Positions 1-64,000 of a DNA stretch of 64,000 nucleotides are shown piece by piece (the first letter of the stretch is position 1; the number at the start of each line of letters is the position of its first letter). Origin of the DNA: Hyphobacterium indicum (lineage in GTDB: Bacteria > Pseudomonadota > Alphaproteobacteria > Caulobacterales > Maricaulaceae); assembly GCF_003129605.1 (NCBI RefSeq), contig NZ_QBDX01000004.1, positions 496,001-560,000 on the forward strand, given 5' to 3'. The position numbers and the translations under genes were made by a program. Below the pieces are notes generated by a model, which searched no databases, was not told where the DNA came from, and saw nothing but the letters and a program-made list of their open reading frames with translations.

Positions 1-920
1 CTGCGCATGAATTCAATGAAGCCGGGCGTATGTTTCGTCAGCGCCTGGATGGATTCCTCCGGCGTCAGCTTGCGCTTTTCCAGCGCCAGCAAAGCCACGG
101 TGAACATCTCCGGAAACACGCAGAAATCCGCCCGGTAGTCCGAACAGACATCCACGAAATACTCGATATTGCGCTCGAACGCTTCAAGACTGTCTTCCGC
201 CCGCGCCTGAAACTGCACCGCGGCCACACGCACCGTGCGCGGCTCCGGCCGGACCGGCGCTTTTTCATCCTCGACCCAGGACGGATTGTGCCAGGCCATC
301 AACAGGGCATAGCCGAGGGAATCCCTGTCCTCGTCATAATACCCTTTCATCAGCCGCACCGGCTCGAAGCCCTGCCGCGCCTGGAAGGCATAGACCGGGT
401 CCCGGGCCTTCTTGGCCTTCACCGCCTCCAGATAATTCTCCGGCGTGCCGTATTCCTTGACCTTGCGGCGCAGCGACGGGAAGCGCGCGCCATAGACAAT
501 GCCCTTCAGACCCCAGTCCTCGCACAGACCGCGTCGTGCATCATACAGGCGTTGCCCCAGCCGGATGCGGCGCACATTGGGGTCGACACAGACTTCCGCG
601 CCATACAGCCAGTCGCCATCCGGATTATGCAGCGTGCCATAGCCATGGCCGGTAATGCTGTCGAGCGTATGGTCCTCGAATGCCAGCGCCTCGTCGACGA
701 TGAAGGTCGAGGCCCATCCCGCCAGCTCGCCATCCAGCTCGACCACGAACTGGCCTTCCGGAAAACGTTCCAGCCGGCCCTTGATCATGCCCGGCGCATC
801 CGGCTCCAGCTTCGGAAAAGCCCGTTTCTGCAGCGCGATAATGTCGTCTATATCGCCGGCCTCCGCATTGCGGATGACCAGGCGCGCGGACTTTTTGTGC
901 GCATTATCAGCTGCGGGCAT
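1..920 (-). CDS. GNAT acetyltransferase-nitrilase fusion protein (C-terminus beyond window)
   Basis: The first 306 codons are in the window and the gene runs off the left edge. Residues about 14-200 look like a GNAT acetyltransferase domain, beginning SARLVIRNAEAGDIDDIIAL. From about residue 228 (RTVRVAAVQFQARAEDS) a carbon-nitrogen hydrolase domain begins, and CVFPEMF carries the expected catalytic Glu. The same architecture is known in the YhcX-type family of Bacillus. The stop of aguB lies 8 bases upstream, so the gene is probably the last of the agmatine/putrescine operon. Acetylation or amide cleavage of a polyamine-related compound is an inference from context. The catalytic Lys and Cys of the nitrilase domain lie mostly or wholly outside the window. 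Confidence 0.85.
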   Translation of the reverse strand, partial: MPAADNAHKKSARLVIRNAEAGDIDDIIALQKRAFPKLEPDAPGMIKGRLERFPEGQFVVELDGELAGWASTFIVDEALAFEDHTLDSITGHGYGTLHNPDGDWLYGAEVCVDPNVRRIRLGQRLYDARRGLCEDWGLKGIVYGARFPSLRRKVKEYGTPENYLEAVKAKKARDPVYAFQARQGFEPVRLMKGYYDEDRDSLGYALLMAWHNPSWVEDEKAPVRPEPRTVRVAAVQFQARAEDSLEAFERNIEYFVDVCSDYRADFCVFPEMFTVALLALEKRKLTPEESIQALTKHTPGFIEFMR

Positions 921-928
921 GAATCATC

Positions 929-1765
929 CTATTTGTAGAATTCGGGGCGGCGGTCCCGGAAAAAACCCCAGGCCGCGCGATGGCGATTGAGAAATTCGAG
1001 ATCGAAGCTTGCGGTAATGAAACCGGTTTCGGCCCGGTCCAGTTCCGCGACAATCGCCCCGGCATGATCGGCAATGAAGGACGTTCCATAAAAAACCTGT
1101 CCGTCTTCATCCCCGACGCGGTTGGCTGCAACCACGGGCATGACGTTGGAAACGGCATGGCCCTGCATGGCCCGGCGCCAGCGCGCCGCCGTGTCGAGGC
1201 TGTCATCATGCGGTTCCGAACCGATCGCCGTCGGATACATCAGGACATCTGCGCCCATCAGCGCCATGGCGCGCGCGCTTTCCGGGAACCACTGGTCCCA
1301 GCAAATGCCCACGCCGATCCTGCCGTGCCGGGTCGTCCAGACCTTGAAACCGGTATCACCGGGGCGGAAATAGTATTTCTCCTGATAGCCGGGACCATCC
1401 GGAATATGGCTCTTGCGATAGACGCCAAGTGCCGCGCCATCCGCATCCAGCATGACCAGCGAGTTATAATAACAGGGACCGTCCTTCTCGAAGATCGAGA
1501 CCGGAATGACCACGCCCAGATCCCTGGCCAGTGGCTGCAATGCGGTCACGCAGGGATGCTCCAGCGCCGGGAAAGCGTGCGCAAACCAGTGTTCTTCCTG
1601 TGTCTTGCAGAAATACGGCCCCTGGAACAATTCGGGCGGCAAGATGACGTGCGCCCCCGCATCCGCGGCCTGCCGGATCAGGCCGGCCACGGTCTCGATA
1701 TTCGCGTGGATATCATTCCCGAAGGACGCCTGAAGCGCCGCAACGGTCAGTTTCTGATCGGGCAT
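929..1765 (-). CDS. aguB: N-carbamoylputrescine amidase
   Basis: This cytoplasmic nitrilase-superfamily enzyme of 278 aa hydrolyses N-carbamoylputrescine to putrescine, CO2 and ammonia, the last step of the agmatine route. The Glu-Lys-Cys triad is visible: E45 in ILPPELF, K118 in VYRKSHIPDGPGYQEKYYF and C155 in GVGICWDQWFP. The length is close to the family norm. I chose the ATG before PDQKLTVAALQ because the 17 extra upstream codons overlap the preceding gene and look unlike a real N-terminus. The agmatine deiminase that makes its substrate is two genes upstream on the same strand, which makes the assignment firm. Confidence 0.95.
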   Translation of the reverse strand: MPDQKLTVAALQASFGNDIHANIETVAGLIRQAADAGAHVILPPELFQGPYFCKTQEEHWFAHAFPALEHPCVTALQPLARDLGVVIPVSIFEKDGPCYYNSLVMLDADGAALGVYRKSHIPDGPGYQEKYYFRPGDTGFKVWTTRHGRIGVGICWDQWFPESARAMALMGADVLMYPTAIGSEPHDDSLDTAARWRRAMQGHAVSNVMPVVAANRVGDEDGQVFYGTSFIADHAGAIVAELDRAETGFITASFDLEFLNRHRAAWGFFRDRRPEFYK

Positions 1766-1778
1766 GAAAGTGTCCGTT

Positions 1779-3011
1779 CTATTCGTCGAGCTGGTCGAGC
1801 CAGTCGCCGGGGCCATCGCCCGTCCGCAAATCCATCAGCGTCGGAAACAGCCACCAAGGCGCATCACCATCCGCATTCCATAGTCCCACATAAGCAAATC
1901 CGGTCGCGGGTTCCAGATAGATTTGTGCACCATAGCCGGAAAGATAGCCGGAATGTGTCAGAAGCTCGCGCCCGTTCCAGTTATAGGTGCGCCAGCCCAG
2001 CGCGTATCCGGTCGATTCAATCCGGTCCGAAAGACGATAAAGCCGGCGGGTCTGCTCCGGGGTATCACCCGCACTGGCATGGACCCGGTCGAGCACGGCC
2101 CGCGGCAATCGCTGGCTGACCCCAAGATGCGCCCTCGCATAGGCAATCATGTCGCTCAGCGAAACATTCACGCCGGCAGCTGATACCGTTGTGTCATAGG
2201 CCGATTCCGGATCCCCCGCCACAAGCTGACCGTCCACACGGTCCCGGCGGCGATGCGGCCGGGCCCAGCTGTCTGCTGTGACCAGATCATCGACGCCAAT
2301 CGTGGCATCATTCATTCCGATGCGTTCGAACAACCACGCCCGCATCGCCAGCTCGAACGGCAATCCGGCGGCCTGGGCCCCAAGGGTCTCAAGGCTCGCA
2401 TAGGTGACATTCTGATAGCTGTAACACTGGCCGGGGCGGCACACTGTCCTTTGCGAACGGAATCGGTTGCGCAAATCATACAGATCTATTCCCGCTTCCA
2501 TCTGCCGGTCGAGCGCATGAGGTATCAAACCCGTGCGCTGCGCCAACACCTGCTCTGCGGTCGCGGCGCGCCCGTTCGGCAAGGGCAGCAATTCGCGCGG
2601 GACGTCATCCAGCAGGTTCAAGCGCCCCTCATATTCCAGCAAAGCCATCAATGTTCCCGTCATGCCCTTGGACACAGAGGCCGCCCGGAACAGGGTGTTT
2701 TCCGTGACCGGCCGGCCGGATCCGATGGCCTCTTCACCTGACGTATAGACGAATACCGGCTCGCCATTCTCGATCACGGCAATTGCCAGCCCCGCCATGT
2801 AATCGCGGCCCGCCACTTCCTCGACGCGGCGGCGGAAGGGGTCAAGATAATCCAGCCCGGTCGGACGTCGCGGCGGGTGCAACATGAGCGTTGGCTCAAG
2901 CGCAGCGTAAATTGCCGGCGACACCTGAACCACAAATGCGGGGCTCTGACCGGCAACAGCGGTTCCGGTTCCAAGGAATAACAGACCCAGTATGACACTC
3001 AGGCCACGCAT
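1779..3011 (-). CDS. Exported serine hydrolase, class C beta-lactamase fold
   Basis: A 410-aa protein with an N-terminal signal peptide (MRGLSVILGLLFLGTGTAVA) and the beta-lactamase/DD-peptidase fold. Motifs seen are S112-x-x-K115 (ASVSK), Y199-Q-N201 and a late HSG in LLTHSGYLSG in place of KTG. This pattern fits esterase-like or peptidase-like members of Pfam Beta-lactamase rather than a proven resistance enzyme. GGGGAAGAG precedes the chosen ATG; the longer frame would begin in the upstream intergenic DNA. It lies between aguA and aguB, 33 and 13 bases away, so it is probably co-transcribed with them. Its substrate is unknown. Confidence 0.85.
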   Translation of the reverse strand: MRGLSVILGLLFLGTGTAVAGQSPAFVVQVSPAIYAALEPTLMLHPPRRPTGLDYLDPFRRRVEEVAGRDYMAGLAIAVIENGEPVFVYTSGEEAIGSGRPVTENTLFRAASVSKGMTGTLMALLEYEGRLNLLDDVPRELLPLPNGRAATAEQVLAQRTGLIPHALDRQMEAGIDLYDLRNRFRSQRTVCRPGQCYSYQNVTYASLETLGAQAAGLPFELAMRAWLFERIGMNDATIGVDDLVTADSWARPHRRRDRVDGQLVAGDPESAYDTTVSAAGVNVSLSDMIAYARAHLGVSQRLPRAVLDRVHASAGDTPEQTRRLYRLSDRIESTGYALGWRTYNWNGRELLTHSGYLSGYGAQIYLEPATGFAYVGLWNADGDAPWWLFPTLMDLRTGDGPGDWLDQLDE

Positions 3012-3044
3012 GCTCTTCCCCTCATCTGCAGCCCGGAGACTCAC

Positions 3045-4061
3045 TCAACAATGACGGGGCAGATTACACGTTACACAGTGAAATGCGCCGCCACCCGTCA
3101 GGATCGCCCGGGCCGGACTCGTTAACACTCTCTTACCGGGCAGGGCGTCTTGCAAGGCCCGGGCCGCCGATTTTCCCGGTTTTTCGTCGTAGACAGGCAT
3201 TATGATACGGTCATACGCCGCAACCCAGTTCATATGTGACGCGGGCATCGGCTTGCCGTCTTCCCCCTCCACACGGCCGGGCGACGGGATTTCGATCACC
3301 TGAAACGGCGCTCCATCAGGCTGCTTCATCGCCCGCAACTGGCTGGAAATCTCTGTCAGGACGTCAGCTTGCGGATCATCTTTTCCGTTCGGTGCCTGGC
3401 AAACCACCACGCCGGGTGCCAGAAAGCGCGCGATATTGTCGATATGCCCGTCAGTATGATCAAAATGCAGGCCGCGATTGATCCAGTAGATCGTCTCAAC
3501 GCCCAGCGTTTCCCGCAGCAGCACCTCGATATCGGCTTCTGAACGCCCCGGATTGCGAAAATCGCTCAGCACACACTGGCGGGTGGTCAGGACACCGCCA
3601 GCGCCATCAAATTCCAGCGCGCCGCCTTCACAGGTCAGATCGACCTTCTTCAAAGGCACACCCGCCAGATCGGCGATCACGCCGCCCACCTCGTCATCAC
3701 CGGGCAATTCATATTTTCCGCCCCAGCCATTGAAGCGGAATTGCACAGCCTCCCTGTCGCCGTTCCGCAACCGGAAGACCGGCCCGGTATCGCGCGCCCA
3801 GACATCGCCATAGGCGGCACGAACCACGGTCGCGCGATTGCCAAGAGCCGTTTTTGCAGAAGCCTCCGCTTGCCGTGTGGACGCCAGAATGGTGATCGGC
3901 TGGGCGGTCTCGCCGCCACCGGCAAGCAACCGGACAAATTGTGCGAATTCAGCCTGGGCCGGTTTAAGATCGTCTTCCCATAATTCGCGGTCTGCCGGCC
4001 AGCAGGTGAATATCCGGTCCTGGAGCGCAAATTCGTGGGGGATGGAAACAGTGTGTGTCAT
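3045..4061 (-). CDS. aguA: Agmatine deiminase
   Basis: A peptidyl-arginine deiminase family enzyme of 338 aa that converts agmatine to N-carbamoylputrescine plus ammonia. The C-terminal GGGAFHCVT holds the nucleophilic Cys (about C329). Earlier family motifs are seen: VWARDTGPVF, NGWGGKY and the histidine-rich LHFDHTDGHIDN. The start is well supported by GGGAGGAC just before the ATG. It appears to be the first gene of the minus-strand cluster aguA-hydrolase-aguB-GNAT/nitrilase. Together AguA and AguB give a complete agmatine to putrescine route; the arginine decarboxylase that would feed it is not in the window. Confidence 0.96.
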   Translation of the reverse strand: MTHTVSIPHEFALQDRIFTCWPADRELWEDDLKPAQAEFAQFVRLLAGGGETAQPITILASTRQAEASAKTALGNRATVVRAAYGDVWARDTGPVFRLRNGDREAVQFRFNGWGGKYELPGDDEVGGVIADLAGVPLKKVDLTCEGGALEFDGAGGVLTTRQCVLSDFRNPGRSEADIEVLLRETLGVETIYWINRGLHFDHTDGHIDNIARFLAPGVVVCQAPNGKDDPQADVLTEISSQLRAMKQPDGAPFQVIEIPSPGRVEGEDGKPMPASHMNWVAAYDRIIMPVYDEKPGKSAARALQDALPGKRVLTSPARAILTGGGAFHCVTCNLPRHC

Positions 4062-4110
4062 GTCCTCCCGCTAGCATGAAGAATGGCCCCCTGCCAGCGG
4101 GATGCGCGCA

Positions 4111-4140
4111 AAAGAAAAGGGGCGGCCCTGAGGCCGCCCC
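4111..4140 (-). terminator. Intrinsic terminator of the Oar-like receptor gene
   Basis: Perfect 9-bp inverted repeat GGGGCGGCC/GGCCGCCCC at 4119-4127 and 4132-4140 with a 4-base loop. On the minus strand it is followed by CTTTTCTTT. It lies 33 bases past the receptor stop and separates that gene from aguA. Confidence 0.85.
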
Positions 4141-4172
4141 GATCCTTACCCGGTTGGTCCGGATACGAGGAC

Positions 4173-7100
4173 TTAGAACTCGTAACGCAGGCCGATGCGG
4201 ATATTGTAAACCGAGCTGCCGGAACTCAGGAAGCCGGTCGGCTCACGGAAGGACTGGTAGCGGTTATAACGGTAAACGCAGGAGCCTGCCGTCGTACAGG
4301 CAGTGCGCATGTTGTCACCGGTCAGAGCCGTGGCGCCATTGACGCCATTGGCAGCCACATCAGCCGTTGAGACGAGATCGGCCTGGACCAGAGCGACCTG
4401 ACCGAAGCCAGGAGCATTGTACTGGGTGCCCCACTCATCATTCAGCATGTTGAGGACGTTCTCGATATCAACCACCAAGTTGAAGCGGTTGTCACCGACA
4501 AACTCCTCGACGAAGGGCAGGCTGCCCAGCTCTTGCTGGATCCGCAGATCCCACTGCTGGTTCCACGGACCGAAGTCGGAGTTGACTTCATGGATTTGCC
4601 CGCGAGCCAGGCCACGGCTGTTGATCAGGGCGTCGAAAGCCGTCTGATTGAAGGTCGAGGCATAGACAACACGTGCATCGCCAGCCGTCGGAATGTAGAG
4701 CGGGCTATTGTCAAACGGACCTTCACCCAGACCGGCACGGCCGAACAGCGAATTCGAATTGTTGATATCGAACGTGTAGGTGAACGGCGCACCCGAGGTG
4801 ATTTCACCAAACAGGTCAAAGCGGGTGGTCAGCTCACCGAAGAATTCCTGCTCATACCAGAAGCTGAGCGCGAACCGGTCCTGAACCTGGTAGATGGAGG
4901 TCCGGGCCGACGGGAAGTTCCGGTCCGTATCCACAATACCACGCCAGCTCGAAATACCGCGGGAGGACGAACCTTCCGAGCCCATTTCGACGTCCTGATA
5001 AGCATAGGACCACTGGAAGCCGAGGCCGTTCTCGAACTCTTTGGCCAGAGTGAAGGTGAAGATGTGATTTTCTCCTTCGGAGTGGTTGGTCAGCTGTGTG
5101 AAGTTGCCGATACCGAGTGCATCAAGGTCGGCATAGATGGTCCGGCCGTCCGGAGCCACGCCCGTCGGCAGAGCCGCCGGCAGCTGCGTTTGCGCCAGAT
5201 TGCGCCACTGGAAGCCATTGTTGGTCCGATTGTACAGATACTGGAAAGTGAAGCGGTAATCGGTACCGAGATTGAGGAATTCCGGCAGACCGAACATGTC
5301 GCCCAGCTCTGCATCAAACTCCTGATCAACCCGGATGGAGGCCCGCCAGTCGGACGGGATTTCGAAATTCGGGTCAATGCCGTCAATGACGGACGGAGTG
5401 CCGTTCGCCACATTGTTCAGCAGGTTTTGCGGAATTCCGAAACCGTTCAGCGTGACATTGTTGGCCGAGGTGAAGACCGTCGATTGCTGGAAGGCATTGG
5501 AAATCCAGACCATCGGATTGCCGCCGGAGAAGAGACCGAAGCCACCCGAAACCGTTGTGCGGTCAAGCGGCGTCCAGCGGGCGCTGAGACGCGGCATGAA
5601 CACGTCACGGCCATCCAGATTTTCCTGCGACGACTGGCCGAAATTGGTCTGAATTGCAGGATCATTGGGCGGCGTGTCGTCCTGGCTGAAGAACTCCCAG
5701 CGGAATCCGCCTTGCAGTTCCAGTTCCGGCAGGATCTGCCAAGTGTCCTGACCAAAGATCGTGAAGCGATCAACGCCCCACTCTGCAGCGCCGGTCGATG
5801 CATCGTTTGACGGAACGTTGACATATTCGATCCGGGCGGTGCCGTTGATGATGTCCTGGACATTGTTGAAGATGAAACGGCCGTTCGAGGCTGGAATGAA
5901 CACATTGCGCAGTTCGAATTGCTCGTACTCACCACCAACCGTCAGAACGTGATTTCCGGCGACATAGTCCGCGGAACCGAACAGGGTCAGGCGCGTATCA
6001 TCATATTCATTGGCGTGACGGAAGCGGTCACAACCACCAACAAATGTGGTTTCGCTGGTATTGGTCAGCAGGCCATCCAGAGCTGTTCCGGCCACATCGG
6101 CCGCACTGAGGCGGAATTCGAGATGCGGCTGACCGGCACCGGCACGGCAATTCTGGCCGCGGACGAATTCGGTGTAGTTCACACGGAAGGTCGTCGAGAG
6201 ATTCGCGTTCCAGTCCGAGAAGACCTGACCGGTGTAAGCGGTCACATCAACCGGAATATCATACCAGGCAGAAACGAATTCCGTACCGCCTGTGCTGGTC
6301 CCGGCTTCCTTCGTGCTCTGATAGGTGAAGGACGCGCGATGGTCTTCATTGATGTTCCAGTCGAGACGGCCCAGGAAGCGTTCCGATGTCACCGGGTTTG
6401 AGACGGAGGTCGGGCGGCCACCCATGTCAAAGCCGAGCTCGTTCTGAACCAGTGTGTTCAGAGCATTGTAGAAGCCTGCCTGACGGCCGTTTGCAGCATC
6501 AGAAACGGAGAAGTCGGTGCTCGAACCGGATTCAAACTCGTCGTAGGAAACAAAGAAGAACAGCGTATCTTCAATGATCGGACCACCGAGCGTGACGCCA
6601 TACTCTTCTTCGGTGAACGGCGGGTTGCCCACGATATTACCATCGACGACATCGCCGCGGAAATCTTCGTCGGAACGGTAGTAGAAGAGAGAGCCGTCAA
6701 ATTCGTTGGTACCCGAACGGGTCACGATATTGACGAGGCCGCCGGTGAAGTTACCGGCCGTGACGGAATAATCCGATGCCACGATCGAAGCGGACTCGAT
6801 GGCGTCGAGGTTGATCGGCGAACGGCTGGTAGCATAGGTGTTGGAACCCAGACCGAAATTGTCCTGTTGCAGTGCGCCGTCAATGGCCAGCGCGTTAAAG
6901 CGCGGGTTGATACCGGCGACAGAGAGGTTGCCTTCGCCGCTGGAGTTAGCGAGCGGGTCGCGCAGCAGCGTAGCGATCACATCGCGATTGGTTGAAGGTT
7001 GGTTGGCAATGTCGCGCGCTGTATAGGTCGAACCGGCACCATTATTGATGTCCAGCGACTGGATGCGCTGACCCAGAACAACGATCGTATCGCCTTGCTC

Positions 7101-7448
7101 GCCTTGCAGCGTGGCGCGGATCGGCGTGTTCGAACCTGGATCGAGGCGGATGTCCTCGATGATGTCCGCCTGATAGCCTTCCGCTTGAATGGCCAGACGG
7201 TAGGGGCCACCCACCCGCAGACCGGACTGGAAGAAGTTACCGTCGCCGGCAGTCACGGTGGTCGAGACCGTGCCGGACGGAATGTGAATGATCGTCACGG
7301 TAGCACCATTGATGGCGCTACCGTCCTCGGCTAGCACCGAGCCGCGAATTTGCGATGATGTATTCTGCGCATATACGGCAGCCGGTGCTGCGAGTGCGAA
7401 CAGAGCAGCAGCGGCTGCGCTGTAGGAAAGTTTTCTTGAGAAAGACAT
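4173..7448 (-). CDS. Oar-like TonB-dependent outer-membrane receptor
   Basis: A 1091-aa outer-membrane protein. It has a Sec signal peptide (about residues 1-29, ending AVYAQ), then a carboxypeptidase-regulatory-like beta-sandwich (about 32-110, QIRGSVLAEDGSAINGATVT), a plug domain (about 130-260) and a long beta-barrel ending in LRYEF with the C-terminal aromatic residue typical of barrels. This N-terminal extension is typical of the Oar/CarboxypepD_reg-TonB group, which takes up or displays large, often peptide or glycan, ligands. The start was placed at MSFSRKLSYS because GGAAGA precedes it and a good signal peptide follows; the longer frame has no such support. It has its own terminator and seems monocistronic. 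The ligand is unknown. Confidence 0.9.
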   Translation of the reverse strand: MSFSRKLSYSAAAAALFALAAPAAVYAQNTSSQIRGSVLAEDGSAINGATVTIIHIPSGTVSTTVTAGDGNFFQSGLRVGGPYRLAIQAEGYQADIIEDIRLDPGSNTPIRATLQGEQGDTIVVLGQRIQSLDINNGAGSTYTARDIANQPSTNRDVIATLLRDPLANSSGEGNLSVAGINPRFNALAIDGALQQDNFGLGSNTYATSRSPINLDAIESASIVASDYSVTAGNFTGGLVNIVTRSGTNEFDGSLFYYRSDEDFRGDVVDGNIVGNPPFTEEEYGVTLGGPIIEDTLFFFVSYDEFESGSSTDFSVSDAANGRQAGFYNALNTLVQNELGFDMGGRPTSVSNPVTSERFLGRLDWNINEDHRASFTYQSTKEAGTSTGGTEFVSAWYDIPVDVTAYTGQVFSDWNANLSTTFRVNYTEFVRGQNCRAGAGQPHLEFRLSAADVAGTALDGLLTNTSETTFVGGCDRFRHANEYDDTRLTLFGSADYVAGNHVLTVGGEYEQFELRNVFIPASNGRFIFNNVQDIINGTARIEYVNVPSNDASTGAAEWGVDRFTIFGQDTWQILPELELQGGFRWEFFSQDDTPPNDPAIQTNFGQSSQENLDGRDVFMPRLSARWTPLDRTTVSGGFGLFSGGNPMVWISNAFQQSTVFTSANNVTLNGFGIPQNLLNNVANGTPSVIDGIDPNFEIPSDWRASIRVDQEFDAELGDMFGLPEFLNLGTDYRFTFQYLYNRTNNGFQWRNLAQTQLPAALPTGVAPDGRTIYADLDALGIGNFTQLTNHSEGENHIFTFTLAKEFENGLGFQWSYAYQDVEMGSEGSSSRGISSWRGIVDTDRNFPSARTSIYQVQDRFALSFWYEQEFFGELTTRFDLFGEITSGAPFTYTFDINNSNSLFGRAGLGEGPFDNSPLYIPTAGDARVVYASTFNQTAFDALINSRGLARGQIHEVNSDFGPWNQQWDLRIQQELGSLPFVEEFVGDNRFNLVVDIENVLNMLNDEWGTQYNAPGFGQVALVQADLVSTADVAANGVNGATALTGDNMRTACTTAGSCVYRYNRYQSFREPTGFLSSGSSVYNIRIGLRYEF

Positions 7449-7788
7449 GGTTCTTCCAATCCCCACGAGTCGACGGAATGGGGACTGTAGCGGCCCCCGG
7501 TGAAACACGAGGCGGGCAATACGCCTCCCGCGAAAAGGATCAATGACTAATTCATGACACTTATGTGACCGTCCGCGCGCCCGATATGTTGCGCCGCACA
7601 ATCCGAATTTGAGAACCCGGTAACGTAAATGTGAAATCGGCTGAAAACACAAAAGAATTTCAGGCGCGCAAATGCGGTAATAATATCCACAGACGGAATT
7701 CGCCTGCGTCGGGCGCATTCTAAAGGCGGCCTACATTTCCGCAAAAGTGCGGCTTGTATGTTACACTCCTCTGGGGCAGGAAGCGGTC
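7449..7788. promoter_or_regulatory. Divergent intergenic region between the TonB receptor and the GT39 gene
   Basis: About 340 bases without a convincing gene. On the receptor side a hairpin TCCCCA/TGGGGA (7460-7465 and 7479-7484, loop centred on GTCGAC) abuts the receptor's ribosome-binding site, and a second small hairpin GAGGCG/CGCCTC lies at 7509-7527. On the glycosyltransferase side CCGCAAAAGTGCGG (7739-7752) forms a 5-bp stem, and AGGAAG at about 7778-7783 supports the ATG at 7789. Both promoters must lie here, but I could not place either with confidence. Confidence 0.5.
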
Positions 7789-9342
7789 ATGTCTTCGCGC
7801 GCCTTCAAGACCGATTCCCTGACGCCCCTGCATTGGGGATTTGCGGCCATTCTGCTCATCACCCTGGCGCGCCTGATCCTCCTCGCAAACACCCGGCTTC
7901 AGCTTTATCCGGATGAGTCGCAGTACTGGATCTGGTCGCAGACATTTGACTGGGGCTATTTCTCGAAACCGCCGCTCATCGCCTGGGCCATTGCCACATC
8001 AACAGCCCTTTTCGGCGATACGGACTTTGCCATCCGCCTGCCGTCACTTGTATTCCATGCCATGGGGGCCGGCTTTCTGCTTCTCAGCGCGCATCAGCTG
8101 AAATCCGGTTGGGCCGGCGTGTGGGCCGCGCTTGTCTACTTGTCCATGCCGGGGATCGGCATTTCGGCCGGCGTTATCTCGACTGACGCGCTGCTGCTGC
8201 CGCTCTGGGCCGGAGCGCTTTACATGCTGTTGAGGTTGCGTGATCAACCGGACCGCTGGTTCTCTGCAGCGGGCCTTGGAATATTGCTGGGACTGGCATT
8301 TCTGGCGAAGTATGCCGCCATATATTTTCTGCTTGCGGCCGGGCTGGCGATTGTCATCGATCCGCCCGTCAGGCGGGCCCTTCTGTCGCTGCGGGGAATT
8401 CTGGCGGCCGTCATTCTGGCCGCCATCCTCGCGCCGAACATTGCCTGGAATGCGTCGCATGATTTTGCGACCGTCCAGCACACAGCCGCCAATGCCAACT
8501 GGCAGGGCAATCTCTTCAATTTTGGCGAGATGCTGGAATTCCTCGGCGGTCAGTTCGGTGTCTTTGGCGTATTGCTGTTTCCGGTGCTCGCCGTGGCCTG
8601 CGTTCAGGCATGGCGTCACTGGCGGGACCCGGACCGCCAGATTGATCGCTTGTTGACGCTCTTTATCGTCCCGGCCCTGCTGGTTGTGCTCGTGCAATCC
8701 TTCATCAGCCGGGCCCATGCCAATTGGGCCGCGTCCGCCTATGTCGCCGGATCGCTGCTGGTCGTGTTGTATCTGCTTCGCGGCGGGCAGTGGCGCCGCC
8801 ACATATTGACCGCGTCGATCGCTCTGGGGCTGACCGCTTCCGCGGTAATGGCCGCGCTCTCTGTCAACCCGGCTCTGGTCGGCGGGGTCAACGCCTTCCG
8901 CGGGCTGCGGCACCTTCAGTCCTGGCCGGAAACCGCAGCCGCCCTGCATGAGGCCGAGCAACGGGGCACCTATGACGCACTCGTCTTCGATGACCGCAAC
9001 ATATTCCATCAGATGCAGCGCTATGGCCGCCAGCTGGAAACACCCTTGCGTATGTGGCAACGCTTTAATGCGCCGCACAATCATGCCGAAGATATCTGGG
9101 CGCTCCCTGAGGGTACAGACGGACCTGTTCTGATCGTTTCCGAGCGCGAATGGGAGCGTGACCGTCTGCTGGCGGACTTTGAAACCGTCGAACCGCTGGG
9201 CGAAATCGCCATTGCGACGGGCGGTCACCGCGAGCGCCGCCTGACCCTGTATGCCGGACGCGGCTATCAGCGTGTCCCCCGCACCGAAGCCTATGAGGCG
9301 GCCCAGGCCGCCATCGACGCTGCGCGTCAGCCCGGCAACTGA
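7789..9342 (+). CDS. GT39-family membrane glycosyltransferase
   Basis: A 517-aa polytopic inner-membrane protein of the PMT/ArnT (GT39) family, which transfers a sugar from a polyprenyl-phosphate donor at the periplasmic face. The acidic loop after the first membrane segment is clear (LYPDESQYWIW...DWGYFSKPPLIAW), followed by GDTDFAIRLPSL and about ten hydrophobic segments. The C-terminal 150 residues are soluble. AGGAAG precedes the chosen ATG; a GTG 42 bases upstream would add a non-hydrophobic leader and is less likely. It ends 71 bases before gspD. Whether it modifies lipid A, a polysaccharide or protein cannot be told from sequence. Confidence 0.88.
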   Translation: MSSRAFKTDSLTPLHWGFAAILLITLARLILLANTRLQLYPDESQYWIWSQTFDWGYFSKPPLIAWAIATSTALFGDTDFAIRLPSLVFHAMGAGFLLLSAHQLKSGWAGVWAALVYLSMPGIGISAGVISTDALLLPLWAGALYMLLRLRDQPDRWFSAAGLGILLGLAFLAKYAAIYFLLAAGLAIVIDPPVRRALLSLRGILAAVILAAILAPNIAWNASHDFATVQHTAANANWQGNLFNFGEMLEFLGGQFGVFGVLLFPVLAVACVQAWRHWRDPDRQIDRLLTLFIVPALLVVLVQSFISRAHANWAASAYVAGSLLVVLYLLRGGQWRRHILTASIALGLTASAVMAALSVNPALVGGVNAFRGLRHLQSWPETAAALHEAEQRGTYDALVFDDRNIFHQMQRYGRQLETPLRMWQRFNAPHNHAEDIWALPEGTDGPVLIVSEREWERDRLLADFETVEPLGEIAIATGGHRERRLTLYAGRGYQRVPRTEAYEAAQAAIDAARQPGN

Positions 9343-9413
9343 CAGGAAACGCTTGGCCGGAACGCTATCAGCGGTTTAACTAGCGGGCGTGTTGTTTTTG
9401 AAGGGTAGCGTAT

Positions 9414-11453
9414 ATGTCAGGTATCAGGATCGTCCGCGGCTTGGCGCTCATCGCCTTGCTTGCCGCTTTGACAGCCTGCGAGACAGCATCGCGTCCGGCG
9501 ATTGATCTCGGCGGCGGGCCGCTGACACGCCTGCCCGACACCACCCCGTCGACCAATCAGGGCGAGCGGCGCGCTGAGTCCAGCCAGACCATCCAGGATG
9601 CCAGCGAAAGCCGCGAGCTCACCGAGACCGTGCGTTATGGCGACGGCGTGCGCATCCGGCCGGGCCAACTCAGCTCCAACTCCCTGCCCAGCGGCGTTTA
9701 TACCGTCAATTTTGTCGATGCGCGGGTCGATGAAGCCGCGCAGACCATTTTCGGCGATCTGCTGGACGAATCCTATAATATCGACCCGCGCGTCCAGGGC
9801 CGTGTAACCGTCAATACACCCCGGCCCGTATCCCGCGAAGGGCTGCTGTCGCTGTTCGAAGCCAGCCTCTCGATCAACAACGCCGCGCTGGTGTTTGCCG
9901 ACGGGGCCTATCGCGTCATGCCCGCAGGTGAGGCGCAGACATCCGGCCTCGCCCGCTTTGCGACGGCCAGCCAGCCCGGCTGGGGTGTCACAGCCATCCC
10001 CCTCCGCTTCGTCTCTGCAACCGAAATCCGGACACTGATGGAATCAGTCGTCACGCGTCCTGGCGCCCTGCGCGCGGATCCGGCCCGCAACCTCCTCCTG
10101 ATCCTCGGCTCCGCGCCGGAGCGCAGGAACATGGCCGCAGCGGCGGAAGCCTTCGACGTCGACTGGATGGCCGGCATGTCAGTGGCAATGGTGCCATTGA
10201 TCAATGCCAGCGCCGATGACGTCATCCAGGAAATCCGTTCAATCTATTCGCCGGGCACCGACGGGAGTTCGGGCGCTTTGCGCCTGCAACGCATCGAACG
10301 CCTGAATGCCATTCTCGTCATTGCGCCCAGCCGCGAACTTCTCGACCAGGCGCGCGAGTGGATTGCGACACTGGATACAGGCGGAGCTGACGGTTCCACG
10401 CTCCGCGCCTATTTTCTTGAAAACGGAGAGGCCGAGGCGACAGCGGCCCTGTTAACCGAACTCTTGGGCGATGGCGTACTCGGCGGAGTCGCCCCCGATC
10501 TGGAATCAGGCACGGCGTCCTCGTCTGGCAGCGCATCGCGAACGGGCAACGCCAATGGCAGCATTCGCGTTATCGCTGACACCATCAATAACGCCATCCT
10601 TGTTCTTGCGGACCAACCGGGTCAGGCACTGGTCGAGCGCGCACTGGAATCCATTGACCGCACCCCTGTCCAGGTTGTCATCGAGGCGGTGATCGCCGAG
10701 GTCACCCTGAACGACACGCTGCGCTATGGGGTCCAGTTCTTCTTTGAAGGCGATGGTGTTGACGGCATAGCAGACACCAGCCGGGGCGGATTTGGCGTCG
10801 ACGGTTTTGATGCAAACGGCAATTTTCCCGGCTTCAACATGCTGCTTGAAACCGGCGGCGATGCCCGCGTGGCGCTGGATGCATTGTCACGCGTCACCGA
10901 TCTGACCGTGGTGTCCTCACCGACCGTTCTGGTCCGCGACAATCACACTGCAAACTTTCAGGTCGGTGACGAAGTTCCCATTGTCACGCGCCAGTCCAAT
11001 TCCGTGATCAACCCGGACTCACCAGTGGTCAATAATGTTGAATTCCGCGACACCGGCGTCCTGTTGACCGTGACGCCGCGCGTCTCGTCGACCGGCATGG
11101 TGACCATGGAAATCGAACAGGAAGTCTCCAATGTGGCCAGCGGCTCGGCCACCTCCCTGACGCCGACCATTTCCACCCGTTCACTCTCGACCACTGTTTC
11201 CATCCGGTCGGGACAGACGGTGATACTGGGCGGCCTGATCGATGAAAGCCGCGACAGTGGCCGCGACGGCATTCCGGGCATTGCCCGTATTCCTTTCATC
11301 GGCGATGCCCTGAGCCAGACCAACATCTCGACCACACGCACCGAATTGCTGATTTTCCTGACACCGCGCGTCATCGACAGTGATGAGGATGCCGCTGCGA
11401 TTACCAACGAGATCCGTCAGCGCATGGAGCTCCTGCGGCCGGAAACAAATTGA
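9414..11453 (+). CDS. gspD: Type II secretion system secretin GspD (lipoprotein form)
   Basis: The outer-membrane secretin pore of the type II secretion system, 679 aa. The signal peptide ends in LTAC with Cys22 as the predicted lipidation site, so this is a liposecretin like Pseudomonas HxcQ. Domains in order: N0 at about 92-170, N1 at about 190-250, N2 at about 255-322, N3 at about 328-418 with a Ser/Gly/Thr-rich insert near 364-383, then the secretin domain to about 670 with VPIVTRQ, VILGGLIDE and GIPGIARIPFIGDAL. AAGGG precedes the ATG. It heads the gsp operon; its stop overlaps the TTG start of gspO. No separate GspS-type pilotin is seen, in keeping with self-targeting by the lipid anchor. 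Confidence 0.96.
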   Translation: MSGIRIVRGLALIALLAALTACETASRPAIDLGGGPLTRLPDTTPSTNQGERRAESSQTIQDASESRELTETVRYGDGVRIRPGQLSSNSLPSGVYTVNFVDARVDEAAQTIFGDLLDESYNIDPRVQGRVTVNTPRPVSREGLLSLFEASLSINNAALVFADGAYRVMPAGEAQTSGLARFATASQPGWGVTAIPLRFVSATEIRTLMESVVTRPGALRADPARNLLLILGSAPERRNMAAAAEAFDVDWMAGMSVAMVPLINASADDVIQEIRSIYSPGTDGSSGALRLQRIERLNAILVIAPSRELLDQAREWIATLDTGGADGSTLRAYFLENGEAEATAALLTELLGDGVLGGVAPDLESGTASSSGSASRTGNANGSIRVIADTINNAILVLADQPGQALVERALESIDRTPVQVVIEAVIAEVTLNDTLRYGVQFFFEGDGVDGIADTSRGGFGVDGFDANGNFPGFNMLLETGGDARVALDALSRVTDLTVVSSPTVLVRDNHTANFQVGDEVPIVTRQSNSVINPDSPVVNNVEFRDTGVLLTVTPRVSSTGMVTMEIEQEVSNVASGSATSLTPTISTRSLSTTVSIRSGQTVILGGLIDESRDSGRDGIPGIARIPFIGDALSQTNISTTRTELLIFLTPRVIDSDEDAAAITNEIRQRMELLRPETN

Positions 11454-12211
11454 TCAGTTTCTATCTCGACGTTTTTCTTCTGGCGGCGAGCCCCTTCATC
11501 GGGAGCTTTATCACCGCGTCATCACGCAGCTGGCCCGACTGGATCCGGATCGCCTCCGGCCGGTCATCCTGTGATGCGTGCGGGCGGCGTCTCTCCCCGC
11601 TCGAGCTCATACCGGTGGTCAGCTTTCTGGTTCAGCGCGGCAAATGCCGGTCCTGCGGCGCACCGGTCTCCTGGATACATCCCGCTGGCGAGTTGCTGGC
11701 GCTTCTGGCCGGCATCCTCGCCGTGCTCGCATTCGATGGCGGCTGGACGTTCGCTGCCGCCATGTTCGGCTGGATACTTCTGTTCGGGGCATTGGTTGAT
11801 ATCCGGACCTTTCTCTTGCCCGATGTCGTGACCCTGGGGCTGATCCCGGCCGGCCTCGGAGTCAGCTATCTGGCGGGAGGGCTGGAAGCGGTCTCGCTCA
11901 ACGGCCTTGCGGCTCTGATCGGCTTTGCCAGCCTGGCGGTCATCAGCGCGGTTTATAAACGCCTTCGCGGCCGAGACGGCCTGGGTTTGGGAGACGCCAA
12001 GCTTCTGGCCGCCGGCGGCGCGTGGGCGGGACCGTTTGCGCTGCCATGGATTGTCATGCTGGGCGCGGGCGCGACGCTATTCATTGTTGCCATCGGTCAT
12101 GTTCTGGGCCGCAAGGCCACTGCCGATACCGCGGTTCCGCTGGGGCCCGGCCTCGCAGCGGGATGTTATCTGGCCTATTGTTTGCCGTCTCTGGTGCAGC
12201 CACTGACCTAG
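11450..12211 (+). CDS. gspO: Prepilin peptidase / N-methyltransferase GspO
   Basis: An inner-membrane aspartic peptidase of the A24A family, 253 aa, which cleaves the Gly-Phe or Gly-Met junction of pseudopilins and methylates the new N-terminus. The N-terminal cytoplasmic zinc-binding loop has two CxxC pairs (CDAC and CRSC). The two catalytic Asp motifs are LVDIRTFLLPD and GLGDAKLLAAGG. About seven hydrophobic segments follow. It appears to start at a TTG overlapping the gspD stop (TTGA). Its place directly after gspD is unusual: gspO is more often last or unlinked. It should process GspG, H, I, J and K encoded downstream. Confidence 0.95.
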   Translation: MISFYLDVFLLAASPFIGSFITASSRSWPDWIRIASGRSSCDACGRRLSPLELIPVVSFLVQRGKCRSCGAPVSWIHPAGELLALLAGILAVLAFDGGWTFAAAMFGWILLFGALVDIRTFLLPDVVTLGLIPAGLGVSYLAGGLEAVSLNGLAALIGFASLAVISAVYKRLRGRDGLGLGDAKLLAAGGAWAGPFALPWIVMLGAGATLFIVAIGHVLGRKATADTAVPLGPGLAAGCYLAYCLPSLVQPLT

Positions 12212-12223
12212 AAGGGATTTCGC

Positions 12224-14341
12224 GTGTTTAACCGGCAGGCTCTGCAGATTGGCCCCAGCCGCAGGCTACATCGAAAGCCGCGCAGCTTGTGGGCAGAGCC
12301 ATGGATGGTCTGGCGGGAAAATGCCTGGCGCGAACTGACCTGCCCGGCCTGCCTGACAACCGGATTGATGCCCAAGCGCCTCGACGCCAATCCGCCCTAC
12401 AAGCCGCGTGAACGCTACAATCTGTTCCAGTGCGAATCCTGCCAGACCCTCCATTATCCGGACGCTGAAGTCTTCGAATATGAAAGCCGCCGTGATGCGG
12501 ACCTGGCGCGCAAATTCTATCTGGAAGTCGGCGCCGGGCTGGATGCCATGATTGCACCGCTCGCCTGGGCAGCCCGCGGGGAGGTTGGAACCTTTCTGGA
12601 AGTCGGTGGCGGATACGGATTTTCTGTTGACTTCGCGAGCCGTGAACTGGGTTGGAAAGCCGCCAATATCGACCCGTCATTCCTTGCCCGGGCGGGCGCG
12701 TCGGATCTCGGCCACACCCATTATTCCGATTATCTCACGCCGGATCACAAACTGGCGGATCAATCCTTCGATCGTGTTCTGTCGTCGGAAGTGATCGAAC
12801 ATGTGAAGGACCCGGACGATTTCATCGCGTCCCTCACGGCCACGCTCGCTCCGGACGGTGTCCTTCTGTTGACGACACCGAATGCCGCCGGAGTGGCAAA
12901 GGGGGCGAGCCTCGAAACTCTTCTTCCCGTCATCACGGCCGGCCATCATCTGGTCATCTATTCGAAAGCCGGGCTGGAGGCGGTGCTGCGCCGCGCCGGA
13001 TATTCGCACATCTTCATCGAGGAAAAAGGCGTGACCCTCCATGCCGCGGCGTCACGCGCCGCTTTCGACGTTGATTTCGACGCCCGCCCGGACCGGAGCC
13101 GGCTGCAATCCTATCTCTCGGGGCGGCTGGAAGCGCTGGGCCGGGATCATGCGCTTTTTTCAGCGTTCGCCGTCCGGTTGTTGAAAGAATATGTGCATAC
13201 CGGCCAGTGGAAGGCGGCAGGCGTCGTCCGCGACCGCATCGCCCGCCGATGGCTGGATGACTATGGATTCAACCTGAATCTTCCCGATGGTCTCAAGCCG
13301 GAATTTGTCTCCATCGAGACCGGCCAGCGGCAAAGGCTGCGCAAATTTGCCGCCAACCATCCCTTTTCGCTTGCCATCGCGCTCTATTACTCAGCGCGGA
13401 TCGACCAGCACGACGGCAAGACCGCTCAGGCGGCAGAGGCCTTCCGGTCGGCAGCCCGTATCGCCATAACGCTTCAGGCTGTGTTCAATGCCATGTACGC
13501 CGCATGCCGCGAAACCGAAGACGCCGGATTGCGGGCCACAATTGCCGCCGCCGAAATCAGTGCCTCGCGAGACCCGGCCTATGCCAGCCACACATTGTTA
13601 TCTGTTGCCGGCAAGGCTGAAGGCCCGGTTTTGCCGGAATGGCGGCGGGTTGCCTGCCAGGTCTATGCTGCAGGCGCGCTGTCAGGACAGCACACGGCAG
13701 TGGCGGCAATCGAGCCCTATGTGCGCGGATGGCTTGAAAGTGCAAAAGACGAGGGGCGAGCACTGAATCCGGGAGAAGCCTATGCCGCAGGCGGTATCGG
13801 CGAAAAACTGCAGAGCGGCGGATGCGCTGATCAGGCTGTTTCCTGGTTTGAAACCGCCGAAAGAGGGATGACGGACCCCGCCGAGGCAGACATTTTCAGA
13901 CGCAAGGCCGCAGAATTGAAATCCGGGAAACCGGACCTCGGACCAAGGCTGATTGCGGCACTCAACTCTGATGCCCCGGAGACCGCCCAACCGGTTGGCG
14001 ACGCCTTGCTGAACATTCCTGTCACAGATCCTGAACTTGATGCGCCGGTCGCCTTTGCGCTCGGCCTGTATACGCTCAACGTCCGGCCCGACGCCGCAAG
14101 CGCCGTCAAATGGTTCGCCCGCGCAGCCGAACTTGCAGAAGGCGACGCGCGGCTGGAAGCCGAACTGCATCTTGCCCTGGCGGCAGACCGCCTTCCGGCC
14201 GGCCGGAGATCGAAAATTCTGCCGGACCTGATTCACCAGCTCGAGATCGCGACACCGGAAAGCAGCGATTTGGGGTCGCGGATCAAGGAGTTAACCGATA
14301 GGTATAGGCTGGAGAACGGGTCAATGGAGAAAACCACGTGA
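12224..14341 (+). CDS. SAM-dependent methyltransferase with zinc-ribbon N-terminus and helical-repeat C-terminus
   Basis: A 705-aa protein starting at GTG (AAGGGA upstream). Residues about 40-75 hold paired cysteines (CPAC and CESC) resembling the zinc knuckle of C-methyltransferases. A class I methyltransferase domain follows at about 115-270, with FLEVGGGYGF as the SAM-binding motif and SSEVIEHVKDPDDFI after it. The C-terminal half is alpha-helical and Ala/Glu-rich with TPR-like features. Relatives often act in polysaccharide or LPS biosynthesis. It lies inside the type II secretion operon, 12 bases after gspO, and its end overlaps the next gene by 4 bases (GTGA), so it is almost certainly co-translated with it. 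Its substrate is unknown. Confidence 0.75.
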   Translation: MFNRQALQIGPSRRLHRKPRSLWAEPWMVWRENAWRELTCPACLTTGLMPKRLDANPPYKPRERYNLFQCESCQTLHYPDAEVFEYESRRDADLARKFYLEVGAGLDAMIAPLAWAARGEVGTFLEVGGGYGFSVDFASRELGWKAANIDPSFLARAGASDLGHTHYSDYLTPDHKLADQSFDRVLSSEVIEHVKDPDDFIASLTATLAPDGVLLLTTPNAAGVAKGASLETLLPVITAGHHLVIYSKAGLEAVLRRAGYSHIFIEEKGVTLHAAASRAAFDVDFDARPDRSRLQSYLSGRLEALGRDHALFSAFAVRLLKEYVHTGQWKAAGVVRDRIARRWLDDYGFNLNLPDGLKPEFVSIETGQRQRLRKFAANHPFSLAIALYYSARIDQHDGKTAQAAEAFRSAARIAITLQAVFNAMYAACRETEDAGLRATIAAAEISASRDPAYASHTLLSVAGKAEGPVLPEWRRVACQVYAAGALSGQHTAVAAIEPYVRGWLESAKDEGRALNPGEAYAAGGIGEKLQSGGCADQAVSWFETAERGMTDPAEADIFRRKAAELKSGKPDLGPRLIAALNSDAPETAQPVGDALLNIPVTDPELDAPVAFALGLYTLNVRPDAASAVKWFARAAELAEGDARLEAELHLALAADRLPAGRRSKILPDLIHQLEIATPESSDLGSRIKELTDRYRLENGSMEKTT

Positions 14342-15390
14342 GCTGGCGGCGGTATATTCGGTGGATCAAGTGGCCGTGGCGGTGGGTTTTCGATCAACGC
14401 GAGCGCAAGGACTATATTGCTCAGGCATTTTCCCGGGGCATTGCCGCAATCATCGGATCGAAATCCATGGTTCGCCAGACCTGGGCGGGAAGCGGAACGC
14501 TGGATGGCGTTAATGACATCGCCATTCTCGTCACCTGGGATGCCAAAGGCCGCGTGCACGACTTCCTGATCGAACACATGCGGGCCCTGAAAGCCGCGGG
14601 CCGCACCGTTATTCTCGTTTCAAACAGCCCGAAGTTTCCGGATGACCAGGTCGAACGGGCCAGGCCGCATTGTACGCTGATCGCCTGGCGCCATAATCGC
14701 GGATATGATTTTGGCGCTTATCGTGACGGCATTCTGCTGGTGCCTGATTATGACGCGTTGAATTCGGTGATTTTCATCAATGACAGCATATACGGTCCCT
14801 TCCAGCCCCTGCGGCCGCTTCTGAAAAAGGCGAACGCCGCAAAAGCCGATGTCTGGGGCATGACCGACAGCTGGGACACACGCTGGCATTTACAGAGTTA
14901 TTTCCTGTTATTCCACAAACCGGCCCTGCAAAATGCGAAGGTCCGCGAAATGTGGGCGCGATGGAATCATGTCCAGTCCAAATCCTGGGTCGTCAACAAG
15001 CTGGAGATCGGCCTGACCGGAAAGCTCGAGACAGCGGGTCTCGCCTGTGCCGCGCTCTTTCCCTATCGCGATGAGGTTACAAAATTCGCTGCGACAGTCC
15101 GCGGCCAGGAAATCCTGACCGACGAAAACCTGGCAAAGCCGCATCGTGTTCTGCTGGAGCGGATGCTTGAACTCGCCGATGGCGGGGCACCGATGAATCC
15201 CTGTCACTTTTTCTGGGATCAGCTGATCTCCGACGGCTTCCCCTATCTCAAAAGGGAGGTCCTGACCCGAAACCCGATTGGCATGCCGCGGCTTTATGAA
15301 TGGAGCGATGTGGTCGCTGAGACAGGCCATTATGACCCCGAGACCATCGTCCGGCATTTGCGGGCCATTTCGAAAAACCGGGTGGTGTGA
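14338..15390 (+). CDS. RgpF-like (rhamnan synthesis protein F family) protein
   Basis: A 350-aa protein, GTG start overlapping the previous stop. Family features seen are NDIAILVTWDAKGRVHDFLI, the turn NRGYDFGAYRDGI and VIFINDSIYGPFQPL, all typical of the rhamnan synthesis F family, which is found in rhamnose-polysaccharide and LPS O-chain clusters. It pairs with the preceding methyltransferase, suggesting a two-gene glycan unit inside the secretion operon. The next gene, gspE, starts on the last base of its stop codon. A glycosyltransferase role is inferred from the family; acceptor and sugar are not known. Confidence 0.8.
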   Translation: MSWRRYIRWIKWPWRWVFDQRERKDYIAQAFSRGIAAIIGSKSMVRQTWAGSGTLDGVNDIAILVTWDAKGRVHDFLIEHMRALKAAGRTVILVSNSPKFPDDQVERARPHCTLIAWRHNRGYDFGAYRDGILLVPDYDALNSVIFINDSIYGPFQPLRPLLKKANAAKADVWGMTDSWDTRWHLQSYFLLFHKPALQNAKVREMWARWNHVQSKSWVVNKLEIGLTGKLETAGLACAALFPYRDEVTKFAATVRGQEILTDENLAKPHRVLLERMLELADGGAPMNPCHFFWDQLISDGFPYLKREVLTRNPIGMPRLYEWSDVVAETGHYDPETIVRHLRAISKNRVV

Positions 15391-17009
15391 TGGATCAGCC
15401 GGCGGACACAGGCTGGATCGAGACGATTGCAGGCTTGTCCGAAGCCGATATCAGCCGCGCGCGGCGCCTTTCCGCCGAGACCGGCGAACGGCTGGCGCGA
15501 TCCCTGAAACGTCTCGGCGCGGCCTCCGACATCGCGATCGCCAATGCATTGGCGGCTTTCACAGGCCTGGAACGCATTGGCACCTCCGGATTTCCGGCTC
15601 AACCGGTGACAGCGGGCGGCATTTCCACGCAATTCCTCCTGGAATCATCGGCCCTGCCCATCAGCGAAGATGACAACGCCATCGTGCTGGCCGTTGCGGA
15701 TCCGACCGACATGTCGCCCGTCGAGGGGGTCCGGCTGGCCTCGGGAAAACCGGTGGCATTGAAAGTCGCGGCTTTCGCCGACATCGAGGAAGCGCATGCC
15801 CGGCTCTACGGCGCAGAAAAAGTACTGGCCGACATTGTTGATGATGATTTCGGCGACGGCGAGGAGCTGAAAGACCTCGCAAGTGAAGCCCCCGTTGTAC
15901 GTCTGGTGAACGACCTGTTTGCGGACGCGCTCAAATCGCGCGCATCGGATATTCATGTCGAACCCTTCCGCGACCGGCTGCGGATCCGCTTTCGTATCGA
16001 CGGCGTGCTGCACAACCGCCCGTCGCCGAAAGCCGCCCTGACGCGCCTTGTCACCAGCCGCATCAAGATTCTCGCCAGCCTCGATATCGCCGAGCGGCGC
16101 CGCCCACAGGACGGCAGGGCACGCGTCACCATTGCCGGCAGCGCCCTGGATTTGCGTGTGGCGACCGCACCGACCGCCCATGGCGAAAGCGTGACAATCC
16201 GCCTGCTGGAAGACCGGGATACACAGGTAAAGCTGGACGATCTGGGTCTGTCACCGGCCCAGCGCGATCATCTGACCGCCCATCTCGCGGCGCCATACGG
16301 GCTGATTCTGGTCACCGGCCCGACCGGCTCGGGGAAAACGACGACGCTTGCGGGCGCGCTGGATCAGCTGAACACGTCCGACCGAAAACTGATCTCGATC
16401 GAGGACCCCATCGAATACCAGATCGAGGGCGTCAACCAGATCGCCGTGAATGCGCCAATCGGCCTCACTTTCGCCAGCGTGTTGCGCTCGATCCTGCGCC
16501 ATGATCCGGATGTCATCGTCGTTGGCGAATTGCGCGACGGCGAGACCGCCGAAATTGCCGTCAATGCCGCCCTGACCGGCCACTTGGTGCTCGCAACCGT
16601 TCACACCAATACGGCATCGGGAGCCGCGCCGCGCCTGATTGACATGGGCGTGGATCCCGCCCTGCTCCGCTCCACCCTGCGCCTGTCCATTGCCCAGCGT
16701 CTGGTGCGCCAGCTCTGCCCGGAATGCCGCGCTCCGGCCCCCCCGCCGGCCGGTCTCAAATCCGCCTGGAAAGCCGTGGGTTGTGATCATTGCGCGCAGA
16801 CCGGATATCTGGGCCGTATCGGTGTTTTTGAGTTTATCGACATGAAGGATGAATTGGCCGATGCGTTGAAGCCGGGCGTGGCCTCATCCGAAATCGAAAA
16901 ACTCGCCCGCAAGAAGAAGATGGCCTCCATCCGGGACGATGCGCGCCAGAAGATCGAAGCCGGCATTACCAGCGCTGAAGAAGTCGATCGCGTCCTCGGT
17001 GTGATCTGA
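15390..17009 (+). CDS. gspE: Type II secretion ATPase GspE
   Basis: The cytoplasmic assembly ATPase that drives pseudopilus extension, 539 aa. An N-terminal GspE/MshE-like domain is followed by ASDIHVEPF, Walker A GPTGSGKT at residues 310-317, the Asp box around ISIEDPIEYQ, and Walker B/His box DVIVVGELRDGETAEIA. The C-terminal metal-binding cysteines are CPEC and CDHC. Two starts are possible, GTG at 15387 and ATG at 15390; ATG forms a TGATG overlap with the RgpF-like gene and was chosen. Its last base is the first of gspF. Confidence 0.97.
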   Translation: MDQPADTGWIETIAGLSEADISRARRLSAETGERLARSLKRLGAASDIAIANALAAFTGLERIGTSGFPAQPVTAGGISTQFLLESSALPISEDDNAIVLAVADPTDMSPVEGVRLASGKPVALKVAAFADIEEAHARLYGAEKVLADIVDDDFGDGEELKDLASEAPVVRLVNDLFADALKSRASDIHVEPFRDRLRIRFRIDGVLHNRPSPKAALTRLVTSRIKILASLDIAERRRPQDGRARVTIAGSALDLRVATAPTAHGESVTIRLLEDRDTQVKLDDLGLSPAQRDHLTAHLAAPYGLILVTGPTGSGKTTTLAGALDQLNTSDRKLISIEDPIEYQIEGVNQIAVNAPIGLTFASVLRSILRHDPDVIVVGELRDGETAEIAVNAALTGHLVLATVHTNTASGAAPRLIDMGVDPALLRSTLRLSIAQRLVRQLCPECRAPAPPPAGLKSAWKAVGCDHCAQTGYLGRIGVFEFIDMKDELADALKPGVASSEIEKLARKKKMASIRDDARQKIEAGITSAEEVDRVLGVI

Positions 17010-18205
17010 TGGCGCTGTTCGCCGTATCCGCAATCCGGCCTGATGGCGGCGAGGAAGTTGTCCGCATTGAAGCCGCCGACACGGCAGGCGCAGCGGCGGC
17101 CGTTTCCGCACGGGGCCTGACGCCGATCCGCGTCAGACCCGCACGGGAAGCGCCACAGAAACAGGCGTCCGGCCGCGCCCGGAAAATGGCAACGCGCCTG
17201 GCCCGCGAATTATCCGTCCTCACCGCGGCCGGGCTCAGCATCGAACCCGCGCTTGCGGCCCTGTCCCGTCATGCCGCGGAAAAGCAGCTGAAAAACGCGG
17301 CGGATGTGCTGCTGGCAGATATCCGCAGCGGCGCGTCCCTGTCGGAAGCCTTCGCCAGGCGGCCGGAGCTGTTCCCCTCTCCGTTTCCGGAAATCGCAGA
17401 GGCGGGTGAGGCGGGCGGGGCGCTTGGCAAGGCACTGGGCCAGCTGGCCGATGCCCGCGAAAGGCGGGAGGCTGTCGAGGCGAATATCCGCGGCGCACTG
17501 GCTTATCCGGCCTTTCTGATGATTATGGCCATAGGCGCCATTTCCGGCCTTCTGGTTTTTGTCATTCCGCGATTTGAAGGCTTGTTTGACCAGATCGGGC
17601 GCGAAATTCCGCCGCAGGCGGCTTTTGTATTTGGGGCAGCAGATTTCATTGGAACCTACGGACCGTGGGTATTGGCCATCCTCGCCGTGTCGATCCTTGC
17701 CTGGCGCTGGGCATTGGCCCGGCCCGCTTTTCGCGAGGCGTATGACCGCTGGCTGTTAAGCCTGCCGATTCTGGGACCGGCACTGCGCACCATGATTGCC
17801 GCGCGATTCTGCCGGGTATTGTCCCTCCTGCTGGAAAACGGACTCTCCGCGGTTCCCGCCTTGCGGCTGGCGTCACGGGCCGCCGGCAATCGCTGGGCGG
17901 TTCGCCGCCTGACCGAAGCCCTGGCGGAGGTGCGCACGGGCAAGGGGTTTTCCGATCGCGTCGAGGCCTCAGACGTATTGCCCCCTCTGGCGGCGGAATT
18001 GCTCTCGGTAGGGGAGGAGACGGGCGATCTGGGCGCAGCTTCCGGCCGGCTTGCGTCCTTCTACGAGACACAGTTTGAACAAAATGCCCGGCTTGTCTCG
18101 CGCATTGTCGAGCCAGCGGTTATCGTGTTTGCCGGCCTTGCTATTGGCAGTGTGATCGTGTCGATTCTGTCGGCTCTGGTCAGCATCAACGAAATCGACT
18201 TCTAG
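17009..18205 (+). CDS. gspF: Type II secretion inner-membrane platform protein GspF
   Basis: The polytopic platform protein of the T2SS inner-membrane complex, 398 aa. Two cytoplasmic GspF repeats are seen (about 60-180 and 265-385; in the first ARELSVLTAAGLSIEPALAAL, in the second MIAARFCRVLSLLLENGLS), each followed by hydrophobic segments near 170-195, 215-235 and 370-390. The ATG overlaps the gspE stop (TGATG). It should contact GspE and GspL. The family assignment is secure from sequence and neighbours. Confidence 0.96.
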   Translation: MALFAVSAIRPDGGEEVVRIEAADTAGAAAAVSARGLTPIRVRPAREAPQKQASGRARKMATRLARELSVLTAAGLSIEPALAALSRHAAEKQLKNAADVLLADIRSGASLSEAFARRPELFPSPFPEIAEAGEAGGALGKALGQLADARERREAVEANIRGALAYPAFLMIMAIGAISGLLVFVIPRFEGLFDQIGREIPPQAAFVFGAADFIGTYGPWVLAILAVSILAWRWALARPAFREAYDRWLLSLPILGPALRTMIAARFCRVLSLLLENGLSAVPALRLASRAAGNRWAVRRLTEALAEVRTGKGFSDRVEASDVLPPLAAELLSVGEETGDLGAASGRLASFYETQFEQNARLVSRIVEPAVIVFAGLAIGSVIVSILSALVSINEIDF

Positions 18206-18214
18206 AGGGTCAGA

Positions 18215-18616
18215 ATGCCTCGCAATCAAACCGCCCCGAAAGACCGCCGCGCCGGATATTCACTGACCGAAATCATGGTGGTTCTGGTCATCATCGGCCT
18301 GTTGGTGGCATTGGTCGGCCCGCAGCTGTTCCGCTTTGTCGGACGCGCGAACAGCGATACGGCCGAAGCACAAATCGAGAGCATATCGACGCAGCTCAGC
18401 TTCTACCGGCTGGAAAATGGTGACTATCCGGACAGTGCTCAGGGCCTGTCTGCACTCGTTCTGGAAGATGGTCAGCCGGTTCCGGATGATCCCTGGGACC
18501 GTGCTTATGTCTATGAGTATATCGGCCCGGGCAGAGCCCGGATCGGGACCTATGGGCGGGACGGAGAGGAAGGCGGCGAAGGCGAAGATGCAGACATCTT
18601 CCGGAACCTCCAGTAA
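18215..18616 (+). CDS. gspG: Major pseudopilin GspG
   Basis: The main subunit of the T2SS pseudopilus, 133 aa. A short basic leader ends in RAG and the mature part begins YSLTEIMVVLVIIGLLVAL, with Glu at +5 and the hydrophobic assembly helix. Further on are YRLENGDYPDSAQGLSAL and DPWDRAYVYEY, conserved in GspG. The C-terminal tail is rich in Gly, Glu and Asp (GEEGGEGEDAD), in keeping with the calcium-binding end of the family. It follows gspF by 9 bases and is processed by GspO. The gspH gene begins inside its 3' end. Confidence 0.96.
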   Translation: MPRNQTAPKDRRAGYSLTEIMVVLVIIGLLVALVGPQLFRFVGRANSDTAEAQIESISTQLSFYRLENGDYPDSAQGLSALVLEDGQPVPDDPWDRAYVYEYIGPGRARIGTYGRDGEEGGEGEDADIFRNLQ

Positions 18617-19061
18617 TCGCGCCGGCTTCACGCTTACCGAACTTCTTGCCGCGCTCATTGTGCTGGGTCTCGCCGTAGCGCTGGTGGCACCCATGCTGTT
18701 CCGCAACAGCCCGGCGCGCGACCTGCGGCAGTCGGTCGAGGTCTTCGAGACAGCGGCGCGCATGGCACGGACCGAAGCCCGCCTGTCAGGCCGGGATACA
18801 GTGTTGAGTGTGGATCTGGACGCCCGCACAGTGACCATTTTGCCAAGTGAGCGTGGATTTCAGCTCGTCAGAAGCATCGAATTGCGCGCGACCGTTGCCG
18901 ATCAGGAACTCGATGGAAACATCGCCTCTGTCCGGTTCTTCCCGGAAGGCGCGACGACCGGCGGGGTTTTCCTGTTCACACTGGACGAAAACGAGCGCGC
19001 CGTCCGCATCAGCTGGCTGACCGGCCAGACGGAGAGGCTGGAAGCTGATGAAGTCGAATAG
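18588..19061 (+). CDS. gspH: Minor pseudopilin GspH
   Basis: A 157-aa pseudopilin with prepilin site NRAG/FTLTELLAALIVLGLAV. The frame is open much further upstream, but the ATG at 18588, inside the last codons of gspG, places the leader at a normal length (MQTSSGTSSNRAG) and was chosen. A globular beta-rich domain follows (RMARTEARLSGRDTVLSVDL), typical of GspH/FimT. The gene overlaps gspG by 29 bases and gspI by 14, so expression is probably coupled. It likely sits near the pseudopilus tip. Confidence 0.9.
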   Translation: MQTSSGTSSNRAGFTLTELLAALIVLGLAVALVAPMLFRNSPARDLRQSVEVFETAARMARTEARLSGRDTVLSVDLDARTVTILPSERGFQLVRSIELRATVADQELDGNIASVRFFPEGATTGGVFLFTLDENERAVRISWLTGQTERLEADEVE

Positions 19062-19389
19062 GGCCGGATTCACACTGCTTGAAACGGTCGTGGCCATAGC
19101 TCTGGCCAGCGCCGGGATCGCCGCTGTCTACCAGGTCTATGCATCATCCGCGCGTGCCGAACAGATTGCGGAAGAAACCGAAACAGCCGCACGCCTGGCC
19201 GAGTTTCTCCTTCTGACGTCCGAAGCCGGCACGACCGGAGAAATCGAGGGTTTCGTCTGGACGATGGAGGCCTCCCGGAATCCGGACTGGACAGGTCTGG
19301 AGACTTTGACCCTGCGGATGGCCGCGCCATCCGGCCGGGAATTCGAATGGCAGCTGGACCGGCCCGCCGCCTCGGGAACGTCCCGATGA
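19048..19389 (+). CDS. gspI: Minor pseudopilin GspI
   Basis: A 113-aa pseudopilin with leader MKSNRAG and mature start FTLLETVVAIALASAGIAAV, Glu at +5. Length and place between gspH and gspJ fit GspI, which nucleates the tip complex with J and K. The rest is short and beta-rich (GFVWTMEAS, EFEWQLDRP). It overlaps both neighbours by a few bases. Confidence 0.92.
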   Translation: MKSNRAGFTLLETVVAIALASAGIAAVYQVYASSARAEQIAEETETAARLAEFLLLTSEAGTTGEIEGFVWTMEASRNPDWTGLETLTLRMAAPSGREFEWQLDRPAASGTSR

Positions 19390-20027
19390 AACACGGCTTT
19401 ACCCTGACAGAAATGCTGGTCGCACTGGCATTGACGGCCATCGCCATCGCCATCATTTCCGAAGGCGTGCGTCAGACGATTGGCTTTCAAGGACAGCTCC
19501 AGTCCGTCCGCGAGGCTCGCGAAACCCGGACCGCAACACTGGAAGCCGTCCGCGCCCGTCTGGAACAGCTGGTGCCGGCGGAACGCACAGATTCCGGTGA
19601 CGAAACCGGGATCCTGTTTGAAGGTCAGCCCCGCCGCATCGTCTTCCTGTCGGCGGATCCCGGTTATCCGTCGGCCGCAGGCGTTTATGAATACACGCTG
19701 GTGCTGACCGGTGGTGATGACGAGGACGTTGACGCGCCCGCACCGCCGCAACTCATATTGATCCGCCGTTCGCTGACAGACCTTTCGGATTTTGGCCGGG
19801 CATCGGACGACGCCCGCAGCTGGACATTGCCATTGAGCGAACCCCTTGTCTTTGGATACGCCGGACCGGATTCGCCACCTGCAGCCGCCTGGCGCGACGC
19901 GGCCCGCTATCCCTCCCTCGTCACGCTTTCAGCAGACGAAGGCGAAGCGCCCGCCCTGTCCGTGCGCCTGCCGCGCATCCGGCGGGAAACAGGCGGCGAT
20001 CCGGCGAACGGGGAGGCAACACAATGA
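19386..20027 (+). CDS. gspJ: Minor pseudopilin GspJ
   Basis: A 213-aa pseudopilin. The ATG at 19386 overlaps the gspI stop (ATGA) and gives the short leader MKHG before FTLTEMLVALALTAIAIA; the frame extends 39 bases further upstream without a better start. The globular part contains GILFEGQPRRIVFLSADP, as expected for GspJ. It forms the I-J-K tip complex. The stop overlaps gspK by 4 bases. Confidence 0.93.
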   Translation: MKHGFTLTEMLVALALTAIAIAIISEGVRQTIGFQGQLQSVREARETRTATLEAVRARLEQLVPAERTDSGDETGILFEGQPRRIVFLSADPGYPSAAGVYEYTLVLTGGDDEDVDAPAPPQLILIRRSLTDLSDFGRASDDARSWTLPLSEPLVFGYAGPDSPPAAAWRDAARYPSLVTLSADEGEAPALSVRLPRIRRETGGDPANGEATQ

Positions 20028-20902
20028 CATCGCGCCGCGGCATGGCCTTGCTGATCGTTGTTGCCTTGCTCGGCGTTCTGGCCATGGCGGCGGGCATGAC
20101 GGCGCTGGCCACGCGTGTTTCGGCTGCGTCCGCATTCGCCAGCCTGGAGCGCGTCGAGCTCAGGACCGCCATCGAAACTGCGGTGGCTCGTACGGCTGTA
20201 AAGCTCGCTGATGAAGAGGCGCGATGGATCGCCGACGGGCGTCTCTACGAGACAGAAGCGGGAGATGTCCATCTGCGCATCCGCGCCGTGGCAGAACCCG
20301 CCCGCTTTGACCTCAATTCCGGCAATGTCGAAACACTTGCCGCATTGCTGGAAGCGTTGAATGTCCCGCCGCTCGCGGCGCGGCGGATTGCCGGTGCGGT
20401 CTCTGATTGGCGCGATGGGGACGACGTTAGCGGCGACAATGGTGCCGAGGCGGCGGCCTATCGGGCCGCAAACCGACCATCACCAGGCAACCGGCCTTTC
20501 ATTGCGGTTGAGGAATTTCGTCAGGTTCTGGGGGTCGATGCCGCCATATATGCCGCCGCCGAACCCTACCTCACCCTTCATGGCACCGAAGCCGTGGCCG
20601 GGCGATATGCACCGCCGCGTCTGATCCGGGCGGCCGGTGTGTCTGCTGGCGACGCCCGGCGCATTCTGGCGGCCCGGAACAATAATAGCGATCTCCCGGA
20701 AACCACAGACTCAGCACAATTTGATCCGGCCCAACCCGCAGCCTATGCGATTTTTGTCGAAGCCGAAGCCGGGTCGGGGGCGCGCCTCTTACGCGAAATC
20801 ATCATCAGCCTGCCCGGTTCGGAAGGCTTGTATGATACCCTCTCCCGGCATAGCCATGTATTCGGATATGCTGACTTTCTTGAGCCGGAGCCTGAACCGT
20901 GA
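20024..20902 (+). CDS. gspK: Minor pseudopilin GspK
   Basis: A 292-aa tip pseudopilin. The leader MTSRRG is followed by MALLIVVALLGVLAMAAGM; the usual Glu at +5 is absent, as is normal for GspK. The large helical domain includes RFDLNSGNVETLAALLEAL and AGAVSDWRDGDDVSGDNGAE, a good match to the family's helix-hairpin and metal-binding region. It starts in an ATGA overlap with gspJ and ends in a GTGA overlap with gspL. Confidence 0.95.
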   Translation: MTSRRGMALLIVVALLGVLAMAAGMTALATRVSAASAFASLERVELRTAIETAVARTAVKLADEEARWIADGRLYETEAGDVHLRIRAVAEPARFDLNSGNVETLAALLEALNVPPLAARRIAGAVSDWRDGDDVSGDNGAEAAAYRAANRPSPGNRPFIAVEEFRQVLGVDAAIYAAAEPYLTLHGTEAVAGRYAPPRLIRAAGVSAGDARRILAARNNNSDLPETTDSAQFDPAQPAAYAIFVEAEAGSGARLLREIIISLPGSEGLYDTLSRHSHVFGYADFLEPEPEP

Positions 20903-21924
20903 CGACTTTCCTTGATGCGATAGGGCGCGGACTGGCCGGGTGGCGGGACGATATCGATCACGCAGCCGCTGAATTACCCATCGTTGGCGGCCTGTTTGCC
21001 CGCGATTGGCGCGTCCTCCGGTTCGAGACGGGAAAAGTCACCTATACCAATACGGCGGGCGACAGCCTTGATATTCCCGCCGCCGAGGAGGCGGCAATTG
21101 CCAGCGCCGAAATCGCGCGCCTGGGCAGGAAGGGTCCGCTGGTCTTGCGGATCGCCGGCCCGCTGGGATTTCGCCGGATTGCGAGCTTTCCGGTCGCCGC
21201 CCGCAAGCATCTGGATGAGGCCATTGAACTGGCTTTGCCGCGCCTGTCTCCTCTGCCGGCGTCCGACATCGTTTTCGCAGCAGACCGGACACAGCTCGAA
21301 GAGACAGATGGGCGCATCAGCCTTCCCGTTTCCATTATTCGCCGCAGCACGCTTGAAACCGCACTCGCCCGGGCAAATGAATTGGGGCTCGAACCGGCCG
21401 CTGTGGATCTCGAAGACAATGGCCGGGAGGACAATGCGCCTGCGCTCGATCTGCGCGACGGACGATCCGCCCCCGCGGCGGGCCGGTCAGCCTTTACATT
21501 CGCCGGCATTGTGTGCGCGATTCTGATCGCCGCCACAGCCGCGCTGCTTGTTGATCAGGCCGTTCGCCTTGATCCGGCCTATGCAGAGGCCCGGCGGCCT
21601 GCCAGCCTGGAGGCCAGGCTCGAAGCGGCCATTACCCATGCCGAAGACAAGTCCCGGTCCGGATCCGTGACGGCAGCCCTTGCCGATCTCAGCCGCCGCT
21701 TGCCCGACGGGGCGTATGTCACCAGCTTTGCCTATGATAATGGCAATGTGCGGATTTCGGGCCTGGCCTGGGACGCGGCCGCAGCGTTGCGGGCGCTGGA
21801 TGCAGCGGATGAATTCACTGGCGCTGCATTTGACGGGGCCACTGTCCGCGATGAGGAAACAGGGCGGGAACGCTTTGAACTGACAGCGCGGCACCGTATT
21901 TCGCAACGGGAGAACGGGTCATGA
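20899..21924 (+). CDS. gspL: Type II secretion platform protein GspL
   Basis: A bitopic inner-membrane protein of 341 aa linking GspE to the periplasmic parts of the machine. The cytoplasmic half (about 1-190) has the divergent actin-like fold of GspL. A single membrane helix lies at about 196-218 (AFTFAGIVCAILIAATAALL), and a periplasmic PilN/GspL-like domain follows. It starts at GTG, overlapping the gspK stop. It is somewhat shorter than enterobacterial GspL. The assignment rests on position, topology and the C-terminal domain more than on strict motifs. Confidence 0.88.
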   Translation: MTTFLDAIGRGLAGWRDDIDHAAAELPIVGGLFARDWRVLRFETGKVTYTNTAGDSLDIPAAEEAAIASAEIARLGRKGPLVLRIAGPLGFRRIASFPVAARKHLDEAIELALPRLSPLPASDIVFAADRTQLEETDGRISLPVSIIRRSTLETALARANELGLEPAAVDLEDNGREDNAPALDLRDGRSAPAAGRSAFTFAGIVCAILIAATAALLVDQAVRLDPAYAEARRPASLEARLEAAITHAEDKSRSGSVTAALADLSRRLPDGAYVTSFAYDNGNVRISGLAWDAAAALRALDAADEFTGAAFDGATVRDEETGRERFELTARHRISQRENGS

Positions 21925-22406
21925 CGCCGGACTTTCGCCGCCGCCTCTCCCTGTTGGCCGCCGGCATTGTGCTGCTGGGTGTGATGGCCGGTTTTTCTTT
22001 CTCGTTCTCCGGATGGTTTCGCATGCAATCCGACATCGATGCAGCCATTTCCGAACAGGCTGTGCCGCCGGCAGCGGACCCGGCGCGTTACCTTTCCCCG
22101 GGAGAAAATCATGCGGTGGCAGGCTCAAATCTTCAAACCCGCCTGAATGAGGCGGCCCGGCAGTCAGGTCTGACCACGGGCCGGGTGAATATTGCCCCGG
22201 CCGATGCGGGCGACCCCCTGGCCATCGTGCTGGAATTCCAGGCTGAAGGCGAGTTGGAAAATATTGCGCGCCTGCTCCACAGCATCGAATCCACCCTGCC
22301 CGCCCTGATTGTCGAGGACGCGCGTCTGACGCCGCTGCGCAACAGCCAGCGGCTTCAACTCACCGCGACGATCCGCGCCCGCCGCGAGCCGGGAGGCGCG
22401 TCATGA
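21921..22406 (+). CDS. gspM: Type II secretion platform protein GspM
   Basis: A 161-aa bitopic protein with a short cytoplasmic tail, one membrane helix at about 11-30 (LLAAGIVLLGVMAGFSFSF) and a periplasmic ferredoxin-like domain (LQTRLNEAARQSGLTTGRVNI...LENIARLLHSIESTLPAL). This is the GspM layout, and it lies next to gspL as usual, overlapping it by 4 bases (ATGA). GspM partners GspL in the inner-membrane platform. Confidence 0.88.
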   Translation: MTPDFRRRLSLLAAGIVLLGVMAGFSFSFSGWFRMQSDIDAAISEQAVPPAADPARYLSPGENHAVAGSNLQTRLNEAARQSGLTTGRVNIAPADAGDPLAIVLEFQAEGELENIARLLHSIESTLPALIVEDARLTPLRNSQRLQLTATIRARREPGGAS

Positions 22407-22885
22407 ACCCGCGCTCCATCATTCTGATCGCCATAGCCGCGGTTCTGACCGTGCTCGTCATTTTGCGCTACACGGTGTGGGGGGATAATGGACATTCCGC
22501 CGTGATCCAGCCGGCTCCGCCACCAGAAGCCAATATCACCATCCGCGCGGAAAGCGGGGAGTTTCTGCCACCCTTCCCGGCATTTTCGGCCATTTCTGAG
22601 CGGCCGGTCTTTCGGCCGGACCGGCGGCCGGAACCCGACGCGGTCGTAGAGGGACCCGCACAGCCTGCCGGCGCTGCACCGCAAACCGCGCCGGAATTTG
22701 TTGTGGTTGGTACGGTCACCGGCCCTGATGGCGGTGTCGCCACCATTCGCAGCGGGAATGAAACCCTGCGCGCCTATGTCGGCGACACGGTCGAAGGCTG
22801 GCGCATCGACACGATCTCCGGATCCGGCATCGAAGTGTCACAAAATGGCGACCGCTTCCGGCTATCTATCGGAGAGCCAGAATAG
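22403..22885 (+). CDS. GspC-like type II secretion protein (HR domain)
   Basis: A 160-aa protein with one N-terminal membrane helix (about 5-23) and a proline-rich linker. The C-terminal region, about 95-155 (FVVVGTVTGPDGGVATIRSG...YVGDTVEGWRIDTISGSGIEV), resembles the homology region of GspC/PulC, which docks on the N0 domain of GspD. The PDZ or coiled-coil end of classical GspC is absent. It starts in an ATGA overlap with gspM and closes the operon, where many systems have gspN. GspN is the alternative name; the HR-like fold makes a GspC-type clamp more likely. Confidence 0.7.
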   Translation: MNPRSIILIAIAAVLTVLVILRYTVWGDNGHSAVIQPAPPPEANITIRAESGEFLPPFPAFSAISERPVFRPDRRPEPDAVVEGPAQPAGAAPQTAPEFVVVGTVTGPDGGVATIRSGNETLRAYVGDTVEGWRIDTISGSGIEVSQNGDRFRLSIGEPE

Positions 22886-23012
22886 CAACCGTATCCGCCC
22901 GGAAATGCCAGTCCCGTCAGCGCCTGAAGCATTGCGGGCTTGCTATTAAGCGCTATGGTGTGAGTCAGGCGAGGAAGCTACCACTCTATTAGTGGCGTTC
23001 ACGGAGTACAGC
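22886..23012 (+). promoter_or_regulatory. Leader of the metalloprotease gene
   Basis: 127 bases between the secretion operon and the protease. A weak promoter-like pair, TTGCGG and TATGGT with 16 bases between, lies at about 22930-22957. A 5-bp stem CCACT/AGTGG (22981-22995) sits just before the GGAG ribosome-binding site. These suggest a separate, possibly structured, transcript start, but both are weak signals. Confidence 0.35.
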
Positions 23013-25217
23013 ATGCACAGAATCCTTATTTCGGCATTGGCGCTATCCGCTCTGTCCGGCCCAGCCGCCATGGCGGATGACATGTTTCATGGCGTTGAAA
23101 CACTTGCGTTTTCTGGCGGGTCCGGGGACGAAATAAGATTTACTTCGCTCGCTCCGGACGTCATGGAAATGAATGTCGGCGAACGGATCGATCTCAATTT
23201 TGGTCCCGGCTATGTGGCCGAGCTTGACCGGATTGACCAGCAAGCCATGGGCGCCCGCACCTGGATTGGCCGGATTGAAGGCGGCGGCATTCAGGACCGT
23301 GTCATCATCTCGGAACTGAACGGTTTTACCTTTGGCCGGATCGCGACTGCGGACGGTGTCTGGAACATCATTCCGGGCGAGAATGGCGGTCATCGCATTT
23401 TCCAGTATCCGGAAAATGCCGTTCGCGAAAACTGGGGAGATGATGCGATCATTCCCTCTCTGGACAGCATCATCGCCGAGACACAGGAAATATCGTCCGG
23501 CAGTACCGAGGAATCGACCGCCGAGGCCTTGGCCGTCGGGTCCAACGGCACTGTCGATCTGATGGTGTTGTATACGCAAAGCATGGTGGATACGTGGGGG
23601 CTCGCCGTTGGCGGACGCATTCAGTATCTTGTCGCCCTGCTGGATCAGGCCTTGATTGACAGCGACACCGGAATGCGCGCGCGCCTCGTTTATCTGGACC
23701 AGTTGAACGCAAGCGAAACAGCCGGAAACACGCCAACCCTTTACGATTTGCAGGACGGCGCCGGCGACGGGCAGCCCTCGGATAATTCTCCGGATGGTGC
23801 GGGTCAGGATTTCAGCTCCCTGCTCGCCATCCGTAATGCTGTGGGCGCGGATCTGGTATCCATCGTCCGCCGTCATTACAGCGGTTCAGGCGCGGTCAAC
23901 CGGTCCGGCAGCTCCTGCGGTGTGGCTTTCGTGAATGGCGGCAGCGCCAAGACAATCGGTCCGGCCAATGCGGTGAATGGTGTCGCTGTGGTCAGCGATT
24001 TCATCAACGGCAATGATACCAATCTTCTCGATGGCTTCGGATTCTGTTCCGATTTCACTTTCGCGCATGAGATCGGTCATAATCTCGGCTTCTCCCACAA
24101 TGTGGAAGACACAACTCTCGGATCTGGCGTCCGCAGCTTCGCCCACGGCCACCGGGTCGATTGTTCTTTCACCACCATCATGGCCTATGGTTCCGATGGC
24201 GATGTCACCTGCCCCGGCACCGGCCGGAATGAAGCCGAATCGCCCTATTTCTCGAACCCGGATCTGAATCTGTGTGAGGGTGGAGCGGCGTGTGGTATCG
24301 CTGCTCCGGCATCCGATCTTTCTGTACCGCTGGCCGACAATCAGGACCCTGCAGACAATGCCCGGGCCGCACGTGAAGAAGGCAAGAATGTTGTCGGTTT
24401 CCGCAGCGAGGCTCCGCGTGTTGTATCCTCGGTTCTGCCCATCACGCGATCTGTGCAGAATGGCGCCACGGCGACCGCGTTTGCGACAATCATCAATCCG
24501 GCCTCAACGGGCTCCACGGCAACGGCCTGCGGTCTGCGTCTGGCCGGATCTGACGCCAGCAGCTTCTCTTACCAGACCACAACAGCTGCAAATGCTCTGA
24601 CCGGCACGGCGAATACGCCCGTCGATATCGCAGCGGGGGCCGCACAGAATTTCGTTTTCTCGGTCACATCGGCCAATGATTTCAGTGATAATGTCAACCA
24701 GACCGGGCGTCCCAGCGGAAATGTTGAGACCGATCTCTTTATCGAAGCCAATTGTTCGAACCGGCGCTCGGCAGAGTTCACGCTGGGTCTGAACTCGCTG
24801 ACCTTCCTGTCGCTTTCAACAGCTCCTGCGGATGTGATTGCACTGGCCGCCACGATCAATAATGACGGACGCATCAATGTGCCAACAACCACGCCATTTG
24901 TCGGCGTGGCTTCAGTGGCGGTTTCCAATGTCGGTGCGGGCGCAGTGATTACCGCTTCTGCTGACACGGGCGGACGCTCAATGGCCATTTCGGAAATCGA
25001 AATCTGCGCCACCAATAGTTCGGGCACATGCATCACCACGCGCGGACCATCGGCAACGCTCGCGCTCAATGCGAATGCAACCGCCACCTTTGCCGTCTTT
25101 GTCCGCGGAACCGGCGCAGCTATAGCTGACGACCCGGCCCGCAATCGTATCTTCATCCGCTTCAATGAGGGCAGCGCACCCCGCGGCGCCACCAGTGTAG
25201 CGGTCCGGACGCAATAG
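23013..25217 (+). CDS. Secreted reprolysin-like metalloprotease (metzincin)
   Basis: A 734-aa exported zinc protease. Signal peptide about 1-21 (MHRILISALALSALSGPAAMA). The zinc site is HEIGHNLGFSH, H352, E353, H356 and H362, with the Met-turn at about M390 (TIMAYG). This is the metzincin pattern, M12B-like. A propeptide-like region lies before about residue 185. From about 470 on is a beta-rich tail of one or two repeats with choice-of-anchor-like features. GGAG precedes the chosen ATG. It follows the secretion operon directly, so it is a likely T2SS substrate; that is inference. The next gene may be co-transcribed. Confidence 0.9.
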   Translation: MHRILISALALSALSGPAAMADDMFHGVETLAFSGGSGDEIRFTSLAPDVMEMNVGERIDLNFGPGYVAELDRIDQQAMGARTWIGRIEGGGIQDRVIISELNGFTFGRIATADGVWNIIPGENGGHRIFQYPENAVRENWGDDAIIPSLDSIIAETQEISSGSTEESTAEALAVGSNGTVDLMVLYTQSMVDTWGLAVGGRIQYLVALLDQALIDSDTGMRARLVYLDQLNASETAGNTPTLYDLQDGAGDGQPSDNSPDGAGQDFSSLLAIRNAVGADLVSIVRRHYSGSGAVNRSGSSCGVAFVNGGSAKTIGPANAVNGVAVVSDFINGNDTNLLDGFGFCSDFTFAHEIGHNLGFSHNVEDTTLGSGVRSFAHGHRVDCSFTTIMAYGSDGDVTCPGTGRNEAESPYFSNPDLNLCEGGAACGIAAPASDLSVPLADNQDPADNARAAREEGKNVVGFRSEAPRVVSSVLPITRSVQNGATATAFATIINPASTGSTATACGLRLAGSDASSFSYQTTTAANALTGTANTPVDIAAGAAQNFVFSVTSANDFSDNVNQTGRPSGNVETDLFIEANCSNRRSAEFTLGLNSLTFLSLSTAPADVIALAATINNDGRINVPTTTPFVGVASVAVSNVGAGAVITASADTGGRSMAISEIEICATNSSGTCITTRGPSATLALNANATATFAVFVRGTGAAIADDPARNRIFIRFNEGSAPRGATSVAVRTQ

Positions 25218-25226
25218 GTGAAAAGC

Positions 25227-25910
25227 ATGCGTGTCTTTTCGAAATTCCTGATACCGGCTGCTATCGCCTCACTGACATCGGCAGCGGTCTTTGCCGATAT
25301 CGAAGTCGGGCAGAACGACGACATCTGGACGGTCACCGCAGCGGGCGAGCCGCTATCGGAAGTGCTTTCTGCTATCCGGGAGGAGGCCGGCTTCCGGCTG
25401 GTCGGCGCGGACCGGCTGATTGATGATCACGCGGTAACAATCGAGGTGTCGGGATCACTCGGCGATGTGCTGGCACGCCTGCTGTCGGGTTTCGATTACG
25501 CCCTGGTATATGGAGAGACACCCGAAACCAGTGGGGAGCTTCAACGTCTCGTTCTCCTGTCCGGCCGGGCGGGGGATGCGCCCGACGAAAGCCAGCGTCT
25601 CACGGTTGAGAGACTTCCCGCCGGGGTAAGCGAGGAAGATGGCGAACGTGTCAGTGACTTGCTGGCGCGCCAGGTTCAGCCCCTGATCGAGGCCGAGGAA
25701 ACCGGGGCGGCCACCAGCAACACGGAAGAGACAACAGCACTGACAGCGGCTCCGGCTTCACCGTCCAGCGAACCTGCCACAACAAGTGGGGACGACTATG
25801 AGCTGGATCCGGAAACGCAGGCGGCCCTGGCCGAAGCCACGCGCCGTGCGCAGCAGGATTTGCAGGCCCTGGTCAATGCGCTTCAGGCGGCCGAAGACGG
25901 CGACAATTAG
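25227..25910 (+). CDS. Periplasmic protein with STN-like (secretin/TonB N-terminal) domain
   Basis: A 227-aa exported protein, signal peptide about 1-23 (FLIPAAIASLTSAAVFA). Residues about 28-95 (WTVTAAGEPLSEVLSAIREEAGFRLVGADRL...LGDVLARLLSGFDYALVYG) resemble the STN short domain of secretins and TonB receptors. The rest is acidic and low-complexity, ending in a helix (QAALAEATRRAQQDLQALV). A GTG 9 bases earlier is possible, but AGGTGA placed before the ATG favours this start. It is 9 bases after the protease stop, so the two are probably co-expressed. A role in guiding the protease or docking on the secretion channel is a guess from context. Confidence 0.7.
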   Translation: MRVFSKFLIPAAIASLTSAAVFADIEVGQNDDIWTVTAAGEPLSEVLSAIREEAGFRLVGADRLIDDHAVTIEVSGSLGDVLARLLSGFDYALVYGETPETSGELQRLVLLSGRAGDAPDESQRLTVERLPAGVSEEDGERVSDLLARQVQPLIEAEETGAATSNTEETTALTAAPASPSSEPATTSGDDYELDPETQAALAEATRRAQQDLQALVNALQAAEDGDN

Positions 25911-25929
25911 GCTTTCACCCGGCTGAAAA

Positions 25930-25961
25930 CCGGACACCCCGGCATCAGTCCGGGGTGTTTG
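25930..25961. terminator. Bidirectional intrinsic terminator between the STN gene and argC
   Basis: Perfect 9-bp stem ACACCCCGG/CCGGGGTGT (25934-25942 and 25950-25958) with a 7-base loop. T-runs follow on both strands. The argC stop codon (25945-25947) lies in the loop, so the hairpin overlaps the end of argC. Confidence 0.85.
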
Positions 25962-26889
25962 TGTACTCACCCTCCGGCAGACCCAGCGCCAGCGACACAT
26001 TCTGCATCGCTTGCACGGCCGCCCCTTTGAGAAGGTTGTCTAGCACCGAAACAACGGTCAGATGCCGGCCATCTCCGGCAAGACCAAATCCACCGACGAT
26101 GGCTCCGGGCCGGCCCGAAATCATGGCGGGCTCGGGAATTTCCTCCGTCACGTCAACCAGTGGCTCACCATCGTAATAGGCCTGATATGTTTCCAGGCAT
26201 CCTTTGGCCGTCAACATACCGGTGATCGGGATGTGGACCGTCGTCACCAGACCGCTGAAGAAGGGCGCAACATGGGGGGTGAAATGAATATCCACGCCCG
26301 CATGCGCCGCCATCTCGCGCTCATGAATATGCCCCGTTAGCGCATAAGGCATCAGATTGTCCTTGAGCGCCGCCAGATCATTCTTCCGCGATGGCGTCGT
26401 TCCGGCACCGGAATAGCCAGATACACCGAAGACATGAACCGGCCCCGAAACCATCTCGCGGAACGGTGCGATCGCCAGCTGTCCGCAGGTGGCATAACAG
26501 CCCGGATTGGCAATGCGTTTCGCCGTTCTCAAATCGTGCCGGCCATGAATTTCCGGCAAGCCATACACCCAGTGCGGATCAAACCGCCCGTCCGCCGACA
26601 AATCGACGACGATGGTTTGCGCATCGATATGTTCGAGAAAAGCGGCCGCCGCGCCGTTGGGAAGAGCAAGGATGATGGCGTCCAGATCATGCGAGGCGAT
26701 GGCCTCCGGAGCAACCGCCTCGAACGACAGGCCGGTCTCAAGCTCCGGCGCGGTATCGCGCACCTTCTGTCCGGCCAGCTCGCGCGAACTGGCCAGGACC
26801 AGTTCCATATCCTCGCGGCGCGAGAGCAGGCGGAGGATTTCGCGCCCGGTATAGCCACGCCCGCCAATCAGCCCGACACGCGCCGTCAT
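25945..26889 (-). CDS. argC: N-acetyl-gamma-glutamyl-phosphate reductase
   Basis: An NADPH-dependent dehydrogenase of 314 aa that reduces N-acetylglutamyl phosphate to the semialdehyde in arginine biosynthesis. The nucleotide-binding start MTARVGLIGGRGYTGREILR and the active-site motif NPGCYAT are clear, with HIHEREM later. The length fits the shorter type 2 class. It is the last gene of the operon argF'-argBA-argC and overlaps argBA by 4 bases (ATGA). Confidence 0.97.
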   Translation of the reverse strand: MTARVGLIGGRGYTGREILRLLSRREDMELVLASSRELAGQKVRDTAPELETGLSFEAVAPEAIASHDLDAIILALPNGAAAAFLEHIDAQTIVVDLSADGRFDPHWVYGLPEIHGRHDLRTAKRIANPGCYATCGQLAIAPFREMVSGPVHVFGVSGYSGAGTTPSRKNDLAALKDNLMPYALTGHIHEREMAAHAGVDIHFTPHVAPFFSGLVTTVHIPITGMLTAKGCLETYQAYYDGEPLVDVTEEIPEPAMISGRPGAIVGGFGLAGDGRHLTVVSVLDNLLKGAAVQAMQNVSLALGLPEGEYTNTPD

Positions 26890-28205
26890 CCGGACCGCTC
26901 CAGCGTCTCGGGCAGGGCCGCAATCTTGCGCACCATGCCGGGGATACGCGACAGGTCGTTCTCGCCTTTCCAGAACACGGTCCAGGGCCCGGCTTTCACC
27001 GACCCGTCACACTCCTGGAAATAGAAGCTGTTGACCGGATTGGAGGACTTGGACCGCCAGTAAAGATAGGGCGCATAATCGATCATCGCCTGCCAGACCG
27101 CGCGCGCCAGCCCCTCGCCGCGCGCCTCTTCGAGAACCGCGAACTTGTCGAGATAGGCGATTCCGTCCAGGCGGCTGATCACCGCTCCGGCGCGATAGTT
27201 TTCCGTTACGAATAGCCGGTCAAAGTCCAGTGACGTCCAGAAATCGGCCACCGGCTTGCGTCCAAACGACGCGGCGATCAACTGCTCCAGCCGCGGCCAG
27301 TCAACGGCCGCCTTGTCAGTCTCGGTCAACAGCTTTTCGCCGCGCCGGATCAGCGTACCGGCCCCGGCATGGGTGAACAATTCCTGGCTGAGGCCTTCCG
27401 GTGAGGTAATCGACACCGAACTGGTGAGCGGCAAATCATCCAGCAGGGCCTGGATCTGATCGATCTTCACGCGCATTCCGCCGGTGATCCATCCTGCGGA
27501 CATCAGCCGGTCGCGATCGCTGGCAAGATTAAGCGTTGAAATCACCTCTCCCTTGTCGTCAAGCAATCCGCCTGTCTCGGTCAGGAAAATGATCTTGTAG
27601 GGCTGCAGCGTCTTCACCAGGGCCGCCACCGCATGGTCGGCATTGATATTGACCAGGCGCCCGTCGCCGGTTTCGCCCAGACAGGCCAGAACCGGAATTT
27701 CTCCTCCGCGCACGGCGGCCTCGACAAGGTCCAGATTGACCTCTGCCGGCTCGCCCACGCGGCCATAGATGGCTTCGTCCAGCAGCCGGGCCCCGAACAC
27801 GCCCGTCGGTATGCTGGCCGCGCGGCCGCCGCTTTCCCGGATGGCATCGACAATCGCGATATTGGCAGCGCTGAGAGCCTTGCGGATAACGGGAATGGCT
27901 TCTGCCGGCGTCACACGCAGCCCGTCTATGCGCTCGCTCCGGATCGCCGCCTCATCCAGCGCCGCATCGAGTTGTGGCCCGCCACCATGAACAATGATGG
28001 GCGACAGGCCGACCGTTTGCAGAAAAGCCAGTGCGGCAGCGAGTCCGTCGAGATCGTCGCGGATCACCGCGCCGCCAACCTTCACCACCGCAAAGCGCGA
28101 CTGATCCAGGCGCGAAAACCGGTTGAGATAGTCGCGCACTTCCTTGCCATCGCGCATATGCGACAGCAGGCGGATAATGGTCGAGCGGGTGCCGGTTGTG
28201 CTCAT
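26886..28205 (-). CDS. argB: Bifunctional N-acetylglutamate kinase/synthase
   Basis: A 439-aa fused enzyme: an amino-acid kinase domain (about 1-285; VVKVGGAVIRD, IIVHGGGPQLD, NINADHAVAALV) and a C-terminal GNAT domain (about 290-439; LDKFAVLEEARGEGLARAVW, WRSKSSNPVNSFYF). It should carry out both the first and the second step of arginine biosynthesis. The same fusion is characterised in Maricaulis maris and Xanthomonas and is ancestral to vertebrate-type NAGS. It overlaps argF' upstream and argC downstream by 4 bases each. Arginine inhibition is expected from the family but cannot be read from sequence. Confidence 0.95.
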   Translation of the reverse strand: MSTTGTRSTIIRLLSHMRDGKEVRDYLNRFSRLDQSRFAVVKVGGAVIRDDLDGLAAALAFLQTVGLSPIIVHGGGPQLDAALDEAAIRSERIDGLRVTPAEAIPVIRKALSAANIAIVDAIRESGGRAASIPTGVFGARLLDEAIYGRVGEPAEVNLDLVEAAVRGGEIPVLACLGETGDGRLVNINADHAVAALVKTLQPYKIIFLTETGGLLDDKGEVISTLNLASDRDRLMSAGWITGGMRVKIDQIQALLDDLPLTSSVSITSPEGLSQELFTHAGAGTLIRRGEKLLTETDKAAVDWPRLEQLIAASFGRKPVADFWTSLDFDRLFVTENYRAGAVISRLDGIAYLDKFAVLEEARGEGLARAVWQAMIDYAPYLYWRSKSSNPVNSFYFQECDGSVKAGPWTVFWKGENDLSRIPGMVRKIAALPETLERSG

Positions 28206-29215
28206 GCCCGGAGATCCATGTCCCGTGCCAGGGCTTCCAGCATGGCTTTCTGGACATGCAGGCGGTTCTCTGCCTCCTCAATTCCCAGAAAAGCAGAAGA
28301 ATCCACTACGCTGTCAGCAATCTTCACATTCCGGCGCATGGGCAGGCAGTGGCTGATCGAGGCATTACGGGTCAAAGCCATCTTGGCATCGTCCACCATG
28401 AAGTCCCGGCCCTTGGCCCGATAGGGGGCCTCGCCCTCCCATTGGCCATAGAATGGCAACGCCCCCCAGCTTTTTGCATAGACGGCATCGGCACCGGAAT
28501 AGGCGGCCTCGATATCGGTCAGGAGATCGAAGGATGTCCCGTGTGCGGCACAGTTTTCCTGAGCCGCCGACATGTATCTTTCATCCAGCCGGTAGACTTC
28601 GTCCGGCACCAGCATGCGCACATTCATGCCGAACTTGGACGCCATCAGAATCGCGGAATTCGCCACCGCGGTGTTCAGCGGCTTTGGATGAGGAACCCAG
28701 GTCAAAAGAAAGGTCTTGTTGGCAACACGTCCATGCTTTTCCTGCAGGGCCAGCATCATCGCCAGCTCCTGACAGGGATGAACAATGGTTTCCATATTGA
28801 CGATTGGTACGGTCGCATGCCTTGCGAAGGCCGAAATCAGTGGATCTTCGCGCTCTGCCTGCCAGTTCTGGAATTTGGGGAAACACCGGATGGCGATCAT
28901 GTCGACATAACGTGAAAGCACTTTCGCCGCCTCGACAACGTGCTCCTCCGCATCGGCATCCATGACGACCCCGTCCTCGAACTCCATCGGCCATGTCCCG
29001 GCACGGGCGTCCAGCACAATGCCCTGCCCGCCCAGTTGCGCAATACCGATTTCAAACGAGGTGCGCGTACGCAGCGAGGGATTGAAAAAGACCAGCGCCA
29101 CGGATTTTCCCGTCAACGCGGAACTGGACGCTCCGGCTTTTAACGCGCGGGCGCGATCCAGAATCGATTGCAATTCGTCCTGTTTCCAGTCTTCAGTGGT
29201 CAGAAAATGGCGCAT
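28202..29215 (-). CDS. argF': N-acetylornithine carbamoyltransferase
   Basis: A 337-aa transcarbamylase that would make N-acetylcitrulline from acetylornithine and carbamoyl phosphate. The carbamoyl-phosphate loop FFNPSLRTRTSFE, the HPCQ motif and the CLPMRRNVK signature near the C-terminus are seen; the last is typical of AOTCase as in Xanthomonas rather than of ordinary OTCase. I chose the ATG at 29215 because AGGT precedes it. Earlier in-frame ATGs would read through a hairpin. It heads the arg operon. An acetylcitrulline deacetylase is needed to complete the route and is not in the window. Confidence 0.9.
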   Translation of the reverse strand: MRHFLTTEDWKQDELQSILDRARALKAGASSSALTGKSVALVFFNPSLRTRTSFEIGIAQLGGQGIVLDARAGTWPMEFEDGVVMDADAEEHVVEAAKVLSRYVDMIAIRCFPKFQNWQAEREDPLISAFARHATVPIVNMETIVHPCQELAMMLALQEKHGRVANKTFLLTWVPHPKPLNTAVANSAILMASKFGMNVRMLVPDEVYRLDERYMSAAQENCAAHGTSFDLLTDIEAAYSGADAVYAKSWGALPFYGQWEGEAPYRAKGRDFMVDDAKMALTRNASISHCLPMRRNVKIADSVVDSSAFLGIEEAENRLHVQKAMLEALARDMDLRA

Positions 29216-29232
29216 TACCTGAATCCCGTACA

Positions 29233-29260
29233 AAAAGCCCGGCTCACCGAGCCGGGCTTT
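29233..29260 (-). terminator. Terminator-like hairpin just upstream of argF'
   Basis: Perfect 12-bp stem AAAGCCCGGCTC/GAGCCGGGCTTT with a 3-base loop. On the minus strand TTTTTG follows. It ends only about 18 bases before the argF' ATG. It may end transcription of the upstream lipoprotein, or act as a leader hairpin of the arg operon. A weak promoter-like pair on the minus strand (TTGCTT, 17 bases, TGTTAT) would start the transcript near the hairpin's 5' base. Confidence 0.75.
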
Positions 29261-29314
29261 CATAACATCTGGCCGCCAGCATGAAAGCAAGCGGACTCAG
29301 GCAGTTTCAAGTGA

Positions 29315-29641
29315 TCAGTTGTTGATTTCGCCAGAACGATACTGATTGCCCGTGGCCTGGTTCCGGCCAATGGCATCCCGCCCGGCTTCCTGGATCGCGG
29401 CCCATTGTGCCGCGGTCCGGCAGATACGTTCGCGGCGCAGCTGGCCGGTCACACGCTCGGCGCGGCAAACCATGCGGTTTGGATCATCATCATTGGATGC
29501 GGTGTCGGTTTCCGCCGGTGCCGTTTCCTGCGGCGCCTCGGCCGGTGCCGGCGCGTCATTGCTGGCCATATCGCCGTCTTCCGACGTGGTCGCGCAAGAT
29601 GCCAGTGCCAGCCCGGCGATAAACACAAATATCAGCCTCAT
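29315..29641 (-). CDS. Small lipoprotein, paralogue A
   Basis: A 108-aa protein with signal peptide and lipobox LASC (Cys16), a Pro/Glu/Ala-rich spacer and a conserved end: MVCRAERVTGQLRRERICRT followed by WAAIQEAGRDAI. Two cysteines and an Arg-rich stretch are shared with the next two genes. GGAGG precedes the ATG. The family is seen as a hypothetical protein in many Alphaproteobacteria; its function is not known to me. It is almost identical to the next gene except for the first and last few residues. Confidence 0.8.
   Translation of the reverse strand: MRLIFVFIAGLALASCATTSEDGDMASNDAPAPAEAPQETAPAETDTASNDDDPNRMVCRAERVTGQLRRERICRTAAQWAAIQEAGRDAIGRNQATGNQYRSGEINN
29352..29617. repeat. Tandem duplicate, copy A (266 bp; copy B at 29722-29987)
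   Basis: The two 266-bp blocks are offset by exactly 370 bases and differ at only four positions that I count, all of them silent in the encoded lipoproteins. Outside the blocks the sequences diverge at once, so the copied unit is the gene core without its promoter or 3' end. Confidence 0.9.
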
Positions 29642-29696
29642 AATTCCTCCTTTATCGGATCAGTCATGCCCGGCAAAATCAGCGGCGCACCAAGCC

Positions 29697-30011
29697 CTAT
29701 TGAGGGCTGGTCTGATAGCCGGTGGCCTGGTTCCGGCCAATGGCATCCCGCCCGGCTTCCTGGATCGCAGCCCATTGTGCCGCGGTCCGGCAGATACGCT
29801 CGCGGCGCAGCTGGCCGGTCACACGCTCGGCACGGCAAACCATGCGGTTGGGATCATCATCATTGGATGCGGTGTCGGTTTCCGCCGGTGCCGTTTCCTG
29901 CGGCGCCTCGGCCGGTGCCGGCGCGTCATTGCTGGCCATATCGCCGTCTTCCGACGTGGTCGCGCAAGATGCCAGTGCCAGCCCGGCAATCAAAATCAAG
30001 AATGTTCTCAC
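29697..30011 (-). CDS. Small lipoprotein, paralogue B
   Basis: A 104-aa lipoprotein starting at GTG after GGAGGGG. It has the same lipobox, spacer and CR...ICRT end as paralogue A: from IAGLALASC to RNQATG the two proteins are identical. Only the leader start (RTFLIL versus RLIFVF) and the tail (YQTSPQ versus NQYRSGEINN) differ. This points to a recent tandem duplication. It lies 55 bases upstream of paralogue A on the same strand. Confidence 0.8.
   Translation of the reverse strand: MRTFLILIAGLALASCATTSEDGDMASNDAPAPAEAPQETAPAETDTASNDDDPNRMVCRAERVTGQLRRERICRTAAQWAAIQEAGRDAIGRNQATGYQTSPQ
29722..29987. repeat. Tandem duplicate, copy B (266 bp; copy A at 29352-29617)
   Basis: Second member of the direct repeat pair described for 29352-29617, in the same orientation. 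Confidence 0.9.
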
Positions 30012-30170
30012 TTTACCCCTCCTGCATAAACACGCTTTGTCTGGAAAAATGGAGCGAATGTATAATTCGCAACCTTTGAGCGTCAGCCTTCAATAATTCA
30101 GAAGCCCTGTCAAAGTACGAAATTGTAATTTCCGCAGTTGCCCCGGTTTGACCTCGCGGCCCATCAGGCG

Positions 30171-30455
30171 TCAATTGCGGATATAACCCGTGGATTGCCG
30201 GTGCCGGATCGTCTCACGGCCAGCTTCCTGGATGGCTTCCCATTCAGCCTGGGTCCGGCAGATACGCTCCCGCATCCGCGTGCCGGTTGGCGCCTCAATC
30301 CGGCAGACAATATCATTGTTTTCCGGTCGAATATCCGCGCTTTGCTCAACAATTATTGGTGTTTGACCCGAAACGGCGGCGCTATTTCCGGTGTCATCCG
30401 TCGTCGCACAGGCCGCAACAATCGCAGCCCCCGCAACAATAAGAAGATATCGCAT
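30171..30455 (-). CDS. Small lipoprotein, paralogue C (diverged)
   Basis: A 94-aa lipoprotein: MRYLLIVAGAAIVAAC with lipobox Cys16, then a variable spacer and IVCRIEAPTGTRMRERICRT followed by EWEAIQEAGRETI. This matches the end of paralogues A and B in pattern but with many substitutions. GGGGGAG before the ATG supports this start; the frame is open 231 bases further upstream but without a signal peptide there. With A and B it forms a three-gene array. It is divergent from kdsB. Confidence 0.8.
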   Translation of the reverse strand: MRYLLIVAGAAIVAACATTDDTGNSAAVSGQTPIIVEQSADIRPENNDIVCRIEAPTGTRMRERICRTQAEWEAIQEAGRETIRHRQSTGYIRN

Positions 30456-30578
30456 GTCATCTCCCCCACTCGTGATGGTGTGAAGGCTTCCACAAGGCCG
30501 TTCACGGTTCAAATCAAGAATTGTTGATCGCCCGGACGGATTGCCCCAAAACGGAGGCCCATTATCCGATAGGCCCTC

Positions 30579-31361
30579 ATGTCCGTTCTCGCTGTCATAC
30601 CCGCCCGCTACGGTTCCACCCGCTTTCCCGGCAAGCCGCTCACCCGCATTGCCGGCCGCCAGATGATCGAACGTGTCTGGCGTCACACCTCGGCGGCCGA
30701 GGGGGTCGATGAGGTCGTGGTCGCCACCGATGATGCGCGCATTGCCGATGCCGTCACCAGCTTTGGCGGCAAGGCCGTCATGACGCCTGAAACCTGCCGT
30801 AATGGCACCGAACGCGCGCTCGCCGCATTGGACGCCCTGGGAAGCCAGGCGGACATCATTATCAATGTGCAGGGAGACGCCGTGTTGACTCCGCCCTGGG
30901 TCATCGGAGCCGTGCCGGTCGTGATGCGCGCGGATGCCTCCATCGAAATGGCCACGCCCGCCGTCAGAATGCCCCCGGAAACGGAGGCCCGATTCCGGGC
31001 TTCAAAAGCGGCCGGCGAAGTCGGCGGCACCACCGTCGTTTTCGATAAAGATATGAAAGCCATGTATTTTTCCAAAACCGTCATTCCCTTTCAGCGCAAT
31101 CCGGAGGCCGGCACGCCGACCTGGCAGCATATCGGCCTCTATGGCTATCGTGCTGAAACCTTGCGCCGGCTCGTATCGCTGGAGCCCAGCCCGCTGGAGC
31201 AGGCCGAAAGCCTGGAACAGTTGCGTGCCCTGGAAAACGGCATTCCCATCCGCATTGTCGAGGTGGATTATCGCGGACGGTCGGCCTGGTCGGTGGATGC
31301 GCCCTCCGATGTCGCCGAGGTCGAAGCCATCATTGCCCGCGAAGGTGAACTCGTCCCATGA
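30579..31361 (+). CDS. kdsB: 3-deoxy-manno-octulosonate cytidylyltransferase family protein
   Basis: A 260-aa cytoplasmic nucleotidyltransferase that activates Kdo as CMP-Kdo for lipid A core assembly. It has the N-terminal IPARYGSTRFPGKPL, DEVVVATDD, RNGTERALAAL and INVQGDAVLTPPW. The usual NVQGDEP is NVQGDAV here, a small change at a well-conserved place. It leads a plus-strand operon with a histidine-phosphatase-like gene overlapping by 4 bases. It could serve Kdo or a Kdo-like sugar; the altered motif makes me less sure of the exact substrate. Confidence 0.85.
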   Translation: MSVLAVIPARYGSTRFPGKPLTRIAGRQMIERVWRHTSAAEGVDEVVVATDDARIADAVTSFGGKAVMTPETCRNGTERALAALDALGSQADIIINVQGDAVLTPPWVIGAVPVVMRADASIEMATPAVRMPPETEARFRASKAAGEVGGTTVVFDKDMKAMYFSKTVIPFQRNPEAGTPTWQHIGLYGYRAETLRRLVSLEPSPLEQAESLEQLRALENGIPIRIVEVDYRGRSAWSVDAPSDVAEVEAIIAREGELVP

Positions 31362-31978
31362 GCCTGCTGCTTCTGGCCCGTCACGGAAATACATTCGGTC
31401 CGGAGGACCCGGTCGTCTGGGTGGGCGCGAAAGAAGATCTGCCTCTGGTGAAATCCGGCGAGGCGCAGGCTGCAGCTTTTGGCGAAGCCTTGCGCGAGCA
31501 GAGCGTCGCCCCGGCCCGGCTTGTGTCCGGCCCGCTGAAGCGGACACGGCGCGCCGCGGAGATCGTCAAGGCGATCACCATGTCGGATGCGGACATCGAG
31601 ATTGATGCCCGCCTGACTGAGATCGACTATGGCCAGTGGGGCGGAAAGACGGACGGCGAAATCAGCGCGGCCTTCGGCCCCGATGCCATTCCTGACTGGC
31701 GTGAGCGTCACAAACGGCCGGAAAATGCGGGCTGGTCACCAGATGACCAGACCCTGAAATCCAATGCTCTGGGTGTTCTGGGCGGCATGACATCGGGCGG
31801 ATTTCCGGCCCTCGTCCTCACATCGAACGGCATTCTGCGATATTTCCACAATGCCATCGGATTTAAGGGGGACGCCAAAGTGAAGACCGGCCATATCTGT
31901 GCAGCGCGCCTGTCCGAACGGGGCTGGACCCCCCTCTTCTGGAACCAGCCCCCTGAAACGCTGCCGGAGCTGTCATGA
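31358..31978 (+). CDS. Histidine-phosphatase-family protein with altered active site
   Basis: A 206-aa protein of the phosphoglycerate-mutase/SixA superfamily. The phospho-accepting motif LLARHGN (R8, H9) and the acid-containing TEIDYGQWGG (E88) are present. The second catalytic His, normally in an HGG-type motif, is replaced: the sequence is LVLTSNGILRYF with Asn157. Activity may be reduced or changed. It overlaps kdsB and the next gene by 4 bases each. A role in sugar-phosphate removal linked to Kdo metabolism is possible but unproven. Confidence 0.8.
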   Translation: MSLLLLARHGNTFGPEDPVVWVGAKEDLPLVKSGEAQAAAFGEALREQSVAPARLVSGPLKRTRRAAEIVKAITMSDADIEIDARLTEIDYGQWGGKTDGEISAAFGPDAIPDWRERHKRPENAGWSPDDQTLKSNALGVLGGMTSGGFPALVLTSNGILRYFHNAIGFKGDAKVKTGHICAARLSERGWTPLFWNQPPETLPELS

Positions 31979-33117
31979 GCGGGCCGCTGACCGGCATTCG
32001 CGTCATCGAGCTGGCGGGTATTGGCCCCGGTCCGCTAGCCGGGCAGTTGCTCGCCGATCTGGGCGCAGACGTCATTTCGGTCGACCGCAAGGCCGAAACG
32101 CCGAATCCGGTGCGCCCGAAAGACGCCAATCGCCGTGGCAAGCGGTCCATTGCCGTCAATCTGAAAGCAGATGGTGCCAGCGGTATCATCCTGAAGCTTT
32201 GTGAATCGGCCGATATCCTGATTGAAGGCTTCCGGCCCGGCGTGGCCGAACGCCTCGGGCTGGGTCCGGATGCTGTTCACGCCATCAATCCGGCGCTGGT
32301 CTATGGCCGCCTGACCGGCTGGGGGCAGACCGGGCCGCTGGCGGACCGCGCCGGGCATGACATCAATTATATCTCGATTACCGGTGCGCTCGCCGCCATT
32401 GGCGAGAAGGATCGCCCGGTCCCGCCGCTCAATCTGGTCGGGGATTATGCCGGCGGTTCGCTGATGCTGGTCTACGGTGTGATGGCGGCGCTGATCTCCG
32501 CCAAGTCCACCGGGAAGGGCCAGATCGTCGATGCCGCCATGACGGATGGATCCGCCGCCATTATGAGCCTCATTCATTCCTTGCGCGCCTCCGGCATCTG
32601 GCAGGACCGGCGCGAAGCCAACATCATTGACGGCGGAACGCCCTTCTACCGCTGCTATGAAACCGCCGATAACGGATTCATGGCGGTGGGCGCGATCGAG
32701 CCGCAATTCTTTGCCGAGCTGATCCGCGGGCTGGGGCTGGATGAAAGCTGGTGTGCCCGGCAATATGAGGCGGCGGGCTGGCCGGATATGCAGGCCGAAT
32801 TCGAGCGCGCCTTTGCGTGCCGGACACGTGAGGAATGGACCGCAGTGTTTGAACCCACCGATGCCTGCGTCTCGCCGGTGCTGGATATGTCCGAAGCCCC
32901 CTCCCACCCGCACAATGCGGCCCGGCAGACCTTTGTCGAGATTGATGGTTTTGCCCAGCCGGCCCCGGCGCCGCGGTTTTCCGGCACAGCGGCCGGAATA
33001 CCGTCGAGCGCCTTTTTCCAGGGCGAACATACCCGCGCCATTCTGACCGAGGCCGGTTATTCTGAAGACGAGATCAGCACCCTGATCAGCGATGGAAAGG
33101 TGCAGGCCGCACAATGA
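31975..33117 (+). CDS. CaiB/BaiF CoA-transferase family, alpha-methylacyl-CoA racemase-like
   Basis: A 380-aa family III CoA-transferase homologue. The start GPLTGIRVIELAGIGPGP, the KADGASGIILKLCESADILI stretch and GHDINYISITGALAAIG fit the AMACR subgroup, in which His and Asp in this region do the proton shuttling. AMACR inverts 2-methylacyl-CoA esters so that beta-oxidation can go on. It is the third gene of a four-gene overlapping operon and is probably cytoplasmic. The subgroup call is by motif resemblance. Confidence 0.85.
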   Translation: MSGPLTGIRVIELAGIGPGPLAGQLLADLGADVISVDRKAETPNPVRPKDANRRGKRSIAVNLKADGASGIILKLCESADILIEGFRPGVAERLGLGPDAVHAINPALVYGRLTGWGQTGPLADRAGHDINYISITGALAAIGEKDRPVPPLNLVGDYAGGSLMLVYGVMAALISAKSTGKGQIVDAAMTDGSAAIMSLIHSLRASGIWQDRREANIIDGGTPFYRCYETADNGFMAVGAIEPQFFAELIRGLGLDESWCARQYEAAGWPDMQAEFERAFACRTREEWTAVFEPTDACVSPVLDMSEAPSHPHNAARQTFVEIDGFAQPAPAPRFSGTAAGIPSSAFFQGEHTRAILTEAGYSEDEISTLISDGKVQAAQ

Positions 33118-34319
33118 GCGATCAGATTGTCATTATCGGAGCCGGTCAGGCCGGAATCCAGCTCGCCGACAGCCTGCGCCGCGAAGGCCATGAAGGCCCG
33201 GTCACCCTGATCGGCACAGAAGACGAAGCACCCTATCAGCGCCCGCCCCTGTCAAAGGCTTTTCTTCTGGATCAGCTGGACGAAAGCCGCCTGCCCTTGC
33301 GGCCCGATGCTTTTTACGAGCAGCGCGATATAAAAACACGCTTCGGCGCGACGGTGACCGCGATAGATCGCGCCCACAAGACCGTCACCCTCGATACAAG
33401 CGAAACCCTGCCCTATGACAGGCTGGCGCTGTGTCTCGGGGCGAATGTGTTCATTCCCCCGATTCCCGGAACGGATCTGCCGCATGTCCTGGCTTTGCGG
33501 ACCCTGGCCGACGCCAAGCAGCTGAAGACAGCCCTCGCCGGCGCTCAAAGTGTCGCGGTGATCGGTGGCGGCTTCATCGGTCTGGAAGTGGCCGCTTCAG
33601 CACGGAAAACGGGCAAGACCGTCACCATCATCGAAGCGCTCGACAGGGTGATGAAACGCGCGGTCAGCGAGCCTGTTTCGCGCTTTTTCGAAGCGCTGCA
33701 TCGCGAGCATGGCAGCACGGTCCTGCTTGAAACCCTGACGGAGGAAATCACGCCCGGCGGTATCCGGCTGAAAAATGGAGACATGATCCCGGCCGATCTC
33801 GTTGTCATGGGTACCGGTGTGGCCCCTTGCCAGGAATTGGCGATGGCGTCGGGTCTGCACTGTGAAAACGGTATTCGGGTCGATGAATTTGCCCGCACAT
33901 CGGATCCCGATATTGTCGCCATTGGCGATTGCGCCGCGCATCCGAATTATCTGACCGGACAGACCCTGCGGCTTGAATCCGTTCAGAATGCGATCGACCA
34001 GGCCAAGATCGCCGCCAGGACACTGACCGGCACGCTCGAGCCCTACAGGGCCGTGCCATGGTTCTGGTCAGACCAGTTCGATATCAAGCTGCAAATGGCC
34101 GGGCTTTCCGGCGGCGCCGACACCACCGCCATGCGCGGTAACAAGGCGGACAGAAGTTTTTCCATCTTCTACTTCAGGAGCGGAAAGCTGATAGCGGCCG
34201 ATTCCATCAACGCCCCCGCCGATCATATGGCAGCCCGCCGCATCCTCGCCAATGACGCACGTACGCTGACGCCGGCACAGGCCGCCGACACCGGCTTTGA
34301 TCTGAAACAGGCGTTCTAG
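33114..34319 (+). CDS. FAD-dependent ferredoxin reductase-like oxidoreductase
   Basis: A 401-aa flavoprotein. The FAD-binding IVIIGAGQAGIQLADSLRR, the YQRPPLSKAFL motif, the NAD-binding SVAVIGGGFIGLEVAASARK and the second FAD motif DPDIVAIGDCAAHPN define the rhodocoxin/putidaredoxin reductase group. The C-terminal domain (VPWFWSDQFDIKLQMAGL) is also typical. Members pass electrons from NAD(P)H to a ferredoxin for P450s or oxygenases; no partner ferredoxin or P450 is in the window. It overlaps the AMACR-like gene by 4 bases and converges with the next gene, overlapping stops. Confidence 0.88.
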   Translation: MSDQIVIIGAGQAGIQLADSLRREGHEGPVTLIGTEDEAPYQRPPLSKAFLLDQLDESRLPLRPDAFYEQRDIKTRFGATVTAIDRAHKTVTLDTSETLPYDRLALCLGANVFIPPIPGTDLPHVLALRTLADAKQLKTALAGAQSVAVIGGGFIGLEVAASARKTGKTVTIIEALDRVMKRAVSEPVSRFFEALHREHGSTVLLETLTEEITPGGIRLKNGDMIPADLVVMGTGVAPCQELAMASGLHCENGIRVDEFARTSDPDIVAIGDCAAHPNYLTGQTLRLESVQNAIDQAKIAARTLTGTLEPYRAVPWFWSDQFDIKLQMAGLSGGADTTAMRGNKADRSFSIFYFRSGKLIAADSINAPADHMAARRILANDARTLTPAQAADTGFDLKQAF

Positions 34320-34627
34320 CCGGTCCCGGTTTCGGAACCATCCGCGGGCATGGACTGCATCTCCGACGTCCAGGCCAGACGGGCAAACCAGCCCGTGGCC
34401 AGCATCGCGACGATGAATGCGAGACCATACAAGGTCCAGATGACCGCGCCGGCGGGATGCATGAGACCGATCATGGCCCAGGCGGAAGCGAAAGCCACGA
34501 CAAACGCCTCCGACCCGACCAGCAGGGTTACGGTGATCACTGAGGCGAGCGCTGTAATTGAAAGGCTTTTTCGAAAATGTGCAGGTTTTTGGGACGGACT
34601 CTGCGAAGCCTGATGATGAGACGCCAT
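34316..34627 (-). CDS. Small membrane protein of unknown function
   Basis: A 103-aa protein that I do not recognise. It has a basic N-terminus with His, Ser and Gln, then two hydrophobic segments (about 25-55, TALASVITVTLLVGSEAFVV and on, and 62-88, GAVIWTLYGLAFIVAMLATG). The two stops of this gene and the oxidoreductase overlap by 4 bases on opposite strands. AGG lies just before the ATG. A real gene is likely from codon pattern and topology, but no function is offered. Confidence 0.6.
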   Translation of the reverse strand: MASHHQASQSPSQKPAHFRKSLSITALASVITVTLLVGSEAFVVAFASAWAMIGLMHPAGAVIWTLYGLAFIVAMLATGWFARLAWTSEMQSMPADGSETGTG

Positions 34628-34746
34628 GCGCCTGTTCTTTCCACCACATCACGCCCGGTGCGGGATGAATGCCGTATAAGTGGATATGCCGGTCCCGGGT
34701 GCAATAGGCAGGACGGCCGAAACTGACAAAATAGGAATCTGCCCGT

Positions 34747-35433
34747 CTAGACCTTTCCGGTCACCGGCAGCAGCGCCCCGGTGATCGCCCGGGCATCGTC
34801 CGATGCCAGAAACAGCATGACGGCAGCCAGATCATCGGGCTTCACCCAGATGTCTGGATCGGTATCGGGCATGTCCTGCCGGTTCTGCGGCGTATCTATG
34901 ATGGACGGCAAAACCGCATTCACGGTGACCGCCGTGGACTTCAACTCTTCGGCCAGAGCTTCCGTCAGGCGCATCACACCGGCTTTGGAGGCCGCATAGG
35001 CCCCCATGCCCATACCGGCCTTGACGGCACCGGCCGCGCCGACATTGACGATCCGGCCGGACGGCGCGGCCTTGAGATAGGGCAACGCCATCTTGCACGC
35101 TGTCGCCGCCGTTTTTACATTGATATTGTAGAGAAAATCCCAGCTCTCGATTGATCCGTCTTCCAGCGTCTCCCACCGGAACCCGCCGGCAATGTTGAGC
35201 AGCGCATCCAGGCGTCCATGCTTTTCGACAATGGCGTTGAACAGGTCTGCCGTAGCCTTGGCATCCGTCAGATCCACACCGCCGCGTTGGTCCACGCCGT
35301 CCGGATACGTCTCGCGCGGTTTTTCCGCCCGGTCGATGGCGACAACGGTCCAGCCCTGCCTTTTGGCCAGCCTGACAGCGGCTTCCCCCAGAATGCCGAA
35401 ACCGCCTGTTATCGCGATAACCTTGCCTGACAT
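34747..35433 (-). CDS. SDR-family oxidoreductase
   Basis: A 228-aa short-chain dehydrogenase/reductase. It has the cofactor motif AITGGFGILGEAAVR, the LLNIAGG core motif, the catalytic GAYAASKAGVMRL (Tyr and Lys) and a C-terminal TGALLPVTGKV. GAGGAGGT before the ATG marks the start. It stands alone on the minus strand between two plus-strand groups. The substrate is not known. Confidence 0.88.
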   Translation of the reverse strand: MSGKVIAITGGFGILGEAAVRLAKRQGWTVVAIDRAEKPRETYPDGVDQRGGVDLTDAKATADLFNAIVEKHGRLDALLNIAGGFRWETLEDGSIESWDFLYNINVKTAATACKMALPYLKAAPSGRIVNVGAAGAVKAGMGMGAYAASKAGVMRLTEALAEELKSTAVTVNAVLPSIIDTPQNRQDMPDTDPDIWVKPDDLAAVMLFLASDDARAITGALLPVTGKV

Positions 35434-35604
35434 TGAGACCTCCTCGTATTTGCGCCGGACACTAGCCCGGAAATCGACTGCTGCAAGCCAACCGGCATCG
35501 AATGACCCGTTTTGCGCCCGCAGAATGACATAAATCAGGGGGATGCAGTTTGTCTCTACTCGTGAGAGTATGGGGACTCGGGGAAGGGATAGGGAGATTT
35601 CAGC

Positions 35605-38600
35605 ATGACCACCGGTTTTAGCCGTCTGGGCCTTGGTGCCGTCGCATTGGCCCTGGTGTTAAGCGCTTGCGGAGAACGGGAGCCGGGTGCCAGCGGACCC
35701 GCCCGCGAGGGCATCGAACTGTCCGACCGGTCTGCGTCTGCCCCCCGCCCGGAACCGGAATATCCTGACCGTTTTGATTATCTGCGCTACCGGATTGATG
35801 TCTCCGCCGCCCAGCCCGCCGCCTGTTTCGTATTCTCGCAGGCCCTGGATCCCGGGGTGGACTATGCGCCCTATGTCGAACTGGACCCGCCCGCGAATGT
35901 CGCCTTGCAGATCGACGGGTCCTCGCTCTGCCTTGGCGGTCTGACCTTCGGACAGTCTCCGGAGGTTGCCCTGCTGGAAGGATTGCCCTCCGCAGAGGGC
36001 GATACTCTGCAAACAACAGAAACCACGACCATCGAATTCGGCGACCGGCCGTCCTATGTCGGCTTTTCCGGTGACGGCGTGATTCTGCCGCGGATCGATG
36101 CCGATGGCATCCCGATCGAGACGGTCAATGTGGACGAGGTCGAGATCGAGGTCCTTCGCATCACCGACCGCGCCCTGGTCTTCCGTGAAATCACGCAGGG
36201 CTATACCGCCTCCGAAAATGAATGGGGCTATCTCTATGGTGAAGAGAGCCCGAACGAGGTCGGCCGCCTTGTCTGGGAAGGCACGATGGATACATCCGGA
36301 GCGCCCAACGCGCCGGTCATCACCGTCATGCCGCTGGCCGAAACCATCGGCGTTCTGGAACCCGGTGCCTATTTCCTGCGCGTCCGGGATGCTTCGGTGG
36401 ACGAGAATGAAAACCAGCCTGCGCGTTCCGAACGCTGGTTCATCATCACCGATCTCGCTCTGACTTCCTATGTCGGCCAGGATGGTATCGATGTCACCGT
36501 CCGTTCTCTCCAGACCGGCCGTCCGGTGGCGGGGGCCGAGATTCAACTCCTCGCCCAGTCGAATGAAATTCTGGCGGCGGTGGAAAGCGACGCCAATGGC
36601 CGGGTCCGCTTTGACGATCCGTTGACCAATGGGGAAGGCGCAAACGCCCCGCGCCTGTTGACCGCCTATGGTCCGGATGGCGATTTTGCGGTGCTCGATT
36701 TCAATCGCTCCCCCGTCGATCTGTCCGAACACAACATCAACGGCCGCAACACACCAGAGGGAGCGGACGCTTTCCTCTATCTGGATCGCGGCATTTACCG
36801 CCCCGGCGAGACCGTGCACGCAACGGCCCTCATCCGTGACCGCGAAGCCAATGCCATTGATGATCGCGCGGGCAGCTTCATCCTTTATGCGCCAAACGGA
36901 ATTGAATCAGACCGCCTGCGCTTTGATGACGCGGAGATGGCGGGAGCCATTCAGCATGATTTCGATATTTCTGCCGCTGCCGCCCGCGGCATCTGGCGTC
37001 TGGCACTCGAGCTGGATGGCCTCGGCGTCGTTGGCCGGGCCAGTTTTTCGGTCGAGGACTTTGTGCCGCAGCGCATCGAGCTGGAGCTCGACGCCGACGA
37101 CACAACACCGCTGAAAGCCAATGAAAGCCGCGGCATCGAAGCCAGTGTCCGCTTCCTTTATGGTGCGCCGGGCGCGGGTCTGCCGGTCGAGGGGGAGGTC
37201 CGCCTGGAAGTCGACCCGTCACCCTTTGACGCTTTTTCCGGATACCGTTTCGGATTGCACGATCAGGCTTTCCAGCAGATCGCCTATGACCTGCCGGATG
37301 CCGTTACGGATGGTGCGGGCAGAGCCGTATTGGGCCTCAATGCCGGTGATCGTGGTGCAGACGCGACCCAGCCCCTGCGCGCACGTGTCGTCGTGTCCGC
37401 CATCGAACCCGGTGGCCGGCCGGTGCGTGACGATGTCCGCATCCCCTATCGTCCCCGCGATCTCTATATCGGCGTCGAGCCGGATTTCGAAGGCCGCCCG
37501 GACCAGGATGCAGAGACCTCATTCAATGTCGTTTCCGTCAATGCTGCCGGCGAACAGGTTGATGCGCGCCTGGAATGGCGTCTGACCCGGCAGGATTACC
37601 GCTATGACTGGTATCGCGAAAGCGGCGGCAACTGGCGCTGGCGCCGGACCAGCTTCACCGTTCCGATTGAAGATGGTGTGATCCAGACCGGTGGCGAGAT
37701 CACGGCGGTCAATACACCGCCGCTGGATTGGGGCAATTACCGGCTGGAGGTTTCAGGACCGGATGGCGCCGCCTCCAGCTACGGCTTCTGGGTCGGCTGG
37801 GGCAGTGTTGCGCAGGATGGCGTGGAAGCGCCGGACCGCGTGCGGATTGCCACACCGGAAGACTCTCCCTCCGTGGGCGATACAGCCCAGATCAGCCTGC
37901 AAGCCCCCTATGCGGGGGAAGCCGAGATCGTGGTCGCCACGGACCGTGTGATCGCCAACTATTCCATCAGCCTGCCCGAAGGCGGCACCGGCTTCACTCT
38001 GCCCGTCACGGATGACTGGGGTACCGGCGCCTATGTCATGGTCACGGTCTACACACCGCGTGACGTGGTCGAACAACCGCGGCCGCGGCGCGCCGTGGGC
38101 GTGGCGTATATTCCGGTCAGCGCTGAAGACCGCACGATTGATCTCGCCTTCGACATGCCGGAGCTGGTGCGGCCGCGCCAGACCGTCAGTGTCGATCTCG
38201 AGGCCAGCCAGAACACACGCAATGCCTATGTCACGGTCGCAGCGGTCGATGAAGGCATTCTGCTTCTCACGCGCTTCGACTCGCCGGATCCGATTGACTG
38301 GTATTTCGGACAGCGCGCGCTCGATGTGTCGCTATATGATGATTACGGGCGCCTGCTGGATCCCAATCAGGGTGCCGCGGCTCCGGTTCGCTCCGGCGGT
38401 GACCAGATTGGCGGCGCCGGTCTAACGGTCGTCCCCACCCAAACCGTTGCCCTGTTTTCCGGACCGGTCGAGTTTGACGGGAACGGTACTGCATCGGTTG
38501 ATATCGAGGTGCCGGACTTCAATGGCGAGTTGCGCCTGATGGCGGTCGCCTGGTCGGACACGGCATTGGGGTCGGCGTCTCAGCCACTGACCGTGCGCGA

Positions 38601-40473
38601 CCCCGTCCCGGCCGAACTCATTCTGCCACGTTTCCTGTCTCCGGGAGATCAGGCACAAGCCACGCTGACCATTGACAATGTCGAAGGCGAATCCGGTGAT
38701 TACATCGCCATGTTCTCCAGCGACGGGCCGGTCAGTTTCGACCAGCCACAGAATGGTGCGGCCATGGAACCGGGCGAACGCCGCGATGATACGGTCGGCA
38801 TCACTGCCGGGGATATCGGTATCGCTCAACTGTCCATGGAAGTGATCGGCCCGGAAATCGAACTCGAATCCAGCTATCCGATCCAGGTGCGGTCGGCCTT
38901 CATGCCGCAGGCTGATTTCGAACGTATTGCTCTGACTCCAGGCCAAAGCTGGTCGCCGGACCCGGCGCTTCTGTCCGAATTCAATCCCGGCGATGCCGAG
39001 CTTCAGCTCAGCTTCTCGGCCATCCCGATGGACGCGGCAGCGATTTACGAGAATCTCAGCCGCTATCCCTTCGGCTGTACCGAGCAACAGACCAGCCGCG
39101 CCCTGCCCCTGCTCTATGCCGGGCAGATGGCGGCGCTCGCCGGTCTGGAAGCCGATGCCGAGAGCCACCAACGCGTCAGGGAGACCGTCGAGACCCTCCT
39201 GAACCGTCAAAGCGCCGATGGCGCCATCGGTCAGTGGCGTATGGGCGATCGCTATGCCGACGGCTGGCTGGGGGCATATGCCACCGACTTCCTCGCCCGG
39301 GCCGATGCAGCCGGATACGATGTGCCGGCGGCAGCATTGGACCGCGCATATACGGTTCTGGATCATATCTCGCGCGGTGATTTCTACCGCGCCGGTGGCT
39401 ATGACACCGATATCCGCCGCGGTCCCTGGCAGCGGGACACCCAGCAACGACTGAACGATCGCAGCCAGGCCTATGCCTTCTATGTGCTGGCCCGCGCCGG
39501 CCGGGCCGATGTCGGACGTCTGCGTTATTTCCACGATCAGCGCATTGACCAGATCTCCAGCCCGCTGGCCCGGGCCCATGTGGCCGCCGCATTGGCGCTG
39601 GTCGGCGATCGCGCCCGCAGCCAGAATGCCTTCGATCTCGCTGAACGCGTTCTGGGCTACAATAATGAGGGCGATTACTATCAGACACCGCGCCGCGATC
39701 TGGCCGGTGTTCTGGCCCTTGCCGCCGAAGCCGGGGACATGGACCGGGTACAAAGGCTGGGTGACCGCGTTGCAACAGAAATCCCAGCGATTGACAGCCT
39801 GACGACCCAGGAAATGGCCTATCTCCTGCTCGCGGCAAATGCGCTCACGCAGGACGGCGACGATGTCGATATTGCCGCCGAAGGCGCCGTGACCGTCGAG
39901 GCTGAAGACCGCAGTTTCTCGATGAGTCCGGAGGATCTGGCCCAGGGTGCCAGCTTCACCAATGAGGCCGGCAATCCGGTCTGGCTGACGCGTGTTGCGC
40001 GCGGCACACCGGCCGAGGCCCCGGAAGCGGAGGCCGCGCGTCTGCTCGTCAGCAAGCGGATCCGCAATACGGACGGGTCGGAAGCGGATCTGGCGAACAT
40101 CTCGCAGGGCGACCGGCTTGTGATTTCCTTCGAGATCATCAATCCGGAATCCCGCCGCGCACCGCTCATCCTCGCGGATCTGCTTCCCGCCGGTTTCGAG
40201 ATCGAGTCGATTATTCAACCGGATGAAGGCGGTCCCAATGGCGTCTACAGCTGGCTGGGCACGATCGAATCGGCTCGCATCCAGGAAGCGCGCGACGATC
40301 GCTATGTTGCCGCGATCGAGGTCTATGGCCGCCGCACGGAGCGCTATGCCTATACGGTTCGCGCCGTCACGCCGGGCCGCTTCACCATTCCCGGCGTTGT
40401 GGTCGAGGACATGTACCGCACAGATGTCTTTGCCCGCACGGCGGCAGGTGAGGTCGTCATCCGGGAACGCTGA
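35605..40473 (+). CDS. Bacterial alpha-2-macroglobulin lipoprotein (YfhM-like)
   Basis: A 1622-aa periplasmic lipoprotein (lipobox LSAC, Cys22) that is thought to trap proteases. MG-type beta-sandwich domains fill about 60-1150, with a bait-like stretch near residues 650-750. The thioester motif GCTEQQ, with Cys1158, is intact, followed by the helical TED domain and the C-terminal macroglobulin domains. The gene ends in a TGATG overlap with pbpC, the well-known pairing in which PBP1C repairs the wall where A2M guards the periplasm. AGGGAG precedes the ATG. Confidence 0.95.
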   Translation: MTTGFSRLGLGAVALALVLSACGEREPGASGPAREGIELSDRSASAPRPEPEYPDRFDYLRYRIDVSAAQPAACFVFSQALDPGVDYAPYVELDPPANVALQIDGSSLCLGGLTFGQSPEVALLEGLPSAEGDTLQTTETTTIEFGDRPSYVGFSGDGVILPRIDADGIPIETVNVDEVEIEVLRITDRALVFREITQGYTASENEWGYLYGEESPNEVGRLVWEGTMDTSGAPNAPVITVMPLAETIGVLEPGAYFLRVRDASVDENENQPARSERWFIITDLALTSYVGQDGIDVTVRSLQTGRPVAGAEIQLLAQSNEILAAVESDANGRVRFDDPLTNGEGANAPRLLTAYGPDGDFAVLDFNRSPVDLSEHNINGRNTPEGADAFLYLDRGIYRPGETVHATALIRDREANAIDDRAGSFILYAPNGIESDRLRFDDAEMAGAIQHDFDISAAAARGIWRLALELDGLGVVGRASFSVEDFVPQRIELELDADDTTPLKANESRGIEASVRFLYGAPGAGLPVEGEVRLEVDPSPFDAFSGYRFGLHDQAFQQIAYDLPDAVTDGAGRAVLGLNAGDRGADATQPLRARVVVSAIEPGGRPVRDDVRIPYRPRDLYIGVEPDFEGRPDQDAETSFNVVSVNAAGEQVDARLEWRLTRQDYRYDWYRESGGNWRWRRTSFTVPIEDGVIQTGGEITAVNTPPLDWGNYRLEVSGPDGAASSYGFWVGWGSVAQDGVEAPDRVRIATPEDSPSVGDTAQISLQAPYAGEAEIVVATDRVIANYSISLPEGGTGFTLPVTDDWGTGAYVMVTVYTPRDVVEQPRPRRAVGVAYIPVSAEDRTIDLAFDMPELVRPRQTVSVDLEASQNTRNAYVTVAAVDEGILLLTRFDSPDPIDWYFGQRALDVSLYDDYGRLLDPNQGAAAPVRSGGDQIGGAGLTVVPTQTVALFSGPVEFDGNGTASVDIEVPDFNGELRLMAVAWSDTALGSASQPLTVRDPVPAELILPRFLSPGDQAQATLTIDNVEGESGDYIAMFSSDGPVSFDQPQNGAAMEPGERRDDTVGITAGDIGIAQLSMEVIGPEIELESSYPIQVRSAFMPQADFERIALTPGQSWSPDPALLSEFNPGDAELQLSFSAIPMDAAAIYENLSRYPFGCTEQQTSRALPLLYAGQMAALAGLEADAESHQRVRETVETLLNRQSADGAIGQWRMGDRYADGWLGAYATDFLARADAAGYDVPAAALDRAYTVLDHISRGDFYRAGGYDTDIRRGPWQRDTQQRLNDRSQAYAFYVLARAGRADVGRLRYFHDQRIDQISSPLARAHVAAALALVGDRARSQNAFDLAERVLGYNNEGDYYQTPRRDLAGVLALAAEAGDMDRVQRLGDRVATEIPAIDSLTTQEMAYLLLAANALTQDGDDVDIAAEGAVTVEAEDRSFSMSPEDLAQGASFTNEAGNPVWLTRVARGTPAEAPEAEAARLLVSKRIRNTDGSEADLANISQGDRLVISFEIINPESRRAPLILADLLPAGFEIESIIQPDEGGPNGVYSWLGTIESARIQEARDDRYVAAIEVYGRRTERYAYTVRAVTPGRFTIPGVVVEDMYRTDVFARTAAGEVVIRER

Positions 40474-42515
40474 TGGACCGGATCCTGACGGCCTGGCGCT
40501 GGACGGCGGGAGCCGCACTGATCGCCATGATGGCAGTGGTAGGGCTGGATCGGCTCTTCCCCCCGCCGTCGCTGTCCGACCGGTCGGTCATCATTACCGA
40601 TGAACGCGGTCAGATATTCCGCGCCTTCCCGGTCGAGGGCGGACGCTGGCGGCTGGCAGCCGATCTCGACGGCATTGACCCGGCTTTCATTGCGGCCCTG
40701 ATCGCCATCGAGGACGAACGTTTTCAAATCCACCGGGGCGTCGACCCCCTGGCCATCCTGCGCGCCAGCGCCAACTCCTTGCGTGCCGGGGAAATCGTCT
40801 CGGGCGCCTCGACTTTGACCATGCAAACGGCCCGCCTGCTGGAGCCGCGGCCGCAGCGCAATCTTGGCTCCAAGCTGATGGAAGTCTGGCGCGCCCTCCA
40901 GCTGGAAGCCAGGTATTCCAAGCAGGAAATCCTCGAGACCTATCTGACCCTGACCCCCTATGGCGGAAATCTGGAGGGTGTGACGTCGGCCAGCTGGGCC
41001 TGGTTCGGTCATGCGCCCGACCGGCTGACCCCGGCCCAGATCGCCTTGCTGATTGCGCTGCCGCAAGCGCCCGAAGCCCGCCGCCCGGATCTGCGGCCGG
41101 AGAACGCCCGGCGGGGAAGAGAGCGGATATTGCAAAGACTGGCGAATTACGGAGTCATCTCCAGCGACATCGCAATCGAATCCGCTGCTGAACCGGTGCC
41201 CTCGCGTCATGATTTTCCCGCTTTGGCCTGGCATGCCAGCCAGTCTCTGCGCACGGCATCTGACGGATCATCCTCCGTTATCACCTCGACGCTCGACTAC
41301 ACACTTCAGCTGGAAGCGGAGCGTCTCGCAGCGAGCGCTGCTGAAGCCGCAGGGCCGGATGTTCAACTGGCCATTCTGGTCGTTGAGAATGAAAACCGGG
41401 CCGTTCGCGCGGCCGTCGGCTCGGCAAGCCGCGCCCGCGCGGGCGGGTGGATCGACCTGTCAAACCGGCCCCGCTCGCCGGGATCGACGCTCAAACCCTT
41501 TATCTATGGCATGGCCTTCGACGACGGGCTGGCCACACCGCAGACGCGGCTGACCGATGCGCCGCGCCGCTTTGACAGCTATATGCCGGAAAATTTTGAC
41601 CGCATGTTCCGGGGCGAGGTCACCGTCGCCGAGGCCCTGCAGCATTCACTGAATGTCCCGGCAGTTGAAACGCTCGATGCGGTGGGCGCCAGCCGCTTTG
41701 CCGCCGGCCTGCGGTTTGCCGGCGCCTCACCATCCATATCCGCGGGGGCGAGCGAAGAGACCGGGCTGGCCATCGCGCTTGGGGGAGCCGGTCTGACCGT
41801 GCGGGATCTGGCAACACTTTACACGGGACTTGCCAATGGCGGCGAAGTGCGTCCGCTGATCTGGAATGCGGGCGATCTCGGCACCGATGCTCCGGGTATG
41901 CAGATTGTCAGCACGGAATCGGCAGAAGAGATTCTCACCATTCTTCGCGGCGCACCCCAACCGTCAGGCCGGGCGCCTGCGAGCCTGACCAGCGCCGCCC
42001 CCTCCATCGCGTTCAAGACCGGAACAAGCTGGGGCTATCGGGATGCCTGGGCGGCCGGAATTGCCGGCGGATATACGGTCGTCGTCTGGGTTGGCCGGGC
42101 GGATGCCCGCCCGCGCACCGGCCAGACGGGCCGCGAAGCCGCCTTGCCGGTCCTGTTTGATGTCTTCGATATGCTGCCGCAGCAGGAAACCCCGCGTGAA
42201 GATCGCCAACCGTGGCTGTTGGCGCAGGAAACGCCCGAACCGCTCGCCCGGTATAATCGCGACCCCGCCCCGGAAATCCTTTTTCCGCCGCATGAAGCCG
42301 AAGTCTGGATGGAAGCGGGCGGGCGCGATTATGTCCTGGCCGGGCGGGCGGGGTCACCGCTTCGCTGGTATGTCGATGGCCAGCCGGTTCCCGCCAATGC
42401 GGCCGGAGAACCGGTCTGGCGGCCGGAAGGTCCGGGTTTCTATGCTGTACGTGCCGTAGACGGGAGCGGCCGGTCGGCCCTGTCACGGGTCCGGATCATC
42501 ACGCCAGCAGGCTGA
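40473..42515 (+). CDS. pbpC: Penicillin-binding protein 1C
   Basis: A 680-aa bifunctional-type peptidoglycan enzyme: one N-terminal membrane helix (about 10-27), a GT51 transglycosylase domain (catalytic E80 in AIEDERFQIHRG; GASTLTMQTARLL) and a transpeptidase domain with SxxK at S338-K341 (SPGSTLKPF), SxN in HSLN and KTG in FKTGTSWGYRD. The C-terminal BiPBP_C-like beta domain is present (about 590-680). It is overlapped by the alpha-2-macroglobulin gene, so the two are probably made together. Confidence 0.96.
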   Translation: MDRILTAWRWTAGAALIAMMAVVGLDRLFPPPSLSDRSVIITDERGQIFRAFPVEGGRWRLAADLDGIDPAFIAALIAIEDERFQIHRGVDPLAILRASANSLRAGEIVSGASTLTMQTARLLEPRPQRNLGSKLMEVWRALQLEARYSKQEILETYLTLTPYGGNLEGVTSASWAWFGHAPDRLTPAQIALLIALPQAPEARRPDLRPENARRGRERILQRLANYGVISSDIAIESAAEPVPSRHDFPALAWHASQSLRTASDGSSSVITSTLDYTLQLEAERLAASAAEAAGPDVQLAILVVENENRAVRAAVGSASRARAGGWIDLSNRPRSPGSTLKPFIYGMAFDDGLATPQTRLTDAPRRFDSYMPENFDRMFRGEVTVAEALQHSLNVPAVETLDAVGASRFAAGLRFAGASPSISAGASEETGLAIALGGAGLTVRDLATLYTGLANGGEVRPLIWNAGDLGTDAPGMQIVSTESAEEILTILRGAPQPSGRAPASLTSAAPSIAFKTGTSWGYRDAWAAGIAGGYTVVVWVGRADARPRTGQTGREAALPVLFDVFDMLPQQETPREDRQPWLLAQETPEPLARYNRDPAPEILFPPHEAEVWMEAGGRDYVLAGRAGSPLRWYVDGQPVPANAAGEPVWRPEGPGFYAVRAVDGSGRSALSRVRIITPAG

Positions 42516-42531
42516 CACACAAACCTGCAAG

Positions 42532-42565
42532 AAAAACGCCCCGCCCGGACAAGCCGGACGGGGCG
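42532..42565 (-). terminator. Intrinsic terminator of the repetitive periplasmic protein gene
   Basis: Inverted repeat CGCCCCG-C-CCGG/CCGG-A-CGGGGCG at 42537-42565 with one mismatch and a 5-base loop. On the minus strand TTTTTC follows. It lies between convergent pbpC and the next gene and may act for both. Confidence 0.8.
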
Positions 42566-42601
42566 CTGAAACTGTCCGGGCCGGAAGGCCCGGGTCAGAT
42601 C

Positions 42602-43531
42602 CTATTGACGGCCAAGAATACGGCTTTGAGCCGCGCCATTGTAATCGTCATTATGGCTGTCGAAATCGACGCCACCGGAATGATCCTGATAGGACATCGG
42701 TGTGCGTGAACGCTCAACAGTCGGTGCATCGAAATTCGGCAGTTCGATTTCTTCGCAGTCCATCATACGCCACTCATAACGCTCGCTCGATACGAGGCGA
42801 TAGCGGGTGATGGTTTCAGACCGTCCCTGAACCGTACGGCTTTCAACCGTTGCCGGCTGGGTCAGGACTTCAACCGAATAGGTATCATACTCGGCCGGAA
42901 TCGGAATTTCCTCGACGCGGCCCTGTTCAACCAGAACCTCACGCGAGATCATGGCATATTCGGCCGGTGTCTCGATTTCGTCGATCCGGGCTGGCTGCAC
43001 CACGACATTGCGGGTCACGGTGCGATATTCGCCAGCCTCTTCAACCAGACACCAGACTTCACCGGTCTCCGGATCATAGCGGGTGATCTGGGCGCCGGGC
43101 ACACGGCCACGCTGCCACACCATGCGGGGTTCACGAACGAGAACCTGCTCGGTCACCGTCTCATGAACGGCCGGACGAACGACATATTCGGTATAGGCCG
43201 GGCGGACGAGAACATTCTCTGTCACCGTTTCATAAACCGGCTGATGGACAACATAACGGACACCGGCGTCGCGGCGGACATATTCTTCGATCCGCTCTTC
43301 AAGGCGCGGAGGGGCCACATCATAGGTCTCATAGGCGTCCGAAGACGTGATGGTTTCCGTGTAGGGCTCATAGACCGGCTCGACGCGAACCCGCGCATAA
43401 CATTCACCCGGCGTGGCATTGGCCGGCGGTTCGGACGGGAACCAGGACATGTCATCAGCAACTGCAACACCTGCTGCAGGTCCGGCGATTAAAGCGGCGC
43501 TGCCGCTGAGAAGAAGAAGACGACGAAGCAT
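42602..43531 (-). CDS. Repeat-rich periplasmic protein of unknown function
   Basis: A 309-aa exported protein, signal peptide to about residue 25 (LLLLSGSAALIAGPAAGVAV). The middle is made of degenerate repeats of about 22-25 residues with a T-E/R-x-V-L-V-x-P-A core, for example VYETVTENVLVRPAYTEYVV and VHETVTEQVLVREPR, later EIETPAEYAMISREVLVEQG and EIPIPAEYDTYSVEVLTQP. Similar repeats occur before the OmpA domain in some Bacteroidetes proteins, but no OmpA domain is found here. GGGGGA precedes the chosen ATG; an ATG 9 bases earlier has no room for it. Function unknown; a beta-solenoid or extended spacer is a possibility. Confidence 0.75.
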   Translation of the reverse strand: MLRRLLLLSGSAALIAGPAAGVAVADDMSWFPSEPPANATPGECYARVRVEPVYEPYTETITSSDAYETYDVAPPRLEERIEEYVRRDAGVRYVVHQPVYETVTENVLVRPAYTEYVVRPAVHETVTEQVLVREPRMVWQRGRVPGAQITRYDPETGEVWCLVEEAGEYRTVTRNVVVQPARIDEIETPAEYAMISREVLVEQGRVEEIPIPAEYDTYSVEVLTQPATVESRTVQGRSETITRYRLVSSERYEWRMMDCEEIELPNFDAPTVERSRTPMSYQDHSGGVDFDSHNDDYNGAAQSRILGRQ

Positions 43532-43661
43532 TGGATACATTCCCCCAAAATCAGATTTCGATGACCAGACCGTATACCCGCCGGGGCCGCGAGTTAAGCT
43601 AAAATTAATGTTTTCCCCATTTTTGACATGGAATCCCGGCACACTTCGCGTGTAAGGTGAA

Positions 43662-44516
43662 TTATTGCCCTTCCAGCCAATTGAAAATCGCATCCAGGGC
43701 CTCGGTTTCGGTCAAAAGCGGCGTATGACCCGTATCCGGCACGTCGACATGGTCGAGATTCGGCTTCCGGCGCCGCATCCTGTCCGCAATTTCGCGCGTG
43801 ACGAGTTCTGAAAGCGCCCCCCGCACCAGAAGTGTGGGGATTTCACGCAACAGATCAAAGGCATTCCACCGGTCTTCAGGGGAAGACCCGGCCGATAGCG
43901 CCGAAAGAATGGCCGGGTCATAGTCGGACCGGAAAGCCTCCGGTCCGGTCTGGCGGTGTGTGCGGCGGGCAAAGGCCAGCCAGAATTCATCCGATGTCTC
44001 TTTCGGATGAACATGACCGTTCACGTCGCGGCAGCGCTGCGCGGCATCCGCCCATGACCGAATGACGCCCCCTTTTCCGGCAATCTTGCGGATATTTTCA
44101 ACGCCACGCGGATCAATCTCCGGCGCGATATCATTCAGGATCAGCCCCTTCACGCGCTCAGGCGCGGTGGCCCCGGCATACATGGAAATGCCACCGCCCA
44201 TGGACGACCCGATCCAGATCGCGGCACCGGAATCGAGTTCGTCGAGCCAGACAAGGCAATCCCGGACATAGACGTCCAGACGGTATGTCGATGCATCAGC
44301 CGCATAATCGCTCTCGCCGCGGCCGCGCATGTCAGCGGCGAGGACCGGATATCCTTGCTGCGCAAGCAGCGGCGCAAAGTCTTCGAAATCCCGCGAATTC
44401 CGTGTCAGTCCATGCAGGCAAAGGCAAAGCGGCTTCGACTTTTCGCCGGGAGAATACCGCCCGAAGAGACGAAGCCCGTCACTCGACGTCAGCCAGACAG
44501 GCCGCGCATCACTCAT
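43662..44516 (-). CDS. Alpha/beta hydrolase
   Basis: A 284-aa soluble alpha/beta-hydrolase. The oxyanion HG is in LCLHGLTRNS, the nucleophile elbow is GSSMGG, and the late His is in DTGHTPLL. The start is the second of TTG-ATG; ATG is preferred. It begins 11 bases after the ferritin-like gene stop on the same strand, so the two may be one transcript. The substrate is unknown; epoxide hydrolases and esterases are both in this family. Confidence 0.85.
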   Translation of the reverse strand: MSDARPVWLTSSDGLRLFGRYSPGEKSKPLCLCLHGLTRNSRDFEDFAPLLAQQGYPVLAADMRGRGESDYAADASTYRLDVYVRDCLVWLDELDSGAAIWIGSSMGGGISMYAGATAPERVKGLILNDIAPEIDPRGVENIRKIAGKGGVIRSWADAAQRCRDVNGHVHPKETSDEFWLAFARRTHRQTGPEAFRSDYDPAILSALSAGSSPEDRWNAFDLLREIPTLLVRGALSELVTREIADRMRRRKPNLDHVDVPDTGHTPLLTETEALDAIFNWLEGQ

Positions 44517-44527
44517 CAAACAGTCCG

Positions 44528-45634
44528 CTATTCGGCGTGACCCACGGCTGAAACATTGCCCTCGCCGCTGGCCTTGGCGACGGCCTCCACATAGGCACGC
44601 CTTGCGTCAAACTCTTTCGCCTTGGCTTCGTCATCGCGTTGCAGCTCTTCGGGGTCGAGATTGGCGTACTGGAGGACCCCCATCTCTTCATAGGTCTTCT
44701 GTATGTCCTTGCCCCAGATGCCGATATCCTTGACGATCGGCACAATGCGCTGGAACAGCATCTGGCGGTATAGCTTAACGATCTCGGAGTTTTCCGAATA
44801 CTCGACACATTCCTGCTCGGGCAGGTCCAGAGCCCGGTAGACCTCGCGCGCATCGGTCATCCGGCCGCGCATGAGCCAGCACGCCTCGACCAGAAACTCC
44901 TCGCGCTCATCACGTTCGGCTTGCGTCAACTGCGGATAATAATCCTTAAGAGAGATCCGGCCGAACGCCACATGTCGGGCTTCATCCTCCATGACATAGG
45001 CGTTCACCATCCGGGCGAGCGGATTCTGGGCCATGTCGCGGATCGCCCCGAATGCGGCCAGGGCCAGCCCTTCAATGACCACCTGCATGGCGAGATAGGT
45101 CATATCCCAGCGGCTGTCGCGCAGCGCCTGGTCGACCAGTTCCTGCAAGGGATGGGTCATCGGATAGGCAAGATCGAATTTCTTCAGCAGCATGCGGTAG
45201 GCTTCAACATGCCGCGCCTCGTCCATGACCTGGGTCGCAGCATAGAATTTCGCGTCCAGGTCAGGCACTTGCTGAACGATTTTTGCTGCGCACAAAAGCG
45301 CGGCCTGCTCGCCCTGGAGAAACTGCGAGATATTCCAGGACTGGGAGTGCCGGGTCAGCTCGATCCGGTCTTTCTCGCTCATCCGTTCCCAGAGCGGAGA
45401 GCCGTAAAGACCGCCCACCTCAACCGGCAATTCCATCGGATTTTCCGGATCGAGTTCCTGCGTCCAGTCGATGCGGTTGACCGCATCCCACTGCATATCC
45501 TTGCCCTTTTGATAGAGGTGCATGAGGGTCTTGCGGCCCTCATCAAACTCCCAGTCAAAAATCGCATCGAATTCCTGCGGAACCGTCCAGCTTGGGTCGA
45601 TATCCGGAAGCGGGTAAAGGTCGCGTAGGCTCAT
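44528..45634 (-). CDS. Ferritin-like diiron protein
   Basis: A 368-aa helical protein with two E...DEARH motifs: GEQAALL with DEARHVEAY, and EGLALAAF with EDEARHVAFG. These are the ligand sets of a diiron site, as in ferritin-like oxygenases and acyl desaturases. It is cytoplasmic by prediction. GGGGAGATTGAT precedes the ATG. A 15-base inverted repeat that may be an operator lies at 45670-45684. A lipid or fatty-acid oxidation role is suggested by the sterol-desaturase-family gene and hydrolase on either side, but the substrate is not known. Confidence 0.85.
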   Translation of the reverse strand: MSLRDLYPLPDIDPSWTVPQEFDAIFDWEFDEGRKTLMHLYQKGKDMQWDAVNRIDWTQELDPENPMELPVEVGGLYGSPLWERMSEKDRIELTRHSQSWNISQFLQGEQAALLCAAKIVQQVPDLDAKFYAATQVMDEARHVEAYRMLLKKFDLAYPMTHPLQELVDQALRDSRWDMTYLAMQVVIEGLALAAFGAIRDMAQNPLARMVNAYVMEDEARHVAFGRISLKDYYPQLTQAERDEREEFLVEACWLMRGRMTDAREVYRALDLPEQECVEYSENSEIVKLYRQMLFQRIVPIVKDIGIWGKDIQKTYEEMGVLQYANLDPEELQRDDEAKAKEFDARRAYVEAVAKASGEGNVSAVGHAE

Positions 45635-45669
45635 ATCAATCTCCCCGGTCCGTGCAGCATTTCACGAAA

Positions 45670-45684
45670 GTAAACGCTGTTCAC
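45670..45684. promoter_or_regulatory. Operator-like inverted repeat upstream of the ferritin-like gene
   Basis: GTAAACGCTGTTCAC, two 6-base half-sites around 3 bases with one mismatch between the arms, 36-50 bases before the ATG. Further TTCAC/GTGAG/TTTAC half-sites lie around it (45661-45665, 45696-45700, 45706-45710). The motif matches GTGAACGCCGTTCAC at 57422-57436 in 13 of 15 bases and resembles palindromes bound by TetR-family fatty-acid regulators such as DesT. The regulator is not known. Confidence 0.5.
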
Positions 45685-45728
45685 TTCCACGGAGAGTGAG
45701 CGAAATTTACGAAAAACGCAAGGGGCGG

Positions 45729-46664
45729 CTATTCCGCAGGCGTGGCATCCTGCGGCGCTTCGCGGCGCGGCCGGACCGGCTTCTCCACGCCGGCCATTTT
45801 CTTGATCGCCCTGGTCGTCAGCCGGGATCCGTCCGGCGACCAGCCCGGCGGCGCGAAGATATAGGCAAGCGCATGCCTGAAAGATTTTGCGGACGCCACG
45901 TCCTTGATGATGCCCCACCATTCGTGAACGGCAATGCGCAGCGGGTTGTAAGTGCCCAGATTGCGCACAATGCCATAGCGGCAGGGCTCCTCATCCAGCT
46001 CCGCCTGGAACGTCCCGAACATCCGGTCCCAAATGATGAAGACGCCGGCATAATTCCGGTCGAGATAGACCGGATTTGTCGCATGGTGGACCCGGTGGTG
46101 CGACGGCGTATTCATCACCGCCTCGATCGGGGCCGGCAGACGCCGGATCACTTCGGTATGAATCCAGAACTGATAGATCAGATTGAGGCCGCCACAGAAG
46201 GCGACCATGGCCGGCGGAAAGCCGAGAAGGATCATCCAGGCACCGAACCAGATGAATTTCAGGGTGAAGATATTGAACCAGGGCTGCCGCAATGCCGTGG
46301 TCAGATTGTAATGCTGCGAGGAATGATGGGTGACGTGATCCGCCCAGAACCAGCGCACGGTATGGGCAAAGCGGTGTGACCAGTAATAGACGAAATCGTC
46401 CAGTACGAAGCACACGATCCAGACATACCAGGCCCAGCCCAGATCAAAGAGGGCAAAGGGCACAAGAAAGGCCAGCCAGGTGGCACCGACGGCGGCAAAC
46501 ACAATGCCGGCGGCCGTATTTCCAAGCCCCATGGCCAGGCTGGCACCGGAATCCCGGGGTTCGAATTTCGCCTTGCCCGTATGCCGCGCATAAATCAGCT
46601 CGGCAATAATCAGCAGGATGAAAAACGGGATCGCGTACTGAATGGGATCGGGAAGGTCGGTCAT
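45729..46664 (-). CDS. Fatty-acid hydroxylase / sterol desaturase family membrane protein
   Basis: A 311-aa polytopic protein with the eight-His diiron boxes of the family: HRFAH, HVTHHSSQH and SHHRVHH. At least four hydrophobic stretches alternate with these. The family hydroxylates or desaturates lipids at the membrane. It begins 4 bases after the preceding small-protein stop, so the two are likely co-transcribed. The ferritin-like gene 94 bases downstream may be in the same pathway. Confidence 0.9.
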   Translation of the reverse strand: MTDLPDPIQYAIPFFILLIIAELIYARHTGKAKFEPRDSGASLAMGLGNTAAGIVFAAVGATWLAFLVPFALFDLGWAWYVWIVCFVLDDFVYYWSHRFAHTVRWFWADHVTHHSSQHYNLTTALRQPWFNIFTLKFIWFGAWMILLGFPPAMVAFCGGLNLIYQFWIHTEVIRRLPAPIEAVMNTPSHHRVHHATNPVYLDRNYAGVFIIWDRMFGTFQAELDEEPCRYGIVRNLGTYNPLRIAVHEWWGIIKDVASAKSFRHALAYIFAPPGWSPDGSRLTTRAIKKMAGVEKPVRPRREAPQDATPAE

Positions 46665-46668
46665 GGCG

Positions 46669-47079
46669 CTATCTGTCTCCCGTCAGCCGCGCCTGCCATT
46701 CCGCAGCCGCACTCGCATCATCAAAGGCAAATCTTGTATCCGGAAAGGTAAAATCGTGAAAGCGCAGGCTCAGGACATTATCGTCAACCCTGGCCCGTGC
46801 AATGTCGGCCGGCGCAATCAACCGCGTTACCAGGATATCGCCCTGCGCGGCCACCAGGCCGATCCTGTCCGTATTTTTCTCCAGAACGATGGCAGCGCGA
46901 TGATCTTTGGCGATGATCCCGTCTGCAGGCTCGAACGCCAGTAAATCCTGCTTCAGCCGGGCCGCCGCCTCTTCAAGCGACTCCACCCGCGACGGGGTCC
47001 ATCCACCCATCCAGACATTGAGCCCGATGAGCGCGGCAATCGCGACGGCCGAAACCAGTATGATGATCAGCGAGGTCAT
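46669..47079 (-). CDS. Small membrane-anchored protein of unknown function
   Basis: A 136-aa protein that I do not recognise. One N-terminal membrane helix (LIIILVSAVAIAALIGLNVW) is followed by a soluble domain with mixed beta strands (FTFPDTRFAFDDASAAAEWQ). It is 4 bases from the sterol-desaturase-family gene and upstream of it. The receptor terminator ends just 21 bases before its start, leaving little room for a promoter of its own; read-through past the terminator or a start inside it are the options. Confidence 0.65.
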   Translation of the reverse strand: MTSLIIILVSAVAIAALIGLNVWMGGWTPSRVESLEEAAARLKQDLLAFEPADGIIAKDHRAAIVLEKNTDRIGLVAAQGDILVTRLIAPADIARARVDDNVLSLRFHDFTFPDTRFAFDDASAAAEWQARLTGDR

Positions 47080-47095
47080 ATCCGGATTTTCTGCA

Positions 47096-47127
47096 TGAAA
47101 AAGGGCGGAGGCAAGACCTCCGCCCTT
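47096..47127 (-). terminator. Intrinsic terminator of the second TonB receptor
   Basis: Perfect 11-bp stem AAGGGCGGAGG/CCTCCGCCCTT at 47101-47111 and 47117-47127, loop of 5. On the minus strand TTTC follows the stem. It lies 22 bases past the receptor stop. Confidence 0.88.
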
Positions 47128-47149
47128 TCCCTTTTGTCGCAGGCCGTGA

Positions 47150-49702
47150 CTAGTTCCGGATACGGAAGGTCACACCATAGGTCCGGGGATCGCCCGGATA
47201 GCCATTGATATTGCCTGGCAAGGTCGAGTCGAAGGAGCCTTGCAGATATTCCTCATCTGCCAGATTGCGGCCCCAGACCTGAACTTCCCAGCGGCCGTCA
47301 TCTGCCGTCAGCCCGACACTGCCATTCAGCAGAGTAAAGGCATCCTGCGTCTGCAGCGGATCAAGCTGGGTGGTCAGGAAAGCGTCATCGCGGAAATAGA
47401 CTTCACCACGCAGGAAGAAGTCCAGATTGTCGGAAATCGGCCGTTGATAAAGCGCCGTCACGTTCCCTGTCAGCTCGGGGCTGCCGCGGTCACGGCCCGA
47501 CAAATCCTGCACCGGAACCAGTGCCGGTGACGTCGCGCTCGGACGGAAGTTACAGTTGGACGTATCCGATACCGGGCAAGGACCGTCGGTGAAGGTGACA
47601 TACTTGTCTTCCCACAGCCAGATCAGGCCGCCGGTAAAGGTCAGGCTCTCGGTGGGCTGGAACAGGGCTTCCAGTTCCAGACCGGTGATCTGGATTTCGC
47701 CCGCATTGTCCGGAACGAAGGACGAGCCGGTGAAGACGTTGGTCTGGAAGTCCTCGACATTCTGACGGAAGGCAGCAGCGTTCAGCATCAGCACGTCGCC
47801 AATGGTCGATTTCACACCGACTTCCCAGGCCGTAACCGTCTCCGGGTCAAAGGTGAAGCTGCCCACGCGGGCCGCGGCAGAGTCGAGTGCGAAACCACCG
47901 CCCTTGTAACCCTGCGTGTAGGACGCATAGAGGTTGACGTCATCCGTCGCATCATAGCTGAGAATCAGCGTCCCCGAGAGATTCGAGTCCGAACGCGAGG
48001 AATTGAAGTCCGGAGCCGGCGGGAAGAATTGCAAGGCTCCGAGACCCAGCAGCGTATTGACATTCGGGTCCACGGCGGCCGCCTGGGCGCCCGCAACAAT
48101 TTGCGCAAACCCGGCCGGGTTGGCCGTCTGGACGAAATTGACGTTGGCCGGCGTGAACGGCAGGCCGGTTGCCTGTGTGAACGCCGCCGGGAAGATCAGC
48201 GCATTGAAGCCGATCTGCACGAAATCCAGCGCCGCAAACGGGTCCTGGATCGAGATGTCCGAACGCGCATCTTTTTCGTCATTGGTGTAGCGAAGGCCGC
48301 CCGTGATCGTCAGGCGGTCATTCACATGCCAGTCCAGCTGACCAAAGAGGGCGAAGCTGTCATTATTCTGCCAGAAGGTCGAAGATTGACCCGAGCCGGC
48401 CGCCAGATATTGACCCGGCACACAGCCGCCAATGAACGGGCCTTGCGGGCCGTTACACAGCGCTTCCACCAGACCGACAGCACTGCCCGGTGTGAACGGA
48501 TTGCCGTCCAGATCGGAGAACAGGTCGGCGAAAGGCCGGATCATCGGCCCCTGGCGGGTAATGTTTGTCGTGTTCAGGTTCTGGTGGAAGAAATAGGCAC
48601 CGAACAGGTAATCCACATTCCGGTCACCGGTCGAGGTCATCCGGAATTCCTGCGTCGTCGTCTGGTAATCCTGATCCAGGAAACGGCGCTGGTTGAAGGG
48701 CTGATCCACCCAGTCCGGGTCAATATCCTGCTCTTCATCATAGGCCCGGTAGGCGGTGATCGAGGTGAAGGTAAATCCGTCAAACTCGTAATTCAGCTCG
48801 GCTGAAAGACCGCCGCTATCGACCACTGACAGAACGCTGCCATCAATCGCGATTCGTCCCGAATAGGGATTCACCGGCAACTGGGTCACGCCGAGAATGG
48901 TGAAAGCACCGGCGTTCTGAGGAGACACCCGCGTAAACGGAGCCGCGCAGCAATTTTCTTCAATCTGCTGCATGTCACCGATAATCCGCAGCGACAGGCG
49001 GTCATTCGGTTCAAAGAACAACTGGCCGCGCCAGCCCCAGCGATCCCGCTCGTTCACATCCCGGCCATCCGGAACATTGACGATGAAACCATCACGCTGG
49101 TTGATGTTGACGTCGAGGCGGCCGGCAATGCCTTCGCCCAGACCGCTTTCAATCATGCCGCGGAACGTCCGTTGATTGAACTCGCCCAGCGTCATTTCGG
49201 CTTCATAGCCGAAATCGTCCGACGGGGTCTGCGTGACGAAATTGATCACGCCGGCAGAGGTGTTCTTCCCGAACAGGGTTGACTGCGGGCCGCGCAGAAC
49301 TTCGATCCGTTCCACGCCAAGGAAGTCACCGATCGAGGCCCCGTTGCGGGAACGGTAGACGCCGTCCACAAAAACGCCGACCGAGGGCTCGATACCGAAG
49401 TTGAAGGTCGAAGACCCGACGCCCCGGATGGAGAAGCTGGTGTTCGAAGACGACGCATTCTGGGAAACCGACAATGACGGCACGAGTGTCTGGAGGTCCC
49501 GTACATCGCGCAATTGCGATTGTTCCAGCACATCGCCCGAAACAGCCGTTACGGCCACAGGCGTGTCTTGCAGCGTGGTTTCACGCCGTTGTGCGGTCAC
49601 CGTAATGGTGTCCATTGTCTGTGAATAGACCGGAGCTGCCGCAATCACGGCCATCGCCAGCGCAGTCGAACCGAGTGCCAGTTCGCGAATGGATTTCTGC
49701 AT
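47150..49702 (-). CDS. TonB-dependent outer-membrane receptor
   Basis: An 850-aa receptor. Signal peptide to about residue 27 (AAPVYSQ), TonB-box-like DTITVTAQRRETTLQDTPVAV, a plug (VERIEVLRGPQSTLFGKNT and SAGVINFVTQTP) and a 22-strand-type barrel ending TYGVTFRIRN. It belongs to the broad family of receptors found near catabolic genes in sphingomonad-like and Hyphomonas-like bacteria. It is divergent from the hydrolase-GMC-ALDH-SDR run, so it may import their substrate. GGGGGAG precedes the ATG. Confidence 0.93.
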   Translation of the reverse strand: MQKSIRELALGSTALAMAVIAAAPVYSQTMDTITVTAQRRETTLQDTPVAVTAVSGDVLEQSQLRDVRDLQTLVPSLSVSQNASSSNTSFSIRGVGSSTFNFGIEPSVGVFVDGVYRSRNGASIGDFLGVERIEVLRGPQSTLFGKNTSAGVINFVTQTPSDDFGYEAEMTLGEFNQRTFRGMIESGLGEGIAGRLDVNINQRDGFIVNVPDGRDVNERDRWGWRGQLFFEPNDRLSLRIIGDMQQIEENCCAAPFTRVSPQNAGAFTILGVTQLPVNPYSGRIAIDGSVLSVVDSGGLSAELNYEFDGFTFTSITAYRAYDEEQDIDPDWVDQPFNQRRFLDQDYQTTTQEFRMTSTGDRNVDYLFGAYFFHQNLNTTNITRQGPMIRPFADLFSDLDGNPFTPGSAVGLVEALCNGPQGPFIGGCVPGQYLAAGSGQSSTFWQNNDSFALFGQLDWHVNDRLTITGGLRYTNDEKDARSDISIQDPFAALDFVQIGFNALIFPAAFTQATGLPFTPANVNFVQTANPAGFAQIVAGAQAAAVDPNVNTLLGLGALQFFPPAPDFNSSRSDSNLSGTLILSYDATDDVNLYASYTQGYKGGGFALDSAAARVGSFTFDPETVTAWEVGVKSTIGDVLMLNAAAFRQNVEDFQTNVFTGSSFVPDNAGEIQITGLELEALFQPTESLTFTGGLIWLWEDKYVTFTDGPCPVSDTSNCNFRPSATSPALVPVQDLSGRDRGSPELTGNVTALYQRPISDNLDFFLRGEVYFRDDAFLTTQLDPLQTQDAFTLLNGSVGLTADDGRWEVQVWGRNLADEEYLQGSFDSTLPGNINGYPGDPRTYGVTFRIRN

Positions 49703-49877
49703 ATTTCTCCCCCTGGATCACCGCGTTTCTCTTGCGGCTTGAGCTTTTATTGCGCCTACTAGATCAAACTTCGATGCTCTTGTCAGTAGCGAACGCGCAA
49801 CAGGCGAGCATCCGAATGCATCGGCACCTGCAAGTCATGTGCCTGATACGGGTTAACAGGGGGGAAATGATACCGCT
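49703..49877. promoter_or_regulatory. Divergent promoter region, receptor versus catabolic genes
   Basis: 175 bases with no gene seen. It should hold the promoters of the receptor (minus) and of the serine hydrolase (plus). A G-run (49859-49864) lies 13-19 bases before the hydrolase ATG, rather far for a normal ribosome-binding site. I did not find a strong palindrome here. Confidence 0.5.
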
Positions 49878-51083
49878 ATGGTTTTGAGAATTCTGGGCGG
49901 CGTATTGCTGCTGATTGTGGCGCTGGTCTCGATTGCGGCCAGCTGGTTTTTCCGGCCCTGGTCGGATTATTCGCCCGCCAGAGTGCAGGCGGCCTTCCAG
50001 CCGGAGAATATTATCGATGTCTCGCTGAACATGGCGAGCTACTTCCCGTATGCGGATCTCGAGGCCACTGATCCCGATCCCCTGCCGCGCGAAACACGCC
50101 CGCTGGATGTATCCTACGAATTCGACGGCGAAACGCGGTCGCTGGGCCAGTATCTTGAACTCACCAGTGCGCTGGGTCTGGTCGTCGTGCACGACGGGGT
50201 CATTGTGCACGAGCAGTATCTCAATGGGGCGGACGAGATGAGCCGGCCGACCTCCTGGTCCGTCGCCAAGAGCTTTGTTGCCACGCTGATCGCCATGGCA
50301 CTGCAGGAAGGCCGGATCGACAGCCTCGATCAGCTGGCCCGGGAATTTGCACCGCAGTTCGAAGGATCGGCGTTTGGCGAGACATCCCTTCGGCATTTGC
50401 TGATGATGTCGACGGGTATCGATTTCGTGGAGGATTATGATGATCCCGACTCGGATGTCGGCGTTCTGTTCGCGGATCCCTTTGTCTGGGGCAGCGATAT
50501 CGACCAGTCCCTGCTGCAGTTCGAGCGCGTGACGGACCCCGGAACGGAACTCGACTACATCTCCTCGGCCAGCCATGTGCTGTCGGCTGTTCTGCGCGGC
50601 ATCTATGATCAGCCGCTTCATCAGATCGTTCAGGAAAAGATCTGGACGCCGCTGGGCATGGAAAGTGATGCCTACTGGAACCAGAACATTATGGGCGAAG
50701 ACGGTGTCGCGCTGGGCTATTGCTGTCTCAATGCCCGGCCGGTGGATTATGCCCGCCTTGGCCTGCTCTATCTCAGTGACGGTGTCTGGGACGGCGAACG
50801 CCTTCTGCCCGAAGGCTGGGTCGAGATGGCCACGCGCGCCAATGCGCCCTTCCAGGAGGCCGATGCCACTTATCCCTTGCGGGGATATGGATTGCATTTC
50901 TGGTTCCCGGAAACCGATCGCGGCGAATTTTTTGCGGCCGGGATTTATGGCCAGTACATCTGGGTCGATCCCTCACGCAATCTGGTGATTTCCCGCTTTG
51001 CCGCCGACCCGCAATGGGGGCCGAACACCGCCGAGACGTTTGCCGCCTTCCGCGCCATCGCGGCTGAAGTGGCGGGAGAATAG
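49878..51083 (+). CDS. Membrane-anchored serine hydrolase (NylB/beta-lactamase fold)
   Basis: A 401-aa protein with an N-terminal membrane helix (LRILGGVLLLIVALVSIAA) and the beta-lactamase fold. Catalytic S-x-x-K is in TSWSVAKSF and the Tyr motif in YISSASHVL. It resembles 6-aminohexanoate-dimer hydrolase and other amide/ester hydrolases more than true beta-lactamases. It is the first gene of a plus-strand run with the GMC oxidoreductase starting 2 bases after its stop. It could release an alcohol from an ester or amide for the next enzymes. Confidence 0.85.
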   Translation: MVLRILGGVLLLIVALVSIAASWFFRPWSDYSPARVQAAFQPENIIDVSLNMASYFPYADLEATDPDPLPRETRPLDVSYEFDGETRSLGQYLELTSALGLVVVHDGVIVHEQYLNGADEMSRPTSWSVAKSFVATLIAMALQEGRIDSLDQLAREFAPQFEGSAFGETSLRHLLMMSTGIDFVEDYDDPDSDVGVLFADPFVWGSDIDQSLLQFERVTDPGTELDYISSASHVLSAVLRGIYDQPLHQIVQEKIWTPLGMESDAYWNQNIMGEDGVALGYCCLNARPVDYARLGLLYLSDGVWDGERLLPEGWVEMATRANAPFQEADATYPLRGYGLHFWFPETDRGEFFAAGIYGQYIWVDPSRNLVISRFAADPQWGPNTAETFAAFRAIAAEVAGE

Positions 51084-51085
51084 TC

Positions 51086-52690
51086 ATGACGGACCATGCA
51101 ACAGAATTCGACTATATCATCGTCGGCGCGGGCTCGGCGGGATGTGTTGTGGCCGAACACCTGTCGCGCGACCGGGATGTCACCATCTGCATTCTCGAAG
51201 CCGGCAAGTCGGACAATCATCCCAACATCCGCACGCCCATGCTGCTCAAGGAGGTCGTCTCCGGCGGCCCCTTCAACTGGAATTATGAAACCGAGCCGCA
51301 GCAGCGGCTGAACAACCGCCGCCTGTTCTGGCCGCGTGGCAAGACTCTGGGCGGATCCTCCTCCATCAACGCCATGCACTATATGCGCGGCGCGCCGGAA
51401 AATTTCGACGAATGGGGCAAGATGATCGGCGACCCGCGCTGGAACTGGGCCGACGCGCTGGAGCGTTTCAGACGGCAGGAAAACAATAATGCCTTCTCCG
51501 GCCCGCTGCATGGAAATGACGGACCGCTTCACGTCCAGTCCATCCCGAAACTCAACCCCCTGACCCGGCTCTTCCTTGAAGCCGGTGGCGAGCTGCAATA
51601 CCCGGAGAACGACGACTTCAACGGCGAAAAGCAATATGGCTTTGGTCCCTATCAGGTGACCATGAACGGTCCGCGCCGGTGGAGCGCAGCCGATGCCTTC
51701 CTGCGTCCGGCACTGGAGCGCGGCAATATCACCGTCATCACCGAGGCGCTCGCCCACAGGGTCCGGCTCGACGGCAAGCGGGCCACCGGCGTGCTCGTTG
51801 ATATCAGGGGAGCACTGACCGAACTGACGGCCCGCAAGGAGGTGATCCTGTCTGGCGGCGCAATCAATTCACCGCAATTGCTGCAGCTGTCCGGCATCGG
51901 CGATGCGGACTGGCTTCGCGCCGCCGGCGTCACGCCCGAGGTCGACCTGCCCGGCGTCGGACGCAATCTGCAGGACCATCTCGATATCGCCGCCGTTGCG
52001 ACGGTGAAGACCTCGCAAGCCATTGGCCTCTCAATGCAGCGCCTGCCGAAAAACATCTATGATGTGCTGCGCTGGATGATCCGCGGCGATGGCGATTTCA
52101 CCATCAACCCGGTACAGGGAGGCGCTTTCATTTCATCATCCGTTGCGGAGGATATTCCCGATCTGCAACTGGTCTTCATTCCCGGCTATTCGCTCAATCA
52201 CGGCAAGGAGACCAAAATGGGTCACGGCATGACACTGCATGTCTGCCATCTCTATCCGCAAAGCCGTGGCGAAATCCGGATCAAAAGCGATGATCCGGCG
52301 GAATATCCGGCCATCGACCCCAATTATCTGGCCACCGATTTCGACCTGACGGCCCTGGTCGATGGCTATGAGAAGGTGATCGAGATCCTGCGCGCGCCGG
52401 CGTTCCGCGACGAGTTCGTGGAATGGGTTCACCCTGAAAGCATCGGCTCCCGGGACGATCTGGTCGCGGATATTCGACAGCGGGCCGAAACGCTTTACCA
52501 TCCGACCTCGACCTGCGCGATGGGGGCTGGCGAACTGGCGGTGCTCGATGCGGACTGCAGCGTCAGGGGCGTGACCGGCCTGCGCGTGGTCGATGCGTCG
52601 GCCATGCCGCGCCTGGTGGGCGGAAACACCAATGCGCCAACCATGATGCTGGCCGACAAGGCCGCTGAAATGATCCGCGATCTGGCTTGA
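51086..52690 (+). CDS. GMC-family FAD alcohol dehydrogenase
   Basis: A 534-aa flavoprotein of the glucose-methanol-choline group. FAD motif FDYIIVGAGSAGCVVAEHL, the GKTLGGSSSINAMHYMRG signature, LSGGAINSPQLLQLSGIG and the C-terminal GNTNAPTMMLADKAAEMI with catalytic His region YHPTSTCAMG are all present. It oxidises a primary alcohol to an aldehyde in related systems (AlkJ, choline dehydrogenase). It is 2 bases from the hydrolase and 11 from the aldehyde dehydrogenase, so one operon is likely. Confidence 0.93.
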   Translation: MTDHATEFDYIIVGAGSAGCVVAEHLSRDRDVTICILEAGKSDNHPNIRTPMLLKEVVSGGPFNWNYETEPQQRLNNRRLFWPRGKTLGGSSSINAMHYMRGAPENFDEWGKMIGDPRWNWADALERFRRQENNNAFSGPLHGNDGPLHVQSIPKLNPLTRLFLEAGGELQYPENDDFNGEKQYGFGPYQVTMNGPRRWSAADAFLRPALERGNITVITEALAHRVRLDGKRATGVLVDIRGALTELTARKEVILSGGAINSPQLLQLSGIGDADWLRAAGVTPEVDLPGVGRNLQDHLDIAAVATVKTSQAIGLSMQRLPKNIYDVLRWMIRGDGDFTINPVQGGAFISSSVAEDIPDLQLVFIPGYSLNHGKETKMGHGMTLHVCHLYPQSRGEIRIKSDDPAEYPAIDPNYLATDFDLTALVDGYEKVIEILRAPAFRDEFVEWVHPESIGSRDDLVADIRQRAETLYHPTSTCAMGAGELAVLDADCSVRGVTGLRVVDASAMPRLVGGNTNAPTMMLADKAAEMIRDLA

Positions 52691-52701
52691 GGGAGAGAAA
52701 A

Positions 52702-54108
52702 ATGAGTGATCTGGACAACCGGCAGATCGAGCGCATGGACAATGTTTTCCGTGCGCAGAAAGCCGCTTTCGAGGCCGAACGCCACCGCAGCTACAAGGAT
52801 CGTCTGCGCGATATCGATGCCATCGGCGCGCTGACAAAAAAGCATGCCGACGCCATCAAGGACGCGGCCGCCGCCGACTTCGGCGTACGCTCGCGCTGCG
52901 AAACCCAGCTCACCGAAGTCACCTATATGACCACGGCAGTGAAACACACGCGCCGCCATCTCTGGAGCTGGATGCAGAACAGGAAGGTCTCCATTCCGGG
53001 CAATCTGGCACCGGGCAAGGCCTATATCCGCCGCGAACCGAGAGGTGTCGCCGGCATCATCTCGCCCTGGAATTATCCCTTCCAGCTGGCCTTCTCACCC
53101 ATTCTCGCCGCACTGGCTGCCGGGTGCCGGGTCATGCTCAAGCCATCGGAACTGACGCCCAACATGTCGGAATTGATGCGCAACATGCTGGCCGAGGAAT
53201 TTGACGAAAGCCACGTCGCAGTGCTTCTGGGCGGGCCGGCTGTGGGAGAGGCTTTTACGAAAATTCCGTTCGATCACCTGCTCTACACGGGCTCGACCCA
53301 TGTCGGCCGGCTGGTCGCCAAGGCCGCCGCGGAAAACCTCACCCCCGTCACGCTCGAGCTGGGCGGCAAGTCACCGGTGATTATCGACCAGGGCTTCAAG
53401 GCAAAAGATGCGGCCGCCTCGCTCAGCTTCGGCAAATTCATGAATGCCGGTCAGACCTGTATCGCACCCGATTATGTCCTGGCACCGGCAGACCAGGCGC
53501 GGCCCATTGGGGAAGCGATTATCGCCAAGGCCGAGAAAAGCTATCCGGACTGGGCAACAGACGAAGACTACACGGCCATCGTCTCCGACCGTCATTATGA
53601 CCGCCTCAACGCCATGATCGAGGAAGCAAGATCCGGCGGCGCGGAAATCCTTCAGGCCAGCGGCGGAGATCCCGGCAATGCGCGCAAGATCGCCCCGACC
53701 GTGGTGCTCAATCCGCCCGAGGATTCCAAACTGATGCAGGAGGAAATCTTCGGACCCGTCCTGCCCATTCTCGCGCACAACGGGCTCAATGATGCCATGA
53801 AACGGGTCAATGCCGGGGACCGCCCGCTCGCCCTTTACGTCTATTCGAAAGACAAAAAGGCCGCGCGGCGCGTTCTGGAAGGCACCATCTCCGGCGGCGC
53901 CGTCGTGAACAACACGATGCTGCACTATTCGGTCGAGGATCTGCCCTTTGGCGGGGTCGGCGCCTCCGGCTATGGCGCTTATCATGGCGAGGCCGGCTTC
54001 GAGACCTTCACCCATGCGCGCAGCGTGCTCGAAGTGCCGGTCTGGCATCCGTCACGCCTGATCGCCCCGCCCTATGGCAAACTCTTCGATATGATTGCGA
54101 ACAAATAG
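52702..54108 (+). CDS. Coniferyl-aldehyde-type aldehyde dehydrogenase
   Basis: A 468-aa NAD(P)-dependent enzyme. The catalytic features are GIISPWNYPFQLAFSP, TLELGGKSPVIIDQGF (Glu) and FMNAGQTCIAPDYVL (Cys), then EEIFGPVLPI. The subclass resembles coniferyl aldehyde dehydrogenase, which acts on cinnamyl and other aldehydes. GGGAG precedes the ATG; a TTG 15 bases earlier is less likely. It would oxidise the product of the GMC enzyme to an acid. Confidence 0.92.
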   Translation: MSDLDNRQIERMDNVFRAQKAAFEAERHRSYKDRLRDIDAIGALTKKHADAIKDAAAADFGVRSRCETQLTEVTYMTTAVKHTRRHLWSWMQNRKVSIPGNLAPGKAYIRREPRGVAGIISPWNYPFQLAFSPILAALAAGCRVMLKPSELTPNMSELMRNMLAEEFDESHVAVLLGGPAVGEAFTKIPFDHLLYTGSTHVGRLVAKAAAENLTPVTLELGGKSPVIIDQGFKAKDAAASLSFGKFMNAGQTCIAPDYVLAPADQARPIGEAIIAKAEKSYPDWATDEDYTAIVSDRHYDRLNAMIEEARSGGAEILQASGGDPGNARKIAPTVVLNPPEDSKLMQEEIFGPVLPILAHNGLNDAMKRVNAGDRPLALYVYSKDKKAARRVLEGTISGGAVVNNTMLHYSVEDLPFGGVGASGYGAYHGEAGFETFTHARSVLEVPVWHPSRLIAPPYGKLFDMIANK

Positions 54109-54111
54109 ACC

Positions 54112-54846
54112 ATGCTGACAGACAAGACGGTATTGATCACCGGCGCCTCCCGCGGCGTCGGCAAGGAAACGGCCCGCGCCTGCGCCAAGGCGGGGGCGAA
54201 AGTCATCCTCCATTTCAACGTCAATCAGGATGCCGCGATCAAGCTCGCAAAAGAGATTGATGCGGTTGGCTGCATTGCCGCCGACCTGTCGCAAAAGGGG
54301 GCGGCCGACCGGCTTTGGCTGCAGGCAAAAAACATGGCCGGAAAGGTCGATGCCCTGGTCAACAATGCGGGCGTCTACCGCGAAACACCGCTGCACAACG
54401 CGCAAAGCTGGGACCGGCACTGGATCGAGCAACTCCAAGTCAATATCATGGCCCCGTGCGAACTGATGCGCAACGCCATCAATGACTGGGGTTCAGGGGG
54501 CGGCGCCATCGTCAATATCGCATCCCGCGCCGCCTATCGCGGTGACGGGCCGGATCATGCCGGATATGCGGCGTCAAAAGCCGCGCTGGTCGCCGCATCC
54601 AAAACGCTGGCCCGGGCTCATGCCCACAACAATGCGCTGATCTACACGCTGACACCGGGCTGGATCGAGACCGACATGGCCCCCTCGCGGGTTGAAGCGC
54701 GCGCCGCCGCGGTCGCCGATATTCCGCTGGGACGGGTCGCCCAGCCGCAGGAGATCGCCGCCATGGCGGCCTTCCTTCTGTCCGGCCAGTGCGGATCGGC
54801 AACAGGTTCGGTGATCGACATCAATGGCGCGAGCTTTATGCGCTGA
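54112..54846 (+). CDS. SDR-family reductase (FabG-like)
   Basis: A 244-aa short-chain dehydrogenase with VLITGASRGVGKETARACA, LVNNAGVYRET, the Ser and YAASKAAL catalytic motifs and the end GSVIDINGASFMR. It starts 3 bases after the aldehyde dehydrogenase. It may act on a keto or hydroxy form of the same substrate. The 45-bp repeat starts 3 bases past its stop codon. A short C-terminal echo of an SDR gene lies at about 54949-54993. Confidence 0.92.
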   Translation: MLTDKTVLITGASRGVGKETARACAKAGAKVILHFNVNQDAAIKLAKEIDAVGCIAADLSQKGAADRLWLQAKNMAGKVDALVNNAGVYRETPLHNAQSWDRHWIEQLQVNIMAPCELMRNAINDWGSGGGAIVNIASRAAYRGDGPDHAGYAASKAALVAASKTLARAHAHNNALIYTLTPGWIETDMAPSRVEARAAAVADIPLGRVAQPQEIAAMAAFLLSGQCGSATGSVIDINGASFMR

Positions 54847-54849
54847 GCT

Positions 54850-54894
54850 GACTCCCCATCCGCGCAAACCCTGCTAGATTTCCTGTGAACGCCG
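54850..54894. repeat. 45-bp direct repeat, left copy
   Basis: Identical over 45 bases to 57387-57431, in the same orientation. It begins with GACTCCCCATCCGCGC and ends with GTGAACGCCG. The matching bases stop at both ends, so the boundaries are sharp. It follows the SDR stop by 3 bases. Confidence 0.95.
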
Positions 54895-55016
54895 ATATCG
54901 CAAATCCCCGTTCCACAATCAGCAGCATTGGTGTACTGGGTCGATTGAGTAGCGGTAGGCGAGATCACCGATATCAATGGTGCGAAGGACTAAATGGTAA
55001 ACCGTGTCGAGCTAAC

Positions 55017-55874
55017 ATGATGAGCGCACCGGCGGCAGAGTATGTCATCCGCAACTTTCAGAAGAAATCCATTTCCGGCTTGTATGCGCCAGGCATTTCT
55101 TATTCGGAAACCGATGGCTGCGCTTTCGAAAGTATAGCAGAGCGTTCGTCATTGCGGATTGTTTTCGACGGGCGATCAGATTTCGAATCGCAATGGGGGA
55201 AATGGAGCCTCAATCCCAACAATGCGGTTTTTATCGCCGCCGGCACAAGAAATTACAACTCAACGCCAAGCGGACGAAAGACCTGCGGCCTTTCCATTTA
55301 TTTTTCGGATGACGAGTTGTGCCCGGACTTGTTGAAAGGACTATCCGGCTCACCAATCCAGATGACGCGGGATTGGTTGGACGGTTGCGAAATTCAGATA
55401 AAACGCCTCTTAGAAATATCCGCATCACCCGATGGCCGCGTCAATGAAGCACGCCAGAATCAGGCCTGTATTGCGCGCGCCCTTCAGGACACGCTATTGG
55501 CCGAGTCAGAGCTTGCGGATCGGCTTGACGTCAAAAGGCCGACGACGCGCAAACGATTGACCGAGCAACTAAAGAACGCAAAATCAATCATTGATCAGAG
55601 AGCCGTTCGCGCGGTGAATCTGGACAGCGTCGCCGCAGATTGCGGGATGTCCAGATTTCATTTTACGACACTTTTTACGAGGGCATTCGGTACGTCTCCG
55701 CGGAATTATCACCTGTCACGCAGAATGTACCACGCCGCTGAACTCCTTACACATTTTCCCGTCTCGGATGTTGCTCACCAAGTCGGGTATAAAAATGTTT
55801 CGTCATTCTCCCGTGCCTTCAAGAATGTTCACGGCATATCGCCAATAAACTTCGCCCACGCGGATCAAAATTAA
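55017..55874 (+). CDS. AraC-family transcriptional regulator
   Basis: A 285-aa DNA-binding protein. The C-terminal AraC double helix-turn-helix (about 190-282) is clear: VNLDSVAADCGMSRFHFTTL, FGTSPRNYHLSRRMYHAAEL and VGYKNVSSFSRAFKNVHGIS. The N-terminal effector domain is not recognised. The frame is open further upstream to a GTG inside the repeat, but the ATG pair at 55017-55022 gives a more normal N-terminus. Codon use differs from the flanking operon, in keeping with transfer. Its stop abuts that of the S41 gene. Its targets are not known; the adjoining penicillin acylase or S41 genes are candidates. Confidence 0.85.
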   Translation: MMSAPAAEYVIRNFQKKSISGLYAPGISYSETDGCAFESIAERSSLRIVFDGRSDFESQWGKWSLNPNNAVFIAAGTRNYNSTPSGRKTCGLSIYFSDDELCPDLLKGLSGSPIQMTRDWLDGCEIQIKRLLEISASPDGRVNEARQNQACIARALQDTLLAESELADRLDVKRPTTRKRLTEQLKNAKSIIDQRAVRAVNLDSVAADCGMSRFHFTTLFTRAFGTSPRNYHLSRRMYHAAELLTHFPVSDVAHQVGYKNVSSFSRAFKNVHGISPINFAHADQN

Positions 55875-57275
55875 CTACCGCAACATTTCGAGAGCCCGAC
55901 CCATGGCGTCGTCCACCGGCACTTCGACTTCCGGCTCAACCCCATTTCCCTCGATCCGCTCACCATCCCGCGTGAAATAGTCAGCGACTGGAATCCTGAC
56001 CACATAACCCCCACCGGCATCAAAAAAACGGCTGGACAGCATTTCTCCCGCCGTCGTTTCACCGACAAGGGTGATATGATCGAATTCCCTGAGCGCTGCT
56101 GCCACCAATTCTGTCATGCTCGAAGAATGCGGCCCAATTAGAACGATTATTTCACCGTCGAACATAACCGGGGATGGTTGAATAGCGACGCCGAATATGG
56201 GCTCGCGCTCGACCTGCGCATAGAAATCATCCAATGTTCCGCCTTGCCATTCTGGTGCCGCTGATATCTGGCGAGCGGTGGGTGCATGATTGTTCTCCGC
56301 ATACCAATCGGCGGATACAAAAGCACCAACGGTTCCAGGAACCGGTGCCAAGTGGTTTGCTAATACGGCTCCAGCAGTAGAACCTCCGGAATTTGCTCGC
56401 AGATCAACAATCAATTTGTCAGCGCCAGACTCAATTATTTCGGCGAAAGCATCGTCTATTTGGCCGCCAATATGCTCACCCAGAAACGAATCTACTGTCA
56501 AAATCGCAATACCACCGTCGAATTCCAACGACAGGGCTTCACCCTGAACGCCTCGCGCGGCCCGAGATTGCAGCAAAGCATCAAGCCCGCCATCCGGTCG
56601 GTAGAGTTGAAAGTGCGAGAAGGGCATTACGGTTTCAGCGAACATATAGCCAATGGAAAAATCGAAATCATCCAGAGCCGCCATTGTCGCGGTATCGATT
56701 ATGGCCCTCGCCCGCTCGAATTCGTTGCCCGCAATGAGGCGTGGATCAAATAGATGTTGCTCCAACAAAACATCAATGCGGTCGCGTATATATGCATAGT
56801 CGCGCGCGAGCTGTTCACTTGTAATCCGCCCCGAAACATGGCCGGAAAAGGGATGCCCGTCGGCAACATCACCGACGATACTTTCACCGTCAAAACAGAC
56901 TCTTAAGCGACCGAACCCTGATCTCAAATTTCCCGTAAAACTTGCTAGACGCCCGGCATATATGTTTCCAGTTGGGCATTCGTCGGCAGAACGCCGGTGT
57001 TGATGGCGCACTTCCATAACCAGCAGGTCTCCCTCGGAAAACCAACTTCCTTGAGTGGGAAGCGTCGCCAAATAGGCAGACGAATTACTTCGGCTCCGCA
57101 ATTGCAGATTGTTACCATCTCGAACCACATCTAGCAACGCGGTCAATTCACCATAAGCAGATGTGGAGACCGTAAATTCAACTACTTGGCCATTTTCAAG
57201 TTCAGGACCATTGATTGTCGGTTCAGCGCATCCAACAACTCCGAGAAGCGCCAGACAAGTAATCATATATTTCAT
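55875..57275 (-). CDS. S41-family peptidase lipoprotein
   Basis: A 466-aa lipoprotein (lipobox VVGC, Cys14) with a C-terminal S41/tail-specific protease domain. Features seen are DKLIVDLRANSGGSTAGAVL, the serine region IGPHSSSMTELVAAAL and VGETTAGEMLSSRFFDAGGG. There is no clear PDZ domain; the N-terminal third is beta-rich and unrecognised. GGAGG precedes the ATG. It converges on the AraC gene without a base between the stops. Atypical base use and its place within the repeat-bounded segment suggest that it came with the AraC gene. Confidence 0.88.
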   Translation of the reverse strand: MKYMITCLALLGVVGCAEPTINGPELENGQVVEFTVSTSAYGELTALLDVVRDGNNLQLRSRSNSSAYLATLPTQGSWFSEGDLLVMEVRHQHRRSADECPTGNIYAGRLASFTGNLRSGFGRLRVCFDGESIVGDVADGHPFSGHVSGRITSEQLARDYAYIRDRIDVLLEQHLFDPRLIAGNEFERARAIIDTATMAALDDFDFSIGYMFAETVMPFSHFQLYRPDGGLDALLQSRAARGVQGEALSLEFDGGIAILTVDSFLGEHIGGQIDDAFAEIIESGADKLIVDLRANSGGSTAGAVLANHLAPVPGTVGAFVSADWYAENNHAPTARQISAAPEWQGGTLDDFYAQVEREPIFGVAIQPSPVMFDGEIIVLIGPHSSSMTELVAAALREFDHITLVGETTAGEMLSSRFFDAGGGYVVRIPVADYFTRDGERIEGNGVEPEVEVPVDDAMGRALEMLR

Positions 57276-57386
57276 AAATAGGCCTCCAATTTGGGGGCTT
57301 GATCGCCCACAAAAGAAGCGCAGCAAAGAGCAAGGCTGGATATTCGCAAAAAATGATAACTCCAGCTCCTTCCGTCGGGCATTAGC

Positions 57387-57431
57387 GACTCCCCATCCGC
57401 GCAAACCCTGCTAGATTTCCTGTGAACGCCG
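57387..57431. repeat. 45-bp direct repeat, right copy
   Basis: Identical to 54850-54894 over 45 bases. Here the sequence runs on into TTCACG, which completes the inverted repeat at 57422-57436. Confidence 0.95.
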
Positions 57432-57436
57432 TTCAC
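57422..57436. promoter_or_regulatory. Operator-like inverted repeat before the penicillin acylase gene
   Basis: GTGAAC-GCC-GTTCAC, perfect 6-base arms, 31 bases before the ATG. The left copy of the 45-bp repeat has only its first 10 bases. It matches the motif at 45670-45684 closely. Another pair, GAAACG (57437-57442) and CGTTTC (57462-57467), could fold around the G-rich ribosome-binding region. Confidence 0.5.
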
Positions 57437-57467
57437 GAAACGGGGGGACATCATTGGGGGACGTTTC

Positions 57468-59774
57468 ATGCGTTGGGTTATTCGCGGTATTGCGGCCATT
57501 CTCGGCCTTGGCATTCTGGTTGTGGCTGTGGGCCTCGGTTACGGCTATTGGCGCTTTTCCTCCTCCCTGCCGCGCACCGAAGGCACGGTCGAGGTCGCCG
57601 GGATTTCCGGTGAAGTGCAGATTGTCCGCGATGAATACGGCGTCCCGCATATTTTCGGCGGGACCGGCGAGGATATCTACTTCGCCATCGGCTATGCCCA
57701 CGCGCAGGATCGCTTCTTCCAGATGGACATGATGCGCCGCTATGTGCATGGCGAGCTTTCGGCCCTGCTCGGCCATCTCAATCCGGCCACCGTCACCGCA
57801 GACGCCCGTAGCCGCAATCGTGGCTATCATCTGGTGGCCAATGCCGCCGCTGAAAATCTCTCGCCGGAATTCCGCGGCGCGGCTGAGGCCTATGTGGCCG
57901 GCGTCAATGCCCGCCTCGCCGAAGGCCATTACCCGCCGGAATACCTGATCCTGCAAGCCACGCCGGAACCTTGGGAATTGCACGATTCCATGGCCGTTGT
58001 GGTCTACATGGCGGACAGTCTGGCCGCCGGAGAAGGCGAGGAAGTCGCCCGCCGCGAACTGGCTGAAATTCTTGATCCGGTTCAGCTGTCCGAATTCCTG
58101 CCGGCATATCCCGACTGGGCCCCCAACATGCTGCAGGCCGAGGATTTTGCGCCCGCGCCAGCACCGGTTGAGCCCACGACCGAAGCCCAGCCCGACTTTG
58201 ATGATGGCTCCAACGCCTGGGTCCTGTCCGGCGAGCATACCGCCACCGGCGAGCCCCTCCTGGCCAATGACCCGCATCTGGCGCTCGGCGCACCGGCCAT
58301 CTGGTATTTCGCCCGCCTCAACCTGCCGCAAGGCGCCGTTGTCGGCGCGACCATTGCCGGATCTCCGCTGGTTGTGCTGGGCCGCAACCAGGTCTCGGCC
58401 TGGGGTTTCACCAATACCGGCTTCGATGTCATCGACATGGTGCCACACGCGCCGGGAAGTCTGTCCACGACCGAGCGCGTCGAGGTGATCGAGGTCCGCG
58501 GCGGTGCCGATATTGCCATCACGATGCGCGATGCGGAAAACGGCCCCGTCCTCGACCCGGAATATTTCATTCTTGATGTCTTCGGGAACCAGGATGTGGT
58601 GCTGGTCTCGACCGCGTTGGATCGCTCCAACCAGGTCGCGAGCGTGTCATACAATCTGATGCTGTCGCAATCCTTTGACGAATTCGTCGCAGCCGGTGAG
58701 GGCTTCACGGCGCCCATGCAGAACATGCATTACGCTCATGTCGACGGAACAATCGGTTATACGACGCCCGGCCTGCTGCCCATCCGCGATGAGGACGGGA
58801 ACTGGACCGGCTATGTCCCCTATGAGGACCTGCCGCGCGTTGAAAACCCCGTCTCCGGCCGGATCGCCTCCGGCAATAACCGCATTGTTCCGGACAATTA
58901 TGGATACGATACGCCGGGCAGCTATGCGGCCTACCGGGCCATGCGCATCGAGGAACGCCTTGACGAGACCGATGCCCACACGCCTGACACTTTCCACGAT
59001 ATCCAGATGGACCAGGTCTCGGCCCAGATCCAGCGCATCCTGCCGGCCTTGACCGCCGCTTCACCGCAAACCGTTCAGGGTCAGCAGGCTCTGCAGCGCA
59101 TCCAGGGCTGGAATGGCGATATGGATGCCCTTCTGGCGGAACCGCTGATCTATTCGCTCTGGTATCGCGATATACAGGAAGGCATTTATGCCGACGAACT
59201 CGGGGATGATTTCCTGCGCCACCTCTCCACGCGCCGGGTCTTCACCGAAAATGTCCTCATCGGCGATGACGGGCATTGGTGCGACAATGTCACGACGGAC
59301 CCGGTTGAAACCTGCCCGGAGATACTGGGCGCGGCGCTGGATGCCGCCATGGCGCGGGGCATTGAAACCTACGGCCCGGACATTGCCAACTGGACCTGGG
59401 GCCAGGCCCACCAGGCCGTCTTCGATCACCCGGTCTTTACCGGCTCCGGCCTTCCGCTGCTCGAAGACTGGTTCACCGTGCGCCAGCCGGTGGGCGGCGA
59501 CAGCTCGACGGTGAATGTCGCGGTCTATTCGGTTCGCGCCGGATCGTTCGACGTGTTCCACGGCCCGTCCCTGCGCGCGATCTACGACCTTTCCGATCTG
59601 GACGCTTCGCGCTTCATGCATGCGCCCGGACAGTCCGGCCACCCCTGGTCGGACCACTATCGCGATCTGGCGCCCTTGTGGGCCGCCGGCGAGACGTTTG
59701 AAATGCGCACGGACTGGACACCGGAGAACGCACCGGAGGGCGCGCGCACTCTCACCCTGACACCCGCAAACTAG
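57468..59774 (+). CDS. Penicillin acylase family protein (Ntn hydrolase)
   Basis: A 768-aa periplasmic Ntn hydrolase made as a precursor. It has one N-terminal membrane helix or signal (IAAILGLGILVVAVGLG), the alpha part with VQIVRDEYGVPHIFGGT and HAQDRFFQMDMMRR, a linker, and the autocatalytic site GSNAWVLSG with Ser248 as the new beta-subunit N-terminus. Family members cleave penicillin G, acyl-homoserine lactones or other amides. GGGGGA precedes the ATG. It continues the direction of the SDR operon beyond the inserted segment and is followed by PhoD 10 bases on. The substrate is not known. Confidence 0.93.
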   Translation: MRWVIRGIAAILGLGILVVAVGLGYGYWRFSSSLPRTEGTVEVAGISGEVQIVRDEYGVPHIFGGTGEDIYFAIGYAHAQDRFFQMDMMRRYVHGELSALLGHLNPATVTADARSRNRGYHLVANAAAENLSPEFRGAAEAYVAGVNARLAEGHYPPEYLILQATPEPWELHDSMAVVVYMADSLAAGEGEEVARRELAEILDPVQLSEFLPAYPDWAPNMLQAEDFAPAPAPVEPTTEAQPDFDDGSNAWVLSGEHTATGEPLLANDPHLALGAPAIWYFARLNLPQGAVVGATIAGSPLVVLGRNQVSAWGFTNTGFDVIDMVPHAPGSLSTTERVEVIEVRGGADIAITMRDAENGPVLDPEYFILDVFGNQDVVLVSTALDRSNQVASVSYNLMLSQSFDEFVAAGEGFTAPMQNMHYAHVDGTIGYTTPGLLPIRDEDGNWTGYVPYEDLPRVENPVSGRIASGNNRIVPDNYGYDTPGSYAAYRAMRIEERLDETDAHTPDTFHDIQMDQVSAQIQRILPALTAASPQTVQGQQALQRIQGWNGDMDALLAEPLIYSLWYRDIQEGIYADELGDDFLRHLSTRRVFTENVLIGDDGHWCDNVTTDPVETCPEILGAALDAAMARGIETYGPDIANWTWGQAHQAVFDHPVFTGSGLPLLEDWFTVRQPVGGDSSTVNVAVYSVRAGSFDVFHGPSLRAIYDLSDLDASRFMHAPGQSGHPWSDHYRDLAPLWAAGETFEMRTDWTPENAPEGARTLTLTPAN

Positions 59775-59784
59775 GAGACGTGTC

Positions 59785-61467
59785 ATGCCGATCCGGATAA
59801 CCCGCCGGGGCGCACTTTTTGGCGCCACAGGTCTGGCCTTTGCGGCGGCGGCCTGTTCGTCCGGCCCGCGGCGGCCGGAACCCGAAGCCCAGACCGGTCC
59901 CTTCCGTCATGGTGTGGCATCGGGAGAGCCGGACCAGACCAGCGTGGTGCTCTGGACGGCGATCACCGATGATGCCGGTGGCGAATATGTCTTCCAGCTG
60001 GCGGCAGACGAGAGTTTCGAAACGATCATTTTCGAGGAGCGCGAAGAGCGCACCTATGTGACCAGCAACGCCATCTCGACCTTCAAGACGATTGCGACCG
60101 GGCTGGAACCCGGCACCGTCTATTTCTATCGTATGCTGTTCAATGGCATTTCCTCACCTGTTGGCCGCACCAAAACCCTTCCGGCGGGCGCGGTCGAGCG
60201 TTTCAATATGGCCGTATGCTCCTGCTCGAACTACCCGGCGGGCTATTTCAATGCCTATCGCGAACTCGCCAATACGCCCGACCTCGATCTGGTGCTGCAT
60301 CTGGGCGACTATATCTATGAATACAGCGCGGACGGCTATGCCTCGGACGAGGCTGAAAACATGGGCCGGGTGGTCGATCCGCTGCACGAGCTGGTGGATT
60401 ATGGCGACTATGCCCGCCGCCATGCGCTCTACAAGACCGATCCGGACCTGCAGGCCGCTCATGCGGCGGCCCCCTGGCTGATGATGTGGGATGATCACGA
60501 AGTCGCCAATGATTCCTGGACGCAGGGCGCGGAAAATCACAATGAAGGCGAAGGGGCCTATGATGCGCGCGTTTACAGCGCTATGCGCGCCTATCATGAC
60601 TGGAACCCGACGCGGGAGCCGGCAGATCAGATCGGAACCGCGCGTATTGCCGAGATTGGCGATCTCGCCACCCTGGTGATGACGGAATCCCGCCTTGTGG
60701 CGCGGGATGAGCCGATGGATTTTTCCACCTTCCCGATCGCAGATGATGCCGACCCTGATGATCCCGCCAATCAGCAGGCCATCGCCGAATGGCGCGCCAA
60801 TGAAATCGGACGGGACGACCGCGAAATGCTGGGCGCGGCCCAGATTGCACAGATTGCCGATGCCTTCGAAGCCGCCGCAAGCAAGCCCTGGCGCTTGCTC
60901 GGCGGCCAGGTGATCATGGGCCGGGTTGAAACCCCCAACATGATCGAGGCCCTGCCCGGCTGGCTGAAATTCATTGTCGCACAGACCGATGATCTGGCCT
61001 GGGGCTATATCACCCGGTCGCAATTCGACATTCCCTTCAATCTGGATGCGTGGGACGGCTATGTCGCCGAGCGCGAGCGTCTGTACAACGCGGTGCGGGC
61101 CAGTGGCGGCGACATGATCGCCTTCGCCGGTGACAGCCACAATTTCTGGACCAACCGGCTGACTGATGATGCGGGCCGTCAGATCGGCTTTGAATTCGGA
61201 ACCAGTTCGATCACCTCGCCTTCGCCCTTCGAGCGGGTCCCGGCGCCGGGCGTGTCCTTCTCCCGGCTCATAGAAGAGAAGAATCCCGACGTGATCCGCC
61301 ACAATGATCGCGCCAAGGGCTTCATCCGGGTCACCGTGACGCCGGAAGCCGTCGAGGCCGACTTCGTCACCGTTTCCACCATCCGGCGCCGCGGATACAC
61401 GCCCGGCTCTGACAGCCGCTGGCGCGTGACACGCGGACCTGGCGGCCTGGAACTCGGCGTCATCTAA
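59785..61467 (+). CDS. phoD: PhoD-family alkaline phosphatase/phosphodiesterase
   Basis: A 560-aa exported metallophosphoesterase. The N-terminus has a Tat-like twin-arginine motif (TRRGALFGATG) and then AAACSS, a possible lipobox. An N-terminal Ig-like domain (HGVASGEPDQTSVVLWTAI) precedes the catalytic part with LHLGDYIYEY, MWDDHEVANDSW and GDSHNFW. PhoD hydrolyses phosphomono- and diesters, using Ca and Fe in known members. GGAGACG precedes the ATG, and it is probably co-transcribed with the acylase. Confidence 0.92.
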   Translation: MPIRITRRGALFGATGLAFAAAACSSGPRRPEPEAQTGPFRHGVASGEPDQTSVVLWTAITDDAGGEYVFQLAADESFETIIFEEREERTYVTSNAISTFKTIATGLEPGTVYFYRMLFNGISSPVGRTKTLPAGAVERFNMAVCSCSNYPAGYFNAYRELANTPDLDLVLHLGDYIYEYSADGYASDEAENMGRVVDPLHELVDYGDYARRHALYKTDPDLQAAHAAAPWLMMWDDHEVANDSWTQGAENHNEGEGAYDARVYSAMRAYHDWNPTREPADQIGTARIAEIGDLATLVMTESRLVARDEPMDFSTFPIADDADPDDPANQQAIAEWRANEIGRDDREMLGAAQIAQIADAFEAAASKPWRLLGGQVIMGRVETPNMIEALPGWLKFIVAQTDDLAWGYITRSQFDIPFNLDAWDGYVAERERLYNAVRASGGDMIAFAGDSHNFWTNRLTDDAGRQIGFEFGTSSITSPSPFERVPAPGVSFSRLIEEKNPDVIRHNDRAKGFIRVTVTPEAVEADFVTVSTIRRRGYTPGSDSRWRVTRGPGGLELGVI

Positions 61468-61643
61468 GGGGTCAAATCCGGAATCAATTCAACCATCTGA
61501 ATCGATTCAGTTTTCCGGATTCGGAATGAGATTCCGATTCCGCTTTACCTGTGTTTTAAAAGCTGTAACTGGCCGCCCTCAAATGGTCATGATAGGCAGG
61601 CATCACGCTTTTTCATGTCAGGCGGACGGGAAGGATTTCGGGC
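61468..61643. promoter_or_regulatory. Intergenic region with nested GAATC inverted repeats
   Basis: 176 bases with no gene. Repeats seen: AATCCGGA (61475-61482) with TCCGGATT (61514-61521); a perfect 14-base palindrome CTGAATCGATTCAG (61497-61510) followed by TTTT; and TCGGAAT/ATTCCGA (61521-61537). The second may end phoD transcription. The density of GAATC/GATTC words is unusual for this GC-rich DNA. Confidence 0.5.
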
Positions 61644-62639
61644 ATGCCCTCACGTTTTGAAGCAACAGACAGTGAGCCTGTCCACTCGGTGAAGTTTACC
61701 GGGCCGGGACGGTATCTCTTCTGGATGACCGTTTTTCTGGCAGCGGTCGGTGTCATCGCCGTCCTGCTGATCGGCCCCCTCGAAGACGCCTTCATGGCCA
61801 ATATGGCCATTAATGGCCTGATCATCGCTGTCCTGCTGATCGGTATCCTTTACACTTATCTGCAGGCGCTCGCGATCGCCCCCGCGGCGCGCTGGCTGGT
61901 GCGATTCCGGACATCGGATGATCCCGGCACCCTTCCCAACCCGCCCAGCATGATCGCGCCCATGGCCTCCATGATGGGCGATGCCGGCGCGCGCGCGCGC
62001 ATTTCGACGAACTCGGTGCGCACGGTTCTCGACTCCGTCGGGGCGCGCATGGCCGAATCCGGCGCATTCACACGCTATTTCGGACGGCTGCTGATCTTTC
62101 TCGGCCTGCTGGGCACGTTCTGGGGTCTGCTGGCGGTTGTCTCCGAAGTGGGCGAAGCCGTCCGCGCTGTCACCGCCTCGTCCACAGGGGGAGAGGCCGA
62201 CGTTCTGCGCCTGATGGCGGCGATTGAAAACCCGATACAAGGCATGGGCACAGCCTTCGCCTCCTCGCTTTTCGGCCTCGCCGGGTCCCTGATCATCGGC
62301 TTTCTCGATTTGCAGGCCAGCCGCGCCCATAACCGCTTCTTCAACGAGATCGAGGAATGGCTGTCATCCATCTCGCGCGTGGCCGCAGCCGGCCCCGCGA
62401 CGACGACGGATGGCGAGATGTCACCTGCCTATGTCGGCGCCTTGCTGGAACAGACCGCCGAGACTCTCGACCGGCTGTCGCATACGCTGGAAAAACACAC
62501 GCGCGATCTGGATGCGACATTGCGCCGGGTCGCCGAGGAGAATGCCTCCGGCCAGCAGGAAGCGGCCCGGGCCTTGCGCGACGAGATTCGCGTTCTGGTC
62601 CGCGCGATCGAAGCCCAGAACCGGTCACGGGGCGGCTAG
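61644..62639 (+). CDS. MotA/TolQ/ExbB-like proton-channel protein
   Basis: A 331-aa inner-membrane protein. Hydrophobic segments lie at about 25-45, 55-77, 148-168 and 206-222, with the MotA/ExbB core around GRLLIFLGLLGTFWGLLAVV and GMGTAFASSLFGLAGSLIIG. The end (about 255-325) is a helical cytoplasmic tail (LEKHTRDLDATLRRVAEEN) likely to form a coiled coil. The partner OmpA/MotB-like gene begins 3 bases after its stop. The pair probably couples proton flow to work on the cell wall. It is not next to any flagellar gene. Confidence 0.85.
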   Translation: MPSRFEATDSEPVHSVKFTGPGRYLFWMTVFLAAVGVIAVLLIGPLEDAFMANMAINGLIIAVLLIGILYTYLQALAIAPAARWLVRFRTSDDPGTLPNPPSMIAPMASMMGDAGARARISTNSVRTVLDSVGARMAESGAFTRYFGRLLIFLGLLGTFWGLLAVVSEVGEAVRAVTASSTGGEADVLRLMAAIENPIQGMGTAFASSLFGLAGSLIIGFLDLQASRAHNRFFNEIEEWLSSISRVAAAGPATTTDGEMSPAYVGALLEQTAETLDRLSHTLEKHTRDLDATLRRVAEENASGQQEAARALRDEIRVLVRAIEAQNRSRGG

Positions 62640-62642
62640 AAG

Positions 62643-63656
62643 ATGAGTTTCGCGCCGCGCCTTTCCCGGTTCACGGAGAATGATTCCGGCGATTACTGGC
62701 CAGGATTCGTTGACGCTCTGGCCACGCTGCTGTTGGTCATCGTTTTCCTGTTGTCGATTTTTGTGGCTGGCCAGTTTGCTCTCAGCCGCGCCCTCACCGG
62801 CCGCGACGAACAACTCGCCTCGCTGAACGAGCAGCTGGCATCCCTGACCGACGAGCTGGCCCTGGCGGAAGGTGAAAACACGCGCCTGGAGCAGGAAATG
62901 ACAACCCTTCGCGCCACGCTCTCCGATGTCCGGGCCGAGCGCGATGAATTGTCCGATCAGCTGGTTGTCGTCCTCGGTCAGATCGAGGATGTCCAGTCCC
63001 GGCTGATCCTCGAGGAAGAGATTACCGCCAGCCAGATGGATCAGCTCACCGCGCTGAACCTCCAGATGCAGGCCTTGCGCGACCAGCTGTCCGAGCTGAA
63101 CGGCCTCCTGGAAGCTGCCGAAGCCCGCGAAGCCGATCTGGAAAGCCAGATCTTCAATCTCGGCGAACGCCTGAATGCCGCACTGGCCAGCCGTGCGGCG
63201 GAACTGGCCCGCTACCGCTCGGACTTCTTCGGGCGGCTGCAGGAAATCCTCGGCAACCGGTCCGGTGTCAGCATTGTGGGAGACCGCTTTGTCTTCGAGA
63301 CCGATGTCCTTTTCGCCTCCGGGTCTGCGGCGCTGTCGAATGATGGCCGCGAAAGCCTGCGCCCGATCGCCGATGCGATCATCCAGCTCACCGATGAAAT
63401 CCCGGATGATATCGAATGGATTATCCGGATCGACGGCCATACCGACCCGCGGCCGATCCGCACCACCTATCCCTCCAACTGGCACCTCTCGGCCGCCCGG
63501 GCGATCTCCGTCGTCAACTGGTTCGAGGATCTGGGCGTGCCGCCGGAACACCTCGTCGCCGCAGGCTTTGGCGAGCACCAGCCGATTGCCGAAGGCACAT
63601 CCGAAGCCGCCTATGCCCGCAACCGCCGCATTGAACTGAAACTGACCAGCCGCTAG
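62643..63656 (+). CDS. OmpA/MotB-like peptidoglycan-binding partner
   Basis: A 337-aa protein with one membrane helix (about 25-46) carrying the conserved Asp24 (GFVDALATLLLVIVFLLS), expected to take part in proton transfer. A long coiled coil follows (about 55-190, rich in LxxLxxE). The C-terminal OmpA/MotB domain (about 205-337) has VLFASGSAALSNDGRESL, IDGHTDPRPI and NWHLSAARAISVV for peptidoglycan binding. It forms a stator-like unit with the preceding gene and resembles ZorB in layout. Confidence 0.88.
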   Translation: MSFAPRLSRFTENDSGDYWPGFVDALATLLLVIVFLLSIFVAGQFALSRALTGRDEQLASLNEQLASLTDELALAEGENTRLEQEMTTLRATLSDVRAERDELSDQLVVVLGQIEDVQSRLILEEEITASQMDQLTALNLQMQALRDQLSELNGLLEAAEAREADLESQIFNLGERLNAALASRAAELARYRSDFFGRLQEILGNRSGVSIVGDRFVFETDVLFASGSAALSNDGRESLRPIADAIIQLTDEIPDDIEWIIRIDGHTDPRPIRTTYPSNWHLSAARAISVVNWFEDLGVPPEHLVAAGFGEHQPIAEGTSEAAYARNRRIELKLTSR

Positions 63657-63668
63657 CGGCAAACCCGC

Positions 63669-63697
63669 TTGCCCTTTGAGACACCCTCCGCTATAAG
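63669..63697 (+). promoter_or_regulatory. rpmE: Possible rpmE promoter
   Basis: TTGCCC (63669-63674) and TATAAG (63692-63697) are 17 bases apart. Downstream, CCGCC and GGCGG form a small hairpin, and an alternative longer pairing of CTCCGC with GCGGAG exists. A GGAG ribosome-binding site then precedes rpmE. Confidence 0.45.
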
Positions 63698-63751
63698 CCG
63701 CCGCTCATTTGGCGGAGTGATCCGCAAGACAGCCTGACGTGCCGGAGCACC

Positions 63752-63973
63752 ATGATGCAAAAAGACATTCATCCCGATTATCACATGATCAATGTGACCA
63801 TGACCAACGGCACGACCTTCCAGACCCGTTCGACCTGGGGCAAGGAAGGCGACACGCTGAACCTGGATATCGACCCGACCACGCACCCGGCCTGGACCGG
63901 TGGCGACCAGAAGCTGATGGACCGCGGTGGCCGCGTGTCGCGCTTCAAGGACAAGTTCAAGGGTTTCGCCTGA
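63752..63973 (+). CDS. rpmE: 50S ribosomal protein L31
   Basis: A 73-aa ribosomal protein: [20 protein letters not shown], then [34 protein letters not shown]. The zinc-binding cysteines of the E. coli form are absent, as is normal for the alphaproteobacterial L31. Two adjacent ATGs are possible (63752 and 63755); GGAG upstream permits either. It seems a separate transcript from the stator-like pair. Confidence 0.97.
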
Positions 63974-64000
63974 TCCTTTTCAAGGATATCGGAATCGAAA

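What the first reader, a model, noticed from the sequence alone, without database searches (positions are those of the whole stretch)
54850..57431. 45-bp direct repeats bound an AraC-S41 segment splitting two operon-like genes
Two perfect 45-base copies lie 2.5 kb apart in the same orientation, with sharp ends. Between them lie an AraC regulator and an S41 lipoprotein with AT-richer, differently coded DNA, meeting stop to stop. The flanks (SDR and penicillin acylase) run in the same direction and read as one gene run if a single copy of the repeat is left. No integrase or transposase is seen, so either an unknown mobilisation route or a degenerate element is implied.
Basis: partly seen in the sequence, partly recalled or inferred. 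Interest (0 to 1): 0.7.

Follow-up and report, generated by a model that had tools for sequence, protein, structure and literature searches.

The report
Foreign two-gene insert with target duplication
A marine bacterium picked up a 2.5-kb foreign stretch with two genes between two of its own genes, and 45 bases of its own DNA were doubled at the joint; this is a real insertion into one lineage, but a small and probably fairly ordinary gene gain.

Summary
Two identical 45-bp copies (54850-54894, 57387-57431) bound 2,492 bp holding AraC (+) and S41 (-) genes that meet stop to stop; the genome has only these two matches at up to 3 mismatches. Three close relatives (G005, G006, G007) have the SDR-acylase junction with one copy and no insert; more distant G001 and G003 lack it too. 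The insert is foreign by composition (GC 0.513 against 0.610) and its DNA was not found in 59 relatives. So: a lineage-specific insertion with part of the acylase leader doubled. G004 has a different foreign gene at the same junction with a 13-bp repeat. In 670 kb aligned with G005, 37 one-sided indels of 200 bp or more were found; only this one and a tRNA-Gly insert have near-exact overlaps of 20 bp or more; nine mainly single-gene inserts read show target changes of -22 to +7 bp. No recombinase gene, terminal inverted repeats, or plasmid or phage DNA match was found; Ku is missing. I favour capture by illegitimate recombination (0.5) over an integrase-made cargo-only element (0.3). Mechanism is inferred, not shown.

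The parts
54112..54846 (+). SDR gene, left flank, intact
   Evidence: Pfam adh_short_C2 4.8e-40; 97% identical in G005
54850..54894 (+). direct repeat copy 1 (native position after the SDR stop)
   Evidence: one copy at the junction in G005 and G007 (identical) and in G006 (5 of 45 differ)
54895..57386 (.). foreign insert, 2,492 bp
   Evidence: absent from G005/G006/G007/G001/G003 junctions; no DNA match in 59 relatives; low GC
54958..54993 (+). SDR-3'-end-like word (GEITDINGAKD stop) near the insert's left end; suggestive only
   Evidence: nhmmer E 0.0025 within 2.5 kb but 1.3 over 1.2 Mb
55017..55874 (+). AraC-type regulator
   Evidence: Pfam HTH_18 1.9e-19
55875..57278 (-). S41 peptidase, probable lipoprotein (lipobox read by eye)
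   Evidence: Pfam Peptidase_S41 2.6e-27; other genomes' matches at E 1e-25 or better are 29-36% identical
57387..57431 (+). direct repeat copy 2 (leader of the acylase gene)
57422..57436 (.). palindrome GTGAACGCCGTTCAC, possible operator, whole only here
57468..59774 (+). penicillin acylase-family gene, right flank, intact
   Evidence: Pfam Penicil_amidase 1.8e-180

Best explanation
Shown: a 2,492-bp segment of foreign composition with AraC and S41 genes is present at the SDR-acylase junction of this genome and missing from five relatives, and 45 bp of the native acylase leader now stand on both sides. Inferred mechanism: foreign DNA was joined at two unrelated break points (template switching or repair synthesis during uptake); the right-hand joint lies 45 bp upstream of the left-hand one, so the stretch between was copied twice. 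The repeat is then a by-product, not a recognition site, and no mobility gene is needed. The acylase keeps its own leader; AraC may be read from the duplicated copy (untested).
For: Single-copy empty sites. Among ORFs of 100 aa or more the insert's two Pfam-scanned genes are AraC and S41; no Rfam family, no plasmid or phage DNA match. In 669,773 aligned bp, 37 one-sided indels of 200 bp or more; of 16 of the inserts that I read for ORFs, nine hold mainly one gene and have target changes -9, +7, -13, -16, -3, +4, -7, -22, -13, as expected of two independent joints. G004 shows a second event at the same junction with 13 bp doubled. The repeat is non-genic and 5 of its 45 bases differ in G006, so an incoming element would have little reason to carry it exactly.
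Against: 45 bp is an outlier against -22 to +13. A tRNA-Gly insert in the same genome, 1,110 bp with no integrase seen, also has a 45-bp repeat (44/45) and is clearly attachment-site-like. G004's SDR ends ASHVR while the copy right of its insert keeps the ASFMR end of G005-G007: incoming DNA that supplies a gene end is a mark of gene-end-targeting integrases. Ku is absent from this genome, so classical end joining is not available. Negative target changes may partly be plain divergence. The nine were chosen, not drawn at random; Pfam was run on one of them only (no family). A third genome was at hand for two: G007 also lacks the 593-bp one; at the 590-bp one G007 has an unrelated 944-bp insert.
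Confidence: 0.5

Rival explanations
1. Cargo-only attachment-site element (CIME-like): the 45-bp copies are attL and attR and a tyrosine integrase acting in trans, or since lost, put the segment in.
For: Repeat length lies in the 8-60 bp stated for tyrosine recombinases (PMC5704250, passages). The same genome has a 1.1-kb cargo without a seen integrase and with a 45-bp tRNA-Gly repeat and an integrase-bearing island with a 56-bp repeat at tRNA-Gly(gcc). The acylase leader is kept, as at such sites. G004's insert supplies an SDR end.
Against: Site is not a tRNA or conserved gene end; no integrase seen in the insert; best further match on the held part of contig C4, where one or two of the four recombinases lie, is 27/45; 0 viral contigs hold a 23-bp core exactly.
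Confidence: 0.3
2. Campbell-type homologous integration of a circular DNA that carried the same 45 bp.
For: Gives the same anatomy and needs only RecA (inference).
Against: Needs a circle with this 45 bp between foreign flanks; no DNA match among the plasmid and phage records.
Confidence: 0.1
3. Transposition with a 45-bp target duplication by a transposase in trans.
For: One copy in empty sites.
Against: No inverted pair at the two ends among the 25 of 39 pairs shown; end against end matches at best 39%; 45 bp is far beyond the usual 2-14 bp (recalled).
Confidence: 0.04
4. Ancestral segment lost from the relatives by recombination between the repeats.
For: Such a deletion would leave one copy.
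Against: Needs losses in the lineages of G005, G006, G007, G001 and G003; insert composition is foreign.
Confidence: 0.04

Closest known systems
CIME (cis-mobilizable element; PMC5704250, passages read)
   Same: direct repeats in att size range, cargo without integration or transfer genes seen
   Different: no related integrative element or att site found; site non-genic; function of repeats untested
Additive flexible genomic islands at a tRNA 3' end (PMC10872708, passages read)
   Same: small strain-specific cargo next to direct repeats, down to one gene
   Different: repeat here is not part of a tRNA; the tRNA-Gly insert at C4:394305-395414 fits better
Homology-facilitated or microhomology-based illegitimate capture of foreign DNA (recalled)
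   Same: no mobility genes, arbitrary joints, variable target change
   Different: 45-bp duplication is long; donor unknown

Membership tests
CIME / att-flanked element | attL and attR as direct repeats, single attB in empty sites | tested here: met
   (that the repeats work as att sites is not shown)
CIME / att-flanked element | related integrative element or integrase using the same site | tested here: inconclusive
   none found: whole genome at up to 3 mismatches, C4 to 1.2 Mb loosely, viral contigs with a 23-bp exact core; other contigs not searched loosely
CIME / att-flanked element | excision or mobilisation in presence of an integrase | not testable with these tools
   needs an experiment
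Insertion sequence or transposon | transposase | tested here: not met
   of ORFs of 100 aa or more only AraC and S41 have a Pfam family; a 114-aa ORF inside S41 on the other strand and shorter ORFs were not scanned
Insertion sequence or transposon | terminal inverted repeats | tested here: not met
   (25 of 39 pairs shown, none joins the two ends)
Illegitimate capture | foreign DNA, no fixed target change across events | tested here: inconclusive
   -22 to +45, but 45 is an outlier and the events compared were selected
Illegitimate capture by NHEJ | Ku protein | tested here: not met
   none in G000, G002, G004-G007; found in 7 of 35 genomes, G001 and G003 among them

The most novel reading that the evidence does not exclude
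Hyphobacterium-type bacteria gain single foreign genes at intergenic sites by a common machinery-free route that leaves a signed, variable target change (-22 to +45 bp); the 45-bp repeat here is the visible extreme, and some junctions, such as SDR-acylase (G000, G004) and C4:641.2 kb (G005, G007), are hit repeatedly, the former perhaps because incoming DNA anchors on SDR 3' ends.
Probability: 0.12. Interest if true: 0.6.

Novelty: new member of a known kind. Interest (0 to 1): 0.3.

Why it matters
It is a clean case, with empty sites in sister genomes, of foreign genes settling between two resident genes without any mobile-element gene seen, and with a second independent event at the same place in G004. 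Such pairs of filled and empty sites let one ask how single genes enter small marine genomes.

Tried and rejected
Donor search: S41 gave no relative in genome contigs (that tool finds close relatives only) and no match in plasmids; in 348 genomes of the order 25 match at E 1e-25 or better, own included, the others 29-36% identical. AraC: 7 of 348 at 1e-15, own included; 679 plasmid records hold a protein match, every best place under 60% identity (20 rows seen, 23-30%), 12 covering 80% or more, which reads as the wide AraC family and not as a donor. Apart from G000 only G206 passes both thresholds, the two genes about 880 kb apart on one contig, so the pair is not a unit in this set. Rfam at gathering threshold: none. 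Promoter and terminator scans were no richer than shuffles. SDR-tail word in the insert: a motif written after seeing it hits twice in 1.2 Mb, this word and the native SDR; a looser 13-base word with 2 mismatches is common, 17 and 23 hits on the two strands of 460 kb; the profile is weak. Left as suggestive. A first SDR profile held 10 of 24 rows from the wrong strand and was redone. G004's XRE, AraC and S41 had no match within about 1.5 kb downstream of 25 SDR copies read, other than in G004 and own genome, bar one S41 hit at E 0.77. Paper searches; one search had no hit; nothing on this locus in the listings seen.

Full report
Observation. The 45-bp direct repeat is real: 54850-54894 and 57387-57431, identical, and the only two matches in the genome with up to 3 mismatches. 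Between them lie AraC (55017-55874, +; HTH_18) and S41 (55875-57278, -; Peptidase_S41), meeting stop to stop. Insert GC is 0.513 against a mean of 0.610 in the 460 kb around it; 0.7% of equal windows are that low, and the other windows within 0.005 of it lie in one patch at C4 489.8-492.8 kb; GC3 is 0.56 and 0.48 against 0.72-0.77 in eight neighbours.

Empty sites. In 60 genomes searched (own included), the closest are G005 (acylase 96%), G007 (93%), G006 (92%) and G004 (84-87%, in two pieces). In G005 and G007 the SDR stop is followed by one copy, identical over all 45 bp, then the acylase; G006 has one copy with five differences; G001 and G003 have a short junction without insert. G002's best SDR match is only 34-35% identical and was not used. 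The insert as DNA was not found in the 59 relatives. Nucleotide identity to G005 is 94.7% left and 95.7% right of the site. Insertion in the G000 lineage is thus far simpler than repeated loss.

Anatomy. The repeat begins 3 bp after the SDR stop and ends within GTGAACGCCGTTCAC. The arms of this palindrome are kept in G001, G003, G005, G006 and G007 and lose one base in G004; in G001 and G003 the surroundings are quite unlike, so it may be an operator of the acylase. It is whole only at copy 2; in 460 kb of G000 and 400 kb of G007 the arms with three bases between occur once each. So the acylase keeps its leader, and copy 1 stands before AraC without the full palindrome.

A second event. In G004 the junction holds about 0.6 kb with one ORF of two XRE-type helix-turn-helix stretches (HTH_3 8e-19), starting at the SDR stop, GC 0.51 against 0.60 in the flank, and a 13-bp exact repeat CAATGGCGCGAGT in the SDR 3' end. 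Different gene, different break points, different duplication. The SDR before the insert ends ASHVR, the copy after it keeps ASFMR as in G005-G007; ASHVR ends also occur in G032 and G017. That a foreign SDR end came in with the gene fits an integrase that aims at gene ends as well as homologous pairing at the SDR end.

Survey. To see how unusual the repeat is, I aligned 669,773 bp of G000 contig C4 with nine G005 contigs. There are 37 one-sided indels of 200 bp or more (15 extra in G000, 22 extra in G005), besides 15 gaps open on both sides that were not scored. Three show overlaps of 20 bp or more: this one (45/45), a 1,110-bp insert at tRNA-Gly(ccc) (44/45, DUF6090 gene) and a 2,801-bp one with an imperfect 47-bp overlap (39/47 between its two ends by my count). 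The next largest is 11 bp. I read 16 selected inserts, not all 37, for ORFs: besides this one and the tRNA insert, nine hold mainly one gene of 125-301 aa, GC 0.435-0.564, with target changes of -22 to +7 bp; five are 263-268-bp units, some with inverted ends by eye. Negative values mean bases of the empty site that did not align and can include divergence. At C4 641.2 kb G005 and G007 carry unrelated inserts of 590 and 944 bp.

Mechanism. An integrase origin has real support: the repeat length is in the range quoted for tyrosine recombinases (8-60 bp, PMC5704250, passages), the tRNA-Gly insert shows cargo without a seen integrase but with such a repeat, and G004's insert supplies a gene end. 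Against it: the site is non-genic and varies in G006, no integrase gene is seen in the insert, no similar site turned up on the 1.2 Mb of C4 held (two of the four tyrosine recombinases lie on C1, one in the last 1.7 kb of C4 that was not held), and no viral contig holds the core exactly. Illegitimate capture explains absence of machinery, the scatter of target changes and the G004 event, but must accept 45 bp as an extreme value. Ku is absent, so joining would be Ku-free. I put these at 0.5 and 0.3. Neither is shown.

A weak lead. About 60 bp into the insert lies a word like the 3' end of an SDR gene (E 0.0025 in the insert, 1.3 in 1.2 Mb). With G004's repeat lying in the SDR 3' end this hints that incoming DNA may pair with SDR ends. 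No donor was found.

Verdict. Interest is modest.

Noticed in passing
L037 2214-2850 (G004 contig C39): Different foreign insert (double-XRE gene) at the same SDR-acylase junction with a 13-bp repeat; the SDR end before it differs from the one after it.
   Followed up: partly
G000:C4:394260-395459 (L154): 1,110-bp cargo with a DUF6090 gene and no integrase seen, at tRNA-Gly(ccc), flanked by a 45-bp repeat of the tRNA 3' end (44/45); G005 is empty. A similar-looking protein (by eye) also follows the SDR orthologue in G029 (L040).
   Followed up: partly
G000:C4:1135680-1146146 (L287, L288): 10.4-kb island at tRNA-Gly(gcc) with 56-bp repeats, a tyrosine integrase, Cas9 (1,072 aa), Cas1, Cas2 and a CRISPR array of 66-bp period: a CRISPR-Cas system on an integrase island.
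   Followed up: partly
C4:641.2 kb (G005 C1:3029-3618; G007 C1:1978424-1979367): The same point holds unrelated inserts of 590 bp in G005 and 944 bp in G007 and nothing in G000.
   Followed up: partly
G005 contigs C39, C22, C6: Strain-specific 263-268-bp units, some with inverted ends near CTAG-like targets by eye, possibly MITEs.
   Followed up: no
G000 C4 and G005 C39/C1: Nine mainly single-gene inserts of 0.4-1.1 kb, no mobility gene recognised by eye, between two genomes about 94% identical; Pfam was run on one only.
   Followed up: partly
54850-57536 junction, insert left out: These 150 bp are 94% identical to G007 and 76% to G006; other windows range 79-93% and 79-91%. Constraint or local exchange.
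   Followed up: no
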